Assembly: GCA_963920635.1 (NCBI GenBank)
Contig: OY987298.1
Location: 61,175,949 to 61,239,948 of the forward strand
Direction: 5' to 3'
Source of the DNA: Pseudeuparius sepicola
Lineage: Eukaryota > Arthropoda > Insecta > Coleoptera > Anthribidae
DNA length: 64,000 nt
Made by a program: the position numbers and the translations under genes. The notes beneath the pieces were generated by a model. The model saw only the letters and a program-made list of their open reading frames with translations, ran no database searches and was not told where the DNA came from. Below, piece by piece: positions 1 through 64,000 of the stretch (position 1 is its first letter; each line of letters opens with the position of its first letter).

Positions 1-2984
1 TCAACAAGGGGGTATTTTTGAACCACTCATTAAGTAGTTTTTATTCTTTGTTTTTCAATTTTCAGAATTATGTTTTATTTAAGCCTCGAGGCAAATAAAA
101 AAAATCATCCTTTTTATAGGAAAGACAGAGAACAATAACCCCCCGTTGGCCGGCTCGCACCTAAAAAACAAATAGCAATAAATCATTGGCAGGACAACAG
201 CTTTAAGAGGGGATATGGGCGGAGTCTAGGGCGGAGTCTGGGGCCGCATGGTTTCGCCGACTCTAAAAAACATTTTACCAACTAACAGTGTACACAATTC
301 AAATCACACAAGATGCACCAAATTTAACATTTATAAAACCTACCATATCTAAGAGGTGATTTGCAACCCATTCACTTCATCAATTTTTTTTCGTTAATAC
401 AATGACACTTTCCATTTTTAAGTCGACAAGAAAAAGCAAATGGATGTATTATTGTATAGGGTGTCCCAGAACAAGCAACTAATGTTTGGGGAGCGTTTAA
501 ATTCCTACTGCCAAGATACGATCACATAAATTAACTTATCTTGTATTTTGGTTGAAATTTACTTAAAGTTTCCTAGTAACATGATCCCAGCTATAATAAT
601 AATTATGGCAAGAATATACCCGGTTCTACACTTCTTCGGGGGAATGAAAATATTTTTGTAGGTTGCTTAGTGACGCCTCGATAATCAGGTATTGTTTTTG
701 GTTTTGCATCAATCTAGATATTAATAGTATTATTGTAAACTTTAATTATTTTTTCTCTATTCTGTTAAATGTCTATTATAGGAAGCATTTTATGTACCTA
801 CATAATATAATGTTATATTATTATGGTTGTAATCCCAGATTCCAGAATACTAGTTTTTCTCATTTTCTGTGGTTATAATATCAAATTATCTTGAGTTGAG
901 TTTATTTCTTTTACTTAATAACAGAAACCAGTAAATTCAATTTCATCGCTAATGGATAAATAGTATAATATACGGTACATATATTCATAGCCGAACACAC
1001 GTACCCTTTTATTATTACATTTATGAAACAAGATTAAGTTTATAATGATATATAAAATACATTGAATTAATCGATGACTGAAGAGTATGTATTCGGCAAA
1101 AAAGTGACATAAAGAAGAAACATAAATAACTAGAATATGGCAGTAAATTTAATTAGTAGAAATGGAATGGAAAAAAAAGAACAAACTGTTTGCAACGCTC
1201 TATACTTTCACCCATGTTGATATAAGTAACGATTCTTTAAAATTTTCTGCATTCACAGCTATTTATTATACTCGGAGCGGAGTGTATTCATAGGAATAAA
1301 TATTCATGGGAAGATAAACGGGTACTAACAAAAGATCTTTGTAATGAAATACCAAGAGGGATCGTCTTTGAAAAAGTATACACACACCTGCTGATACTCT
1401 CTAATATCCAGTCTATACTTTTGCTTCCAGAGATGGGAGACGGAAACAGCACGATGTACAACTAATCGAGATATTTTATAATGGATTAATAAGAATTACT
1501 TGCCCATGTACTTTTATTGCATTTTCCTGTTCATTGCAGTTTGTGGTGACGCTTTGCCTAGTTGTCTCAATTTATTATTAGATTGGCCAATCTATCATGT
1601 GCGGAAATTGCTTAATTTACTAGAAGTCCTTTAATATTATGTCATGATGGTAGGTACTTGACCTGCGTTCCAAGGGAAGGGCATGCAATTTTTTATTTAA
1701 AACATATGGTAAGGACTAAATCAGCATTCCAATAATTGTTTATGCAACAAGTTTGACGTTTTCTGACAAGATTTTGATTTATTTGGATAAATTCATGTCG
1801 TTTGTATACATCCTAAGGTAGCGACAATATACTTAAATAAAATGATTCTAAATTAGCTCAGTTTATTGCCTAAAAAATGAAGCAGTGACTATATAGTCAC
1901 TGTTTTGAGCTAATACTTTTCTTAATTTTATTTACAAAAGTGTATTCTCAAAAACAAACTATCACGCGCCTAAAACGCATGAGACTCGACTCCAGTAAAA
2001 GGATTTTAATGAAACTTGATTTTTAAGTTCAGTTTGCTATGTAGGCAATCAAATATCTATATTATAATTAAAAATCAGCCAAATCGCTCGGAGTTGATTT
2101 TGACTGGAGCAAAAAACTATTTTTTTGTGGGTTGGCGTTTTTGCAGGTTTTAGTTACAATGAGGGAAAGGTAGTATCTATATATCTACACTCTTAATAAG
2201 TGACACAAACTCTATTTCAACGCCTTGTCCAGGTGTAAAATTTTAATTTAATACTTTGCATTATTTGTGTTAATTTCTGATGAGAAAAATATTACTCGAG
2301 AAGGTTGATATGGATATAAAAAACAATAATAATAATAATAATGGCACACAAATACTTCAAATAGGAGTAGGTTAGGTACCCCGCAAAAGCAACCACAATA
2401 CCATATTAAATTCATATAAAATATTAAAAAGAAACGATTTTTGAATTTCACTCTCAATAACCACTGTAACTTGTATCTACCTTTTGCGGGGAAACTTGGG
2501 AAGTTGGGTTCGTTAGTCATATTTTGGGTCAAAAAATGAATTGTAGAGTGTAGGCGTCTAGCTGCGTGACCTCCTTTCTTATACATGGCCCAGTGTGAAT
2601 GAAAATTTACTTTTTACACTTCTTGCACCCAAAAATCAAAATGCCTAGAATTGTTTAGTAATATTCTGTTACTTATAGCAAGCAAAATAAGTTCCTTACC
2701 CCAATTTTCAGATACACATTAATGCGTTTTCAAGGTTCTGATTACATTTTACAAGCTTTTATTTCACTTTACCTGTGGGTCAAATCTTCCAACTGAATTT
2801 TAAACCAGTTCCAGATGACATTTTGCACAAACTTTTAGTGCTGTGACAATACAATCTAGTAACGTTGACTGAAGAGTGAATAATCCTCACCCAACGCTAT
2901 GGTATATACTAAATATCGTAATTTGTTCACAATGGCTTCAAGATTACTTTTGACGAGGGTTTGACGAGTATAAAACGATAAAAT
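1..2984. other. Gene-free AT-rich DNA
   Basis: No reading frame here resembles a known protein and none shows splice sites or a promoter in a convincing arrangement. What can be seen is an (AAT)n run at about 2324-2342, a perfect short palindrome built on CAGTGACTAT/ATAGTCACTG at about 1883-1903 (a near copy sits at 7976-7998), and an isolated AGGGTGTCCCAG motif near 460 of the kind found at the ends of fold-back elements further along. It is best read as old, decayed repeat sequence. Confidence 0.6.
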
Positions 2985-3231
2985 GAGTGGCGTCATACTA
3001 AATCCAATATGGCGGCCATCCCAAGATGGAGGATTACCTGTTTCTTCACAATCTCCTTGACATGTGTGTATTAAATGAAAAGGTTTGGAGAACAGAATTA
3101 CGTTGTTCCGAATTAGATATGATAGGGTTACTCTGGTAGGGGGGGGGGGGGGGGTGAAGGTATACCGAGACATGTTTATCAAAAGCGATTCATGACTGCA
3201 TGAGCATTGTTAACATTGGTCTGCAACCTGT
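2985..3231 (+). repeat. Relic of the 12.2-kb tandem repeat family
   Basis: The stretch around 2985-3035 (GGCGTCAT, then AATCCAATATGGCGG and CCAAGATGGAGG) is a diverged copy of the unit repeated four times at 12,233-12,716. Its right end, ATTGGTCTGCAACCTGTCT at about 3214-3232, recurs exactly at about 12,754-12,772, directly before the helicase fragment there. The two loci therefore share a common element end. A homopolymer of 16 G interrupts this copy at 3139-3154. Confidence 0.6.
3139..3154 (+). repeat. Homopolymer of 16 G
   Basis: An uninterrupted run of G in otherwise AT-rich sequence. It may be a real slippage tract or an assembly uncertainty; no function is implied. Confidence 0.9.
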
Positions 3232-3600
3232 CTATACTAAAATCAAGTAACTCCTACGCCTGGCGTAACTAAAAACACGCGTTCGATGACGTTCCGCGAA
3301 ATAAGGCGATTGGTCAATATAGGCCATAACATATCAGCGCGTCTGGCAACAGGAATGTACTCGTATTTATGCGATTTTATCTTGTTGTTTTCAGCTATTG
3401 AGACACTGCCACAAATAATTTTGTGAATGTTTTGAATCATTTTATTTGAGCCAATAATTTTTTTGCGAAATATTTTGATGCAAACAATTGTAAAAGTAAA
3501 ATTAAATAAAGGTCGTGCCTCAGTGCGGCTCTGGCGAATATCTCAACGCACACGTTCTTGCTTACATCAGGCGTAAGTTACCTATTTGATTTTAGTATAG
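3232..3600. mobile_element. MITE with 15-bp perfect terminal inverted repeats
   Basis: The ends CTATACTAAAATCAA (3232-3246) and TTGATTTTAGTATAG (3586-3600) are exact inverse complements, and the similarity continues inward through GTAACT/ACGCCTG against CAGGCGTAAGTTAC. The length (369 bp) and absence of coding sequence are those of a non-autonomous DNA element. It abuts the end of the repeat to its left. Confidence 0.75.
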
Positions 3601-3659
3601 GGTAGATTAAGATATACCTACCTACTAACTAAAAACCACAAAATAAAATAATAAATAAA

Positions 3660-3968
3660 AAACCTTTGTAAAAACAAGTTTTTATATAACCCATGTAATA
3701 AAACTAATAAAATAAGTTTTTTATTGAAATATTCAAATTTATGTCGAATTACTTGTTTTCAAAAAGCTTGTTTTGCAAAATATTTATAAAAGTAGGTACC
3801 AATTATTAATTTCACTGGTATACCATACTTGTCGAAGTATGTATTTCTTTGCAATTCGCCCGACAAGTTTTTTGAAAACAAATAATTCAACATAAAATGA
3901 ATTTCAATAAAAAAAAAACTTCATTTGTTTTAGTACATGGCTTAAATAAAAACTCGTTATTTTAAAAG
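3660..3968. mobile_element. Short fold-back element
   Basis: Two imperfect arms of about 110 bp (roughly 3672-3785 and 3865-3965) are inverse complements of each other at around three quarters identity, for example GTTTTTTATTGAAATATTC against GAATTTCAATAAAAAAAAAC. Nothing coding is present. Confidence 0.55.
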
Positions 3969-4637
3969 GGGTTTTATTTATTATTTTACTTTGTGTGAAC
4001 TAACGAGAACATCGTTGTCGGTGTATACGTATCATGAGTTAAATCTTTTATAAATGTAGCTTGTACCTTTTTGCAAGTAAAAATTAAGTTTCGATAGAAA
4101 CACTGGCTTAGTTAGAATTTTGTTTAGAAATGAAAATAAGGCTCTATCCTTTGTAAGAGATTTTTGCACACAGCCAGCTGGAAGCTGGAAGATTTTAGTC
4201 TCTCCATAAAACCAGCTACTATCTACTATCAGTATAGTGCACCCAGAGAAACCGAAAGGAAAATGTTTGGAAAAAATCTCTTTGCTGTGAAAGCTGCGGG
4301 AAAATATACGGCGTATGAAATGCATGGAAACGAAATATTGCAGCGGGAACATAATCGAAGCCCGAGTGTGATGATTGCCAGGGACATGACGAGGAGGTTC
4401 CGACGGGAATGTAAATTTTATGTAAAATCGGATGTGGGACTGATTCTAAAGTAGGTAACTCTGTATATTTCTAGTGTGTCAATACGTCTTATACAGATAC
4501 CCGATGCATACGAAAATGATATCGTGAAATCGACATATTACTGCCATCGACACGCGAAGATTACTAATCCGGACGGGAAACTTTGTTAAATTTTGAGGTT
4601 AGAATTATCTAAAAGCCTAACAGATCTTGGTCGAGAG
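3969..4637. other. Unassigned stretch with a short open frame
   Basis: A 96-residue open frame on the plus strand (4164-4454) and an overlapping one on the minus strand sit in slightly GC-richer sequence than the flanks. I do not recognise either and neither has a promoter or splice context; they are probably chance frames, though an old exon cannot be excluded. Confidence 0.3.
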
Positions 4638-6821
4638 TAGAGGCCCTGTATGACACGAAAAGTGACAGTTATTCGTTTTGTACAACAGATTTTGGCAGAT
4701 CTAGTAACATTGTTTTTATTATATTCTTATCTTGGCGGGTGCCAGTTTGTCAACAAACTGTCGACGAATTATTGAGCGTGCTCATTTTCTTTTGCAAAAA
4801 GAATGTTAAAAGTTAAAAATGACATCTTGTGTAATAAGAAACTGCAAGAATTCTGAGCAGGATGCATTTTTCTTAACACCCTTTCCAAAAAGCGCAGAAG
4901 AACGAGCACGCAAGCACGATGGTGCAAATGAAATACCCTAACATGAGAGTTGGAAATGATAGGAAAATTTGCGAGGTAAGTAAATTTAATTACATTAGTA
5001 TCTCTAGGTCCTTTTTATTTTTTGTTTGATCACATACCTAAATTAATATTAAATATTAGTACCTATTTGTTTTCAATAAAAGTCATAAGGTTATACAAAC
5101 CCCTTATTAGAATTCTTATGAAAATTTCCCAATGTTAAAGAGATAAAATTAAAATTTTTGCCTTCAAGGAGGTAAAACCTGTTAGGTATATTTACTGGAC
5201 CGGGATAGGCATTTTTCGTTTCATGGAATAATAAAAATGTGAGTATATGTATATGGATATATTACATAAGTAATATTTTGTTACTGCGTAAAGGAAATTT
5301 TTCTACTATAAAATTCTCATAACGAAGAAACGTATTCCAGAAAACTATGCAGGATCTTCCACATCAAAACTTCCACCCCCATATTATTTTGACCTATTTT
5401 GTTATTTTTTTTTAATTTCCGTTACTTGTTCTAATACATTTTTTCGAAACCTCCTATAGGAAAAAACGCCAAGAATAAATAGCAATAAAATACTTACAAA
5501 ATCTTACTTCTAAGGATATTTTAGAATTTATAATAACTGTTAGAGAGAGACAGTTTTGAAGGAGCTTTATTTTACACCAAGACCAACAAAATCGGACAAA
5601 AAAGAAGTTAACACGGGTGGGAATTTTATATAAAGAACCCTTTTTGTGTAGTCAGTTAAATGTGTGAGCTTATATTCCATTACAAATTTCTTGCTGATAA
5701 AAAAATAGCATTTGATGGCAGCGTTTTATTATGTTTAGGTAGCTTAAATTTATAGTTCTTTAACTTTCACAGGTTCACTTCTCCGACATGGATTTTGAGT
5801 GTCAGGTTGTGCTGAAGAAAGGATAATCTCTTGCAACGTTTGATGAACGTGACTTTAGCAAGAAAGAACCATTATTAAATATTATTATGTATAAATTTCT
5901 GAGAACTTGTACTAGTTTGATTTTAGAATTACTTACAATATATCTTTGAAAACAAAAATACTGTTGTCTTCTTTATTGAAATATAGATGATCTATCTTGC
6001 ATTAAAAAGTTATTAACTTTTTGTTTTACAAAAAAAATAATGAGAGACTAATATATCGATATTAAACACCTAGGTACTCATTTTTTTCTTCAGCCTAATT
6101 CCGATTATTAGTGGTTGATTCATATTACCAAAACAAACTTTCCAACTTTTTGTTCCGTACAAATTTCAGTATTAATTGTCTTAAAATTATGATGGTAGGT
6201 ATAAGAAGAGGGTTTGAAGAAACGAAACCATACAGTAAAACCATTTAAAAGACCTTTTTGATTTTTATTTTTAAGTGAAAGGAATAATAATTATTATTGC
6301 AGTTACGATTCCTATTGAAGAAATATTCGAAAGTTTGGTTAGTGGGTATGATAGAACCTTATTTAGTTTTATGTACCTACCTACCACCTTCCTACAAAAA
6401 TTTAATAAATGTTTTTATCCTGATATCCTAAAATTTCTGTTTGTTTGGAACAAATTATATGTTTCTTCACTTTTCCATTAAAACTTCAATAATTATTTTT
6501 AGTGAAGCTTTGCAAATAACATACTAAGTCTAAGTACTACCTAACCTATTGGTTTTATCTATATTTTTATACATTTAATTAAACTGTGCCCTCATCTACC
6601 TGCGCTTATGGCAGTTAACTGTCGTTAACTTAACCTTAAAATCCAATTTTGATACATCATGCTGCTAGGGGAATGATAGAAAGAGCGAGAAAATATACGT
6701 CTGTTGCACAAAATGAATTTCATAGGGAAAATAAGACCCTCGCCAGAGAGAGAGATCCGGTCGTTGTCCAACCTCTGTTAAAACGAATAACTGTCACTTT
6801 TTGTGTCATACAGGGCCTCTA
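4638..6821 (+). mobile_element. 2.18-kb DNA transposon carrying a THAP-domain gene
   Basis: The termini are inverted repeats starting TAGAGGCCCTGTATGACAC (left) and ending GTGTCATACAGGGCCTCTA (right), with similarity running on through the motif GTGACAGTTATTCG for about 40 bp. They are flanked by an exact 8-bp direct repeat, GTCGAGAG, at 4630-4637 and 6822-6829. An 8-bp duplication is known for the hAT and P superfamilies; the TAGAG end fits the hAT consensus YARNG, while a THAP N-terminus is typical of P-type transposases, so I leave the superfamily open. The interior holds the broken THAP gene and otherwise AT-rich sequence without a catalytic domain, so the copy is an internally decayed or deleted one. 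Confidence 0.85.
4819..5826 (+). pseudogene. THAP zinc-finger gene fragment, two exons, frameshifted
   Basis: The frame from the ATG at 4819 encodes the start of a THAP DNA-binding domain: MTSCVIRNC supplies the first zinc-ligand pair and LTPFP the phenylalanine-proline region. Frame breaks near 4915 move the rest of the domain to other frames (a WCK piece, then a piece ending NDRKICE). A consensus donor, GAG|GTAAGT, follows at 4975/4976, and an acceptor, TTTCACAG|GTT, at 5772/5773 opens exon 2, which continues in phase as VHFSDMDFE and stops at 5824-5826. Together these give the C2CH pattern of THAP (Cys, Cys, then Cys-x2-His in ICEVH). No transposase catalytic region follows. In P-type and related elements such a domain binds the transposon ends; this copy is not functional. 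Confidence 0.75.
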
Positions 6822-6829
6822 GTCGAGAG

Positions 6830-8371
6830 CAGTGAAATATTTCAGTTTTAGTTTGGATGATAAACACAAAAAAATATTACATGCAATATCCTGAAACAAG
6901 GACACCCTCTGTAATTCTTAGAAGAAAAATTAGGTATTTACAGTTTTGCTGTAATATGCAGAAAGGGTTCTTTTCCCTAAGCGAATTCCACATTTCTTCT
7001 TTTTTGGGCGCCCTGTAAGTAGAGTTGGTACCCCTATTTTATAATAAAGTATTGTACGTTATTTCGGGTAATTATTGTACTCCATACTTTATAACTATAA
7101 AGTATGGCAAAAATACTTTATTTCAGGCAAAAAAATTAAACTCTTGTCTTAACCTAAACTGACTAGTCGAATTAACAGAATTTTTTTTATTATTTGTCGA
7201 CAAATCCTTGATGGAGTACCTTAATAAGTGGTTTGATTTTAGTGACACAAACTGGTTATTTACACTAAGCAATAGGTAAATATCGATCTTGAATTTGACC
7301 ACGTTGTTAATCTATTGTCGAAAATTTAAAGCTGCCAAAATTTAATATAATTATGGATGATCTTTTTGGGGAAATTTTATTATTAAACAAATTATTCGAT
7401 CAAAAATATAGTACAGTTCTGAAGGTTTCGCAGCATTATCCACAGCAAAAAATGGCAGCAAATATTTAATGAAACTAATGATGTTTTTGCAAATTTGTAC
7501 AAATTAATTTAATTTCTATTCTCGATTTTTGCCACTTCAGCATTCACAGAGATATCTTATTCTGTGGTGAATATTACGGCGGGACGAAAGAAACAAAGCA
7601 AACAAAGCAAGTCTTTGAATTTGATGAAATATAAATTATTTATTTATATTAACTTAAATATAGGCAGCAAAGTTGCTGTTATGTTCTTAAACAAAATAAT
7701 AAAGTAAAATAAATAATACTTTATTATAAAACAATTCTACCTTTAACAACTAATATACTTTATTTGATCAAATAAAAGGTGGCTGCCACCTGTAAGTATA
7801 TCAAATTTTGCTTTCCACTATTCGAGTAAAACTTTTTATGAAGAGTCAGAAGTAGGAATTAAAAATAAAATCCATCTACCCAATCCGGGGCCACAATGAA
7901 ACACAGAGAAAACTATTGAACTGTCAATGTGCTTGTGCCAATCAGGTCAAATATCATAGTTTTAATCGTTTTAACAGTGACTATTCTATAGTCACTGGTT
8001 TTAATAAAAGAAATACAACAAAAATGAACAGAAATGAGGATCCTCCATTATGGGTACATCTCCGGAGATAAGAGCAGCACATTTGGTTAGTTGAAACTAA
8101 TGCTAAAATAGAGGGATTTAGAATTCCAAGTAAATGAAGAAGGACATTTGCATGGTGTGTTGAGACGCTTACGGAACAATTATTATACAACACACCGTGT
8201 AAATGTCCAGGCATACGAAGTTCTAACAAAAAAATCAGCTATATACTTGACCTACTTGACCTGCTTACTATAAATGGGATTTAGCTGCCTTCATTAAAAT
8301 GTTGATCGTATAAAATCTTAACTGGCATCCTATACATACAGGATCGCCCATTTAAAATGCAAGCACCGCTG
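6830..8371. other. Gene-free stretch with small palindromes
   Basis: No coding sequence recognised. A hairpin with arms built on GGACATTTGCATGGTGTGTTG and its inverse lies at about 8142-8208, and a small palindrome (CAGTGACTAT ... ATAGTCACTG) at 7976-7998 repeats one seen near 1883. These are likely remnants of MITEs. Confidence 0.5.
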
Positions 8372-10645
8372 TAAAATTTTTATTTTCATCCGATATTAGC
8401 CGGTTTTTCTAACCATAGGTTACAAATAGCTGTTTTTTTTTATTTGGGTGCAAAATTTCAGGTCTTAATCTCAATTTTCAAAGTCTACTAGAATTTTTTT
8501 TTCTATAAAAAATTGACGAAAATCACTAATCAATATTTTTACCTCAAAACTAACTACGTCATTCCATTCGGGACCATCTGAAATGGGTTTGTTCCACGTA
8601 CCGTTAAAAAATAACAATTATTTAAATTACTGCCATATAATGAATACTGATTATTTATGAATCTGACTTCCCCTGTAAAAAGTTTATTTTTCGGAGGATT
8701 GCCACCAAACACAAAAACTATAGTTGCTATTCAAAACATTTCTACAGTCCAGAGTAAGTACTCCAAATTTAATGAGGGGGCCCATTTAAAATAATAGACC
8801 GAGAGATAGTGACAGATTTTTGGACGTGATTTAGCTCAGTATGCCATTTAAAGGGCATTATGTTACGTATATTCTCACAATAATAAGGTATGAATCAAAT
8901 AGTCATCCTGAGTTCTTCCTATGAAAAACTGAGTTTTCATTTATTCGAAAAGTATGGGTTATTATTGCCACGTGAACTTGTATTTTAAAAATAATAATTG
9001 TTCAGAAACGTTGAAAAATTAATTATTAATATTTCCACGTTTCTGAACAGGCTGCCAATGAGAAGTATATGCAAGTTCTTGATATGAAACTGCTGAAAAA
9101 AGGATGGCATACCGTTTGCGCATGTCCAAGTACAGTTTAAATCGAAAGTTATTTAATCATTTAAACGATTTATTCGATGTAAAATGTAGGTACCTACATG
9201 CGGAAATGGTATGCCATCTTTTCTTCAGCAGTTTTATGACAAGAACTTACATCCTACTTATCATTGACAGCCTGTTCAGAAACGTGAAATAGTATATTAT
9301 ACACTTAGGTTGAGAAGTGAGCCATTATATACCGAGGATATAATATGCGAGGTAAATAATGGATTTCTCAACCGAAGTGTATATAGAATTTGTTTTACTA
9401 CTAACATTGAAATATTGCCATATTTTAGTTTATTTTAGTCATTTCTCGCTTTTTCAAATACTTCGAAACATCAAGTAGCCTGGGAGTTCAGTTGTCAAGC
9501 TGATAAAATGACACTAATCTTTAAATGTCATATAGAAAATTTTTCATTATTTACCTAGGTATTTTCTTATTATTATTATTTACCTAGGGTGAGAAATATT
9601 ACTTCTCATTAGAGGAATGAGGTAAATAATGGTTGTTTCTCAGGTTAGTAGTAAAAAAAATATATTAAAATACAAGTTCACGTGACAATAATAGCCCTTT
9701 GGGCCCACGATAGCGGTATGCCGACAGCGTGATTAAAATCATATCAAAACGCATATTTTTCGAATAAATGAAAACTCAGTTTTCCATATGAGGAACCCAG
9801 GATGACTCTGATTTACACCTTATTATTGTGAGAATATACGCAACATAATGCCCTTTGAAAGGCATACTGAGTAAAATCACGTCCAAAAATCTGACACTAT
9901 CTCCCTGTCTATAAGTACAAGTTGTCCCATTTTCGGTACCTTCGCAGGTTATGTTTATATTTTGCAATTCTTATCTCCAAGAAAAAATCCGTGTACGCCA
10001 CTGAATTCTAGGTGAAAAATCTATAAAGGAAGATGGCAAATTTTAAAAATCACCTTGTATATCTCAAAAACTAAGGAGGTCATATTGTTTACGGGGTCTT
10101 TCTTTTATGAAAAAGTAGACCAGTGTCTTGAAAATTGCAACTCCATGTCTCTAAAAATAACCGAGATACCCTGAAAAGTAACGAAATTGGGACACCCTGT
10201 ACATACATGGAGCCACAGATTATACATTTAATTTTATTTGAAAACTTATTAAAAGTCGTGTTTGTCTGTCAAAATGTTTTGAATAACCACAGTTTTTGAG
10301 TTTAAACAGTAAAAATAAAAATTGGCAGAAATCTTACGAAAAATGAACTTTCTACAGGGAAACTCAGATTCATAAATTATCAATGCCTATACTCATTATA
10401 TCGCAGTATTTTTAATAATTGTTATTTCTTAAGGAAACTTTTTATACAAATCCATTTCCAGATGGTACCGAATCCAATAAAGTTGTCAGTTTTGAGGTAA
10501 AAAATCCCTAAATGATTTACGTTATTTTTTACTAAAAGAAATTCATAGTAGGCCTTCAAAATTGAGATTAAGATCCGGAAAATACCGTTTTTTGTGACCT
10601 CATCAAAAATCGGCTGAAATAAACTGAAAAATTAAAATTTTACTG
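8372..10645. mobile_element. 2.3-kb nested fold-back element
   Basis: The left side from about 8372 to 8960 is matched in inverse by the right side: outer arms about 8372-8770 against 10,200-10,645, inner arms about 8790-8960 against 9690-9905 (shared blocks include AAATGAAAACTCAG and GGCATAC/GTATGCC with ACCTTATTATTGTGAG). The right arm holds about 300 bp more than the left, which ends in GGGACACCCTGTACA, the signature of another element end, so an insertion has separated the arms. No open frame of note is present. Confidence 0.7.
9037..9290. repeat. Palindromic MITE nested in the fold-back element
   Basis: Arms at about 9037-9120 and 9198-9290 pair through CACGTTTCTGAACAGGCTG / CAGCCTGTTCAGAAACGTG and through GGATGGCATACC / GGTATGCCATC. 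It lies in the loop of the larger inverted repeat. Confidence 0.65.
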
Positions 10646-10662
10646 TATATCTATTAAGGGGG

Positions 10663-11045
10663 CATTATCACACATAGTGCCAACCCAAGTGTGTTTTTGG
10701 TGTTTGTTTTTAAAATTACTAGGTCTTTCAAAAAAACAATGGTCAACTCAAATACTACATTATATTGCGCATATTTGGACAAAAAATCAGCCAAATCTGA
10801 TGTTTCGTTTGCGAAAACAATATACCTGAAATGTATTTTCTTCTTCTTCTCTAATAAAAAATTACCAGAAACTTTAGGTATATTGTTTTTCCAAACGAGA
10901 CATCAGATTTGGCTGATTTTTTGTCCAAATATGTCCAATATAATGCAGTATTTGAGTTGGGCAATGGTTTTTTTGAAAAACATAATGATTTTCAAAATAA
11001 ACACAAAAAACTCACTTGGGTTGGTAGTATTTAATGCCATGTGTG
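10663..11045. mobile_element. Palindromic element, arms of about 170 bp
   Basis: The left arm (GGCATTATCACACATAGTG..., 10,663-10,838) is the inverse of the right (10,878-11,045, ending ...AATGCCATGTGTG). Long blocks such as AAATCAGCCAAATCTGATGT and its inverse match almost exactly. The 140-residue open frame across it is a by-product of the palindrome. Confidence 0.75.
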
Positions 11046-11639
11046 TTTATGCCACCTTAAAGAAGGTTGTTGAAATTCATTTTAGTGTTGCTATTCTTAG
11101 ACCACCAAAATGATGTGCATGAAAGCGTGAAAGAGTATTCTAATTGCCTACTAAACAGGCCACGTGCCCGGAGAAACGATGAATTTTGGAGAATGGAGAG
11201 AATGCAATGAAAACAAAGTTTGCTAAATTTATTAATTTACTGTACGATCGAGATTTCGTCAATATGATTCCGCTTCGAAAAATTCGTGACTTAGATATTA
11301 TTGGCCTAGGGCAAACTAAACTCCATCGGAATTGTTAGTATACACTGAAAAAATACTCTTTGAGCAAGAAAATGGATACAAATTCTTGTATGTGGTGGAA
11401 ACAGTATTTTATCAATACAAGATACTCTCATTAAAAGATTCTACAGAACATTTATATTTTAATTATATGTATATTAGTTAAACCGCGATTTTGATTAGTC
11501 TCTAGAATTTCTATAATTCAATGTTTTTTAACAAAATTTGATAAAGGCCCTTTTTGGGGATGACCAATCCAGAGGAATAGTGAAAATTTTTATAAATATA
11601 TCCCTAATGTGATTTCTCAAAAATGAGTTTTAAAGGGTT

Positions 11640-12107
11640 TTTTCTTGAAATCGGCATTAAAATGTCCCAAAATCGTCATTAAAAGCACAGAAATCGTACA
11701 ATAATGTAGCCCATTATTGTACGATTTTTTCAATAAGTAGGCCTTGGCGAGATGTCAGACGCGGAGAAATCGCCCGTCAAAAGTGACCAAATATTCAAAA
11801 CCCGGCCGATAAAGGCTCATTTAACTTTTCGTACACATTGCGAAATTGTTTCCTATAGAAGCGCAATCCTTCAGTATACATATTTTAGTAAATTTGAAAA
11901 TCAATAGATTTGTTGTGTAGGCTGCACAAGAAGCAGCAGTTTGGTTTTTCTGTCAGAAGGTGCCGTACATCATTATACTTGTCCTAGGTAGAGCGATCGG
12001 TAAAGTCAAGCAACGCCGCGCGTAGTCGGTTCGTGGACGGGTGATCCCTTATTATTATTTTCTTGCCTAATAAAACATTTTTTTTCCGATTTCAAGAAAA
12101 ATATAAT
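11640..12107 (+). repeat. Dispersed repeat X, copy 1
   Basis: This block recurs in inverse orientation at 28,845-29,318 with very high identity. Inside is a perfect hairpin (16-bp stem AAATCGTACAATAATG, loop TAGCC) at about 11,691-11,727. Both copies abut the same palindromic MITE. It has no coding capacity that I recognise. Confidence 0.8.
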
Positions 12108-12156
12108 ATGTACCTCGGCACTGAAGTTCTTTTTAAAAGCTTTTATTTAACTTGCA

Positions 12157-12185
12157 ATGTATGTATGTATGTATGTATGTATGTA
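12157..12185 (+). repeat. (ATGT)7 microsatellite
   Basis: Seven tandem ATGT units, directly upstream of the 122-bp tandem array. Confidence 0.9.
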
Positions 12186-12232
12186 ATTTGTTCGGGTGGA
12201 ATCTTGCAACTCAATTTTGAAGCAGATATCTT

Positions 12233-12716
12233 CAACCGATCGAGCTGAAATTTTGTACACACGTTTAATTTGGATGACAATGCATGATTATATGTGTGAC
12301 GTCATTCTAAATCCAACATGGCGGATCACCCAAGATGGCGGACTAGTTAAATTTCAACCGATCGAGCTGAAATTTTGTACACACGTTTAATTTGGATGAC
12401 AATGCATGATTATATGTGTGACGTCATTCTAAATCCAACATGGCGGAACACTCAAGATGGCGGACTAGTTAAATTTCAACCGATCGAGCTGAAATTTTGT
12501 ACACACGTTTAATTTGGATGAAAATGCATGATTATATGTGTGACGTCATTCTAAATCCAACATGGCGGAACACTCAAGATGGCGGACTAGTTAAATTTCA
12601 ACCGATCGAGCTGAAATTTTGTACACACGTTTAATTTGGATGACAATGCATGATTATATGTGTGACGTCATTCTAAATCCAACATGGCGGAACACCCAAG
12701 ATGGCGGACTAGTTAA
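12233..12716 (+). repeat. 122-bp tandem repeat, four copies
   Basis: Units start at 12,233, 12,355, 12,477 and 12,599 with CAACCGATCGAGCTGAAATT and differ at only a few positions. Each unit contains TGACGTCA, the cAMP-response-element core, followed by two copies of ATGGCGG (AACATGGCGG and AAGATGGCGG, the latter resembling a YY1/Pleiohomeotic site). The fourth copy runs into GTTAACTTTGACTTG, shortly before the helicase fragment. A single diverged unit sits at about 2985-3035. Confidence 0.9.
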
Positions 12717-12780
12717 CTTTGACTTGTGTAGTTTGGTGAGATAGGCGTCAACAGCATTGGTCTGCAACCTGTCTCGTTGT

Positions 12781-12970
12781 ATATTTAGGCTCCAAGCTCT
12801 TCGCGCCTGGTCAAGCATACGTGGCCTTAAGTAGGGCTAGATCATTAGAAGGTCTCCTCATTGAAGAGCTAGACTGTTCTAAACTAACCGGCAAACGACC
12901 TTGCAACAATGATGCGTTAACTGAGATGAATAGACTCAGACACCTGGCCAAACTAAAAATTACAAAATAA
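12781..12970 (+). pseudogene. PIF1-family helicase C-terminal fragment
   Basis: One frame with no start codon encodes the last 62 residues of a PIF1-like helicase, ending at TAA 12,968-12,970. The diagnostic block KLFAPGQAYVALSRARSLE is the conserved C-terminal motif of PIF1/RRM3 helicases, including those of Helitron Rep/helicase proteins. The rest of the protein is missing: the frame starts directly after a 19-bp sequence shared with the repeat at 3.2 kb. It is therefore a truncated transposon-borne helicase end; the source (Helitron, or a captured PIF1) cannot be settled from 62 residues. Confidence 0.8.
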
Positions 12971-13298
12971 ATTAAAAGTAAAAAAATATTTTTAAAAAAA
13001 GCTTTTATTTAAATGCGCTAAAAAGAATAAAATAATCTTTTCTTTTAAAACTTTTACTATCAACTTATAACGTCATTCCACAATTTATATGATATAAAAG
13101 CTTGTCGCGAGATTTAAGTTTTCAAACTAAGTAAATACCACTACTTAAATCTCGCGACAAGCTTTTATATCATATAAATTGTGGAATGACGTTATAAGTT
13201 GATAGTAAAAGTTTTAAAAGAAAAGATTATTTTATTCTTTTTAGCGCATTTAAATAAAAGCTTTTTTTAAAAATATTTTTTTACTTTTAATTTATTAT
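12966..13298. repeat. 330-bp near-perfect palindrome
   Basis: The arms, about 12,966-13,118 and 13,142-13,298, are almost exact inverse copies (AAATTAAAAGTAAAAAAATA at the left tip, its inverse at the right tip; GCTTGTCGCGAGATTTAAG near the centre), with a loop of about 25 bp. It begins at the stop codon of the helicase fragment. Such low divergence means the inversion is recent or is kept uniform. Confidence 0.9.
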
Positions 13299-13445
13299 GA
13301 CTCATGTGGTTTATTTGCCTCGGCCAGAGGCCTCAGCAACTAAACTCCACATGAGTCATAAAAAGTTGAACTTCAGTGCCTTGGTACATAAATAACTATT
13401 ATGTGTATTTAAATATACACAGGGAGATTCATAATAAGATGCTTT

Positions 13446-14371
13446 CCCTAAAATTACAGTTGAAACTCGAAATTTGCAAGATGAGATTTGGCCCAAGTTG
13501 TAATAATTATTTGTTATGTTCAATAGAACCACTTGCTTATTTTTGTTGTAACACAAAACTAAATGAAACGCGTTTTTTGAGATAAATGGGGTTACCTACT
13601 TGGAATAAGCTATCTGATTGCCAGATGCCTATGATTTTTACTGGGGTATACAGCGTGAGTCAGAATGTATAGTAAATATTTTAAAGGGGTGTTCGGCAGG
13701 TGGTTTTAGGGGGGTCTTTCATATAAAATTTTTCGATTTGGGCTTTGGGCTTTCCTTGCCAAGTTATTCGGGTCTACAGCATGACCCTAAAGTATATTTT
13801 TTTATTTATATCAATCTCAATGACGGCGCTACTTAAAAATTTGAAATTTGGTATGTGTTATCTACTTACTGGAAGACGCCTTAGGGTAGTTTATTCATTT
13901 ACACAGTGCCCTAAAATTACAGTTGAAACTCGAAATTTGCAAGATGAGATTTGGCCCAAGTTGTAATAATTATTTGTTATGTTCAATAGAACCACTTGCT
14001 TATTTTTGTTGTAACACAAAACTAAATGAAACGCGTTTTTTGAGATAAATGGGGTTACCTACTTGGAATAAGCTATCTGATTGCCAGATGCCTATGATTT
14101 TTACTGGGGTATACAGCGTGAGTCAGAATGTATAGTAAATATTTTAAAGGGGTGTTCGGCAGGTGGTTTTAGGGGGGTCTTTCATATAAAATTTTTCGAT
14201 TTGGGCTTTGGGCTTTCCTTGCCAAGTTATTCGGGTCTACAGCATGACCCTAAAGTATATTTTTTTATTTATATCAATCTCAATGACGGCGCTACTTAAA
14301 AATTTGAAATTTGGTATGTGTTATCTACTTACTGGAAGACGCCTTAGGGTAGTTTATTCATTTACACAGTG
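13446..14371 (+). repeat. Exact 463-bp tandem duplication
   Basis: Two units, 13,446-13,908 and 13,909-14,371, are identical as far as I could follow, beginning CCTAAAATTACAGTTGAAAC and ending CATTTACACAGTGC. The duplicated 72-residue frame within each is not recognisable as a protein. The lack of differences implies a very recent duplication or an assembly artefact. Confidence 0.85.
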
Positions 14372-14839
14372 CCCTAAAAAAGGGTAAAAACTAACAACCC
14401 CTATTAATTTTCTGCTCAAACTTTTTTGAGGTTATCTTTTTGGTCTTGCAGGTCCATCATCTCAGTGTAGGGGAAAGTTGCCGGAATTGGACCAGTTTAT
14501 GCTTCTTGCTAAATTTTAGCCAAATTTTATTCTTTTTTCTTCAAAAAACTAGAGGACTAGGTTTGTCCATGTTTGTTCAACGTATAAAACAAGTTATTTT
14601 GATAGGCGATTAAGTTTTAGGAGAATAAAACCAAAATAACTGAACCCATGCGAACGGTCCATTCGAGGAAACGTGTTGCTTTGATTGGACCAGTCGTTTC
14701 CTCAATTGGACCTATATACATTAGCATAAGAAAACAGCATAAATTTAGTAAAAATATGTATATTAAAAAAAGTACAAACTTCAAGGAAAAGTACAAAGGT
14801 TAATATACCTACTCATAGGTATTTAAATTTTAAAAATAT

Positions 14840-15095
14840 ACAGGGTGTTAGTAAATAAGTGCGACAAACTTTAAGGGGTGATTCTACATGAAGAAATAAT
14901 GACAGTTTGCTATATAAACGTAGGTCCGCAAATGCTTCGTTTCCGATATACAGGGAGTCAAAATTAAAAAAAAAATGATAATTTATTTATTGCGCTGAAA
15001 CGGATTAAGATATTCAAATGAAATTTGGTGGGTTTCAAGAGGACTAGAAAGCGCATTTTTTGACACCCGATTAAAATTTTATGTTAATCAGTGAC
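14840..15095 (+). mobile_element. Nested, one-ended ACAGGGTGT element fragment
   Basis: Starts at ATATACAGGGTGTTAGTAAA and contains a second ATATACAGGGAGTC at about 14,945. The motif is shared with the tips of several fold-back elements in this window, but no matching right end is seen, so it is a truncated copy. Confidence 0.4.
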
Positions 15096-15452
15096 GTGCA
15101 TAGGGGTAATGGCCTCGATATTTTTAAGAAAATAAATGATACGCAACTGAGATAATTTAAAATAAAAATTATTTTTAAAATTCTCGTTTAATCCAAACAT
15201 CATTTCTTCCAATTTTAGTAAATGAGATTTAATCTCTTCTTCTATTTCTCTTGAAAATGTCGTAACACCTCCATGGAACTTTGTAGCCCCTTTGGCTATT
15301 TTATTCTTCGATTCTAAGTGCCTTTTCAAGGTGGCTTTTGGTATGCCATAAGTTTTGGCACATGCGTTCAGACCTAACTCACTATTTCGAAAAGCATTTA
15401 TTGCCAAATTTAGTTCTTCGCTCGTCCATTTACAGTATTTTGTTTTTGGCAT
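15084..15452 (-). pseudogene. Pogo/Tigger-type transposase N-terminal fragment
   Basis: From the ATG at 15,452 the minus strand encodes about 120 residues. Residues 1-50 form a pipsqueak/CENP-B-like helix-turn-helix: the segments TSEELNLAINAFRNSELGLN and AKTYGIPKATLKRHL match the N-terminal DNA-binding domain found in pogo-like transposases and insect Psq proteins, and the following FSREIEEEIKSHLLKLEEMM resembles the start of the second HTH. An upstream ATG (15,476) would add only eight non-conserved residues. The catalytic DDD/DDE region is missing, and the last 30 residues look unrelated, so the gene is truncated by internal deletion or the nested insertion. Its role would have been to bind the element ends. 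Confidence 0.7.
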
Positions 15453-16065
15453 TCTAAAAAAATAATTTACGTACAATATCTAGTAGTTTTGCCTCTACGT
15501 TTCTCAATTGACCCAGTCGAAGTCCTCGATTGGACCGGTCCAATCTTGGAAACCACAAGTGGTCCAATTGAAGAAACAAGCAGCTTCTCTAACCTAACTT
15601 TTTTTTTGCAATGAAAAAGTGAAAGTAATCTACAAGTATTTCGATATAAATGTAGCTAAACCTTAAGTACACCAACAGAAATTCATGACGCAAGAAATAA
15701 CTTACTTGCAACTTTGATATTTCCTTCCGTAAGGTAAACAATACTTATATCGTTATCATGCACCGACAAAAACACGAGCACAACCACAGATAACTAACGC
15801 ACAGAAAGGGGGGGCTGGGTAATATGCGTTATGTCACTGCTGCGGAGCCACCTATTGTCATTTTAGCGAACCAAAATCATTACTGTGTCCTGTACAAGGT
15901 ATGGTCCAATCGGGGAGCAGGTTCAATTGCGGCATCTTTCCCCTATCTTTTCATTTTGCAACAAAAGTGTACTCTTGTTTCATAACGATAAAATCAACCG
16001 TTTGCGAAATTGGCAAAACGTGCCCCAAAATACCTGTTAACTTCAACATTCGAAACATGTATGCT

Positions 16066-17929
16066 GTGTCAACGAAACAAATGCCACGTCTATTTGTCAG
16101 ATATTGGCGCTATTGCGGAAATTAACCATTTGCACTGCATAATGGTTAATGTAATTTTAATGTCTAAACCATTAGTAGGATAATTTTAATAATTTAAGAG
16201 AATTGATAGTTTGTCCTATAGATATACACGTACGATACATCTAATTAAAAATAGTATGCAGGCTTCAAGTAATAAAACACAACAAAACTTATTTCTCTGC
16301 AAGTTGAACACTTTGTATAGCATGTTTACATGGAAATTGTTACTATGAACCTAACTTCTTATACAGGGTTATTGGTAATTCGATACATTCCTATGGAGAT
16401 GTGATAGGGGAGGAGGTAAGGAGTAAATTTAATCCTATATGCATATCGAAACCCATTTTTTTTTATTTTGGCAACTTTTTATTTAAAATTTTCCTATGAT
16501 CTAAATGTTTCCGGACTTTTTTCAATCCAAATATAAGACCATAGTGTTGGGCAAGTAATCCAGTTGAAATGTTTAAAAAAGTTGCATAAACCGTATTCAA
16601 CGTATATATACCAAGTAGTCGTAATAATGCCAGATGTGAAGGTTTTGGCAAAACAACTTGTTGCAATGTCCCATATCAAAATTTAAAATTCATCATATCA
16701 AAATAATTCTAAATTGTACCGATGATACTTAAATATTTGCAAAAAATGTTTTCTCTAGTAAAGATGTTGTTTACGAAGCGTGAAATAAGGTATGTACATA
16801 CCTACTATTTCCAAAGAATATGCCTCTAACATACACCCTTTTCATTAAAAACGAACTTTCATTGTTCATAATATTTGTTTTATTGACTAATATTCGAAGT
16901 ATATCTAATAAAAATAAAAAAAATCGAAGCGATAACTTTGGCTAAAATTTAAAAATACCTGTAAATTGACTAATAATTGTTATTATTAAATTTAATTTTC
17001 TATAAAATTAGGACATATTCTAAAACACGTTAGAACTATGCTATAAGATTCATTATGGGGGAGTTAATGCAATACAGTTTCCATAAAAAAATGTGCGTGT
17101 GACATTTTTTCCGCGAAATTTATGCTCTCGGAACATTAACTTTGGACACACAAAAAATGCAAATATTAACCTTTTTGAAAATATAATCTCAACTATTCCA
17201 TAACAGAGCCTAAAACTAAAATGAAGAGGTCAGCTGCATCTCTATGACGTCACAATCAAAATTCATCGGCGTTTCAAAAGTGGATAAATAAGTAACCCCA
17301 TCACCCCATCCTATGGTATAATGCTCCTGGGTAGTAAAGCTTCACTATATAATGAGATGTGCTTTGTCCAGAATATTCTTGATACAGTGTTAAAAATCCA
17401 TTGGCTTTGTGCCAATAAACCTCTGTATAGTTAAATCGACAAGCCTCTATTGTTTTGGGGATAATTAAAACTAATAGACGTTACCAAATGCCGAAAACGG
17501 CCATAAGCACACAATGAAAATTAATGGTATCGAATATTCAATTAAAAGTTCTGATAACCTAACAAAACTGTTTTTTATATATAGAATTTTATAGAGTTGA
17601 CTGAATGAATCCTAATTATGACTTTAAAGGCGAGCTCCCAAAGCGTTTACCGAGCCATTTCTATAAACTGAAAACTTAACTACGTTTCCCTAACATTGGT
17701 CGAACAGCCCGCCGTCGATCATTGCCACTTTACTGTTATCTGTATCAATGGGGGAAAGATGCACAATCCGACAACACCCGACCGCCGGTGTCAAAACTTA
17801 GCTGATTTACGCTCAATCTCTTACAGAGTTGCACTCGAATTTGCGCTTCTGTGCATGGAAAATAGAAAGAAGCCCGCAACCTTCCTTTCGTGTAGTCTAA
17901 AATCTTACATTGGAGCAAAGGTAAGTTCA
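16066..17929. other. Gene-free stretch
   Basis: No protein recognised. An isolated ATACAGGGTTATTGG motif near 16,362 may be one end of a degraded fold-back element. A GC-richer patch at about 17,695-17,930 has open frames on both strands, but neither resembles a known family. Confidence 0.5.
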
Positions 17930-19475
17930 TAGGAAGGTTAGGACATTCGACGACTTAGAAGGTAAGGGGGTGAGAGAGGCAGGGGGGGAGAAAGTCCGAA
18001 TTTAAGTTGGTAACATTTACACGTGAATTGGCGATTTAGTAACTCCCTAAATATACAGGGTGTTCCTTAATGAAAAAAACTTCATATGAACGTATGTCGT
18101 AAACGTCCCAACTTTTGAGATACAAGGCGTTAAAGGTCATTTTTTTAAATTGAATTTTGGCTACATCTCCCGAAATAATCAAGCTGCTGAACTGAAATTT
18201 GGCACTGCTATGTTTTTGGGGATGGAGAATAAGCTGAAAATGTCAATTTCACCGTATCTCACAGAGGGCGCCACTTGCGCTGTTTTTTGATCACGCTTTT
18301 ACTTGTAACTTTTTTGAGGTTATCTTTTTGGTCCTGCAGGTCCATCATTTTAGTGCATCTTTTCATTCTGCAAGAAAAAGGTACTCTTGTTTCATAACGA
18401 TTAAATCAACCGTTTGCTTTGAAATTGCCAAAAAGTTCTCCAAAACACCTGTTGACATCAATATTCGAAACATACAATTTTCACCTATCACCTTCAAGTG
18501 TTACAGGACAACTGTACCATTTAAACTGAGAAAAAAAATCCCTATGAACAATGTACCAAAAATTATTCGCTTTCAAAATGGAAAGGATTGAATTTGACAA
18601 AATTTGGACACTCTATTTCAAGAAAACCAATGGTGTTTTGACCAATGCCCATTTGGCATTTTCTTCATCATTTTGAATGTACAGTTGATCTGTAACATTT
18701 GAAAGCAGTAGGTGAAAATTTTATGTTTCGAATATTGGAATCAACAGGTGTTTTGGGGCATGTTTTGGTAATTTCAACGCAAACGGTTGATTTAATCGTT
18801 ATGAAACAAGAGTACCTTTTTCTTGCAGAATGAAAAGATGCACTAAAATGATAGACCTGCAAAACCAAAAAGATAACCTCAAAAAAGTTACGAGTAAAAG
18901 CACGATCCAAAAACAGCGCAAGTGGCGCCCTCTGTGAGATACGGTGAAATTGACATTTTCAGCTTATTCTCCATCCCCCAAAACATAGCAGTGCCAAATT
19001 TCAGTACAGCAGTTTGATTATTTCGGGAGATGTAGCCAAAATTCAATTTAAAAAAATGAACTTTAACGCCCTGTATCTCAAAAGTTAGGATGTTTACGAC
19101 ATACGTTCATATGAAGTTTTTTTCTTAAAATGGGCCCAAGAATAACCCCCTTAAGTATTAGCATGTCATTAAGGAACACCCTGTATAACGCTTCCAGCCA
19201 TAGGCGCACACAGATGTTTTTGGCATGTACTTTGTTTATGGCATATATTTATGTTTTTTTGGCTGTTTCCGGTTAAGTATTTCTTCATTTTTATGTTTGT
19301 ACGATAAAATAACGGAACTTGGTGGAGTACCTACGTTGGTGCATCGCATTTTTGTTTTATGTTTTTACTTTGTTTTCGGTTTTCAATACCCGTGTTGTTT
19401 CTTTTGATACGCCATTGGCATCAAGCTGACAGCCTTTGGGGTTGTTTAAGAGTGAGGGAATGTCCTAACCTTCCT
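17930..19475. repeat. Inverted ends enclosing the fold-back element
   Basis: TAGGAAGGTTAGGACATTC (17,930-17,948) is the inverse of GAATGTCCTAACCTTCCTA (19,458-19,476). The pair may be the terminal repeat of an element into which the fold-back element at 18,056 inserted. No target duplication is obvious. Confidence 0.45.
18056..19183. mobile_element. Fold-back element A, complete, TA-flanked
   Basis: CAGGGTGTTCCTTAATG at 18,056 and CATTAAGGAACACCCTG ending 19,183 are perfect inverse termini, each bordered by TA. The arms extend over about 500 bp each with high identity (for instance TGGCGCCCTCTGTGAGATAC on the right against its inverse on the left). The open frames found in the two arms are mirror images of one another and not genes. 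This is the reference copy for the pieces at 14.4-16.1 kb and 63.76-64.0 kb. Confidence 0.85.
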
Positions 19476-19483
19476 ATAAACTA

Positions 19484-20204
19484 ACCTTGCGCATATTGGA
19501 ACATATTTCTGTTGTTGCCCCAGGCTATATTAATTTCTGTGGTGTCAGTATAGGAAAATATGAGGCAAAACAAGCCTAAGACCCAATTTCACAAGCTTAA
19601 TAAAGTAGGTACCTTTTAAAATTAAAGGAGCTTTTGTAACAATAAAAACATTGTTTAAATGTTGTTGAACAGTTGATTTAATTTTAGAGAATACTAAACG
19701 CGAATAATAACATCTGTATTTAATCTCGATTATTAGTAATATTTTCAAGCATCTTTACGTAGAGGAAAAAAGTGGAGAAGATGGTATTTTACGAGTAGGC
19801 ACTATTAAATAACAAAATAAATAATAAATTTTCCCAAAGCCGAGTTTTCTAATAACAAAAATAAAAAAACATGCCACCCTGAATAAATACATAATATTAT
19901 AAATCTTATGATAAAAATAAATCGATTCAATTTAAATCTTATCGACACTTTATTGAGTTTTTTCTTCTAAATTCTACGGTGGCTGTCCCCAATTTGGGAA
20001 ATTGCTCAAACCGTCCCCCATTTAGTATTCCGTGAGTTCGCCAGGTTTAATTATCTCCCTCTTGCCGGCATTCGAACTTTTAGCTCTCAACGATTTTCGA
20101 TGGCGGATCCCTGCCTTCCGATTCCCGGGTATATCACAATAAAAAAAACTCTTTTTTTGAAATCTGCAGTCAAGAACGCCAAAATCTTCCTTATAATACG
20201 AGAA
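19484..20204. other. Gene-free stretch
   Basis: I see no gene, no inverted repeat and no regulatory pattern that stands out. Confidence 0.5.
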
Positions 20205-20780
20205 ATGGGCAGTGAATTGATCCACTATTATAGGACACTACTGACAAAAGCTCATAAACATCCCCGTAGCGCCGTATATATAGAAAGAACACCTTTGTCA
20301 CGTCAACTAGGAGGAAGATGATTGGCAGACCTTAAGAAGCAGTTATACCAACAACTATTAAATCTGCGTAATTATATCCACCGCGGGAAGGCCAACAGTT
20401 CCACACTACATGGAGCTATATGCGGAGCAGACGTCTCAACACCGCCATGTCTGAGGGAATACGAGTATCAAAATCACCACGAAACTCCGACAATAATTAT
20501 AAATTACAGATTTGTTTGGAAAATCCGCTGCACGGGGGGGGCATCCTAATAAGGTTAACCAGGAACATGTCGACAAGTTAGCGTCCAACTCTTGGCTGAC
20601 CTCAATGTTTCCCGAAACAGAAGGCTATACAAGATTAGGTTATTATACCAACTTGTACCTACCTAAAATTCATAGTGGACGACAGCTGTCGACAGTCTTT
20701 ATCCATGCCGAAATCGGTACTACCTGCGACAGCTCGAACCATCAGGAAATTTTTGGGAAATGCAGGAACATCCAACAACG
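20205..20780 (+). pseudogene. Decayed LINE: C-terminal end of a reverse-transcriptase ORF
   Basis: The frame containing TLLTKAHKHPRSAVYIERTP and SRQLGGR, a TGA at 20,319, then LADLKKQLYQQLLNLRNYIH matches the post-RT region of non-LTR retrotransposons (the conserved pattern is a GGRGL-D-L block, the glycine codon here having become the stop). A frame change near 20,520 leads to VDKLASNSWLT and FPETEGY, a conserved tail motif of the same protein group. Everything upstream (endonuclease, RT palm) is gone, as expected for a 5'-truncated insertion, and at least one stop and one frameshift disable it. The exact clade (R4/Dong-like is my guess) is uncertain. Confidence 0.65.
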
Positions 20781-20821
20781 TCAATGCCACCTAGGACTCG
20801 ATAATATGGCAGGTGGCAGGT

Positions 20822-20886
20822 GTCGATATATTAATAATAATAATAATTCTCACCTTTACAATACTCCAAACTAAGAGTACTCCAAT
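20822..20886 (-). repeat. 3' tail fragment of a SINE, minus strand
   Basis: Read on the minus strand this is the end of the SINE seen at 48.8-49.25 kb: AGTTTGGAGTATTGTAAAGG, TGAGAAT and a short (ATT)n tail. Only the tail survives, lying tail-to-tail with the LINE remnant. Confidence 0.6.
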
Positions 20887-21460
20887 ATCATTCGAGTGTA
20901 AATTTCAAATTATGTAGGTATAAGTATTTCTAAAGTCACTTGAAACAGCATAAAAAACTCTAATTGGCGTCACAAAAAGAATATAGTACAGTCGCGGACA
21001 GTTGGTATCGAACGACCTGAAGAGGTTTCTCGTGGCTATCGTTACAGGGCGCGCGGAGACGGCAACATCGCGCTGGAGTCTGCAGCCGGCCGGTCTGCTA
21101 AAAATAGAACCATAAAATGCAAATTACAGCCTCCAGCCTCTCACAGCAAAGGAACAAAATTCGAGGAAAATGCAACTTTGTGCTGGTAATAATTCCAACC
21201 CCAGTGTTGGTATTTAATATTTCGTACTATTTTATCATGTTACTATACCGTCTAGTATTTATGATAATGAAATAAAAAAATAATAAATATCAAGGCTGAG
21301 ATTAGAATCAACACCACAATAAAAGTTGCTTTTTCTCGAGTTTCCTTCCTTTGCTGCCAGCACCCTGTATTAATTAGGAATATGAAATTAGGTAAATCCA
21401 TAGTCAATTTGAGCCACAATAGAATTCCGAAGAATTTCTCAAAAACAATAATTTAATATA

Positions 21461-22257
21461 CAGGGTGTCTACTTTTAAACATATGCAAATTAATAAAATC
21501 TTTATTTTTGGAGATAATCCCTGAACATTCTTTGTGTGAAAGGCCTTCAAAAATCGCTTCTTTTAGCCTTCCTATCATTTTCAAAAGGCAAATCCAGGTC
21601 CGGCTACGATTTTTGAGTGTTTTTTTATTTAAAATCTACCAATACAGCGTTAATCAGGATCCCCCTAAAACCCCTTTATATACCAAATTTGAACAAAGAA
21701 TTTAGAGAGAGATCTATTCTACAGGATGTCAAGGTTCAGCAAAATAGGAAATTTACAGGCATTTGGCGAGTCAAGTGTGCCATGGAATCCCGTCAAAATA
21801 GTTTAATTGTCAACAGAACCACTCAAAGTGTTGGTGTGCAAAGATTCAATACAGGGTATTTTTCTCTGCCCCATCTGAAAATGCTGAATTTTTATGACTT
21901 GACTCGCCAGAGATGCCTGAAGAGGTTTCTTTAAATTTCCTATTTTGCTCAATTTTGACATCCTGTAGAATAGAACTCTCTCTATATTTTTTGTTCAAAT
22001 TTGGTATATAAAGGGTTTTCGACTGTCCTGATTGACGCTGTGGTGTCAGATTTTAAATAAAAAAATGGCTAAATGGTTTTTGTGAAAATCGGGGGAATAA
22101 AAAAATCGTAGCCGGCCCTGGATTTGCAATTTGAAAATGGCAGGATTGCTAAAATAAGCGGCTTTTGAAGTCCTTTCGGACAAAAAACAGATCAAGCGAT
22201 TATCTCAAAAATTAAAGATTTCAAGGATTTGTATAATATGTTTAAAAGTAGATATGG
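21461..22257. mobile_element. Fold-back element nested in the Tc1-like transposon
   Basis: The left arm starts TACAGGGTGTCTACTTTTAA (21,460) and the right arm ends TTTAAAAGTAGATATGGGG (about 22,257). Arms of about 310-360 bp pair throughout, for example CAGGCATTTGGCGAGTCAAG against CTTGACTCGCCAGAGATGCC. The right tip has diverged, so the exact boundary is approximate. Confidence 0.7.
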
Positions 22258-22485
22258 GGGCTCTTAATATTAATTAGAAAATGTATGGCACAAAATTAAT
22301 GGATTATCGGATTACCTGAGTTGAAATATTTTAGCATAGATATTTATATCTTTTTAAATAGGTATTTATTAATTATACCTACCTGCACTTAATATAACTA
22401 AATTTAGGGGATAAACTTAATAATTGTAATATTGAATTGGATGTAGATTTTGAAAATATCGATTATACCTGCTCCTAGCCCTTTG

Positions 22486-22526
22486 TATAAATACTAAGGT
22501 GGGTGGGCTAAAATTATTTAGTCAGT
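22486..22526 (+). promoter_or_regulatory. Candidate core promoter of the transposase gene
   Basis: TATAAATA at 22,486-22,493 is followed by the arthropod initiator consensus TCAGT at 22,522-22,526, 36 bp below the TATA start and 36 bp above the ATG at 22,562. The spacing is slightly longer than the usual 25-32 bp. A short 5' leader would result. Confidence 0.45.
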
Positions 22527-22561
22527 ATCCTAATTCGAGAGAGTAACTAACAGTGTTCGTT

Positions 22562-23566
22562 ATGCCTCGTTTGAGTGAATCCGTCAAGCACCGTATCATC
22601 GCCAAACTAGAAAATGGTTGGGCTATTTCCCGACTGGCCGAAGAATTTGGTGTATCTAAAAGCACCATTTTCAATATAAAGAAGAAATATGACGAAACCG
22701 GAAGCGTGGAAAACATACATAGAGGAGGAAATGTGAAAATTACGTCTGACCAACAAGATGAGCAACTAGCTAATTTTTGCCTTGCAAATCCGTTTAAATC
22801 AGCCGTTGAAGCAGTATCTGCAACACAATTTCCAGCAAGTGTTAGAACTGCCCGAAGGAGATTAGATGCAGCCAATCTGAAATCTCGCACGGCCAGCAAC
22901 AAAATTCAGCTGACCGAGGCTAATAAGGAAGTCAGGTTGCAGATATGCCGAGAGTTTCAGCGTTTACCGCCACATTATTGGGAAAAGGTAATATTTAGCG
23001 ACGAAAAGATCTTTCAAAGCCATTACAATGGCAAAGTGCGAGTATATAGACCTTCGGTGAGTTCAAGATATGACGAAAGATTTGTGTCACCCAGGAAAAG
23101 GAGTGGGCATTTTTCCGTCAACATATGGGCCTGGATAAGCTACCGTGGACCTGGCATTTGTTGGAGAATCGACGACCGCTTCACAGCAGCTCGCTATTGC
23201 GAGATACTCGAAGGCGGATTGTTACCAACTGCAACGGAAATGTATCCCGATGGCTTCGTTTTCCAGCATGATAACGCTCCTGTGCATACAGCAAGAATAG
23301 TTCGCGAATGGTTCACCGAAAACAACGTAGAAAAGTTGCAATGGCCGGCGAAGAGTCCTGACTTGAATCCCATTGAGAATGTGTGGGGCAGAATGGCGCG
23401 GACAATGGAGAACTTCGTACCCGAAAATAGGGAGGCACTTTGGCAGAAGATTCAACAAACGTGGGATGAAGTCGTAACCCATGATCTCTGCTGCCAACTC
23501 ATAGATTCGATGAGCAGGAGAGTTCAGAAAGTCATCCTATCCCAAGGTGGGTATACTAAATATTAA
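22562..23566 (+). CDS. Tc1-family transposase (DD34E), intact
   Basis: A single uninterrupted frame of 334 residues, the usual length for a Tc1-type transposase (about 330-350). It cuts and pastes its own element: the N-terminal half (about 1-110) holds two helix-turn-helix units that bind the terminal repeats (AISRLAEEFGVSKSTIFNIK is the first recognition region), and the C-terminal half is an RNase-H-like DDE nuclease. The catalytic residues are D147 in IFSDEKIF, D237 in FQHDNAPVHTARIV and E272 in SPDLNPIENVWG, with exactly 34 residues between the last two. The ATG at 22,562 is chosen because it follows the TATA/initiator pair and starts the conserved N-terminus. The linker usually read as GRPR is replaced by RGGNVKIT. 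With no stop, frameshift or missing catalytic residue, the enzyme could be active or recently active; base composition is clearly GC-richer than the surroundings. Confidence 0.93.
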   Translation: MPRLSESVKHRIIAKLENGWAISRLAEEFGVSKSTIFNIKKKYDETGSVENIHRGGNVKITSDQQDEQLANFCLANPFKSAVEAVSATQFPASVRTARRRLDAANLKSRTASNKIQLTEANKEVRLQICREFQRLPPHYWEKVIFSDEKIFQSHYNGKVRVYRPSVSSRYDERFVSPRKRSGHFSVNIWAWISYRGPGICWRIDDRFTAARYCEILEGGLLPTATEMYPDGFVFQHDNAPVHTARIVREWFTENNVEKLQWPAKSPDLNPIENVWGRMARTMENFVPENREALWQKIQQTWDEVVTHDLCCQLIDSMSRRVQKVILSQGGYTKY

Positions 23567-23688
23567 TATACATATAATATAATAATGGAAAATGCATTTG
23601 ATTTCTTGCCTTTATTTAATTATGTTATAGTCATAAAGATTTTAATGGGTTTATAGTTTTTTCGGATTCTTCCTGTGTCGGTGGTTCT

Positions 23689-23694
23689 AATAAA
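23689..23694 (+). promoter_or_regulatory. Polyadenylation signal after the transposase
   Basis: AATAAA lies 123 bp beyond the stop codon, followed after 20-40 bp by T- and GT-rich sequence. It is the first such signal downstream of the gene. Confidence 0.45.
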
Positions 23695-23855
23695 ACTTCG
23701 TAATCATTATATCCAGCTTGTGGAAGTCCTCAATCACCTGAAATTATTTTATTTTATCCAGGTAATCACATTGAGGTCCAGGGAGGTGTGTAAAGCTTGA
23801 CACGTGTCCCTGCTGTGTGTCTTCTGATGTTATTGATAAAGGTATGCAATTTAAA

Positions 23856-24405
23856 TAATAGAGAGTTATTGTAGAAATAAATAACGTCGCGCTCTTTTTT
23901 GACGTTATTTTGACATTTGAGCATGCGCAGTCGTAGTTTGACATAAGGTCGTCCATAATAAGGTTATTTTCCTTTATTTTTGTTTATTGTGTATACCATA
24001 ATATACGTTATTTTTACCTTATTTGTCACAATTCTTAAAATAAATTCTGATTTGTCAGAAAACGCTAGTGTTCTGTGAAAGTAGGACTTAACCTAAAATG
24101 TTCGTTGCTTGTTTGCGTTTGCACCTTGTTTGTTTTCATTAGTCTTTCACCTTGGTGTTCCGTGGTTATTTGGCTGTTTTCCCAGTTTTTTCCGGAGCAA
24201 AATTATAAAAGCACATAATATTCTAGTGAAAGTGTAAAAATACAAAACAATAAAGTAAACGTAAACAAGCCCTTAATTTGGATACATAAATTACGACTTG
24301 CAATAACTATTGTCAGAATCATAAATAACGTATGAGAGTATTCAAATAAGGTCGTCTTAAATACTGCTTAATGCCAAAAACAGTTTCTGCAATAACTCTC
24401 TATTA
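23856..24405. mobile_element. 550-bp MITE nested in the Tc1-like transposon
   Basis: TAATAGAGAGTTATTGTAGA (23,856) is the inverse of the right end (…CTGCAATAACTCTCTATTA, 24,405) with one mismatch over about 22 bp. TA could be the target duplication. The interior is non-coding; a segment around 24,255-24,330 (CCTTAATTTG, AAATTACG) resembles sequence near 27,440-27,500. Confidence 0.65.
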
Positions 24406-24819
24406 AGTTACAAGGGTAATTTTATGTCTGTGACCCCCTAATCTCATTTATCTGTTGAAGGGCATTTTATGAGAAACAATGGAGCATTGCAGCACCACGA
24501 AAACCAATTTATTAAAACTTCTGACCAATTTCTTCAAAAATAAGAAAAAATAAATAAAAGGGACACCCCCTTTTATTTTATAATCATTTATGTTTAGGAC
24601 TACGAGACCTAACAACTAAATGTTGGAACAAATACTTATTTTGCAAAGAAAAGAATAATTTATGAAAATCCTTTTAATTAACTTTTTTAATTCTAGGGTT
24701 ATTAGCTAAATATATTTTTAGTGTTACTACATATTTTTTTATTATAACATAAAAATACATTTTTGTTGCAACGCAAAATATTTATTAACTTAATGTCTAA
24801 AACCGCTGACAACTATACT

Positions 24820-25045
24820 TAGTGTATTTGGAAATGAAAGGAGGCCATAAATATTGATTGAGAAGGAAAATTCGACCATTTCAGTGGCGTGCTCTTTTGC
24901 TAAAAATCTGATGAGGATAAATACGCAAATTAATATTCGGGCGAGTTATGTAGTATTTTATGACGGACTCTCGAGCCTCTGATAAAGAATTTGCATTTAT
25001 ATTTATAATAAGCCATAAACCTTCCTTTCATTTCCAAATACACTA
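24820..25045. mobile_element. 226-bp MITE
   Basis: TAGTGTATTTGGAAATGAAA at 24,820 is matched in inverse by TTTCATTTCCAAATACACTA ending 25,045. Nothing coding lies between. No convincing target duplication. Confidence 0.65.
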
Positions 25046-25244
25046 TGTATATACAGTATGTCCACAGAAGAGGTGTTGAATAGGAACACTTTCTTATCTT
25101 TAATTTTACCGCAAAAAGTTACTCTTGATAAAAACTTTGCTAACATTTCTTATGTGGAAATAAGTTGCTAGGAAAAGTTGTTCAAAAGTAAAGGATACTC
25201 CATACTACCAATTTTAGAAACAATTGGCACACTTTGATTTATTT

Positions 25245-26185
25245 GAAAAACATTTTTCGCTTTGGCCCTATCACTGCATTAAATATATTTTTTTTATGTA
25301 AGTAAGCTTATATAAGCATAATAAATATGGCAATTTTAGACAGCTAGGTGATGTTAAAAAATAAATCGGCATCCATAACCAACTTTTCACGCAATACAAA
25401 AAAAAAACTCAAGTCGACAAAAATGTGAAAACAAAACTATCAATTTATTTAATTTTTTTTTGATCAAACAAGATCTTTAATATGAGAAAATTTGTCTTTA
25501 ATTTGAATAACTGTTGATGTTTTTAATTGCTATTTCGACTTCACACTTTAAACAAATTAGCGGGAAAACTAGTACAAATTGTATGAAAATTTTCTTTTGT
25601 CAATGTTCTTGCGTGATCTAATTGCCGCTAATCTCCAATTAAAATTTTCCCTCGACTTTCAAAATAAATTGATTGTTTTCAGATTCTTGTTGATTTAAGT
25701 TTTTTTTGGTATTGCGCGAAAAGTTGGCCATGGATACCGACTTCTTTTTTTAACATTAACCAACTATCTAAAATTTACACGTTTTTGTTTCTTAAGATTT
25801 TTCAGTAGGGAGCCAAATAACTACTTTAATAAACTAAAACAATGGCCTTTAATAACTAAAACAATGGCCTCAACAGAGCCGAAGAGCCTGTGTAATTTTC
25901 AGAAACTATCTGAGCACCCAGTTGCATAAAGCTTCTCAGTGCCATCAATTTTCAATATAAAAGTTTTCTTCGGTATCTTAAAATAAATAGGTATGTTACG
26001 GCTATTTAATAATTTTGCTCAATTGGAGGTTTTTTTATATTGCGCGACAAGTTGACCATGGATGTTGATTACTTTTTCAGGGCCACTTAGCTGTCCAAAA
26101 TTGTCACCTTTTTGTTTCTCATGTTTTTTTTGTAGGGCGCAAAATAAGCGAGGAAATCGCGGTGGTAGTTTAAAAAATCATACTG
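25245..26185. mobile_element. Fold-back family C copy
   Basis: The right half (CTTCTCAGTGCCATCAATTT, then CCATGGATGTTGATTAC, CGGTGGTAG, ending AATCATACTG at 26,185) is a diverged copy of the complete element at 53,991-54,794, and the left half (GGCATCCATAACCAACTTTT) is its inverse arm. The left tip is eroded. Confidence 0.6.
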
Positions 26186-26411
26186 TATACTTGTGAACTG
26201 TTTTAATAAATAGTTTAATACTGATTCCTTAATTTTTTTTTAACCCTTTCGGTGACATCTGCTTAATCGCTTGCAAAGAATTCTCGGAACAAGACACCCG
26301 TTCGAACCATCCGATGCCGAAGGCGCGCGCTGTTGCCGTCTCCGCGCGCCCTGTAACGATAGCCACGAGAAACCTCTTCAGGTCGTTCGATACCAACTGT
26401 CCGCGACTGTA

Positions 26412-27473
26412 CATAAGCGTCACGCAGTTTCCAAAAATATACATATTCTACAAGCAACATAATATTTAACTTTTAAGGTTTTGTTAAGGTTTTCGTCAAA
26501 CACAAAACACAACGTAGCCACTAAACTATTCAAAACTGTTAATCAACCACTTGGGGCTGAAGTCTTTGGCTGGAGACTCACAAATTAATGTTGTAAACAG
26601 TACTTTTCTCTAGAGGCGTATAAGTCTCTTTAGTTTTGCCGTATACTTGAAAATATTCGGTACCATAGTATATAAAGCCTTATTTATTGAAATAGTATAT
26701 TTCATTACGAGTCTGGAAATAAAGATTTTTCCGTGCGCGCGTGACAAATTCCCGTGTGAGGCGCAGCCGAACACGGGAAGTCATGCAAGCACGGAAAAAT
26801 ATATTTTTGGACGTGTAATGAACGATATTTTTTATTATACTTCTTTGAAAACAGAAACTTAAAACATTTTATCGGCATATAATAAATTTAATTGACAAAA
26901 ATAAACAATGCAGACAATATATAGTCTTTGGTATGTGTAATGCGTTTCCATGGTTACTCTCAAATTATTTCAAAGGAGCTTTGTTGTAAATTAGTTATTG
27001 TCAGATAAGGTGAATAAAACGTCAAAAATATTGCAGAAATGTATCTAAATATTGAAAGACTTACGAATTAAAATACAAAATAGGTACATGTTAAATATCA
27101 GAGAGCATATAGAGTTTCTTAAATTTAGTTTACTTTGCTGTATATTTCAATTTTAAAGCCATATATTCGGTATTTTTATTCAGCACACGGAAAGTTTTTC
27201 CGTGCGCTGTTTCCGTGCGCTAGCTCGAAAAACCCCATTTTCATTATTGCTAAAACAGATGAAAATAAGGTGTTTTCAAAGAAGTATATATAAAAAAATA
27301 ATAGGTCATCAATTTTTACTTTTTTTTTTTAATTTTGCCAATGCTAGGTATACTAAAATTTCTCTTTAACTGTACACTAGATTGTGACAGGTAAATAGTT
27401 CATGGTGACGGAAAGGGCCGTAATTAATAGAATTTACGTTTTACGCAAACGAGTCCTTAATTTGAATAGATAG
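26412..27473. other. Gene-free stretch
   Basis: Contains repeated blocks on TTTTCCGTGCGC (about 26,728 and 27,197-27,220) and the inverse CACGGGAAG/CACGGAAAA, indicating another degraded inverted-repeat element. No coding sequence recognised. Confidence 0.45.
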
Positions 27474-28718
27474 AAGTTATAGTCGAATTAAATTACGGAC
27501 TTAAGCTTGCAAAAAATTGTAACATTATGAATTAAAGTTAATCCTATGTATTTTGAGGCGGTCTTTCAGAAAAAAGCAAATAAAGAATGTAGCCCCGGGT
27601 CGAAATTGCCCAAATTTGGGGTTATGTTCATTTTTCAATTTTGCGCCGGCGTATCTTGGAAACGAATCAATATTTTGAAACGGGGTTTACACCATTTTAA
27701 AGCATAGGAAAAATGGCAATTTTCATGTCCCTTGAAAAATTTTGATCTGAAGCACCGTTCCCGATATATAGACCATTGAAATGTATGTAGTATTTTGAGA
27801 AAAAATTGGGTGCTGAGGGCCGAAAATTTGAATATTCGAACACTAAAGTTTTCATAACTTTGGTAAAAATTAAGATATTTGAAAAAACAAAAATGCGTTT
27901 TGAATCTAAGGGACGAGACTATTGATATCCAGAGGGACGGAAGAAAAATCCCAAAATTGGGCATATGGCGGAGGGGCAAAGTGTACCCATGACCTAATTT
28001 CATTGGTTGCCTGTAACAGGCAAACTATTTGAAATTTTTTAATGCCACTTACAGAGCTTACTCTTGAATGTCCATTCTTATGTTTGTATGAGTTTTACCG
28101 AAATCGGACTATAATTGGCCAAGATATCAAAGAATTAAAATAATTTTTTTTTCCCAAAAAAAAATTAATTTTTTTTTGAAAATTTGAAATGGTACAAAAA
28201 TGCCAAAAATGCACCCAATGACTAGAATTATTATTTTTTCAGTAACTCAATGTGTCTAGAATACCACTACGTTATAGAAAATTCGTCAAAAATATTTTGT
28301 CCATTTTTCTGCCATTGTTCATTGTGTGAGTACCAAAAAAACATGGTTTTTGGGAAAAGTTGCCTAAAATTGGCAATTTTCAATTACTTGGTCTGAAAGG
28401 TGGGCAAACTTAAATTGAATGTCGTCTCAACATGTGTACGAAGTTACAAGTCTGTATGTCTATTCTAAGTTGTAGAATTCTCCCGACAAAAGTCCCGTTA
28501 CACGCGCTCCGCGGGATCCAAAAATCGTACAGTGTCACTATTGAAAATGTTAATTTGACTTTGCCATCGATTTGTGCTTGTCAGAGGATGAACATGACGT
28601 CACAAGAGTCGACCATGTGACTTGCGGTATCTGTCAAAATTGACATTTTTTTCAAAAATTATCCAAAATCGGCTTTATTTGACACATTTTCGATAAAAGT
28701 TATTAGAAATAGTTATTT

Positions 28719-28838
28719 ATGTACCAAGGCACTGAAGTTCAACTTTTTATGACTCATGTGGAGTTTAGTTGCTGAGGCCTCTGGCCGAGGCAAATAAACC
28801 ACATGAGTCATAAAAAGAACTTCAGTGCCGAGGTACAT
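28719..28838. mobile_element. 120-bp palindromic MITE, uninterrupted copy
   Basis: The whole unit is a palindrome: ATGTACCAAGGCACTGAAG at the left, its inverse (CTTCAGTGCCGAGGTACAT) at the right, and an inner hairpin GACTCATGTGG/CCACATGAGTC. It is the intact form of the element split at 12,108-13,389 and left-truncated at 51,429-51,515. Confidence 0.85.
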
Positions 28839-28844
28839 ATTTTT

Positions 28845-29318
28845 TTTTTTTGAAATCGGAAAAAAAAATGTTTTATTAGGCAAGAAAATAATAATAAGGG
28901 ATCACCCGTCCACGAACCGACTACGCGCGGCGTTGCTTGACTTTACCGATCGCTCTACCTAGGACAAGTATAATGACGTACGGCACCTTCGAACAGAAAA
29001 ACCAAACTGCTGCTTCTTGTGCATCCACACAAGAAATCTATTGATATTCAAATTTACTAAAATATGTAGACTGAAGGATTGCGCTTCTATAGGAAACAAT
29101 TTCGCAATGTGTACGAAAAGTTAAATGGGCCTTTATCGGCCGGGTTTTGAATATTTGGGCACTTTTGACGGGCGATTTCTCCGCGTCTGACGTTTGATGT
29201 TTACATCTCGCCAAGGCCTACTTATTGAAAAAATCGTACAATAATGGGCTACATTATTGTACGATTTCTGTGCTTTTAATGACGATTTTGGGACATTTTA
29301 ATGCCGATTTCAAGAAAA
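28845..29318 (-). repeat. Dispersed repeat X, copy 2 (inverted)
   Basis: Inverse of 11,640-12,107, including the same perfect hairpin at about 29,235-29,271. Small indels (for instance the addition GACGTTTGATGTTTAC near 29,187) separate the copies. Confidence 0.8.
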
Positions 29319-29454
29319 AGTTGTTTCTTTTGCAATTTTTGGCCTACATACCAATTTTCAGAGACCCTTGATAACATTTAACTTTTTGCGTGTTTTTGTA
29401 AAAAAAAATCCTAACTATTTTCTAAAATTTATTTGTGGCGCAAACAGATCCATT

Positions 29455-30943
29455 TAATTTTTAATTGGGTTTTTCGCCACCAAACTGATTGAAAGACAAC
29501 TTTTTCAAGTTGCCTCGAAAATTCATAAATTCTTAACACTAAATGAACGAAACTTTAAACGTGTAACTCAAAAAATAACTTCAACAAATTTGTTTTCTGA
29601 GCTTTCGGAGGATAAATCTTCCTCCTTTCTCAAAGATCATGTCACGTCAAAGTGAAGTGACAGATTAATAAATTTCAGGTTAAATTGTCATGACAACAGA
29701 AACAATAGCCTAGCCACCTGCCTGATATTGTACTCTGTGTTTTATCTAATTATCTATACTAACTTCTCTTTGAATAAGTGGCAATAATATTTTACTGAAT
29801 TCCACTGAACATTCAGCAACACAGTTGCCCGTATTTCCTAGAATAAATGCAGATTCTTTAATTTTTCGTCTATTTCCTACTTCTTCTTTTAGAATTGGTT
29901 TGGAACTATCCCACAATATCCTATGATTGTTATTAAAGGAATGTTCACATATTTTTGACTTCGAAATTTGATTTTGCCTGATATAATTTTTATGTTCTTT
30001 TAAACGAACGTTAAAATTTGAGGAGGAAATTGAACATATAAAACATGTTCTTGAGAAGAATAGTTATCCTATTGAATTTGTTGAGCAAGTTTTTCAGGAT
30101 TGCCAACAAAATAACAATGCTAATAGAATTAGAGAAATAAATCTGGTGGACCGACCAGTAAATTTAATAATTCCTTATATTCCTGGACTGTCAGATAACC
30201 TAAAACGTATAGGCAATCGTTTTAATGTGAGAGCAGTATTTAAAACCAAAAATACATTAAGATCGATGCTAGTTAAAACAAAACCATTTAATGAGTTACA
30301 AAGTTCAAAAAATTGCATTTATAAAATTCCTTGTGAATGTGGAAAGTTCTATATGTTGGGGAGACTTGTAGGCCATTTAACGTTCGTTTAAAAGAACATA
30401 AAAATTATATCAAGCAAAATCAAATTTCGAAGTCAAATATATGTGAACATTCCTTTAATAACAATCATAGGATATTGTGGGATAGTTCCGAACCAATTCT
30501 AAAAGAAGAAGTAGGAAATAGACGAAAAATTAAAGAATCTGCATTTATTCTAGGAAATACGGGCAACTGTGTTGCTGAATGTTCAGTGGAATTCAGTAAA
30601 ATATTATTGCCACTTATTCAAAGAGAAGTTAGTATAGATAATTAGATAAAATACAGGGTACAATATCAGGCAGGTGGCTAGGCTATTGTTTCTGTTGTCT
30701 GACATTTTAACCTGAAATTTATTAATCTGTCACTTCACTTTGACGTGACATGATCTTTGAGAAAGGAGGAAGATTTATCCTCCGAAAGCTCAGAAAACAA
30801 ATTTGTTGAAGTTATTTTTTGAGTTACACGTTTAAAGTTTCGTTCATTTAGTGTTAAGAATTTATGAATTTTCGAGGCAACTTGAAAAAGTTGTCTTTCA
30901 ATCAGTTTGGTGGCGAAAAACCCAATTAAAAATTAAATGAAAA
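29455..30943 (+). mobile_element. Penelope-like element with inverted 5' segment
   Basis: The right arm 30,378-30,943 (end of the endonuclease gene plus 3' region) is repeated in inverse at 29,455-30,013, head to head with the remaining coding part at 30,014-30,377. Penelope-like elements are known for 5' truncation with an inverted extra segment. Both arms carry the purine-rich hairpin GGAGGA...TCCTCC followed by GAAAG (about 30,770-30,800 and inverted at 29,600-29,630). The upstream RT domain is missing. Confidence 0.75.
30017..30645 (+). pseudogene. Penelope-like RT tail and GIY-YIG endonuclease, frameshifted
   Basis: The first frame (30,017-30,390, no start codon) carries the region linking RT to endonuclease in Penelope-like elements: IIPYIPGLSDNLKRIGNRFN, then VFKTKNTLRSMLVKTKP and CIYKIPCECGKFY. 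A 2-bp insertion near 30,350 breaks the frame in the GIY-YIG motif; the other frame resumes with YVGETCRPFNVRLKEHKNYI and continues through CEHSFNNNHRI and the conserved glutamate region to TAG/TAA at 30,643-30,645. GIY-YIG nucleases nick DNA to prime reverse transcription. The reverse transcriptase catalytic domain is absent, so the copy is dead. The frameshift and the inverted arms agree with an old, 5'-truncated insertion. Confidence 0.85.
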
Positions 30944-32135
30944 ATTCCTAACATTTCAACTAAAATGTATTTATTGAAAGTTGTATTTTTACTTTTGGTC
31001 ATGTTTTCGCATACTATTGCAGATTTGGGCACGCGACCTATCACATTCAAAATATATCCGAAAAATACTCATTTTTTGGTCTTAGGAAATTGTGCATAAA
31101 ACAAAAGTGGTTTTCTCTTAAATCCAACATTTTCAATTTTTTCGAGTAAGAACAAGCACACTGTCGACCTTTTCCGTAATTTGGGCACCTTACAGACAAT
31201 AGCGCAATTTCGTTTTGTTTCCATCTACAAGAGTGCCTGAAAATACATAATAATCAGTAGGTTAAAAAATTGATGTTTTGCAAATTTTTCGCAAAATATT
31301 ACAGATTTCGCCACCCGACCTATCTCATTCGAAAGGTAACCAGAAAATACGCAGTTTTTGTTTAGCATGTATATCTTTTCGTATTTCAAGTTTTTTTGAA
31401 AATCACGAAAACCCAGATTTTATAGAACAAAAAACAAACTTATCACCAAGTTGGAACTTACACAGGCTTAGGTTTAATTTTCTAAAATTATTTACAGTAT
31501 ATTATTTGTGCATTTTTTTGCGCTCTTTCCGAAGGTGAAGGAAGCTTTCTACCAAAAAAATTTTTTTAGATAGTACCGGAAAACCGCGCCAAAATCGCAC
31601 GAGAAAGAATTTCAAAAAAATTTCCCTTTCCGGTTTTTTGCAAATTTCCGAAAAACTATGGCAGATTTTGCCGCGGGACCTATTTTCTTTGAAAGCCAAA
31701 AAAACCCAAAATCTCTCATAGGCACATATTATGGCCTAACACTTATAGTTTCGCCACAAATTCAACTTGAATTTCGTGTTGATGGTTCTGATCAAAAAAA
31801 CGAAAAAAGCAACTTTTGGTATAAGCGCCTCTGGCGGCGAGAAATACGCCTTAAAAATATGGGTATATGAATTTCCGAACTATTTTTGCCTCCTCTTTCG
31901 ACTGGTGCATTTATTTTTACCATAGGGGTAGTACTTGGCGAGATAATTAGCAATTTTCCATGGGTAAATCCGGAAAACCCGGTTTTTCCCAACTTAGAAA
32001 ATTTCGACCCGGGGCTACATTTTATTTTTTATTTTTTGGACAGAGCGCATCAAAATACATAAGATACAATTTGTTTCATCAATTTACAATTTAATGCAAG
32101 CTCGAGGGGTCTTTTTTTCGTAATTTAATTAGACT

Positions 32136-33434
32136 ATTAACATTAAACTATGTTCTTTGAAGCAGAGAAAATAAAAAGATTATGGTTTCTATTGAAGTTA
32201 GGTTAAAACCACAGAGAATATCAAGGTTAAGATTAGGCCTCTGTCACAAGTTCTTACACTTCTGCCAGACATGCTAAATACGCCCATGGACCCGCCCAAA
32301 ACAATGCTGTCAACCTTGGATTACCATTACCACAATTAAGAAATATTATTTCTAATGTACAGTTAAGGAGAGATTTTAGTATATTATATTATACTACTAT
32401 TACGTTACAATACATTAATTTACTCGTGTCGATTGAAATAATAATAATAATAATGGCCATCATTAAAAATGTTGTTTACTGCTCTTCAAAAGCTTATACT
32501 GTTTATTATTACCAAGAAGTATTATATCTAACTATAGATTCCGTCATAGCCTGCTTTACATGGGTTACATAATTATTTTACTTTGAATACATATTTTGGT
32601 CAGTTTGTATACGGAATTGCATGCTAAAATTCGGGAACATCTTACTAGAACTCCATAAAATGATTGTACATCGTATACTACATCATAATGTTTTCATCAT
32701 TATGTTTGCATTTTCCCCAGATTTATATACTTTTACTTTATATACTTTTAATCTAATGAATTCTACAAGCCAAAACCATAATTTTCATTAAACTGATAAT
32801 TGATGATAAACGGGGCTCACACGTAATGACACGGACTAACGAGTAATAGGCTATTCTGTCTGTTCTGTCTTAATAATACATTAGGAAATATTTACTGCCG
32901 TAAGTAATACCGAACAAGGTAGAAAACATTTCTCTCTTTGACACACCAAACCAAAATTTTCGCCCTGGACACTGCATCAATCAGTTGTTTATACCAAAAT
33001 GAAAAGTGTTTCAAATTATGCTTTAAATGATTGATTGAAATAGTTATTGTTATTTGTAATGGTATATTGTGGTAGGATTTTCATTTAATTTTTTATTTTA
33101 TTATGCACTTTGCCATTATTTTATAAATCAATAAGTGACGTCATTAACTGGTTGCTGCTGAAAGAGGGCGCGTTTTATGAGAAACAACAATATCAGGCAT
33201 ATTTTTATAGAAAAACGAACACCGTCATTTTACGTCCATGAAAATGGCCATGTATCTACCAATTTTGGTGAAAAAATATTCATTGGTTTCCTACTTTTTT
33301 CGAAATTTGAAAATGTGAATAATTCAAATTCATAAAACGATTGTCTAAGCATCAATCTAGTTAGAAAAGCGAAAGATTTTTATCGAGGTTAGATAGGTAC
33401 ATCCGAGATCTACAATGTTTGTTTGGTTTTTCCG
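32136..33434. other. Gene-free stretch
   Basis: No gene recognised; an (AAT)n run occurs at about 32,438-32,452. No clear inverted repeat. Confidence 0.5.
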
Positions 33435-33524
33435 GACACATTCTGCGACAATGAAGCTGTTCATTACAAGCTTTCGTCTTCGTCCACGATTACATGGGAC
33501 ATCCTCAGGGCATGACAATGTGAC
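33435..33524 (-). ncRNA. Degenerate hammerhead-like fold
   Basis: On the minus strand CTGAGGA (33,508-33,502) fits the hammerhead box CUGANGA and is followed by T, then a possible 4-bp helix II (GTCC/GGAC) and GAA. Helix I can form from TGC/GCA and, beyond an internal loop, CACATT/AATGTG (33,522-33,517 with 33,442-33,437). The bases after GAA (GAC rather than A plus a short helix III and GTC) depart from the consensus, so cleavage activity is doubtful. It resembles the ribozyme motifs found in Penelope-like elements and may be a decayed one. Confidence 0.35.
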
Positions 33525-34016
33525 TGATGAGACCTAAGTTTTTCCTAGTAAAATATGCGTATTATTTTTCTTTTTTGTAAAATTTTGCCCGAAAAATAAT
33601 TGAAACTAAATAATTCTACCGGAAGACTAAAGGTGGAGTGTTTTTTCCTAAGTATAAAACTTTGTAGTTCGTTGGGTTATGCGTGTCGATTATTTATCAA
33701 ATTATAATATAAGTATAGTATTATTGTCTTCCTGAATCCACTCATTTAATTGTTTTACTTAGAAATGTACTTAACTGTGAATGACTCGTGACACAAGCCT
33801 ATTTAATAAATTGTCGTTGTTAAAGTTAAATGTTCGTTTTTTTCTTCCTCTATTTTCAAATTTTATAGCCATTTGATTGGTCGATCTATCAGTGCGGTAT
33901 ATAATCGAGGCCACCTTTCTCCTAAATTATGTGCATTTCTCAATTATTGTTGTAGTCCAATTTGTAAACATGCTTTCCGTATCCTAAAAAATATCCCTGA
34001 CCGATTATTATACATA

Positions 34017-34415
34017 TATAATAATAATATAATAATAATAATAGACAATATCTACTCCAAACTAAAGGAGTAAGTACTCCAGAAGTAACCACATGCTTGC
34101 GAAGGGGAGGGTAGTAATCCCAGTGGTTGTAAATAGTACTCCAGAAGTAACCCACATGCTTGCGAAGGGCAGGGTAGTAATCCCAGTGGGTGTAAATTAG
34201 TAAACCACACAGAAAAAACTATTAAGCAGTACGGTGAATATAAATTTTACCCAGCGCTCTTGGCCATCATAGCGGTGTTTTTCTAGAGACATGTTCCATT
34301 CGCTCAACCCCGACCTCGAATCGAGCTAAAGTCTATCGAAGGCAAAAAAACTTGTGGCAGAAGCCTTAATACGCGATGCTACAAACGCCGCCACCGCGGT
34401 CCCTTAGCTTATAAT
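34017..34415 (-). repeat. SINE, minus-strand copy with (ATT)n tail
   Basis: Read on the minus strand it starts with a GC-rich head (GGGACCGCGGTGGCGGCG), passes GCTCGATTCGAGG and the shared body GGCCAAGAGCGCTGG, and ends in CCTTTAGTTTGGAGTAG plus an (ATT)n tail. The part containing GGGATTACTACCCTGCCCTT is present twice in tandem (about 34,077-34,138 and 34,139-34,200). It is the same family as 48,775-49,250. Confidence 0.7.
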
Positions 34416-35423
34416 TCCTCAAAAGTCCAATGCCCATTGGTGTTAGATCAGGGGAGCTGGTGGGTGGTCATTTTGCAAGGGGCCGCTTCTTCTAATTCAT
34501 TTATTGGAGAAGTGTGTATTGTCTTAAGCCGCTCTATGACATCCGACCTTTCCTTTGAAATAATTAAGTTTGTTGTTGTCGAAAAATGTACTTAGTAGAT
34601 AAACAAACTTATCCTGATTCATTTGAAAATGCATTGTTTTACCACAATAAAAATCTTCCATTTTTCTAATGGAGTGTTTATTGGTGCTCTGATTGTCATT
34701 TGTTGTTAAATCCATGGCAATCTAGACGCAATTTAGGATTTAAAATTTTTCTGGTTTATAAAGATTAATATACAGGAAAATACTCGACGGCTATTTCTTC
34801 GCCAATATTCGACATAAAAATTTGGATGGATGCGAAACAACCCTATGGAGTTATTTTTGTCGTTAAAATAATGTCTGTTGTCTGGTTTCTGGAAAAGCGC
34901 TGGATATTTTTTAGGACACGCTTTCCTACATAGAGCCTTATATAGACTGAATCAGCTAAATTGCAGTTTTTATTTATATTTATTTTGTTTCTGGACAATC
35001 TGGACTCCACAAAGTAACTCTTTACATCTATATCTTTGTACCTATATAGTCACTTTTTATATAAGATTTTTAAGGTGTGAAAATGATATATCTGCTTCCA
35101 GCAAAAAATATTTCCATCGTCGGTAGTTATAAAAAGGCTTTCAGAAAACCCACCTTCTGATCGTTTACACTCAATTTTTTCTGAGGCGAAAATTGCCATT
35201 TAATTTTCTGTCGGAAGTAGCTGCTGATGGTAATATAATAATATTATAACATACCCTTTCCTGTAAATTGCCTTTTAATTTGATTACGCGTCTTTTATGA
35301 CTTTATTTCGCTACCGATCTGTTATTCGAGTAGGAAATTACTTTTAACCTATATGATTAGGTGGCTTTCTTTTTTTTATGTCATTTTTAGATAGACGAGC
35401 CTTGCCATTACAAAGCGGATATA
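34416..35423. other. Gene-free stretch
   Basis: No gene, tandem repeat or clear inverted repeat recognised. Confidence 0.5.
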
Positions 35424-35660
35424 CAGGATGATTTTTTAACGCTATACCATCGCAATTTTCTCGACCATTTTACGCCCCACAAAAAAATAGGAAACAAAGA
35501 CGAGGCAATTTTGATGGCACTAAGAATCTTTATGGAACCGGGGGCTTCGATAGTTTCAGAAAAGTACACAGGGTCTTCGGCTGTCTTGACGCCATAAGAT
35601 TTTTTATGGATTTGAGGATTTTACCCACTGCTTTTTTAACATCGTCTAGCTATATAAATC
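35424..35660 (+). mobile_element. Fold-back family C, truncated copy
   Basis: Begins TATACAGGATGATTTTTTAA and continues through blocks of the complete element at 53,991-54,794 (ACACAGGGTCTTCGGCTGTC). Only one arm is present. Confidence 0.65.
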
Positions 35661-35757
35661 GCCAAATTTGGTCGAATTAAGTGGCACACCCAAGAGGGAG
35701 ATAAGATATACCTAGTACCTACATTTTCTCGTGACTCATCCATAATCTATGATCAAA

Positions 35758-36483
35758 CCTGGACCGCCACTATATTAAAGACCAGAGCACATGACGTCAT
35801 ATTTCATTGTTGTTTACGGACTGGGGTGGCGCTACTCGACGAAAAAAATGGCGACTTATTATAGGTTACCTATAGGGGGCGGGTATTCTGTAGTTATTGG
35901 AATGTCAGTTTCTGACGTTTAAAATCTCCCAAATTTTAAATATCCAGCTTTATTACGATTTACCTTCTTTTTACGGTAATGAATTATCTTTGCGTCCAAT
36001 ATTTGGCTGAAGAAGTGAAAATTATAGATATTATTTTGGAAGAGTATTTTGTAACGTATGCAGGAATGAAAATAGAAAATTTTGTTTATAGCTTCAAAGC
36101 GAACCAATAATAGTCCTTCATATAAAGAAGAAACTGAAAAATCTAATGCGTTTCATGCTTTTACACTACAACTAGCCATGGACTTCGTTTCAAACCAAAA
36201 GGTATCTACCAAATACTCTCGCTTGCTTTTTAGACCCGCTTTTCTTAATAAAATGTATGGAAATATGCTATGTGAACTTTTCAAATTAGAGGGACATAAC
36301 AAACAAATATTTTATTTTATTTTGAATATTTACTTCATTGTAACAGGCATATTTTTTGCATGTTTTTATTTTATAAAAGATTCTGCAACAATGGTGTTTT
36401 AATTAAAACCACCGTGTAAATTGGTTTCGTCGTGTGGCGCCAGTGGCGCTATGTACAGGTCTTTAATATAGTGTTGGTCCAGG
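35758..36483. mobile_element. 726-bp element with 5-bp TCAAA duplication
   Basis: CCTGGACCGCCACTATATTA (35,758) and its inverse counterpart (TAATATAGTGTTGGTCCAGG, ending 36,483) form terminal repeats of about 26 bp with a few mismatches. TCAAA directly precedes the left end (35,753-35,757) and directly follows the right (36,484-36,488). A 5-bp duplication is uncommon among cut-and-paste elements. The interior contains TGACGTCA and a 106-residue frame (36,082-36,402) ending in a hydrophobic stretch that I do not recognise. Confidence 0.7.
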
Positions 36484-37329
36484 TCAAATAGACTATACAA
36501 TGGTCAAACCGTGCAACAATCCCTCACACTTGAACTCTGTATTGAAACATGAAACCTGCCTTTCTTATTATTGAGTTATGGAAGTGATATAGTGTTAAAT
36601 TGAAAATATAATTTATTATTGAAAAATAACAGGAAATACAATAGAAATACGAGTAATACAAAAAATTAACATTTTTTGCCATTATAAATATCGCATTAGC
36701 ATAAGTTATAAAATAATCACAAATTAAAAACAAACCTCCGTTACAAATAAAAAACTATTCATCTATTTACAAGAATTCGAAAATATATTTTATTTTTTAT
36801 CCGTACACTCTCTTATTTTTTTATGTTTGGAGGATATTTCGAGAGCGGGCGAAACAAATTCTGCCCGCCCAGCCCCCTAGCTTTGGCCCTGCCCCTACCC
36901 CAACAGGAGGGCACCCGCGGTACATTATGTGGCTAAGGCTAAATAAAAATGTATTTTTTTCTTTCTCAGCTGGGTTCCGCCCCCTCCTTTATCGTTGTAC
37001 CCGACAGGATCAAAACATAAGCATACTGTGCCCCTCCCATAAATAAGCCCTGGATGCGCCAGTGGTCGAATTGGGATCATTTTAAAATTTAAAGTGATAA
37101 AAACGTTATTTAGGTATTTTTTATTAAAGCTATTTTCTCGCCCACAGAAAAAAACGTAAAAAAGAGCGACGTTAAAAAGGAAATGGGCATCCACGACCAA
37201 CTTTTCCCGCAATACTATAAAAAACCTCAAGTCGACAAAAATTGTCATGGTCTCAAGAGAGCCGATTACCCTGTGTAATTTTCTGAAACTACTGTGCGAT
37301 TCAGTCATGACTTACAAAATTTTTAGTCA

Positions 37330-37745
37330 ACATTTAAAATGTGGGGCAAGTCAACCTTTGCACCCGAATGATCCGACGCTAATGAGGATCTCTGTTGCCA
37401 CGTCGTCAGCTGAGCGGCGGCGATAGCACGCAGCACGCGGTAGCAGCAGATCAAGTCACATCGGGCGAGGACTCTCCTCATCCGCGCTACGCAACCCCAT
37501 TTTCCGGCATACGTGCGTGTATGCTCCCGACATAATTTGGGCCTGGTTTTGCAGAGCCTGGGATAGCACCTAGAACGTAGCTGGTGCCCGTGCTTGCCCT
37601 CCTGGCAGTCGTGCCCAACATAACTGTATAGTTGACCTTAGCCCTTGGTGCACGACAGCGCGGGTAGAATCGGCGTGCTTACTGCTACCTCCGCCGCTTT
37701 ACTTGTCTTGATCAGGATCAGAATAAACTTGTCCGTGTTCTGTTT
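37330..37745 (+). other. GC-rich block, possibly a solo LTR
   Basis: This 400-bp block is far more GC-rich than its flanks and ends CAGGATCAGAATAAACTTGT, CCGTGTTCTG, a pattern (polyadenylation signal followed by a GT/T-rich end) common at LTR 3' ends. No second copy is present in the window and no coding frame is recognised, so a solo LTR is a guess; an exon or CpG-rich promoter is the alternative. Confidence 0.3.
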
Positions 37746-37924
37746 AATTACTGCTTAATTTTTTTTTTAATATTAAAAGTGATGTTAACAAAAGAAATGC
37801 GGATATTGACAATGGAAAATTGAAAGGTAATAAATTAATTTTCCCAAAAAAATTAGAACCCCAGGAAAAAACTTAACTTTAAGGTTTTCTCAGAGAAAAG
37901 AGGTAAAAAAATAAATTTACGATA

Positions 37925-38285
37925 TACAGAGAGTCTCACTTAAGAGTGAAACAACCCTATAACTTCTTTCATTTTTAACCGACCAGAACGAAATTTTTAC
38001 CAAAGGTAAATGGCATTGTTGCCTACTTATTTCGAAAAAATTAGTTGCCTACTCCAAAGTCAAAGCCACCTGCGATGCCACAAACGAGGCTAAAAAGGTC
38101 ATATTAGGCATTTTTTTAAAATTTACTAGAAAAATTTGTTCAGGATCGAATCAAAAAAAAATAACTAATTTTTTGGAAATAAGTAGGCAACAATGCCATC
38201 TACTTTTGGTAAAAATTTCGTTCTGGTCGGTTAAAAACTAAAGAAGTTATAGGGTTGTTTCACTCTTAAGTGAGACACTATGTAT
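37925..38285. mobile_element. 360-bp fold-back MITE
   Basis: GTCTCACTTAAGAGTGAAAC at the left is inverted at the right (GTTTCACTCTTAAGTGAGAC), and the arms continue through AACGAAATTTTTACCAAAGG and GGCATTGTTGCCTACTTATT for about 130 bp each. Confidence 0.8.
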
Positions 38286-38560
38286 GTTGTGCAACTAGCA
38301 ACTGCGCGAATTTTCCTATTTTTGAGATTCGAATGACTCTATTTTTTCTTCACCTGGGCTTAATTTTTTTTAAATCATGACTGAATCATCATGTATATCT
38401 GAGCAGCCGATCGCATGAAGATTCTCAGTACCGTCAATTTTCAATATACAAGTGTTCTTCTATATCTTACAGTAAACATGCTACGGTTACTAATAGTTTT
38501 GCCCAATTTGACAACTTGGTTATAGATGCCGACTTATTTTTAGTCCCAAAAAAACATCTT

Positions 38561-38937
38561 ATATTATGTATTAGGGCATGGTATCAACACGGCGGTGCAT
38601 CACAGTTTGTTTGTTGTTAATAAAATCTCACGTGTTCATCAGAAATATGAAGTGCTGAACTGGCTGAAGTGAGAACTATTGCGCAGCTTTGTAACGTAGC
38701 GAGATGCAAAAAAATCTATAGGTGTGCCTAATAGGTACCTTAAAAGTAGGCCAGTTGCAAGTTGTTGCGATATGGAAAGGAAATGTTCTATAAACTCAGC
38801 CAGCAAGTGACAGATGCAATTATGTAAAACGTTTTTTAAATCGTTTGTAAAGCTAATCAAAATTATTCTTTCGCTTTCTCAGGCGATAACTATTTCGAAA
38901 ATTATTAAGCCCTCCTAACGCCGGGTGCGACTTTAAT
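38561..38937. other. Gene-free stretch
   Basis: Nothing recognised. Confidence 0.4.
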
Positions 38938-39536
38938 AAATATACTTCAGGCTAGCACAAGACACGCCCACCGTAATACGTCACTTCCAAACATTGCCGA
39001 TATACTCGGCGTCAGCACAGCTATACTGCACTCCAGCACAACTGAGTAGGTAATCGCCGCCGCTGATTTCCCACGCTGTATTGTTTGTTTTAGTCTCATT
39101 TTAGACGCCTGTGGAACGGTCCACCTTATTGGAATGAAAATGAGCGAAACTCGTTTGAAACAATACCTAGATTTGCACGAGAAAGATGTGATTGAAGTAA
39201 TTTCATTTGATAACATTACAAATTATCATGTGCGGGTACGAACAAATCTGAACCGAAGTGAAGAAAATATTGATTTTGGTACACAGTGTAGTAATTTATG
39301 CTTTACTGGAAACTGTTCGTTGTCATCACTCAAACTTTTACAAAATTAACACCGAAGACAGAATTCCTAGTAAAAGTCGATTCAAAGCAAGGGGCTGTAG
39401 AGCAAGTATCGACATTAAAATCAAAAATTTCAATCGGTTCACCATATTGAATGACCATATAACCCTAAAGGGTATACTTTTTATTTATATCAATTTGTTA
39501 AGGAAAATGGGCCTTTAAAGACTGAGCCTAACAGGA
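38938..39536 (+). pseudogene. MULE-like/zinc-binding N-terminal gene fragment, copy 1
   Basis: From the ATG at 39,137 the frame encodes MSETRLKQYLDLHEKDVIEV and continues to EENIDFGTQC. After a frame change near 39,300 the text CHHSNFYK and RGCRASIDIKIKNFNR follows. This layout (a charged N-terminus, then a Cys-His-His and RGC-IDIKIK block) resembles the FLYWCH/FAR1-like N-terminus of insect MULE-type transposase relatives; the identification is by pattern only. Compared with the inverted copy at 45.5 kb this copy lacks about 25 residues. The shared sequence starts upstream near 38,938, before the coding part. Confidence 0.45.
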
Positions 39537-39549
39537 GGAAGTCAAATAA

Positions 39550-40875
39550 AACAGACAATAATTTTTTACAAATTTTAATATTCTGTTGAGAACTGAGATG
39601 GAAAAGTACAGCTGTCAATAATTATTTAAGCTTTTTACAATTAGACTAAATTGATAAAAAAGTTATATTAAATTTAGAGAGAACATTAATTTACTACAAT
39701 GAAATGCTGTTTCGAAGTAAAAGAGTCTTGTAACTTTGGACGATCACGGTGGATAGGGATACCTCAATTAGTGTTGGCTATGGTGACTGGTCAGCCACCG
39801 GGAATCCAGGCTCCTCAAGGTAGACAGCTTCCGCAGCTAGCTCTCGGGAATGCAAGGTCGTGATCTTTGAGCCGGAAACCTGGGTGTGCTGAGACAGATG
39901 AACAAGCCAGTTCGTCGACGGAGTATCACCACTTGTGGCAAGGGTAGTTGAGGTTGTTCCCTTAGTCCTCTTGTCCCTCGGTGTGTTACATGAAAGGGTA
40001 AAAATCGAAACAGCATACGTTCCAGCACGCAACAAGTAAATCCTGCGCTTTTACAATGTGAAGATATTAAAGTTAAATTAATGTTAAATTTGCGAAGTGA
40101 TGACAAATCTGTGCACAGTAAATGATAGCTCAAATAATTTTCAATAAGTGAATACAAATGACTCGATAAATGATTGAAAAAGGTTATTCTTAACGTAGAA
40201 AAAAAATATATAACAATAACTTGTTAAAGTTTTAAAGAACGTCCAATGACGTTGATTTCCCTGACACTTAAATTAAATTTTACAAGAAAAAAAACCTTCG
40301 GCTTCTCTCTGTTCCAAAAAAAATAATTAATATATAAGGAGAACGATTTAAGTAATAAGCAACCGACCAGTTACGATACCTACTAACAGCTGATCTAGTG
40401 TGAAAGGACACTCCTAAAGTGCAAAATTAAATAACTCGTAAGTAACGAGAGAAAACAAACACCGTGTGCTATGACTTAATAGGTTGTGTGTAAGTTTCTA
40501 AGAAATATTTAAAAAATACTCACCCAGATTCCTATGTTGCCGTAGCAGGGACCCCAACTGCTCGTTAAACCCTTGTTCCTCCGTCACCAATCGCTCAAGA
40601 CGGCAAGGCACGCCGTAAACCAACCCAACGAACCTCGATGGTGGTTACATGAAAATAATACCAAAAATATTAGCACAGCACGGTCAATTATATCGCCAAA
40701 GAAGATTTTCACACTAAACCGCTCAAAAATGGTGAAGACGGGGCACGATGATCAAAGATGATTCGAAAAATAAAACAATATCAGAGTGCACAATCTCACC
40801 GATTACCGAAACTAGTCGCTTGAAGAACAGAGAGGAAAAAAGCCCCGAAATTCCCTGTCAGCCTTATTTATAACC
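39550..40875 (-). other. Possible TATA-driven spliced transcription unit, unknown product
   Basis: On the minus strand a TATAAATA (40,872-40,865) is followed 30 bp later by a pyrimidine tract, a leader of about 300 bp and a good donor, AATCTGG|GTGAGTAT, near 40,530. Just before the donor is an open frame, GVPCRLERLVTEEQGFNEQL and onward, that follows a stop and has no ATG. Further on, two overlapping frames (39,778-40,035 and 39,837-40,157) are open but unrecognised. GC content is above the surroundings. It could be an element's transcription unit or a host non-coding gene. Confidence 0.25.
40865..40872 (-). promoter_or_regulatory. TATA box of the possible minus-strand unit
   Basis: TATAAATA on the minus strand, followed by GGCTGACAGGG and, at the expected start distance, TTTTTTCCTCTCTG. 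Confidence 0.35.
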
Positions 40876-41655
40876 TTCGGACGTCAGTGACGACTTCCGC
40901 GTTGCTAGAACATGATGGAATTGTTCTCTCAAAAAGTTATGGTGAAAAACTTTAAAAAATAAACCGCGAACTGATGGGTTCCGGTACAAAACACAAAGGT
41001 TAGGTTATACTTCTGTCAACCCAGACGCTCTTCTTCCTCACCGATTCTGTATGGTTTAAAATCTGTTGGTCTGTTACATACCTTTTGGTCAATAAATAAG
41101 TATTGTTGAAACTGTTAAGATTAATTTAATGTTATTTTAAAACAATAACGTACCTGTATATCAATAAATTAAGCCAAATTCGCAAAATTACAGTACAACA
41201 CTTTTCGCGCACACATGGTTGCATAGTGGTGCGGAGATTTTTATTTAGCCTTCAATAAATATCTCGCCGTATATTGGACGAGCCAAAATTAAAAATCGTG
41301 GTAACGGAGATTAGCATAAATTTCCGTTACAACCTTTATCTGAAGGATGAATTGTGCGCTGTAACTGACTGTAATTGAGGTAATTTGCGCAAATTAGTTT
41401 TGATTTTTATCAAGGAAACATTATACAGAGTGGTCCAACAAAAAGTATCCACCTATAACTTTTCCGATTTTTGTAAAAATAATAATAATAAATGCCGGAC
41501 GTCGACTATACCCTTTTATCTACGTAATTTCCCGACTTACAGAGGTTATACAGCGGTTATCTAGTTGACGTAGAAGACGTTCCTGAAAACAGACAGATTC
41601 AGAAATGAAAACCACGTTTTTACAGTCGACCAGTCAAGTATTAAGTAGTCATATA
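40876..41655. other. Gene-free stretch
   Basis: No coding or repeat structure recognised apart from an inverted pair of short blocks around 41,290-41,330 (CGTGGTAACGGAGATTAG / AAATTTCCGTTACAAC). Confidence 0.4.
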
Positions 41656-43173
41656 CAGCGTGTCCCATTCTGATGTCCGGAAGAGGGAAAAGTGTTTTAT
41701 TCGTGGGTTTACGACAAAAAGCCACTCTTTATAAAAACTCCTGCTTGTTCCAAAACGCCCAAAACTGTTAAAATATTTTTGATTTTTATACATTTATACA
41801 TTTATACGAAAAAATTGGAAAATTTTGTTACTCACTAAGAATAAAGGACCGTTGTTTTCGACAATATCGAAAAATGTCATCAAGGATGTCATTTGGAATC
41901 CACAAGGGGATACAAATTTGAAGTTTCAGCAATTTATGTTGATCTTTTTTAACAAGGCCTGAAACAAAAAGTTTGCTAAACCTTGATAATAATGTGGACA
42001 CTTTAAAAAACAGAATTGCAAATACGAAATACAAAATGTGTATAGATAATTTATTAGAAGATTTGAAATTTGTGCCGAAGTTGGAGGCAATAAATTTGAC
42101 TGAAATTTATTTTTGTAAATTTTAATAACATTATTGCTTGCTTAAGTAAATTTTCCATATTATTAGCAATAAATTAACGTAATAGCATTGTAGAAATTGA
42201 TTATTGTATAAATTGTGCAAAATTCAAATAAATCAACACAAACAAATTACCTGCCCGCCTTGTTAAAAAAAATTAACATAAATTACTGAAACCTCAAATT
42301 TGTAACCCCCTGTGGATTCTAAATGATATCCTTGATAATATTTTTTGATATTGTCAAAAACAACGATCCTTTACTCTTAGCGACTAACAAAATTTTTCTA
42401 AATTTTTCAAAATAGTTAACACCCTGTATAAAAATCAAAAATATTTTAACAGTTTTGGCCGTCTTGGAACAAGCAGGAGTTTTTGTAAAGAGTGACTTTT
42501 TGACGTAAGCCCACGAATAAAAAACTATTTTTATACGATCGTTATAAAAACTTTACTTTTTTTAATCTTTTTAAATGCCTAAAGTATATCTTTTTTTAAC
42601 AAGTTAAAAAAAATACTTTTTTTCACTCTGAGCAGTTTAGAGTGAAAAAAAGTTAACTTTTTTTCACTCTAAACTTCCTTACTACGTTTACATGGACTTT
42701 GGAATCGAATTCAGTGTAATGCAGTTTGGTGTTTTCATAAATGGTAAATGTGGCGTTAAATCCCGAAAATAAGAAAATTTATTTTGAGATTCAAATCAAT
42801 CTCAAAATCTCTTCATGCGGTTTTCAATAATTCTAGAAACATATTCAAATCGATTTCAATACTATGTGTAAACGTAGTGAGACCGCGATCTAAATATTAT
42901 AATCCTCGTAATTGCAAACCATAGTGCATTTATATGCCCTTTAGTATATAACACAAAAATCCCATCCCAAATATTTCAGTGTTTAAGCACGATCGTATAA
43001 AAAATAATGTATGAAACTCATGCATAAAGTGTCTTTTTTTCATTCATGGGATTGCGCGCACTCACCTGCGGTTCGTGCGCGCAACTTTCCCATTCCTGAA
43101 AAAAAGTACTACTTTATGCACTTGTTGCATAAATAACTATTCCCTCTTCCGGACATCAGAGCGAGACACGCTG
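41656..43173. mobile_element. 1.5-kb fold-back element, TA-flanked
   Basis: CAGCGTGTCCCATTCTGATG at 41,656 and the inverse at 43,154-43,173 (CATCAGAGCGAGACACGCTG) are the tips, extended by TCCGGAAGAGGGAA. TA lies on both sides. Inner arms (about 41,690-41,970 and 42,225-42,515) pair over nearly 300 bp, and a smaller hairpin of TTTTTTTCACTCTAAAC occurs at about 42,618-42,676. No gene. Confidence 0.75.
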
Positions 43174-43179
43174 TATATA

Positions 43180-44081
43180 CAGTGCCCGCCAAAAAGTCTG
43201 CACCATATGGGAAAAATTTTTAGTAAATAACTTACGGAAAGTTTTGCTTGCTCTAGAACCAAAATTGACATAATCAAATGTTGTGAAGTAGTCTTTTTTA
43301 TATGTCAAATTTGACATTAATGAAAAAAATGTCCGAAAAATGTGCTTATTTAACCGAATTTCGGAAAAAGTCATAAGAAAAATATGTTTCTTTCGCAATT
43401 TTATACCCCTATGCAAAATTTCAAGAGCCTACTACGATTTTAATATTTTGCTCTTTGTTGGATATTATTGCACATAATATTTTAAATTTTCTACATATTT
43501 CTGATCAGATCAGCATGACAGAAATATTTGTGTTTTTACAACTATTTACTATAGAAAGAAGTTTGTAAATCGAATTTATGTGTTTATCTGTAAAAATGAG
43601 ATCAGTTTTGCACCAAGCGTGCTTCTTCAACAAGCCCTCATTTTAATTTTTTTTTTTTCAAAAAAAAGGAAAAGAAGGATATTTAGACCGTAAACTAAGT
43701 ATTGTGCAGTATGTATTCAGTCAATGAGTGTTTTAAATTATATAGGATCGACTTTTATGGATTAACAAATACGCAAAAAGGGCAACAAAAGGCAAAATAT
43801 GAAAATGGTAGTAGGCTCTTGAAATTTTGCACAGGGGTATAGAATTGCGAAAGAAACATATTTTTCTTATGACTTTTTTCGGAATTCGGTTAAATAAGCC
43901 CATTTTTCGGACATTTCTTTCATTAATGTCAAATTTGACATATAAAAAAGACTACTTCACAACATTTGATTATGTCAATTTTGGTTCTAGAGCAAGCAAA
44001 ACGTGATGCTGCAAACAAATTTTCCGTAAGTTATTTACTAAAAATTTTTCCCATATGGTGCAGACTTTTTGGCGGGCACTG
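43180..44081. mobile_element. 902-bp Tc1/mariner-type fold-back element
   Basis: CAGTGCCCGCCAAAAAGTCT at 43,180 is the exact inverse of AGACTTTTTGGCGGGCACTG ending 44,081, and TA flanks both. The arms pair for about 260 bp with one 18-bp addition on the right (TGATGCTGCAAACAAATT region). The CAGTG tips and TA duplication are those of Tc1/mariner. It begins six bases after the preceding element ends. Confidence 0.85.
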
Positions 44082-44259
44082 TATATTTGATTAAAAAATA
44101 AATAAGGTAAGGTATTTTTCAAAAATAACTTTAGGGACCTTTCCTATTAAGGAAAGAAGGTAACGCAAAAAAATCAGGATCGTAATAGCAAAAAAGTTTC
44201 AAGCACAAATTCAAATTCTTTAAATTATTTGAGATGTTTTAGAGACTACGCGCAATTTT

Positions 44260-44768
44260 GTTACACCACCAGATTTTTACAAAAAGTCACTTGCAGCAAT
44301 AGAAATAACCTGTCATAGCAGATTTGAAAAAATCAGGGGCGTACTATGTTCTAAAATTCCTTAAATTATTTTCGAATTTATTTTTGGTGGAAGGCGATTT
44401 CGTTACACCACCAGATTTTTACCAAAAGTCTTTTGTAGCAAGAAAAATCCCCCGCCGTATCAGATTTGAGAAAAGTCAGGGGCGTACTATGGCCTAAAAT
44501 TTTCTCGAATATTTTTATGTTCGAAGGCGATTTTGTTACACCACCAGATTTTTACCAAAAATCACTTGCAGCAACAGAAACAATCCACCATAGCAGATTT
44601 GAAAAAAATCAGGGGCGTACTATGTTCTAAAATTCGTTACATTTCGAATTTATTTTTGGTGGAAGGCGATTTTGTTACACCACATTTTTACCAAGTCTTT
44701 TGTAGCAAGAAAAACCTCCCGCCGTAGCACATTTGAGAAAAGTCAGGGAAGTACTATGGGCTATGGGC
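44260..44768 (+). repeat. About 138-bp tandem repeat, four copies
   Basis: Units begin TTACACCACCAGATTTTTAC at 44,260, 44,403, 44,536 and (with a small deletion) 44,675, giving periods of 143, 133 and 139 bp. Each unit carries AGTCAGGGGCGTACTATG or a variant. The fourth is cut by the hAT element at 44,769. Confidence 0.85.
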
Positions 44769-45491
44769 CAGGGGCGTGCGGTGACATTTTAAGTAAGGGA
44801 AGCAATGTTTAAAAACTTACCTATTTGTAATGTAATTCGATTCTTCGATTACTTTTTGCGAATTCGTCAATGACGTCATCATAAAAACGTCGATGCTCTA
44901 ACATGTTCTGTCTGGAGAATTATATTCTCAATAGACAACATAGCGATATCTGTGAAAGTCATTCATTCATTTTTGTGGTTAAATTTTTCATAGAGGATTT
45001 TGCCTTTCCTTTAGTAATTAATTGGCTTATCCGCAAAGTTTAATGTTGAAAGTCCCTTTATTATTAAGGCACACACTACACATTCACACACACTCTTACT
45101 TATTGTCCAACTTTAACATTTTCAACGTCATTCCCGACAGCCGAAGTTGACGGTATTTGCATCCCCATGGCCGTATTGTCTTCCATATCGCCCGAGATAT
45201 ACGACGCGCGCGACGCACCAACGCAGATATCAACCAACTAAACAAAGAACCTACTGCAACGATAGCTTCCACGCACGCTTGAAACACGCGTTCTCATTCG
45301 CGTCAGCCAGTGCGGTGGAGGTGTAAAGTTATATAAGTTATATAAGATAATTTTTAGCGTTTTTGATATACCTAGGTAACTAAACTAATTGCTTCAGGTT
45401 TAAAAATTCAAAAATTACATTTTATCATTTTACATTGTTTTGGTTTAGGGGAAGCACTGCTTCCCTTGCTTCCATGGACTGCACGCCCCTG
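44769..45491. mobile_element. 723-bp non-autonomous hAT element
   Basis: CAGGGGCGTGCGGTG at the left and (inverse of the right) CAGGGGCGTGCAGTC form the terminal repeats, with AAGGGAAGCA shared further in; CAGGGGCG is a standard hAT tip. The 8-bp target CTATGGGC is duplicated exactly (44,761-44,768; 45,492-45,499). No transposase domain is present; a 63-residue minus-strand frame at 45,096-45,287 is unrecognised. Confidence 0.92.
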
Positions 45492-45499
45492 CTATGGGC

Positions 45500-45774
45500 T
45501 GTCTTCGGTGTTAATTTTGTTAAAGTTTCTGGTAAAGCATAAACTTGAGATTAGGCCATGAATTTCGCACTATCCATTGTGTTTTGGTACTCTCGCTAAA
45601 TTTCTTGATCCACTTACTACACTGTGTACCAAAATCAATATTTTCTTCACTTCAGTTCAGACTTGTTCGCACCCGCACTTGATAATTTGTAATGTTATCA
45701 AATGAAGTTACTTCAATCACATCTTTCTCGTGCAAATCTAGGTATTGTTTCAACCGAGTTTCGCTCATTTTCAT
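45500..45774 (-). pseudogene. MULE-like/zinc-binding N-terminal gene fragment, copy 2
   Basis: Minus-strand counterpart of 39,137: the same start at ATG 45,774 (MSETRLKQYLDLHEKDVIEV), one in-frame stop in place of a codon near 45,655, then a segment missing from copy 1 (CSKWIKKFSESTKTQWIVRN) and a TAA after MLYQKL. The shared sequence reaches to at least 45,995, in the upstream direction of the gene, where the second hAT-like element has inserted. The pair form a long inverted repeat 6.5 kb apart. Confidence 0.5.
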
Positions 45775-46714
45775 TCCAATAAGATGGACCGTTCCACAGG
45801 AAACTAAAATGAGACTAAAACAAACAATACAGCATACAGCGTGGGAAATCAGCGGCGGCGATTACTTTATTGTGCTGGAGTGTAGTATATTTAGTGCGCT
45901 GTGCTGACGCCGAGTATATCGGCAATGTTTAGAGGTGACGTATTGCGATGGGCGTGTCTTGTGCTAGCGTGAAGTATATTTAGTAAAATCGCGCCCCAGG
46001 TAGGGATGCCGCGAGACACGAGACGTCTCGTCTCGTCTCGAAGTCGTTTTGTCTCGTCTCGAGAGCATTTTGTCTCGAAATTCGAGACGAGACGAGATAA
46101 AATCCTTCGAGACAAGCTCGAGACGAGACGAGACATCTCGAAAAATGTTAATGACTTAAAACGATTTAAACAACTGTTAATAATAATAATAATATTTTAA
46201 ATTTTAATTAATAAAAAACAGCATTATATAATGTGATCTGGTAATACGTACGTACTTAGTTATAAATTGTTAAAATAAAATATAAAACCTTTATTAAAAA
46301 TCTGTATGGTGTTTTACAGTAAAAGAAAAACAAACCAAATTAAATTATTTTATAGTTAAAAAATAAATCAATCTATATAAACTCTAAACTGAAGATAAAT
46401 AAACAAGAATCATAATACTTTTGGCGTAGAATAAAGCATAAATAGGGAAGTTCCACTAATCAAAGTTTAGGTTATCTTTTAAGTGTGTACCATGAGTTAA
46501 GCTTGTTGTGGTAATACATAATAAGTTTCTTACCTACTTCGAAATGTGTGGATAATGTAGATAATTCATTTCAATTCAGTTATGTTTATTCTTATAACCA
46601 ACTAGTAAATTGCGTTCATTATGTTTCATATAAATATAGTGTTATCATTTCCAATATCTCCGATGGTTGCAAGGATTGCGAAATCTGCGATTTTTTAAAT
46701 AAAACACGCTATAT

Positions 46715-47110
46715 ATTATTACATTTTGGATTCCATGTTCAATTCTAGAAATTCCTATACACCATATTCTATAATTATATTTAACTTTTTCCGAGATAAT
46801 TACGCATAAAACGCATTGCACTCACAACCTTTCATAAGTTATTTGCTGACACGAACTGGTCTAACTGGAAACCGAAAAAAATGGCACTTCCGGTTAGACC
46901 GAGAGATAGTGTCAGCAAATAGCTTATGAAAAGTTAAGCTGGGAAAGTGCTTTAACTCAAGTCGTTTGGATTCTACAGGATTCTATACTATACCCAAAAA
47001 TCGCAATTTTCTAACGCGATAAGCTAAAGAAAAAGTTGAAGACTGGTATAGAACATAAATAGGTATGGACATTTCTAGAATTGAACATAAAATACAAAAA
47101 TGTATCTTTG
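46715..47110. mobile_element. Palindromic element nested in the hAT-like element
   Basis: Outer arms (about 46,715-46,800; 46,990-47,110) pair through TTCAATTCTAGAAAT / ATTTCTAGAATTGAA, and a central hairpin pairs TTTGCTGACAC with GTGTCAGCAAA (46,841-46,921). Confidence 0.65.
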
Positions 47111-47260
47111 AATCGACACACTTTTTTGAGCCACCCTGTATACATAAAAAATAATTTTAAAAATGTGTAACTAAAAACAAAGATTGACCGGCCCGAGCGT
47201 TTTTTAAACTAGCATACTAATTGTTGTTGAATTTTTCTCATACTTTACTAATGCACTATA

Positions 47261-47826
47261 CAGGGTGATCACGTGAAATTAGGCCACCCCATAACTTTTT
47301 TACTTTTCAACTTAGAAAAAAAAAATCAAATACAAAAAGTTATAGGGCTGCAACCAGTCTACTTCGCGATATTTTCCGAAATTACACAGGTCTTCCCATA
47401 AAAGTGATACGACGCAAACTTACATTTTTTATGTAGAACACCCTGTAAATTTTTTGATTTCCAGAATCTACATTCTATTCTAATTCCAACGATATTTCTA
47501 TGGCACACTTGACGTTACTGATTTCATTTAATTCAGTCAACGAATATGCAGCCATATCTTCTGAATGGCTGAAGGAAATATACAACATGTAAATATCGTT
47601 GGAATTAGAAAAGAATGTAGATTCTGGAAATAAAAAAATTTACAGGGTGTTCTACTTAAAAAAATTCAAGTTTGTGTAGTATCACTTTTATGGGAAGACG
47701 TGAATAATTTCTGAAAACATTATGAAATAGACAGGTTTCAGCCCCACAACTTTTGTGTTTGATATTTTTTTCTAAGTTGACAAATAAAAAAGTTATGAGG
47801 TGGCCTAATTTCGCGTGATCACCCTG
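47261..47826. mobile_element. 566-bp fold-back element, TA-flanked
   Basis: CAGGGTGATCACGTGAAATT at 47,261 pairs with the right end (AATTTCGCGTGATCACCCTG, 47,826), TA on both sides. Arms of about 210 bp pair through AGAACACCCTGTAAATTTTT and its inverse. Confidence 0.85.
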
Positions 47827-48012
47827 TAGGTACCTATATTGAAATTAATTTAAACCAAATTAACTCCAGACAAACGAGACAAAACGAGACGAGACAACGT
47901 TTGTCTCATCTCGTCTCGACCCTTGTCTCGTCTCGTCTCGAAAAATATTATCTCGAAATTTCGAGACGAGACGAGACAAGGCCTTATCTCGTCTCGTCTC
48001 GTGGCAACCCTA

Positions 48013-48774
48013 ACCCCGGGTCTAGTTACTTTTCTGTCAATGTGTACAAAAGTAAAACTAGAAAAATATCCCTTAGTATGTCAAGGCAGATGATTTTGCC
48101 GAAGACAGCTGTATGCTGTATAGTTTGAGATGCAACGATATGCTTACTAAAAACTTAATCTAATTTGTTGAATGTGTATTTCATATCATTCTCAGGTATG
48201 GGAGCATGTTCTAGAATGATTGTACATTGTACACATGTCGTTTTTCTCCGATCGCGACTGCAGGGGACGGGCCAGAATATTGAAACATCTGAAATAAATG
48301 ATGCCGACACAAAGATAGAAGGTATATCGAAGCCAAATCCAGGGGCGCACTTACCAAAATATACAATCAAGGTGACATTAAAGAGTATTATCATTATCCA
48401 TAACTTTTACAAATAATGACCTCATCTTAGATTTAGATTACTGACTACTTTTGATTCGATGGATAATTCGTGCAAGAAAATCATACTCTCATCATTTTAT
48501 GGTACTAAAAAGTGTACCTAGATTTTAGTTTTTCGGCTATGTACTTACTAATTGTACCGACATACATGCATAAAATGATTGAGCCAATTTTGTTTTGATC
48601 GCTAGGAAGTGCCTTCGACAGTCACTTGATTTTCGTTTTTTACGTAAATATTTTGCACAAATTGCTAAGGAAATTGGTAACTTTTTCTGATAAACTTATT
48701 TCGTCATAACCCGTAGACTCTCTTCAGTTGATACATATGCAAATAAACAGTAAAACTCGCAAAAGTCAAAAAAC
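48013..48774. other. Gene-free stretch
   Basis: Open frames on both strands around 48,160-48,420 overlap and are unrecognised. Nothing else supported. Confidence 0.4.
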
Positions 48775-49250
48775 TTGTGCGCGCGTAGCCACAGCTCCTC
48801 CATAGGGGCCGCGGTGGCGACGTTCGTAGCGTCGCCGAACTATTCAGACTGCATGTTTTTCTGCCTTCGATCAACCTTGGTTCGAATCGAGCTCGAGGCA
48901 GACTGCACGCGCACATGTCTTTATAGAAAAACACCGCTGATGGCCAAGAGCGCTGGACAAATTGTGGATTCATGGCAATGCGCGTTAATAGCTTTATCAG
49001 TGTAATTTACTAATTATTGTCCTACACTCACTGGGATTACTACGGGTTTTCAGGGTTTTCCGTAGTACTTAAGCGAATGCTATCCTAGTTCCATCGGGAA
49101 ACGTCGACCCTAGCCGCAAATGGCAACGAAGACAAATAATAATAATTGCCCCCCTCCCCCGCACAAGCATCAGTTGCTTCTGGGGCACTCCTAGTTTGGA
49201 GTATTGTAAGGGTGAGAATAATTGTTATTATTATTATTATTACATGTATA
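48775..49250 (+). repeat. SINE, plus-strand copy
   Basis: A GC-rich head (GGGGCCGCGGTGGCGACG) is followed about 80 bp later by GGTTCGAATCG (48,889-48,899), a close match to the RNA polymerase III B box, then by the body AACACCGCTGATGGCCAAGA and a tail GTTTGGAGTATTGTAAGG with (ATT)n ending at about 49,243. Presence of two further copies (34.0 kb, 20.8 kb) in other orientations shows it is dispersed. A tRNA-derived origin is likely but the A box is not clear. Confidence 0.65.
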
Positions 49251-49489
49251 GTGCTCCAGATTATTGGTGCTCCCACTACCCACCGCCAACAACCCAGAGT
49301 CGAGACTATACAAATAATATGAATATATACAAATCCTACGTAAGTTATAAACAGACAACTCTTTGTAGCTGAATGTAAATAAAATACAAATAAATTATCT
49401 AAATATAAACAGAAATATAACATAACTCAACATATTTGTTTGCATTAATAATAGAAGAGATATCATCTCTTATCGAAGTAGACTTTGTC

Positions 49490-49775
49490 ATGAGGAAATA
49501 ATCATTTTCTGCCTACATAAAGTGCCTTTTCTGTGCAAGATACGGGAAAATTTTTCAGGACAGAAAATTATGCCCATGCACAAAGTTTTAGACTAATTGG
49601 CCTACTTTGATTTTTTTAATTTTCAATTTTTCAATAGGCAAGGTGCCTTTCCTGTGCAGGATACAGGAAATTTGTATTCAACGACTTTCTTTAATATAAA
49701 AGTTTTGCGTAGCTATAACACATAAAAGGCATACTTTGCGTACATGCAGAAAATGATGTTTTCCTAGTGCCAAGG
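49490..49775. mobile_element. Degenerate fold-back element
   Basis: AATCATTTTCTGCCTACATA near 49,500 pairs imperfectly with GCAGAAAATGATGTTTTCCT at about 49,747-49,766, and a block on GTGCCTTTCCTGTGCA is present in two orientations between them. Confidence 0.45.
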
Positions 49776-50925
49776 CCTATTTTGATTACAGAAATTACTT
49801 TTAAATCAAGCGAGACTGCATGGAGCCCAAATTGTCAAATTTCAACTCACATTTTGTATTGTCTTTTACACCTCTTGTTAATCTTATGTTAAGACACACT
49901 GTAGGTATATACGGTGTTATCAGGTTGTGCATTTTATAGTAGACTATGCAAATTTGAGCAAAATTGCCATCCAATAATAATTATTGCCCACCGAGATTTA
50001 GTTTCACTTTTAAGGACTTAATATATCCCTTGATCCGGATCTGTACGCAAAAAGAAAAACATTGCAATGGGTCCAATAGTTCTATGAGTAGAATATCGGC
50101 ATATCCTATATCGGAAGGCGGTACCTACCTTTTTATTTCATAAAATTTCAATCGCCTTTAATAATATTATTGTTCTTTTCAGTTCCCCACGCATGAAATG
50201 GGTGTTGTCCTTTTTTCTCATTCCCACTGGCTACGCTCATGGGAGAAGTGTAAGAATAGAATGGCAAAGAAGTAAATTGAACGGCAAAGAAATAAATTGA
50301 TTAAATGCCCGTCGAAAGTGATAGTATAGACGAGAAGGAGCAATCTGCTTCACTGTATATAATATTGTTTTGGTTGTTTATTTATAAAAAGTAAAAGTAG
50401 GAAATGGCTATAAATTTTGTAAAAGCGACTCCACCCAACTATCTGCAAATATGTTGTAATTTTTTTATTCTAATGGGCTATCGGTAAGCCTATCATCGTG
50501 CATTCATAATTATGGCATGTTATTACTGAACCAGTTTAAATAGTTGTCCGCTTCCGCTGAGAGTAGAAAGAATAATTGTCAAACCTGCGTTCGTTCGCAT
50601 ATTTACTAATGAAGGTTGATTTAATTTTATTGATCTTATAAACTTTCCAAACGGCGAGAGGAAATCAAGAACAACATTTTTATCTCTAGGATTTGGTGCA
50701 GACCTAACAATTTGTATTTCTGAAAAAAATCATAGTACCTATATACTATATACTTAAATTTCTGCTGCTGAAGGCAATTAGAGTGTATACTTGAACATAA
50801 TGTACAAGATTAACATAATGAACATATTTTGTTATAGTTAAACACCACTTATTTTAATTCATTCTTTTATAATGTGAGCTTCCTGTGAGCATGCACCTGT
50901 ATGCTACGTGTCGGCGGTGTCGCGC
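49776..50925. other. Gene-free stretch
   Basis: Nothing recognised. Confidence 0.4.
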
Positions 50926-50928
50926 GTC

Positions 50929-50953
50929 TATAAAGGCAGTGACGTCACACGTG
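50929..50953 (+). promoter_or_regulatory. TATA box, CRE and E-box cluster
   Basis: TATAAAG (50,929-50,935), TGACGTCA (50,940-50,947) and CACGTG (50,948-50,953) lie within 25 bp in a GC-rich island of about 100 bp. No open frame or splice donor follows at once, so the transcript is unknown. It may be an LTR promoter or that of a host transcript. Confidence 0.35.
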
Positions 50954-51244
50954 CTAGCTTCGACTAGGGAAGCATTTTAGAGCCACTCCTAGTTCTTTGT
51001 TTCTACTTTGTATTTATTTGGACAAGAATTTTTTAAGCAGTTTCATGATTAGACTATGGATTTTCGTTACCTACGAAAATTAGTAAACGAGTATATATTC
51101 ATTCCAAAATAAAAGAAAAATATATTTTAAAACTACATTCACGTGCAAAATAAGTATTTTCTAAACGATTTTTATAGAAATTATTTTGTGTCAATTGATT
51201 TACTGTAAAATTGTATCAGAGAAATGACATACACACATATTATA

Positions 51245-51767
51245 CAGCGAGCACGTAAAGGTTGGAATAAATTCGGTAAAATGTTGTACTGTTCGATTAA
51301 AAATTAAGCCGGCTTAAAAATGGAACTGTGCAATAAATAAGCACTACAATGTAGTACAGTCATGTAATAAAGAAATGTCTAAAAACTTAATAATTTATGT
51401 TAAATTTAAAATTTATGAAAAAATTTTGTATGTGGTTTATTTGCCTCTTCTAGAGGCCTCAGCAACTAAACTCCACATGAGTCATAAAAAGTTGAACTTC
51501 AGTGCCTTGGTACATAAATAACTATTATTATTTGCGTACAGATACAAAAAAAAGTGCATTATTTTTTAATGGCGCTCTCAAAAATAGTGGTTGCCATTTA
51601 AAAAATATTTAGATGACGTCTTAGCTTGGTTAGCAATGACGTCACAAGAACGACAAATATGTCAAAATATGCGCCTTTCAAAATTATCTTGGCGTGTCGA
51701 AGCGTTTTTTTTTAATCGCACAATACAACATTTTACCGAATTTATTCAAACCTTTACGTGCTCACTG
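51245..51767. mobile_element. 523-bp Tc1/mariner-type MITE with a nested palindromic MITE
   Basis: CAGCGAGCACGTAAAGGTTG at 51,245 pairs with the right end ending CGTGCTCACTG at 51,767 over about 60 bp with few mismatches; TA lies on both sides. A left-truncated copy of the palindromic MITE (51,429-51,515) lies inside. Confidence 0.85.
51429..51515 (+). mobile_element. Palindromic MITE, left-truncated copy
   Basis: Shares TGTGGTTTATTTGCCTC, CCACATGAGTCATAAAAAG and CTTCAGTGCCTTGGTACAT with the copies at 13,296-13,389 and 28,719-28,838. The same flank, AAATAACTATT, follows all three copies. Confidence 0.8.
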
Positions 51768-51784
51768 TATACTACATATATATA

Positions 51785-52990
51785 CACAGTACGGTCACCG
51801 CCCTGACAGATATATGTGACGATTACTTGCGTGCTATAGATAAGTCTTGTGTTACAACTGCGGTTATGCTTGATCTGAGTAAGGCGTTTGATTGCTTAGA
51901 TCATCGCCTGCTGCTCGCAAAACTTCGTTACCTTGGTTTGAATGAAACAGCTATAAAGTGGTTTCGTCATTACTTGTCTTTCTGGTCGCAAAAAGTTAAA
52001 GTGGGAAATGCGGTGTCTGACGAGAGAGAGCTTATTAAAGGAGTGCCTCAGGGCTCAATACTGTGTCCGGTGCTTTTTACCTTGTATATGTCGGACCTTA
52101 GTACAGTTATCAGTTATATAGCTCAATACACTCATATGCCGATGATACGCAGATCTACTTATCTTATCACCCGGATGATCACATTGAAGCAAATCTCAGG
52201 TTATCCTCAGATCTAAGCAGGGTTAATTAATGGTTTAATAGTAACGGTTTGAGTGTTAACTCAAAAAAATCGCCTGTGATAACGTTCGCCTCTAAGAGAA
52301 GTAAATACAATATTGCTGTTATTAAGTTGTATATAGATGGTCAGGAGTTGGAGCATGTATCATATGCGGCGTTGAGATCACTTTATAGTTTTAGAAACAT
52401 CCTCCCTAGAAAGTGTAAAAGTAGACTGTCAGATGCCCTAATTCTGAGCAGGATTGAGTATTGCGACCTAATATACGGTCCTTGTTTGTCCCAGTTGGAG
52501 GCATATAGATTGCAAAAAGTGCAAAACGCTTGCGTCCGTTTTATTGTTGGGATGCCGAGAAGGGAGCATATTACTCCGCACATAAAAATGTTGGGCTGGC
52601 TTACCATGCGTCAAAGATGGCTTCTGCATTTGGCCTGCCTCACTCACATAGTGTTACTGAAAGGAATACCTGTTTATCTTAAAGCCAAGTTGTGTCCGAG
52701 AGACCATAATGCAAATTTACGGTTTGTATGATACAGTTTGAACATGCCTAGTCACCGCATCTCCCAGTTTAGGGGATCTTTTTCATATATGAGTTCCCAT
52801 ATTTTTAATAAAATACCGAGCACCATTAAGATTCTGCCTTTGACTTGTTTTAAGAGAAAAATTAAGCCACTTATGTCTGCGATCTTTTGGGCTAAGTGTT
52901 GTATTGTGTGTTTTTTACCTGTTTCCCTCTTACTTTTATTGTTCATTTTACTTGCGTATGGTGGTTATGCTTTGCTCACTTTTAGTTGTT
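51785..52990 (+). pseudogene. Jockey-like LINE reverse transcriptase, truncated and broken
   Basis: The first frame encodes RT motifs A and B: MLDLSKAFDCLDHRLLLAKL and GVPQGSILCPVLF. A frame change near 52,110 precedes the catalytic YADD box (SYADDTQIYL from 52,132), a stop occurs at 52,225-52,227, and a deletion of perhaps 30-40 codons joins LEHV to YAALRSLYSFRN at about 52,350. The thumb and C-terminal region follow (IEYCDLIYGPCLSQLEAYRL; RREHITPHIKMLGWLTMRQR), and after another stop the last part continues to about 52,990 (HIFNKIPSTIKIL). The endonuclease domain is missing, as in a 5'-truncated LINE, and the start abuts the MITE ending at 51,767. Confidence 0.85.
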
Positions 52991-53990
52991 AGGTTTTAAA
53001 GTTCTGATAATGCTATATTATATTTTTGTTAAATATGACGATTTCGCTAACCACTGATGGCTTCCAGAAATGCCAGAATCCTGAATCCGCTAATAATTAA
53101 AGCGCAGCATTGCGCTCTTGAGTTAGTTTAGTGGACGGTGGACACCTTAGTAGTGATTAATATGAAAGATATGTAATGCTCTTACTGGAGTATCTATACG
53201 TTTAAACTTTCAGAGTTTCAATAGACGACAATAAAAATCAAGATCTGAAACTTTTAAACTCGCTAGTACGAATTGTCCTTGTTCTATTAAATAAGTCTGT
53301 TCAAGTTGAAACACTTGCGAGTTATATCTGCAAAAGTTTCATGTGTAATAACTAACATTGTCGCAACTTTTAAAAGTATTTAAACTAAAGTTAGGTACTT
53401 TTATATTTTTAGCCATAAAATGCGGCAGAAAGATTTAGCAAACTCTGAGGGAATTCAGAATAAAATACAAAAATGTTTGCATATTAATAAAAATTTATTT
53501 AGAATTTTATAAAAGTCTGATATTAATAATGGTTGAGACAAAAAATGCAAAACCCTTGTTTGTTGGGTAGTGTCATTCTTCTGCTATTTGTTTAATTTCT
53601 CAATAATTTCGGCCAATATTTTCTTGTAGAATATTAGTTTTAATAGTTCGTAGTTAAATAGTTTGCTAGAAACAGTACCGCAAAGAATTAACGCCCAAAA
53701 TAACCTCAGAAATGGCATTTGGAAGCAACTATTTCACTGTAAACTATTAAAACCTTGTCGTTTTGTTTCCTCCAAGGTCGTGCAGGCAATCAGTTTTTTA
53801 TCTTCACCTACAGGGACAAAGGGTATAAAGTACGAAAAAAAGGAAGAAATCAAAGTTGTAGATTTTCAGGTGTAAGCAAATCAAATGAAACAATATTTTT
53901 ATATCGTTGTTCCATTAAAAAAGACATATGTATGTTGTATGATCCATATTGTTCTCGACATTGCGATGCTCTTCTGTACAATGTCATATA
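52991..53990. other. Gene-free stretch
   Basis: Presumably LINE 3' sequence at first, then unassigned AT-rich DNA with no recognised structure. Confidence 0.4.
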
Positions 53991-54794
53991 CAGGATGATT
54001 TTTTTTTGGTCTACCACCGCGATTTTCTCGCTCATTTTACGGCCTACAAAAAAAAACAAGAATGTGGCAATTTTGGACAACTAAGTGGTGCTGCAAAATA
54101 AATTGGCATCCAGGGCCAACTTGTCGCGCAATATTAAAGAAACCTCATATTGAGCAAAATTATTAATGGCCGTGGAATGCTAATTTTAAGAGACAGAGAA
54201 AAACTGTTATATTGAAAATTGATGGCACTGAGAAGCTTTATCCACCCAGGTGCTCGGATAGTTTCAGCAAATTACACAGGGTCTTCGGCTCTCTTGAGAC
54301 CATGAAAATTTTTGTCGATTTTAGGTTTTTTAGTACACCGCGAAAAGTTGGGTATGGAGGCCCATTCCTTTTTTAATGTGACCAAAATTGCCATATTTTG
54401 TTTTATTACATATTTTCTGTGCGTCCCAAAATAAGCGAGAAAATCGCTTAATAAGAAATAAACAAATAAAAATTCATAGCCTCAAGAGAGCCGAAGACCC
54501 TGTGTAATTTTCTGAAACTATCTGAGTATCTGAGTGGATAAAGCTTCTCAGTGCCATCAATTATCAATATAAAAGTTTTTCTCTGTCTCTTAAAATAAAC
54601 ATTCCACGGTCATTAATAGTTTTGCTCCATTTGAGGTTTTTTTAATATTGCGCGACAAGTTGGCCATGGATGCCGATTTTTTTTGCAGCACCACTTAGCT
54701 GTCCAAAATTGCCACATTTTTGTTTCTTAGGTTTTTTTTGTAGGCCGCAAAATGAATGAGAAAATCGCGGTGGTAGACCTAAAAAAATCATCCT
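53991..54794. mobile_element. Fold-back family C, complete, TA-flanked
   Basis: CAGGATGATTTTTTTT at 53,991 is the inverse of AAAAAAATCATCCTG ending 54,794; TA flanks both. Arms of about 300 bp pair through CAGTGCCATCAATT, ACACAGGGTCTTCGGCTCTC, GCGCGACAAGTTGGCC and their inverses. It is the reference for copies at 25.2, 35.4 and 37.2/38.4 kb. Confidence 0.85.
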
Positions 54795-56184
54795 GTATAA
54801 CCAAAAGGTAATACGCTTGAAATTTAGAACTTTCTTTTGTTGTTTCTTCAATTTCAAAAATAAAAGCTATGTTTGGTTATTTTTTACGTAGAATTCATTG
54901 GTATTGGTAGATATATATATATATATAGAGATATTGCTTTTGATTAGTGTTAGAGTTCAGCGGCCCTTATAAGAACACCGGGAGGCCATTATTTGATAGA
55001 TGCGCAATAGAACATATTATTAGCTCCACCCCTTAGCAACCACGATATTTGCATGGCAACGACGGGCATCATTGGCATATCTCTATGCAAGCGATAAAAA
55101 TGTTAATTATAAAACTATTTATTTTTCTATAAGCGTAATAGTATAGATCTACATAAAAACACCTGTTAAGGATTAATAAATTTTATTATTCTTATTTGCT
55201 ATTGGGCATTGGCAAATCATCAAGTAAATGTTCCTTCTTGATTTGCAATGCTTATTATATTTTCATCGTGTTGGCAAATTTTGTTCCAATCATCCGCCGT
55301 AATTTCTGCAAATATTTTTCTTGTTAAATTCTTATGATTCTGTAAATACAAACCCAAAATGGCAGGTAAATTCAGTCCAAGCAGCGACGATGCAGGGAGA
55401 CAATTAATAAACAGTTTTGGTAGTTTATAAATACTGTAGGCCTACTAAAATGTTACAAATTAAAAATTAGTCATCTAACATTCTACATATTTTCGCAAAA
55501 CAAAAATATAAATTACTTGAAATTTCGGTGCTTTGGACGTACTCATTTCGCATGCCGCTGGGTCGGTTGTAGGGTTGCCAGACGGCCCCAGACGTCCCGA
55601 TTTTTTCGGTCCCGATATCGGAGGTTTTGTCCCGTGTCCCGACGGACTATACATACGTCGGGACGCTAATTGTCCCGATTTCACTATGGGTAAAATATTT
55701 ATTCAGAAATTGGGAATATTAGTAGGTAGGTGCTGCTGGCAACAATGTGTGAGCCTGACCGTCAGCCAATATGGTTTTAAAGAAAAAATCCCAAATGTGT
55801 CCAATCCCAACCAAAGGTTTTCTTTAATTTAAAAAGGCTAACTAAATAAGATATAATTTGAACCATCCTCTATCAGAAAATATTTCACTATATAGGTACA
55901 CTGAATTTACTTAAAAAATTACAAAAACGCATGTTAATTTTTTATTTTTTGGGTGTTTGGGAATTTAAATAATATATGTAAGAAATAATATAAGAAATCA
56001 ATAATCACCCATCTCCGAAACAAATTTCAATAAGAATACTTGACTTGCGACACTGGGGTGAGAAAAACGTATTTTATGAAAAAATTAACTAGATAACTAT
56101 AGTTATTACTAGACAATGTATAAATGTAATTTATGTAATTTATACGTTTCTAAACTGTTTATATTAATTTATATATTTGTTCTA
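54795..56184. other. Gene-free stretch with one hAT-like tip
   Basis: A (TA)n run lies at about 54,908-54,927. At 55,572 the sequence TAGGGTTGCCAGACGG, rich beyond it in GTCCCG/CGGGAC (six copies to 55,680), looks like a hAT terminus with subterminal repeats, but no matching right end is seen. Confidence 0.45.
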
Positions 56185-56451
56185 CAGGCAGGCGGAAAAT
56201 CAAATTATCCGCACTGATATTAGTGCGAAAAATTCACATTTGCCTCACTATATGTATATAGTGTAGAAAATATTGTCCGCTCCGCCCTAGTGCGGAAATA
56301 TTTTCCACATTATTTAATGTTAAATACCTAAACAATCAAACTTACTGGTGCAGCAGAATCCACAGCAGAAACCATTATTGTCAGTACCAACATCCAACAA
56401 AATCAAAACAGTTATTCAACGAGAAAGAATGGTTTATTTTCCGCCCGCCTG
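56185..56451. mobile_element. 267-bp MITE, TA-flanked
   Basis: CAGGCAGGCGGAAAAT at 56,185 and ATTTTCCGCCCGCCTG ending 56,451 are inverse with one mismatch; TA lies on both sides. Confidence 0.8.
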
Positions 56452-56966
56452 TAGAAAAATAATTATTATTCCTAACCTAACACTTGCGGCAAATCCATGC
56501 CTTTCCGCAAAAATGGATTTTATGCACTTGTTAGAAAATAGCTATTTTATTTACATTCAGAAAATAAACCAGTATCGACAAGTCGAAAAATCGCGCACAT
56601 CGCGGACATCCAAACTTTTCAAAATAGATCGTTTTAGAAGGGTAAATTAATAAAGCAATCGTATCCGTGAAATATTCTCAACAAAAACCACACATGTCGT
56701 AAATTTTTATTCATAAATTTATTATCGAGAGCTATTTTGCCCTTATATAGTCCGGTGCAATTAGAGATTAATATATGGGTAAGCTGGAACAAATTTTCAT
56801 AAAGCTGGGGCCACCGGGAATAAGGTATACCTACCTAGTACTAGTCGTCCCTTTTAGGTAGGTACTAAAAGTCCCCCTAGTGTCCTCTTATTCAACAACG
56901 TACCTCAATCGCTCCGCCATCTTCAAAAACCGAACTTTCCCACGAACTGCGTTTTAATTAAAAAAC
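56452..56966. other. Gene-free stretch
   Basis: Nothing recognised apart from an inverted pair of TACCTACCTAGTAC / TAGGTAGGTACTA near 56,830-56,870. Confidence 0.4.
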
Positions 56967-57249
56967 TATGACAAATATCGAAAATTGCCAAGAGAGCTAA
57001 ATTAAATGGTATGAAAAACAGTCAAAATATATCCAACAACGGTATTGGTGTGTGGATTTAAACGTGATAAGAATATGGTAGGATATATTTTGACTGTTTT
57101 TCATACCATTTAATTTAGCTCTCTTGGCAATTTTCGATATGATTAAAACAGTTTTAATCATCTCCTGATGATGCTAACTTAGTTAGCGAAACGCGCGTCG
57201 AGTGCAAAAACAACGGTATTGGTGTGTGGATTTAAACGTGATAAGAATA
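56967..57249 (+). mobile_element. Retrozyme-like element with hammerhead ribozyme
   Basis: Four blocks are visible. A 60-bp block A (56,975-57,034) is the exact inverse of A' (57,081-57,140). A 41-bp block D (57,035-57,075, starting AACAACGGTATTGGTGTG) is repeated directly and exactly at 57,209-57,249. Order: A, D, five bases, A', hammerhead, D. This is an inverted partial unit joined to slightly more than one direct unit of about 174 bp, as expected if a tandem RNA was reverse-transcribed with a 5' inversion. Short repeated units with a hammerhead are what has been described for animal retrozymes and for the terminal repeats of Penelope-like elements. No target duplication was found. Confidence 0.7.
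57151..57211 (+). ncRNA. Hammerhead ribozyme, type I
   Basis: The conserved core is complete: CTGATGA (57,165-57,171), helix II GCTAAC/GTTAGC with loop TTA (57,173-57,187), GAAA (57,188-57,191), a minimal helix III ACG/CGT with a two-base loop, and the cleavage triplet GTC (57,197-57,199). Helix I pairs CTC (57,162-57,164) with GAG (57,200-57,202) and, past an internal loop, GTTTT with AAAAC. Predicted cleavage is after C57,199. A single T between the CTGATGA box and helix II is an addition to the minimal consensus and is also present in the other two candidates. The tiny helix III is typical of hammerheads in Penelope-like elements and retrozymes, which often act best as dimers. Confidence 0.85.
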
Positions 57250-57862
57250 GTGTATCGCCAATAGGTTCCAAATTCCCAACTTAGTATCCTACCATAGTCT
57301 CCTGAGATACATACTTCCAAAAAATTTAAAACATTATGAGTACTTTAACTCTTGAGCTACTTTCATATTTTTGAACCTCCCTCGTACACGAAACGATATA
57401 TTTTTTTATGGCAGGCACTACCAATACCACATTTTTATAATGAATTCGGGAGCTGTCAGTTTTCTTGTCGTAAATTCGTAGAGAATATTACATTTTTTAT
57501 CCGCACTCCATTACAACGGTTTCATATGGTTATCAATCCGCATTCGTGAACCTGACGACACTCCCGAAGATGGTGGTTCTTTTGATGCTTCGGGAGTAAG
57601 GAGCAAAGAGACGAGTTCAAAATTAAGTGTCTGTGGCGATGTCGTGGATTTGAATTTATAAATAAATAAAAATAAATAAGTCATTGCGATTTTTGGCAAG
57701 TTTATATTTCCCGAAATACTGTTTGCCTTATAGCATTCATGAAAACATAAATAGTATCTTGCAGTCGATTGAAATTTTTAAGGGGGATATTTTCTCCTTC
57801 TTAAGGACATGTGAAAACAAAATGTAGTTTGTAGGGAGTTTCATATTATGTATTTCAGAAAC
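57250..57862. other. Gene-free stretch
   Basis: A hairpin of ACTCCCGAAG / CTTCGGGAGT (57,559-57,597) stands out; nothing else recognised. Confidence 0.4.
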
Positions 57863-57867
57863 ATTGG

Positions 57868-58050
57868 TGTTGTGTTAGGTTTAGGGAAATTGTAAACCCG
57901 GTAGCGTCACGAGAGGTGACAGAAAAGTCAGTCGGCTGAGAAGCTCGTGGCGGGTCGGTGCTCGATGTTATAGTACCTAAATAAAGTTAGTTTCTCGCTA
58001 TATTCTAGTGTCTAAATCAAACTCCCGTACGCCTACACCGCAACAGAACA
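57868..58050 (+). repeat. 5' LTR
   Basis: Begins TG and ends CA as LTRs do; contains CTAAATAAAG, a likely polyadenylation signal, about 65 bp before its end. Confidence 0.95.
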
Positions 58051-58068
58051 TGGTGGCAGCGGTGGGAT
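58051..58068 (+). other. Primer-binding site
   Basis: TGGTGGCAGCGGTGGGAT starts directly after the LTR with the TGG expected from a tRNA CCA end. I do not assign the tRNA. Confidence 0.75.
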
Positions 58069-58148
58069 CCCGTGTTTGTGCATAACAGCAGCAGAACGGT
58101 GAAGTTAGACATTTCGATTCAGTGCCGAGCAGCAACGAAACTAAGAAA

Positions 58149-58990
58149 ATGGCCAACGATCAAAATCCTGCCGTACCGGTACCAAACCAGGCATCTGTGC
58201 TGAACATAATGCAGGCTATGAATGTGAGTCCCCCGGGGAAGTTTAACTTTTTAATGCCTGAAGCGTGGTCCCAGTGGCGTAAACGTTTTGAACATTATAT
58301 GACCGTCTCAGGACAAAACAATAAGTCAGACGATGAAAAAAGCAGCATATTAATATTCATAATGAGAGAAGAGGCCGAAGAAATTCTTCTGCAATTTGCC
58401 AAAGCGCCGGCAACCTATGAAGAAACGTTGCAGAGCTTCGAGAATCACTTCATTCCTCGGACGGTTTAAATTCAATTCAAGGGTGCAAAAACCAGGCGAG
58501 ACCACAGAATTACTCATCACTAGCTTGCATTCATTGGCTGAACACTGTGAATACGGACAATTAAAAGAAGAATTAATTCGAGATCGAATAGTAGTTGGAA
58601 TGTTGGACCGCAAAACATCAGAAAGGCTACAGCTACAAGCCAAGTTAACCCTAAGTGAATGTATTTTGGCTGCAAAGCACGCCGAAATTATGGCCAATCA
58701 AAGCCGAGAGCTGCAAATCGAAGCGAAACTGCGTCAAGTACAGGTTACTAGTATGACGAAGGTGGGTAGCGGCCCCGCGAGGGGGACAGGTATCCGGAGC
58801 GCCGAAGGAATCCAACTTTGCCGGATCGGGCCAAGTAACGTCGAAAATGGAGAATTGCTGTTACTTCTGTGGATTAACGAATCATCCTCGGCAGCATTGT
58901 CCAGCAGCTAAATCTATGTGCAATAAATGTCGTAAAGCTGTCCAAGTGGAAGATCCCGATGCCGATACAAGTACCTCGAATCCAGAAGAG
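58149..58990 (+). pseudogene. gag, frameshifted
   Basis: The start ATG at 58,149 (AAAATGG context) opens a capsid-like frame with PEAWSQWRKRFEHYM, a retrotransposon gag motif, to about 58,465. A frame change then continues capsid sequence (SLHSLAEHCEYGQLKEELIR, RIVVGMLD). At about 58,857-58,900 a third frame encodes a Cys-x2-Cys-x4-His-x4-Cys zinc knuckle (CYFCGLTNHPRQHC), and a second Cys pair (CNKC) follows. Gag would package element RNA; the breaks prevent that here. Confidence 0.85.
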
Positions 58991-59040
58991 AAGGTAGAGT
59001 TTGCGGGGCCATCACGATAAACAATTTAGGTACTAAAGGT

Positions 59041-59475
59041 TGGGTTACTTCGGTATTTGTGTCAAAAATAGACAAAAGTTTTGAGTTTCTTATAGACACC
59101 GGGTCTGATGTATCTTGTATTCTTAGCAAAATGTTAGATGATAAGTTAATCTATTCGCTTAAATATTGTCCTTGTAGAGTGTTTGGCCCATCGGGTATCC
59201 AAATGGAATTGGTTGGATTGTTGTCATGTGTCTTAATAGATCTCTATGTAATCAAAGACTTAACCAGGCCTATTCTAGGAAGAACTGCGCTGCTGAAGTT
59301 TGGGATAGTTAGGTTAGATGAGGGAGACGACCTCAATAGCGACCATATCTGCGTTCAGGTGTTGAACAAATTTGACGCTAATGCTGATCAAAAACAAATA
59401 TTTATCCAAAAATATCCTAAAGTGTTTAGCGAAGTGGGAACTTTTAAAACCGAAATGGAGATTAAATTACGATAA
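59041..59475 (+). pseudogene. pol: aspartic protease
   Basis: The catalytic triad is seen in FLIDTGSDVSCI and the flap/C-terminal block in ILGRTALLKFGIV. The frame ends at an in-frame TAA (59,473-59,475), after which the RT part continues in the same frame, so the stop is a lesion in a formerly continuous pol. Confidence 0.85.
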
Positions 59476-60838
59476 GGCGTTCAGCCTTATGTCCAATCTA
59501 CACCTAGGGTAGTCCCGATCCCGTTATTGAAACCTCTCAAGGAAGAGTTAGATAGGCTAACAAAGTTGAAGATTATAGAACCCGTAGGCTATCATACCCT
59601 ATGGGTAAGTCCTATCGTGGTCGTACAAAAAAATTCAAAAATTCGGTTGTGTGTAGATTATACTCATTTAAATAAGGCGGTTCTACGTACCTATTTTCCC
59701 ATCGGAAAAGTAGAAACCCTTTTAGCAAAAATACAAGGATCGAAGATTTTTAGTAAGCTAGATACTACATCTGGATTTTATCAAATACGCCTAAAAAAAG
59801 AGTCTCAACATCTTACAACTTTTATAACGCCTTATGGTCGATTTTTATTTAAACGGGTACCATTCGGTATTACCTGTGCTCCTGAATATTTTTCTATCTT
59901 ACTCCATAAAATTCTTCAAGGAATAGAAGGAGTAATTAGTCATATCGATGACATTCTCGTATACATGCCCCAACGGTAGAGGAACATGATAAAATATTGA
60001 ATGAAGTTTTAAGAAGGATAGATGCCGAAGGAATAACTTTGAATAAGGATAAATGTTTGTTTCGGACTCAAAATTTAACCTTTTTGGGTCATAACATTTC
60101 ACCTGAAGGTGTATCGGTCGATCCTGATCGGGTTAAGGTCATAGTCGAGTTCCCCGCACCGGCCAATAAAAAAGAATTGCTACAATTTCTGGGAATGGTC
60201 AACTTCTGTAATAGATTTCTGCCAGAGCGTTCACAATTGCTCGAACCTTTAACGTCTTTATTAAAGAAAAATGTCGGCTTCGTTTGGGATAGTTCTCAAA
60301 ATGACGCGTTTTCAAAAATTAAATGGTTACTACAAAAGAGTCCTTGCTTAGCACATTATATGATCCTACGAAAACTATTTCTATTTCTGCGGATGCGTCA
60401 TCTTTTGGGTTGGGTGCTTGTCTCCTACAGAGTAAAGGCAACCAAAAAGAAGTTGTTTGCTATTCCTCACGCTTACTTTGTACAACAGAGAAGCGATATG
60501 CCCAAATCGAACGCGAAGCTTTAGCAATTACTTGGGCTTGTGACAAATTCAAGGAATATATAACAGGTATTCCCATTTTAATTGAAACTGACCAAAAGCC
60601 TTTGGTTCAAGTGTTACAGTCAAAACCTATAGATGAATTAACTCCAAGGTTTCAACGTTTTAGAATAAGGCTAATACGCTACGATTATCAAATTTATTAT
60701 ACGCCCGGGAAAGACCTTGTAGTAGCTGACGCGTTGTCGCGGAATTTTTCTAATCTGTCAGATTCCTTCGAACAAGAAGAATTGGCTCAGGAAGTTGAAG
60801 CACATGTTAAAATGGTTGTTAAGTTCAGTGCAAGTTAA
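59476..60838 (+). pseudogene. pol: reverse transcriptase and RNase H, frameshifted
   Basis: RT motifs in order: the fingers motif IRLCVDYTHLNKAV, motif A FSKLDTTSGFYQI, motif B FLFKRVPFGI, and the catalytic ISHIDDILVYM, where His takes the usual Tyr/Phe place before x-DD. A frameshift near 59,972 precedes the thumb (LNKDKCLFRTQNLTFLGHNI), and another near 60,358 precedes RNase H, whose acidic residues are in ISADASSFGLGACL, IEREALAI and ETDQKPLV, ending with PGKDLVVADALSR. The layout is that of Ty3/gypsy. Confidence 0.9.
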
Positions 60839-61486
60839 ACCATATTTTATTGAAAAAAATAAGGGAGGAACAGGGTAAGGATTTGATTTGTAACAAACTT
60901 AAAGATACTATTTTATCTGGATGGCCAAGTAGACCTAAAGTTCATGCTAGCTTACTTCCTTACTATTACCAGTACCGGTTTGAATTTTCTGTAGTTGAGG
61001 GATTGGTTTTGAGAAATTCAAGAATCCTAATTCCTCAATCGCTGCAGCTACATTACTTAGATTTATTACACCAGGGCCATCAGGGAATAGTGAAATGTCG
61101 AGCTCGTGCAAAATGCTCAGTATGGTGGCTGGGGTTATCTAGTCAAATAGAAAATTTGGTTAGGAATTGTCCGCAGTGTGTAGAGAACAGAACCAATCCT
61201 GTAGAGACTTTTATTAAAGAAACTTTCCCTGATAGGCCGTGGCAAAAATTAGCGTTAGATTTGTTTAAGACGGACTGTTGGTACCTGATAGTCATGGATT
61301 ATTATTCGAGATTTTTCGAAATATTTAAGCTCAGAACAATGACTGAAGCGGTAGTTATCTCTAAAATGAAGGAATTATTTTGTAGATATGGGATTCCGGA
61401 AATAGTTAGATCCGACAACGGTCCTCAATTTCAGTCAGAATTTAAACAGTTCTCGGTAGAATATGATTTTAGACACATCACAAGTA

Positions 61487-61873
61487 TTGCATAGATCAAA
61501 GTTTTCTCCTTTACCAACGTAACGTCAAAGATACTGCTATCTTTGTTGGGACATGTCCTGACATGCTGCAGGCACAATGATCCCAGCCAGCCCATTACCG
61601 GTTTCATCCTCTTTGGGAATCATCAGATGGACGTAGGCAAAATCCGGAGTGCAGATGGATTCAAAAGATAGAACCAACAGAAACAACTACTCCGAGGGCT
61701 AATACCCCTACCGGCATTGAACTTTGAACATTGACGTTACGTTGGTAAAGGAGAAAACTTTGATCTATGCAATGTTTATTCCCAACGAAAATCGAGAATC
61801 AATGGTGTAGTTCAATGCCGGTAGGGGTATTAGCCCTCGGAGTAGTTGTTTCTGTTGGTTCTATCTTTTGAAT
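61487..61873 (-). mobile_element. Retrozyme-like insertion with 12-bp duplication and interleaved inverted repeats
   Basis: The 12-mer ACATCACAAGTA flanks the insert on both sides (61,475-61,486; 61,874-61,885). In plus order the insert reads A (to 61,528), 130 bp, B (61,659-61,722), 8 bp, A' (61,731-61,773), 36 bp, B' (61,810-61,873), where A' and B' are exact inverses of A (43 bp) and B (64 bp). The left part read on the minus strand is a unit; the right part is an inverted junction of the same circular unit, whose implied length is about 273 bp. A hammerhead core lies in the 130-bp segment. This fits a tandem circular RNA copied with a 5' inversion, as in the insertion at 57 kb. Confidence 0.78.
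61590..61632 (-). ncRNA. Hammerhead ribozyme, type I, second family
   Basis: On the minus strand: CTGATGA (61,626-61,620), a short helix II TCC/GGA with loop CAAAGA, GAAA (61,605-61,602), helix III ACC/GGT without a loop, and triplet GTA with cleavage expected after A61,596. Helix I has six pairs, GTCCAT with ATGGGC, including one G-U. The weak point is helix II: three base pairs bounded by a T-T mismatch where a G-C is usual. The self-complementary helix III suggests that dimers would be the active form. Confidence 0.72.
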
Positions 61874-62237
61874 ACATCACAAGTACTCCATATTTTCCAC
61901 AATCTAACGGGTGTGTAGAAGCAGCCGTTAAAGTGGCAAAAAAATTAAGAAGAATGATGACATTTATTTAGCCTTGTTGTCCTACCGGTCAACTCCCTTA
62001 GCTTGTGGTTACAGTCCCGCAGAACTTCTAATGAATCGAAAATTGCGAAATCCTCTGCCTATAGTCTCTCACGAACTAAATAAATCATTAGACACTCAAG
62101 GGATCTTTAGAAGAGAAGAGATAAATATCTAAGATAATAATCTGCCAAGCATTTCAATACCCGACACAGGGCCAGACAATTGTCTGATTTGTCTATCGGT
62201 GAAAGTGTTTGGATAACAGATTTACGAGCATACAGTA

Positions 62238-62621
62238 CAGTTGCCTCTATTCTACCAGAACCTCGATTTTACTGCACCGTACCATCGAGATGCTCGTAGA
62301 TTTGTACCACCTATTCCAAAAACCCCTACTCTGAATAGTGAGGATTGTGTAAAAAGAAATAACTGTCATAATTCCTGTGAAAACACTGAAAACATCGTGA
62401 AAAGAAATAACTGTGGTAGTTCATCTGAAAACACTGAAAACGTCGGGCTCGAAAGTGAAGTGCCTAATGAAAATGACCCTAGTGACCAAACTTCCTTAAA
62501 CGACGGGCCCTCGGAAGTGCAGGTGCCGATTAGTTTTAAATCGCCAGATCCTAATTTTAGTCCTAGGCCTGTTAGAGCTATTAAGAAGCCGTCGTACTTA
62601 AGTGAGTATGTGCTTGAATAA
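62238..62621 (+). pseudogene. pol C-terminal tail with an internal duplication
   Basis: The frame ends at TAA 62,619-62,621, just before the polypurine tract. It is Asn/Ser/Pro-rich, as gypsy pol tails often are, and contains a duplicated segment VKRNNC-(x)6-ENTEN in tandem (about 62,347-62,447). A terminal RAIKKPSYLSEYV resembles the basic-proline end common in these elements. Confidence 0.6.
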
Positions 62622-62632
62622 AAAGGGGAGGA
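62620..62632 (+). other. Polypurine tract
   Basis: AAAAAGGGGAGGA directly precedes the 3' LTR and would prime plus-strand synthesis. Confidence 0.85.
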
Positions 62633-62815
62633 TGTTGTGTTAGGTTTAGGAAAATTGTAAACCCGGTAGCGTCGCGATAGGTGACAGAAAAGTCAGTCGG
62701 CTGAGAGGCTCGTGGCGGGTCGGTGCTCGATGTTATGGTACCTAAATAAAGTTAATTTCTGGCTATATTCTAGTGTCTAAATCAAACTCCCGTACGCCTA
62801 CACCGCAACAGAACA
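62633..62815 (+). repeat. 3' LTR
   Basis: Same length as the 5' LTR with seven substitutions and no indels (96% identity). Confidence 0.95.
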
Positions 62816-62820
62816 ATTGG

Positions 62821-63650
62821 TAACTCCAACACTTCAACAAAGTCACAATATATTCATACATAAATATACCTGTTTCCGCTTTTTACCTTGCATATTAAAA
62901 TACTAAGGGTATACGGTAACCGTTTGGGTAACCGGTAACCATATAGAGTTACCGGTTAGTTAACAGACGAAATCTGTAGACCTCCTGTCCTGTAGACAAT
63001 TCTTAACCAACAACTGGTAACCAGACTTAACGGCTTGGTTAACAGAAGAAATCGAAAAACCTCCTGTATTCTAAGCTGCTTTCGGGTGCAGTGTTTGAAG
63101 TTCCCAGTGTATGAAGCACTCTAATACGGGTAGGTAGGTACCAAAGTACCAGAGGTACCAGAGTACCAAAGCTGCTTAGTGACTTTTTAAACGCCAAACC
63201 AGAATTTTGGTTAATTTCGGACCATACCCTAAAATTACTGGCGCAGGTCAGTATCATCCCCTATCCCCTACCAATACTACGGTCGAACTCGTTTCGCCTA
63301 ACTTAATGCTACATGTAATTACTTAAGTTAACTAAAGTACTTATAGTGTCAGCGTCTCCTGTACATTACACCACCTTTATATCTATGTTCAACAGTTTTT
63401 TGGATAGGTATTATTGGATCAACATTAGCTTTGTGTTTTGTATAGAGGAAATGAATTTTTCCTGGTTAGCTCTCTATTGCTGTGTCCTGGGATTTTCATT
63501 GAAACTGATTTCTCTGAGCAGTAACGATGATCTCTCCGCAAGATATGAATCGTAAATATATTATTCCGGAATATTATTGCCCACTCAAAATATAGGAAAA
63601 AGTTTTTCCTTCCTTTACAGCAACTCTACATGTCAGTTTTTGAAGTATCC
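62821..63650. other. Gene-free stretch with GGTAACC and GGTACC clusters
   Basis: GGTAACC or close variants occur at about 62,916, 62,929, 62,936 and 63,015, with inverse GGTTACC-like blocks (GTTACCGGTTAG) among them; a cluster of GGTACC/AGTACC follows at 63,137-63,168. No gene is recognised. Confidence 0.45.
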
Positions 63651-63755
63651 AGGGTGTCCCAGAATATGTATGAAATCGGATTTATACAGGGGACGTTAAA
63701 ATAACATGACAAGTTCCTATAAAAAAAATTCCCAGAGGGCCCCCCTACGGAGATA

Positions 63756-64000
63756 CAGGGTGTTGAACTTCTTTTTTTGAAATTAAATTTTGGCAATGTC
63801 TCCCAAAATAATCAAGCTGCTGAATTGAAATTTGGAACTGCTCTGTTTTAGGCGATGGAGAATAAGCTGAAGACATCAATTTTTACGTTTCACAGAGGGC
63901 GCCACTTGCACTATTTTTGGATCGTGTTATAGCTCGTAACTTTTTTGAGGTTATGTTTTTGGTCTTGCAGGTCCATCATTTTATTAAATCTTTTCATTCT
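63756..64000 (+). mobile_element. Fold-back family A, copy running off the window
   Basis: ATACAGGGTGTTGAACTTC opens a diverged copy of the left arm of 18,056-19,183 (ATAATCAAGCTGCTGAATTG; CACAGAGGGCGCCACTTGC; GGTCTTGCAGGTCCATCATT). A further tip motif, CCAGGGTGTCCCAG, stands at 63,650. The right part lies beyond the window. Confidence 0.75.

Follow-up and report, generated by a model that had tools for sequence, protein, structure and literature searches.

What kind of element inserted 387 bp into the integrase of a gypsy retrotransposon, and which machinery put it there? The question arises from the stretch of DNA analyzed here (64,000 bp of Pseudeuparius sepicola, referred to as the window), in which an earlier reading of the sequence, the original prediction, had recognized a retrozyme-like insertion with a 12-bp target duplication, no terminal inverted repeat of its own, two inverted repeats in the interleaved order A B A' B' and a hammerhead on the minus strand, and had related it to a circular or tandem RNA of 273 nt joined to itself at an inverted junction. 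This anatomy was confirmed (Table 1): ACATCACAAGTA was found at both flanks, A and A' were exact over 43 nt, B and B' were exact over 65 nt (61659-61723 and 61809-61873), and the outer ends were two different sequences. The target site duplication of the window copy is supported by its own sequence together with the other copies of the element. When the RNA was numbered from the ribozyme cut, the 3' end of the RNA corresponded to unit position ~109/110 in the first segment (at window position 61487), in which the ribozyme cut site was read through, and to ~209/210 in the second (at 61873). Among the best named matches of the gypsy integrase were sequences from ants, beetles and a wasp, with fish, spider and coral ranking lower. 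Both the retrozyme-like nature of the insertion in the gypsy integrase and the 273-nt circular or tandem template with its inverted junction were supported by 67 further distinct copies, described below.

Table 1. Position of the retrozyme insertion, its parts and its gypsy host in the window
Feature	Position	Strand	Basis or remark
Whole retrozyme insertion, 387 bp	61487..61873	-	Repeats, duplication, genome copies
Target site duplication copy 1, 12 bp, ACATCACAAGTA	61475..61486		Sequence
Target site duplication copy 2, 12 bp, ACATCACAAGTA	61874..61885		Sequence
Segment 1, sense RNA on minus strand, 0.87 unit	61487..61723	-	Mapped on unit
Filler of 7 nt at the inversion junction	61724..61730		Sequence
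Segment 2, inverted, sense RNA on plus strand, about half a unit	61731..61873	+	Mapped on unit
Type I hammerhead ribozyme motif	61590..61632	-	Sequence pattern; Rfam HH9 below gathering score
Inverted repeat A, partner A'	61486..61528	+	43 nt, 100%
Inverted repeat A', partner A	61731..61773	-	43 nt, 100%
Inverted repeat B, partner B'	61654..61723	+	70 nt, 99%
Inverted repeat B', partner B	61809..61878	-	70 nt, 99%; final 5 nt belong to the target duplication
Open frame of the gypsy host with the integrase zinc-binding domain and a partial rve core	60823..61494	+	Split by the retrozyme insertion
Left repeat, 183 bp, probable left LTR (or part) of the host gypsy	57868..58050	+	96% identity to 62633-62815
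Right repeat, probable right LTR (or part) of the host gypsy	62633..62815	+	96% identity to 57868-58050

On the minus strand, with the parts numbered as is customary for hammerheads, the motif comprises CUGAUGA (61620-61626), GAAA...GGUA (61596-61605) and a helix I formed by GUCCAU and AUGGGC (61627-61632 and 61590-61595), with a U.U at the base of stem II and a loopless palindrome, ACCGGU, as helix III. Cleavage is predicted from the motif between 61596 and 61595, the same site that had been proposed originally. The claim of a complete hammerhead core held insofar as the motif is present, but with a palindromic helix III that lacks a loop, the core can be called complete in a minimal, probably dimer-forming sense only. 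In the proposed Rfam check, nothing reached the gathering thresholds in the whole window, and Hammerhead_HH9 matched with 27.1 bits (E = 1.9e-4 in a search of 801 bases), under its gathering score of 52. The core pattern CTGANGA-N4-30-GAAAC is weak evidence when taken alone, since it had two matches in the window against 0.54 expected. In an array of ~8 units (L048), HH9 matches recurred eight times, at 27.1 or 25.1 bits. A search of the own genome with HH9 gave no match and was uninformative, because the controls gave none either, though the window copy does match HH9. The motif was complete by eye in the unit and broken in some copies. No sign of selection on the ribozyme was detected when variation was compared across copies (0.028 variants per covered position and locus in the core vs. 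0.030 in the rest of the unit); drift of the core in other copies, named beforehand as an observation that might refute the prediction, was therefore neutral, as insertions are expected to decay after landing. The predicted fold of the unit was no more stable than that of shuffled sequence (z = -0.34).

In order to find further copies, the own genome (769 Mb in 16 contigs) was searched with the window copy, resulting in 311 matches from 40 scored of 795 candidates, and with an exact 32-base pattern across the predicted junction, which had 281 matches, while its backward control had none. The loci taken were 39 from the similarity search, 30 from 100 listed junction-pattern places, and the window copy itself. 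Mapping onto one real unit from L048 yielded 71 insertions, 68 of them distinct after dropping duplicates (L040, L066.0 and L088), and the flanks of 25 one-orientation and 10 incomplete inverted insertions were examined for inverted parts, of which one clear case was recognized, in L037. Two retrozyme insertions had been duplicated later along with their flanks, one at a distance of 610 bp (L066) and the other ~55 kb apart on contig C2 (L087/L088).

Tandem arrays of the predicted 273-bp period were found elsewhere in the genome, some of them with steps of 270-271 bp, and the size of the copies ranged from less than one unit to ~15 units. The unit is non-coding, with a longest stop-free run of 58 codons and a GC content of 0.443. 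Of the 68 insertions, 44 were inverted head to head and 24 had a single orientation. The query of the similarity search itself holds an inverted junction; in the sample obtained by junction pattern only (n = 41, from contig C1 and part of C2, counting L087 and its duplicate L088 both, and favouring copies that span the 109 site), 27 of 41 were inverted. The inverted junction, originally described as rarely documented together with a clean duplication, is a common form in this element and not a rare one. Pattern scans of viral_contigs (for the hammerhead and for the A and B pieces) and of genome_contigs (for the hammerhead) revealed no relative of the element, the eight hammerhead matches in the former and the single one in the latter having only the short pattern in common with it; Rfam returned nothing at E up to 0.05 for six of these nine loci (L001-L006). 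One of the matches in a viral contig (L007, ~9868-9930) reads CTGATGA...GAAACCGGT, with a long helix III behind it and a helix I that matches, and by eye looks like an ordinary type I hammerhead.

The ends of the insertions were strongly clustered. Among 112 outer RNA 3' ends read in the 68 insertions, 97 were placed at ~109 (51 ends) or ~209 (46 ends) and 15 elsewhere, using site windows of 99-119 and 196-231 that were chosen after the data had been seen; the commonest exact ends were 109 and 110 for the first site and 209 for the second. The ribozyme cut was not an end, because 76 of the 97 segments crossed the ribozyme junction and only six had their 5' end within the first 10 nt past the cut; 56 of the 97 exceeded one unit. 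The two sites were, moreover, almost always combined. Both ends could be assigned to one of the sites in 34 inverted insertions, and 33 of these paired 109 with 209 (18 and 15 per direction), the exception being one 109/109 pair, with no 209/209 pair detected; a further ten inverted insertions had at least one end outside both sites. With independent choice of sites about half of the pairs would be expected to be mixed, and finding at most one same-site pair in 34 has P = 1.9e-9. Perfect palindromes that were lost or misassembled could account for part of the missing same-site pairs. In the 109/109 insertion (L047, C6:35980000-35982300) the flanking DNA is itself inverted, forming a large palindrome. 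In another locus (L075), a 12-nt match may place an end at ~211; it was left out of the counts.

Duplications of 9-15 bp flanked 44 of the 68 insertions and measured 12 or 13 bp in 35 of these 44, while a duplication of at least 11 bp was present in 31 of the 33 complete 109/209 insertions. A total of 42 distinct targets with duplications of 11-14 bp were turned so that each duplication began on the side of the 109 end. GTT started exactly where the duplication ended in 20 of the 42, against a background frequency of 0.0199, and in 20 targets AAC marked the start of the duplication, at offset 0 or 1, the other offsets of AAC or GTT accounting for 0-3 targets each; when both triplets lay near the edges, the commonest spacing was 12 (8 of 13). 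The target preference is thus a palindromic one, AAC-N12-GTT. Judging from the position of the insertion ends, we infer that nicking of each strand would take place 5' of GTT and produce 3' overhangs of 12 nt, and that the ends of both overhangs could prime.

Evidence on the template was obtained by comparing the halves of 37 two-segment events at 51 polymorphic variants, each present in at least three loci. Halves of the same event agreed 1277 times and disagreed 41 times, compared with a mean of 117 and a minimum of 86 disagreements among shuffled partners in 300 trials, indicating that one RNA type is used per insertion event. At the inversion junction of 38 two-segment insertions (L037 not among them), the segments overlapped in 22, were joined bluntly in 3 and were separated by filler in 13. 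The long arrays ended at the same fixed 3' sites as the short copies. They included L037 (14.65 units in one direction plus 72 nt inverted, 13-bp duplication), L025 (~13 units, 12-bp duplication), L026 (10.8 units, 11-bp duplication), L048 (~8 units, 13-bp duplication) and L063 (5.6 units, 13-bp duplication); in L022 (8.1 units) a duplication was looked for at the flanks and none was found. A private variant present in 11 of 11 units of L026, and 13 variants common to all units of L060, fit copying from one template. In L022, L025 and L037 the units are mosaics of family polymorphisms, which argues against copying of a single circle, and rolling reverse transcription of one circle was accordingly rejected as the explanation for all arrays. 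Template switching, multimeric templates and later conversion are candidates for the origin of the mosaics. In L063, the 109 nt beside the priming site lack two scorable variants (unit positions 25 and 67) that are present in the five other units covering these positions, as if the cDNA had changed template early.

At least 132 GIY-YIG matches were found in the same genome (150 scored of 1364 candidates), not all of which need be Penelope elements. One Penelope-like family, PLE-1 (L089), has a 3136-bp period and an 819-aa frame with RVT_1 and GIY-YIG domains, its named relatives in the match list being from insects, and carries a minimal hammerhead-like motif, recognized by pattern only. Of 52 matches to its junction region, 40 ended at one of two sites, 66 and 98 nt past the cut predicted for its ribozyme (outer site, 21; inner site, 19), 11 reached the end of the query or nearly so, and one ended elsewhere. 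When matches were paired by proximity and both ends read, 15 of 16 insertions joined one end of each kind and carried a duplication (12 bp in eight, 13 bp in three, 14 bp in two, 16 bp with one mismatch in one, and 17 bp in one); in the sixteenth the right end lay elsewhere and there was no duplication. Nine other single ends stayed outside this pairing. The preference for GTT was weaker in PLE-1 targets than in those of the retrozyme (4 of 30 sides). A second family, PLE-2, was read in one copy, with ends 66 and 97 nt after a hammerhead-like motif (again by pattern only), an inverted structure and a 13-bp duplication, and 38 of its 40 other matches ended at or near the second site (these being the best 40 of 1011, with long matches favoured). 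For these two families, Rfam searches of L089 and L123 at E up to 1 listed no hammerhead.

The retrozyme is not itself a Penelope-like element, as its unit is non-coding, nor does it share the sequence expected of a deletion derivative of PLE-1 or PLE-2: comparison of the unit with both families gave no similarity beyond chance matches of 9-13 bases, and homology with the Penelope start regions was not seen. It does have the Penelope-type anatomy, namely two fixed cDNA starts 3' of the hammerhead and inverted halves, with a different spacing of the starts (109/209 vs. 66/97-98). The link between the two is one of anatomy, not of sequence. Elsewhere in the window, a second, Penelope-style minimal hammerhead motif was observed on the plus strand (57159-57205), with the palindrome ACGCGCGT as helix III; it adjoins an inverted repeat (56975-57140), is not similar to PLE-1 or PLE-2, and reached 20.6 bits with RF00163 (E = 0.023 over 501 bases), short of the gathering score, which is 34. 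Among the 22 tandem repeats listed for the window, the longest consists of two copies of a 463-bp unit with 100% identity (13446-14379).

Since the retrozyme insertions match the anatomy of PLE-1 (15 insertions) and PLE-2 (one copy), they follow a Penelope-style plan, and we consider it likely that the element is a non-LTR retrozyme of the animal type, non-autonomous and mobilized by Penelope machinery, which would prime cDNA on both cut target strands from a circular or multimeric RNA. Array transcripts would be cut by the hammerhead, of a minimal type I and probably acting as a dimer, and then closed into circles or left multimeric. The ends and the target suggest that a Penelope-like reverse transcriptase with a GIY-YIG endonuclease, as a dimer, would nick both strands, preferably 5' of GTT and 12 bp apart. 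The 3' end of each nicked strand would then prime at a fixed RNA site of its own, so that the cDNA of one strand starts at ~109 and that of its partner at ~209, with no strand tied to a given site; this step is seen as anatomy in the paired ends, from which we infer its mechanism. As the anatomy of the copies illustrates, the cDNAs would pass the ribozyme junction, often growing longer than one unit, and their free ends would be joined by microhomology or a short filler to give a head-to-head inverted insertion between duplications of 12-13 bp. Extension of one strand only would produce a one-orientation insertion or a tandem array, and the window copy would represent one such event inside the gypsy integrase. 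A more specific proposal, in which the retrozyme circle offers two separate entry sites to the Penelope dimer, one circle feeds both cut strands at once, and a single insertion creates satellite-like arrays of at least ten units, appears to us evenly balanced between true and false.

Several other mechanisms could generate parts of this anatomy. An ordinary LINE, with an APE- or RLE-type endonuclease, might copy a multimeric transcript by twin priming of the classical kind, with chance internal priming as the source of the second start. Twin priming is a term used for LINEs, in which inverted 5' parts between duplications, like those of the retrozyme, and variable 5' ends are known and the second priming point is not known to be at a fixed site; microhomology at the priming end, with CAA at the 109 end in many targets, would also agree with such a helper. 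In the retrozyme, however, the start at ~209 is no less fixed than that at ~109, all but one of the 34 pairs are mixed, the stagger is nearly constant at 12-13 bp, the target preference is palindromic, and the PLE-1 copies of the same genome have this anatomy, all of which makes a LINE an improbable mover. Nor is it likely that the inversions arose through self-priming of the antisense template or of the cDNA in place of priming on both target strands. This process was proposed for head-to-head Penelope structures with junction palindromes in Adineta (in the available text of PMC3846280), and a palindrome near unit positions 31-50 does lie at the junction of some retrozyme copies, e.g. L027 and L037; yet one fixed self-priming point would give the reverse of the pattern observed, in which the outer ends lie at fixed RNA positions beside the duplications and the inner junctions vary, and we regard this explanation as very improbable.

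The form of the template can also be read differently, in a way compatible with a Penelope helper: linear monomers cut by the ribozyme could be copied end to end by template jumping, without any circle. Shifts of haplotype between successive units of several arrays (L022, L037) would be accounted for, as would the early absence of variants in L063, but the ribozyme cut shows no accumulation of 5' ends, haplotypes switch inside units as well (L025), and the private variant of L026 runs through the whole array, so that we judge this reading rather unlikely. It is barely credible that DNA transposition has spread a satellite or foldback DNA whose hammerhead is a chance match; tandem arrays, inverted repeats and near-constant duplications are what this would produce, whereas the outer ends are not terminal inverted repeats, the recurrence of HH9 along L048 speaks against chance, and fixed 3' ends, variable 5' ends and variants common to both halves point to copying from RNA.

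The preferred reading, movement by Penelope machinery, bears on the mover of animal retrozymes, which is presented as an open question in the available text of a 2020 review (PMC7761336) and of the discovery paper (PMC7229834). The former states that retrozyme repeats show no motif from which a helper could be deduced, the discussion of the latter considers Penelope a strong but unproven candidate, and reviews, as far as their available text goes, either do not commit themselves to a helper or point to LINEs or Penelope elements (PMC7761336, PMC11722881). The insertions described here carry a signature, made of two RNA start sites, a 12-bp stagger and a palindromic target preference, and a single purified protein together with a single 273-nt RNA would therefore suffice to test the helper question. 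The arrays of ~8 to 15 units between duplications of 11-13 bp (L025, L026, L037, L048) bear in turn on the origin of hammerhead satellites, although later expansion may have taken place inside them.

Compared with known systems, the element differs from the plant LTR retrozymes, which have a type III hammerhead in their LTRs and a 4-bp duplication, in its type I motif and its mostly 12-13 bp duplications. It resembles the metazoan non-LTR retrozymes, as described in the available text of Cervera and de la Pena 2020 (PMC7229834), in its tandem unit (273 bp, within 170-400 bp), its type I hammerhead (here by motif and a sub-threshold HH9 match), its non-coding nature and low GC content (0.443, below 45-50%), target duplications of more than 4 bp (mostly 12-13 bp here) and the presence of Penelope elements in the same genome; the two axolotl motifs reported there are comparable, in that their helix III is weak and bears a palindromic loop and a U.U is found at helix II. 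For the Penelope protein of Poseidon from Anolis, cutting and extension of both strands were shown in vitro, with cDNA synthesis beginning internally at two neighbouring sites in agreement with the genomic tail; the protein is a predicted dimer, its start site is the same for both strands, it prefers ATT, and the ribozyme is not needed in vitro (PMC11167929). The retrozyme is similar to these elements in having a hammerhead motif followed by two internal cDNA starts, used on both strands, and to the Penelope-like families of its own genome in its head-to-head inverted halves and in duplication length (mostly 12-14 bp in PLE-1). Unlike Penelope elements, it encodes no protein, has a unit of only 273 nt, starts 100 nt apart instead of 31-32, and shares no detectable sequence with PLE-1 or PLE-2. 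Adineta Penelope copies with inverted pLTRs, according to the available text of PMC3846280, likewise show inverted halves, short duplications and movement of foreign sequence in trans, but have no ribozyme circle, their inversions being ascribed to self-priming on antisense RNA. In the open-licence literature, surveyed by title and abstract opening and with most subscription papers outside this scope, no two fixed start sites and no target of the AAC-N12-GTT type were found for a retrozyme. Relative to the retrozymes in the available text of PMC7229834, the present copies go further in that single insertions are resolved, with two fixed cDNA starts, mixed 109/209 pairing, a palindromic target and inverted halves. 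Animal retrozymes as such are already known (PMC7229834).
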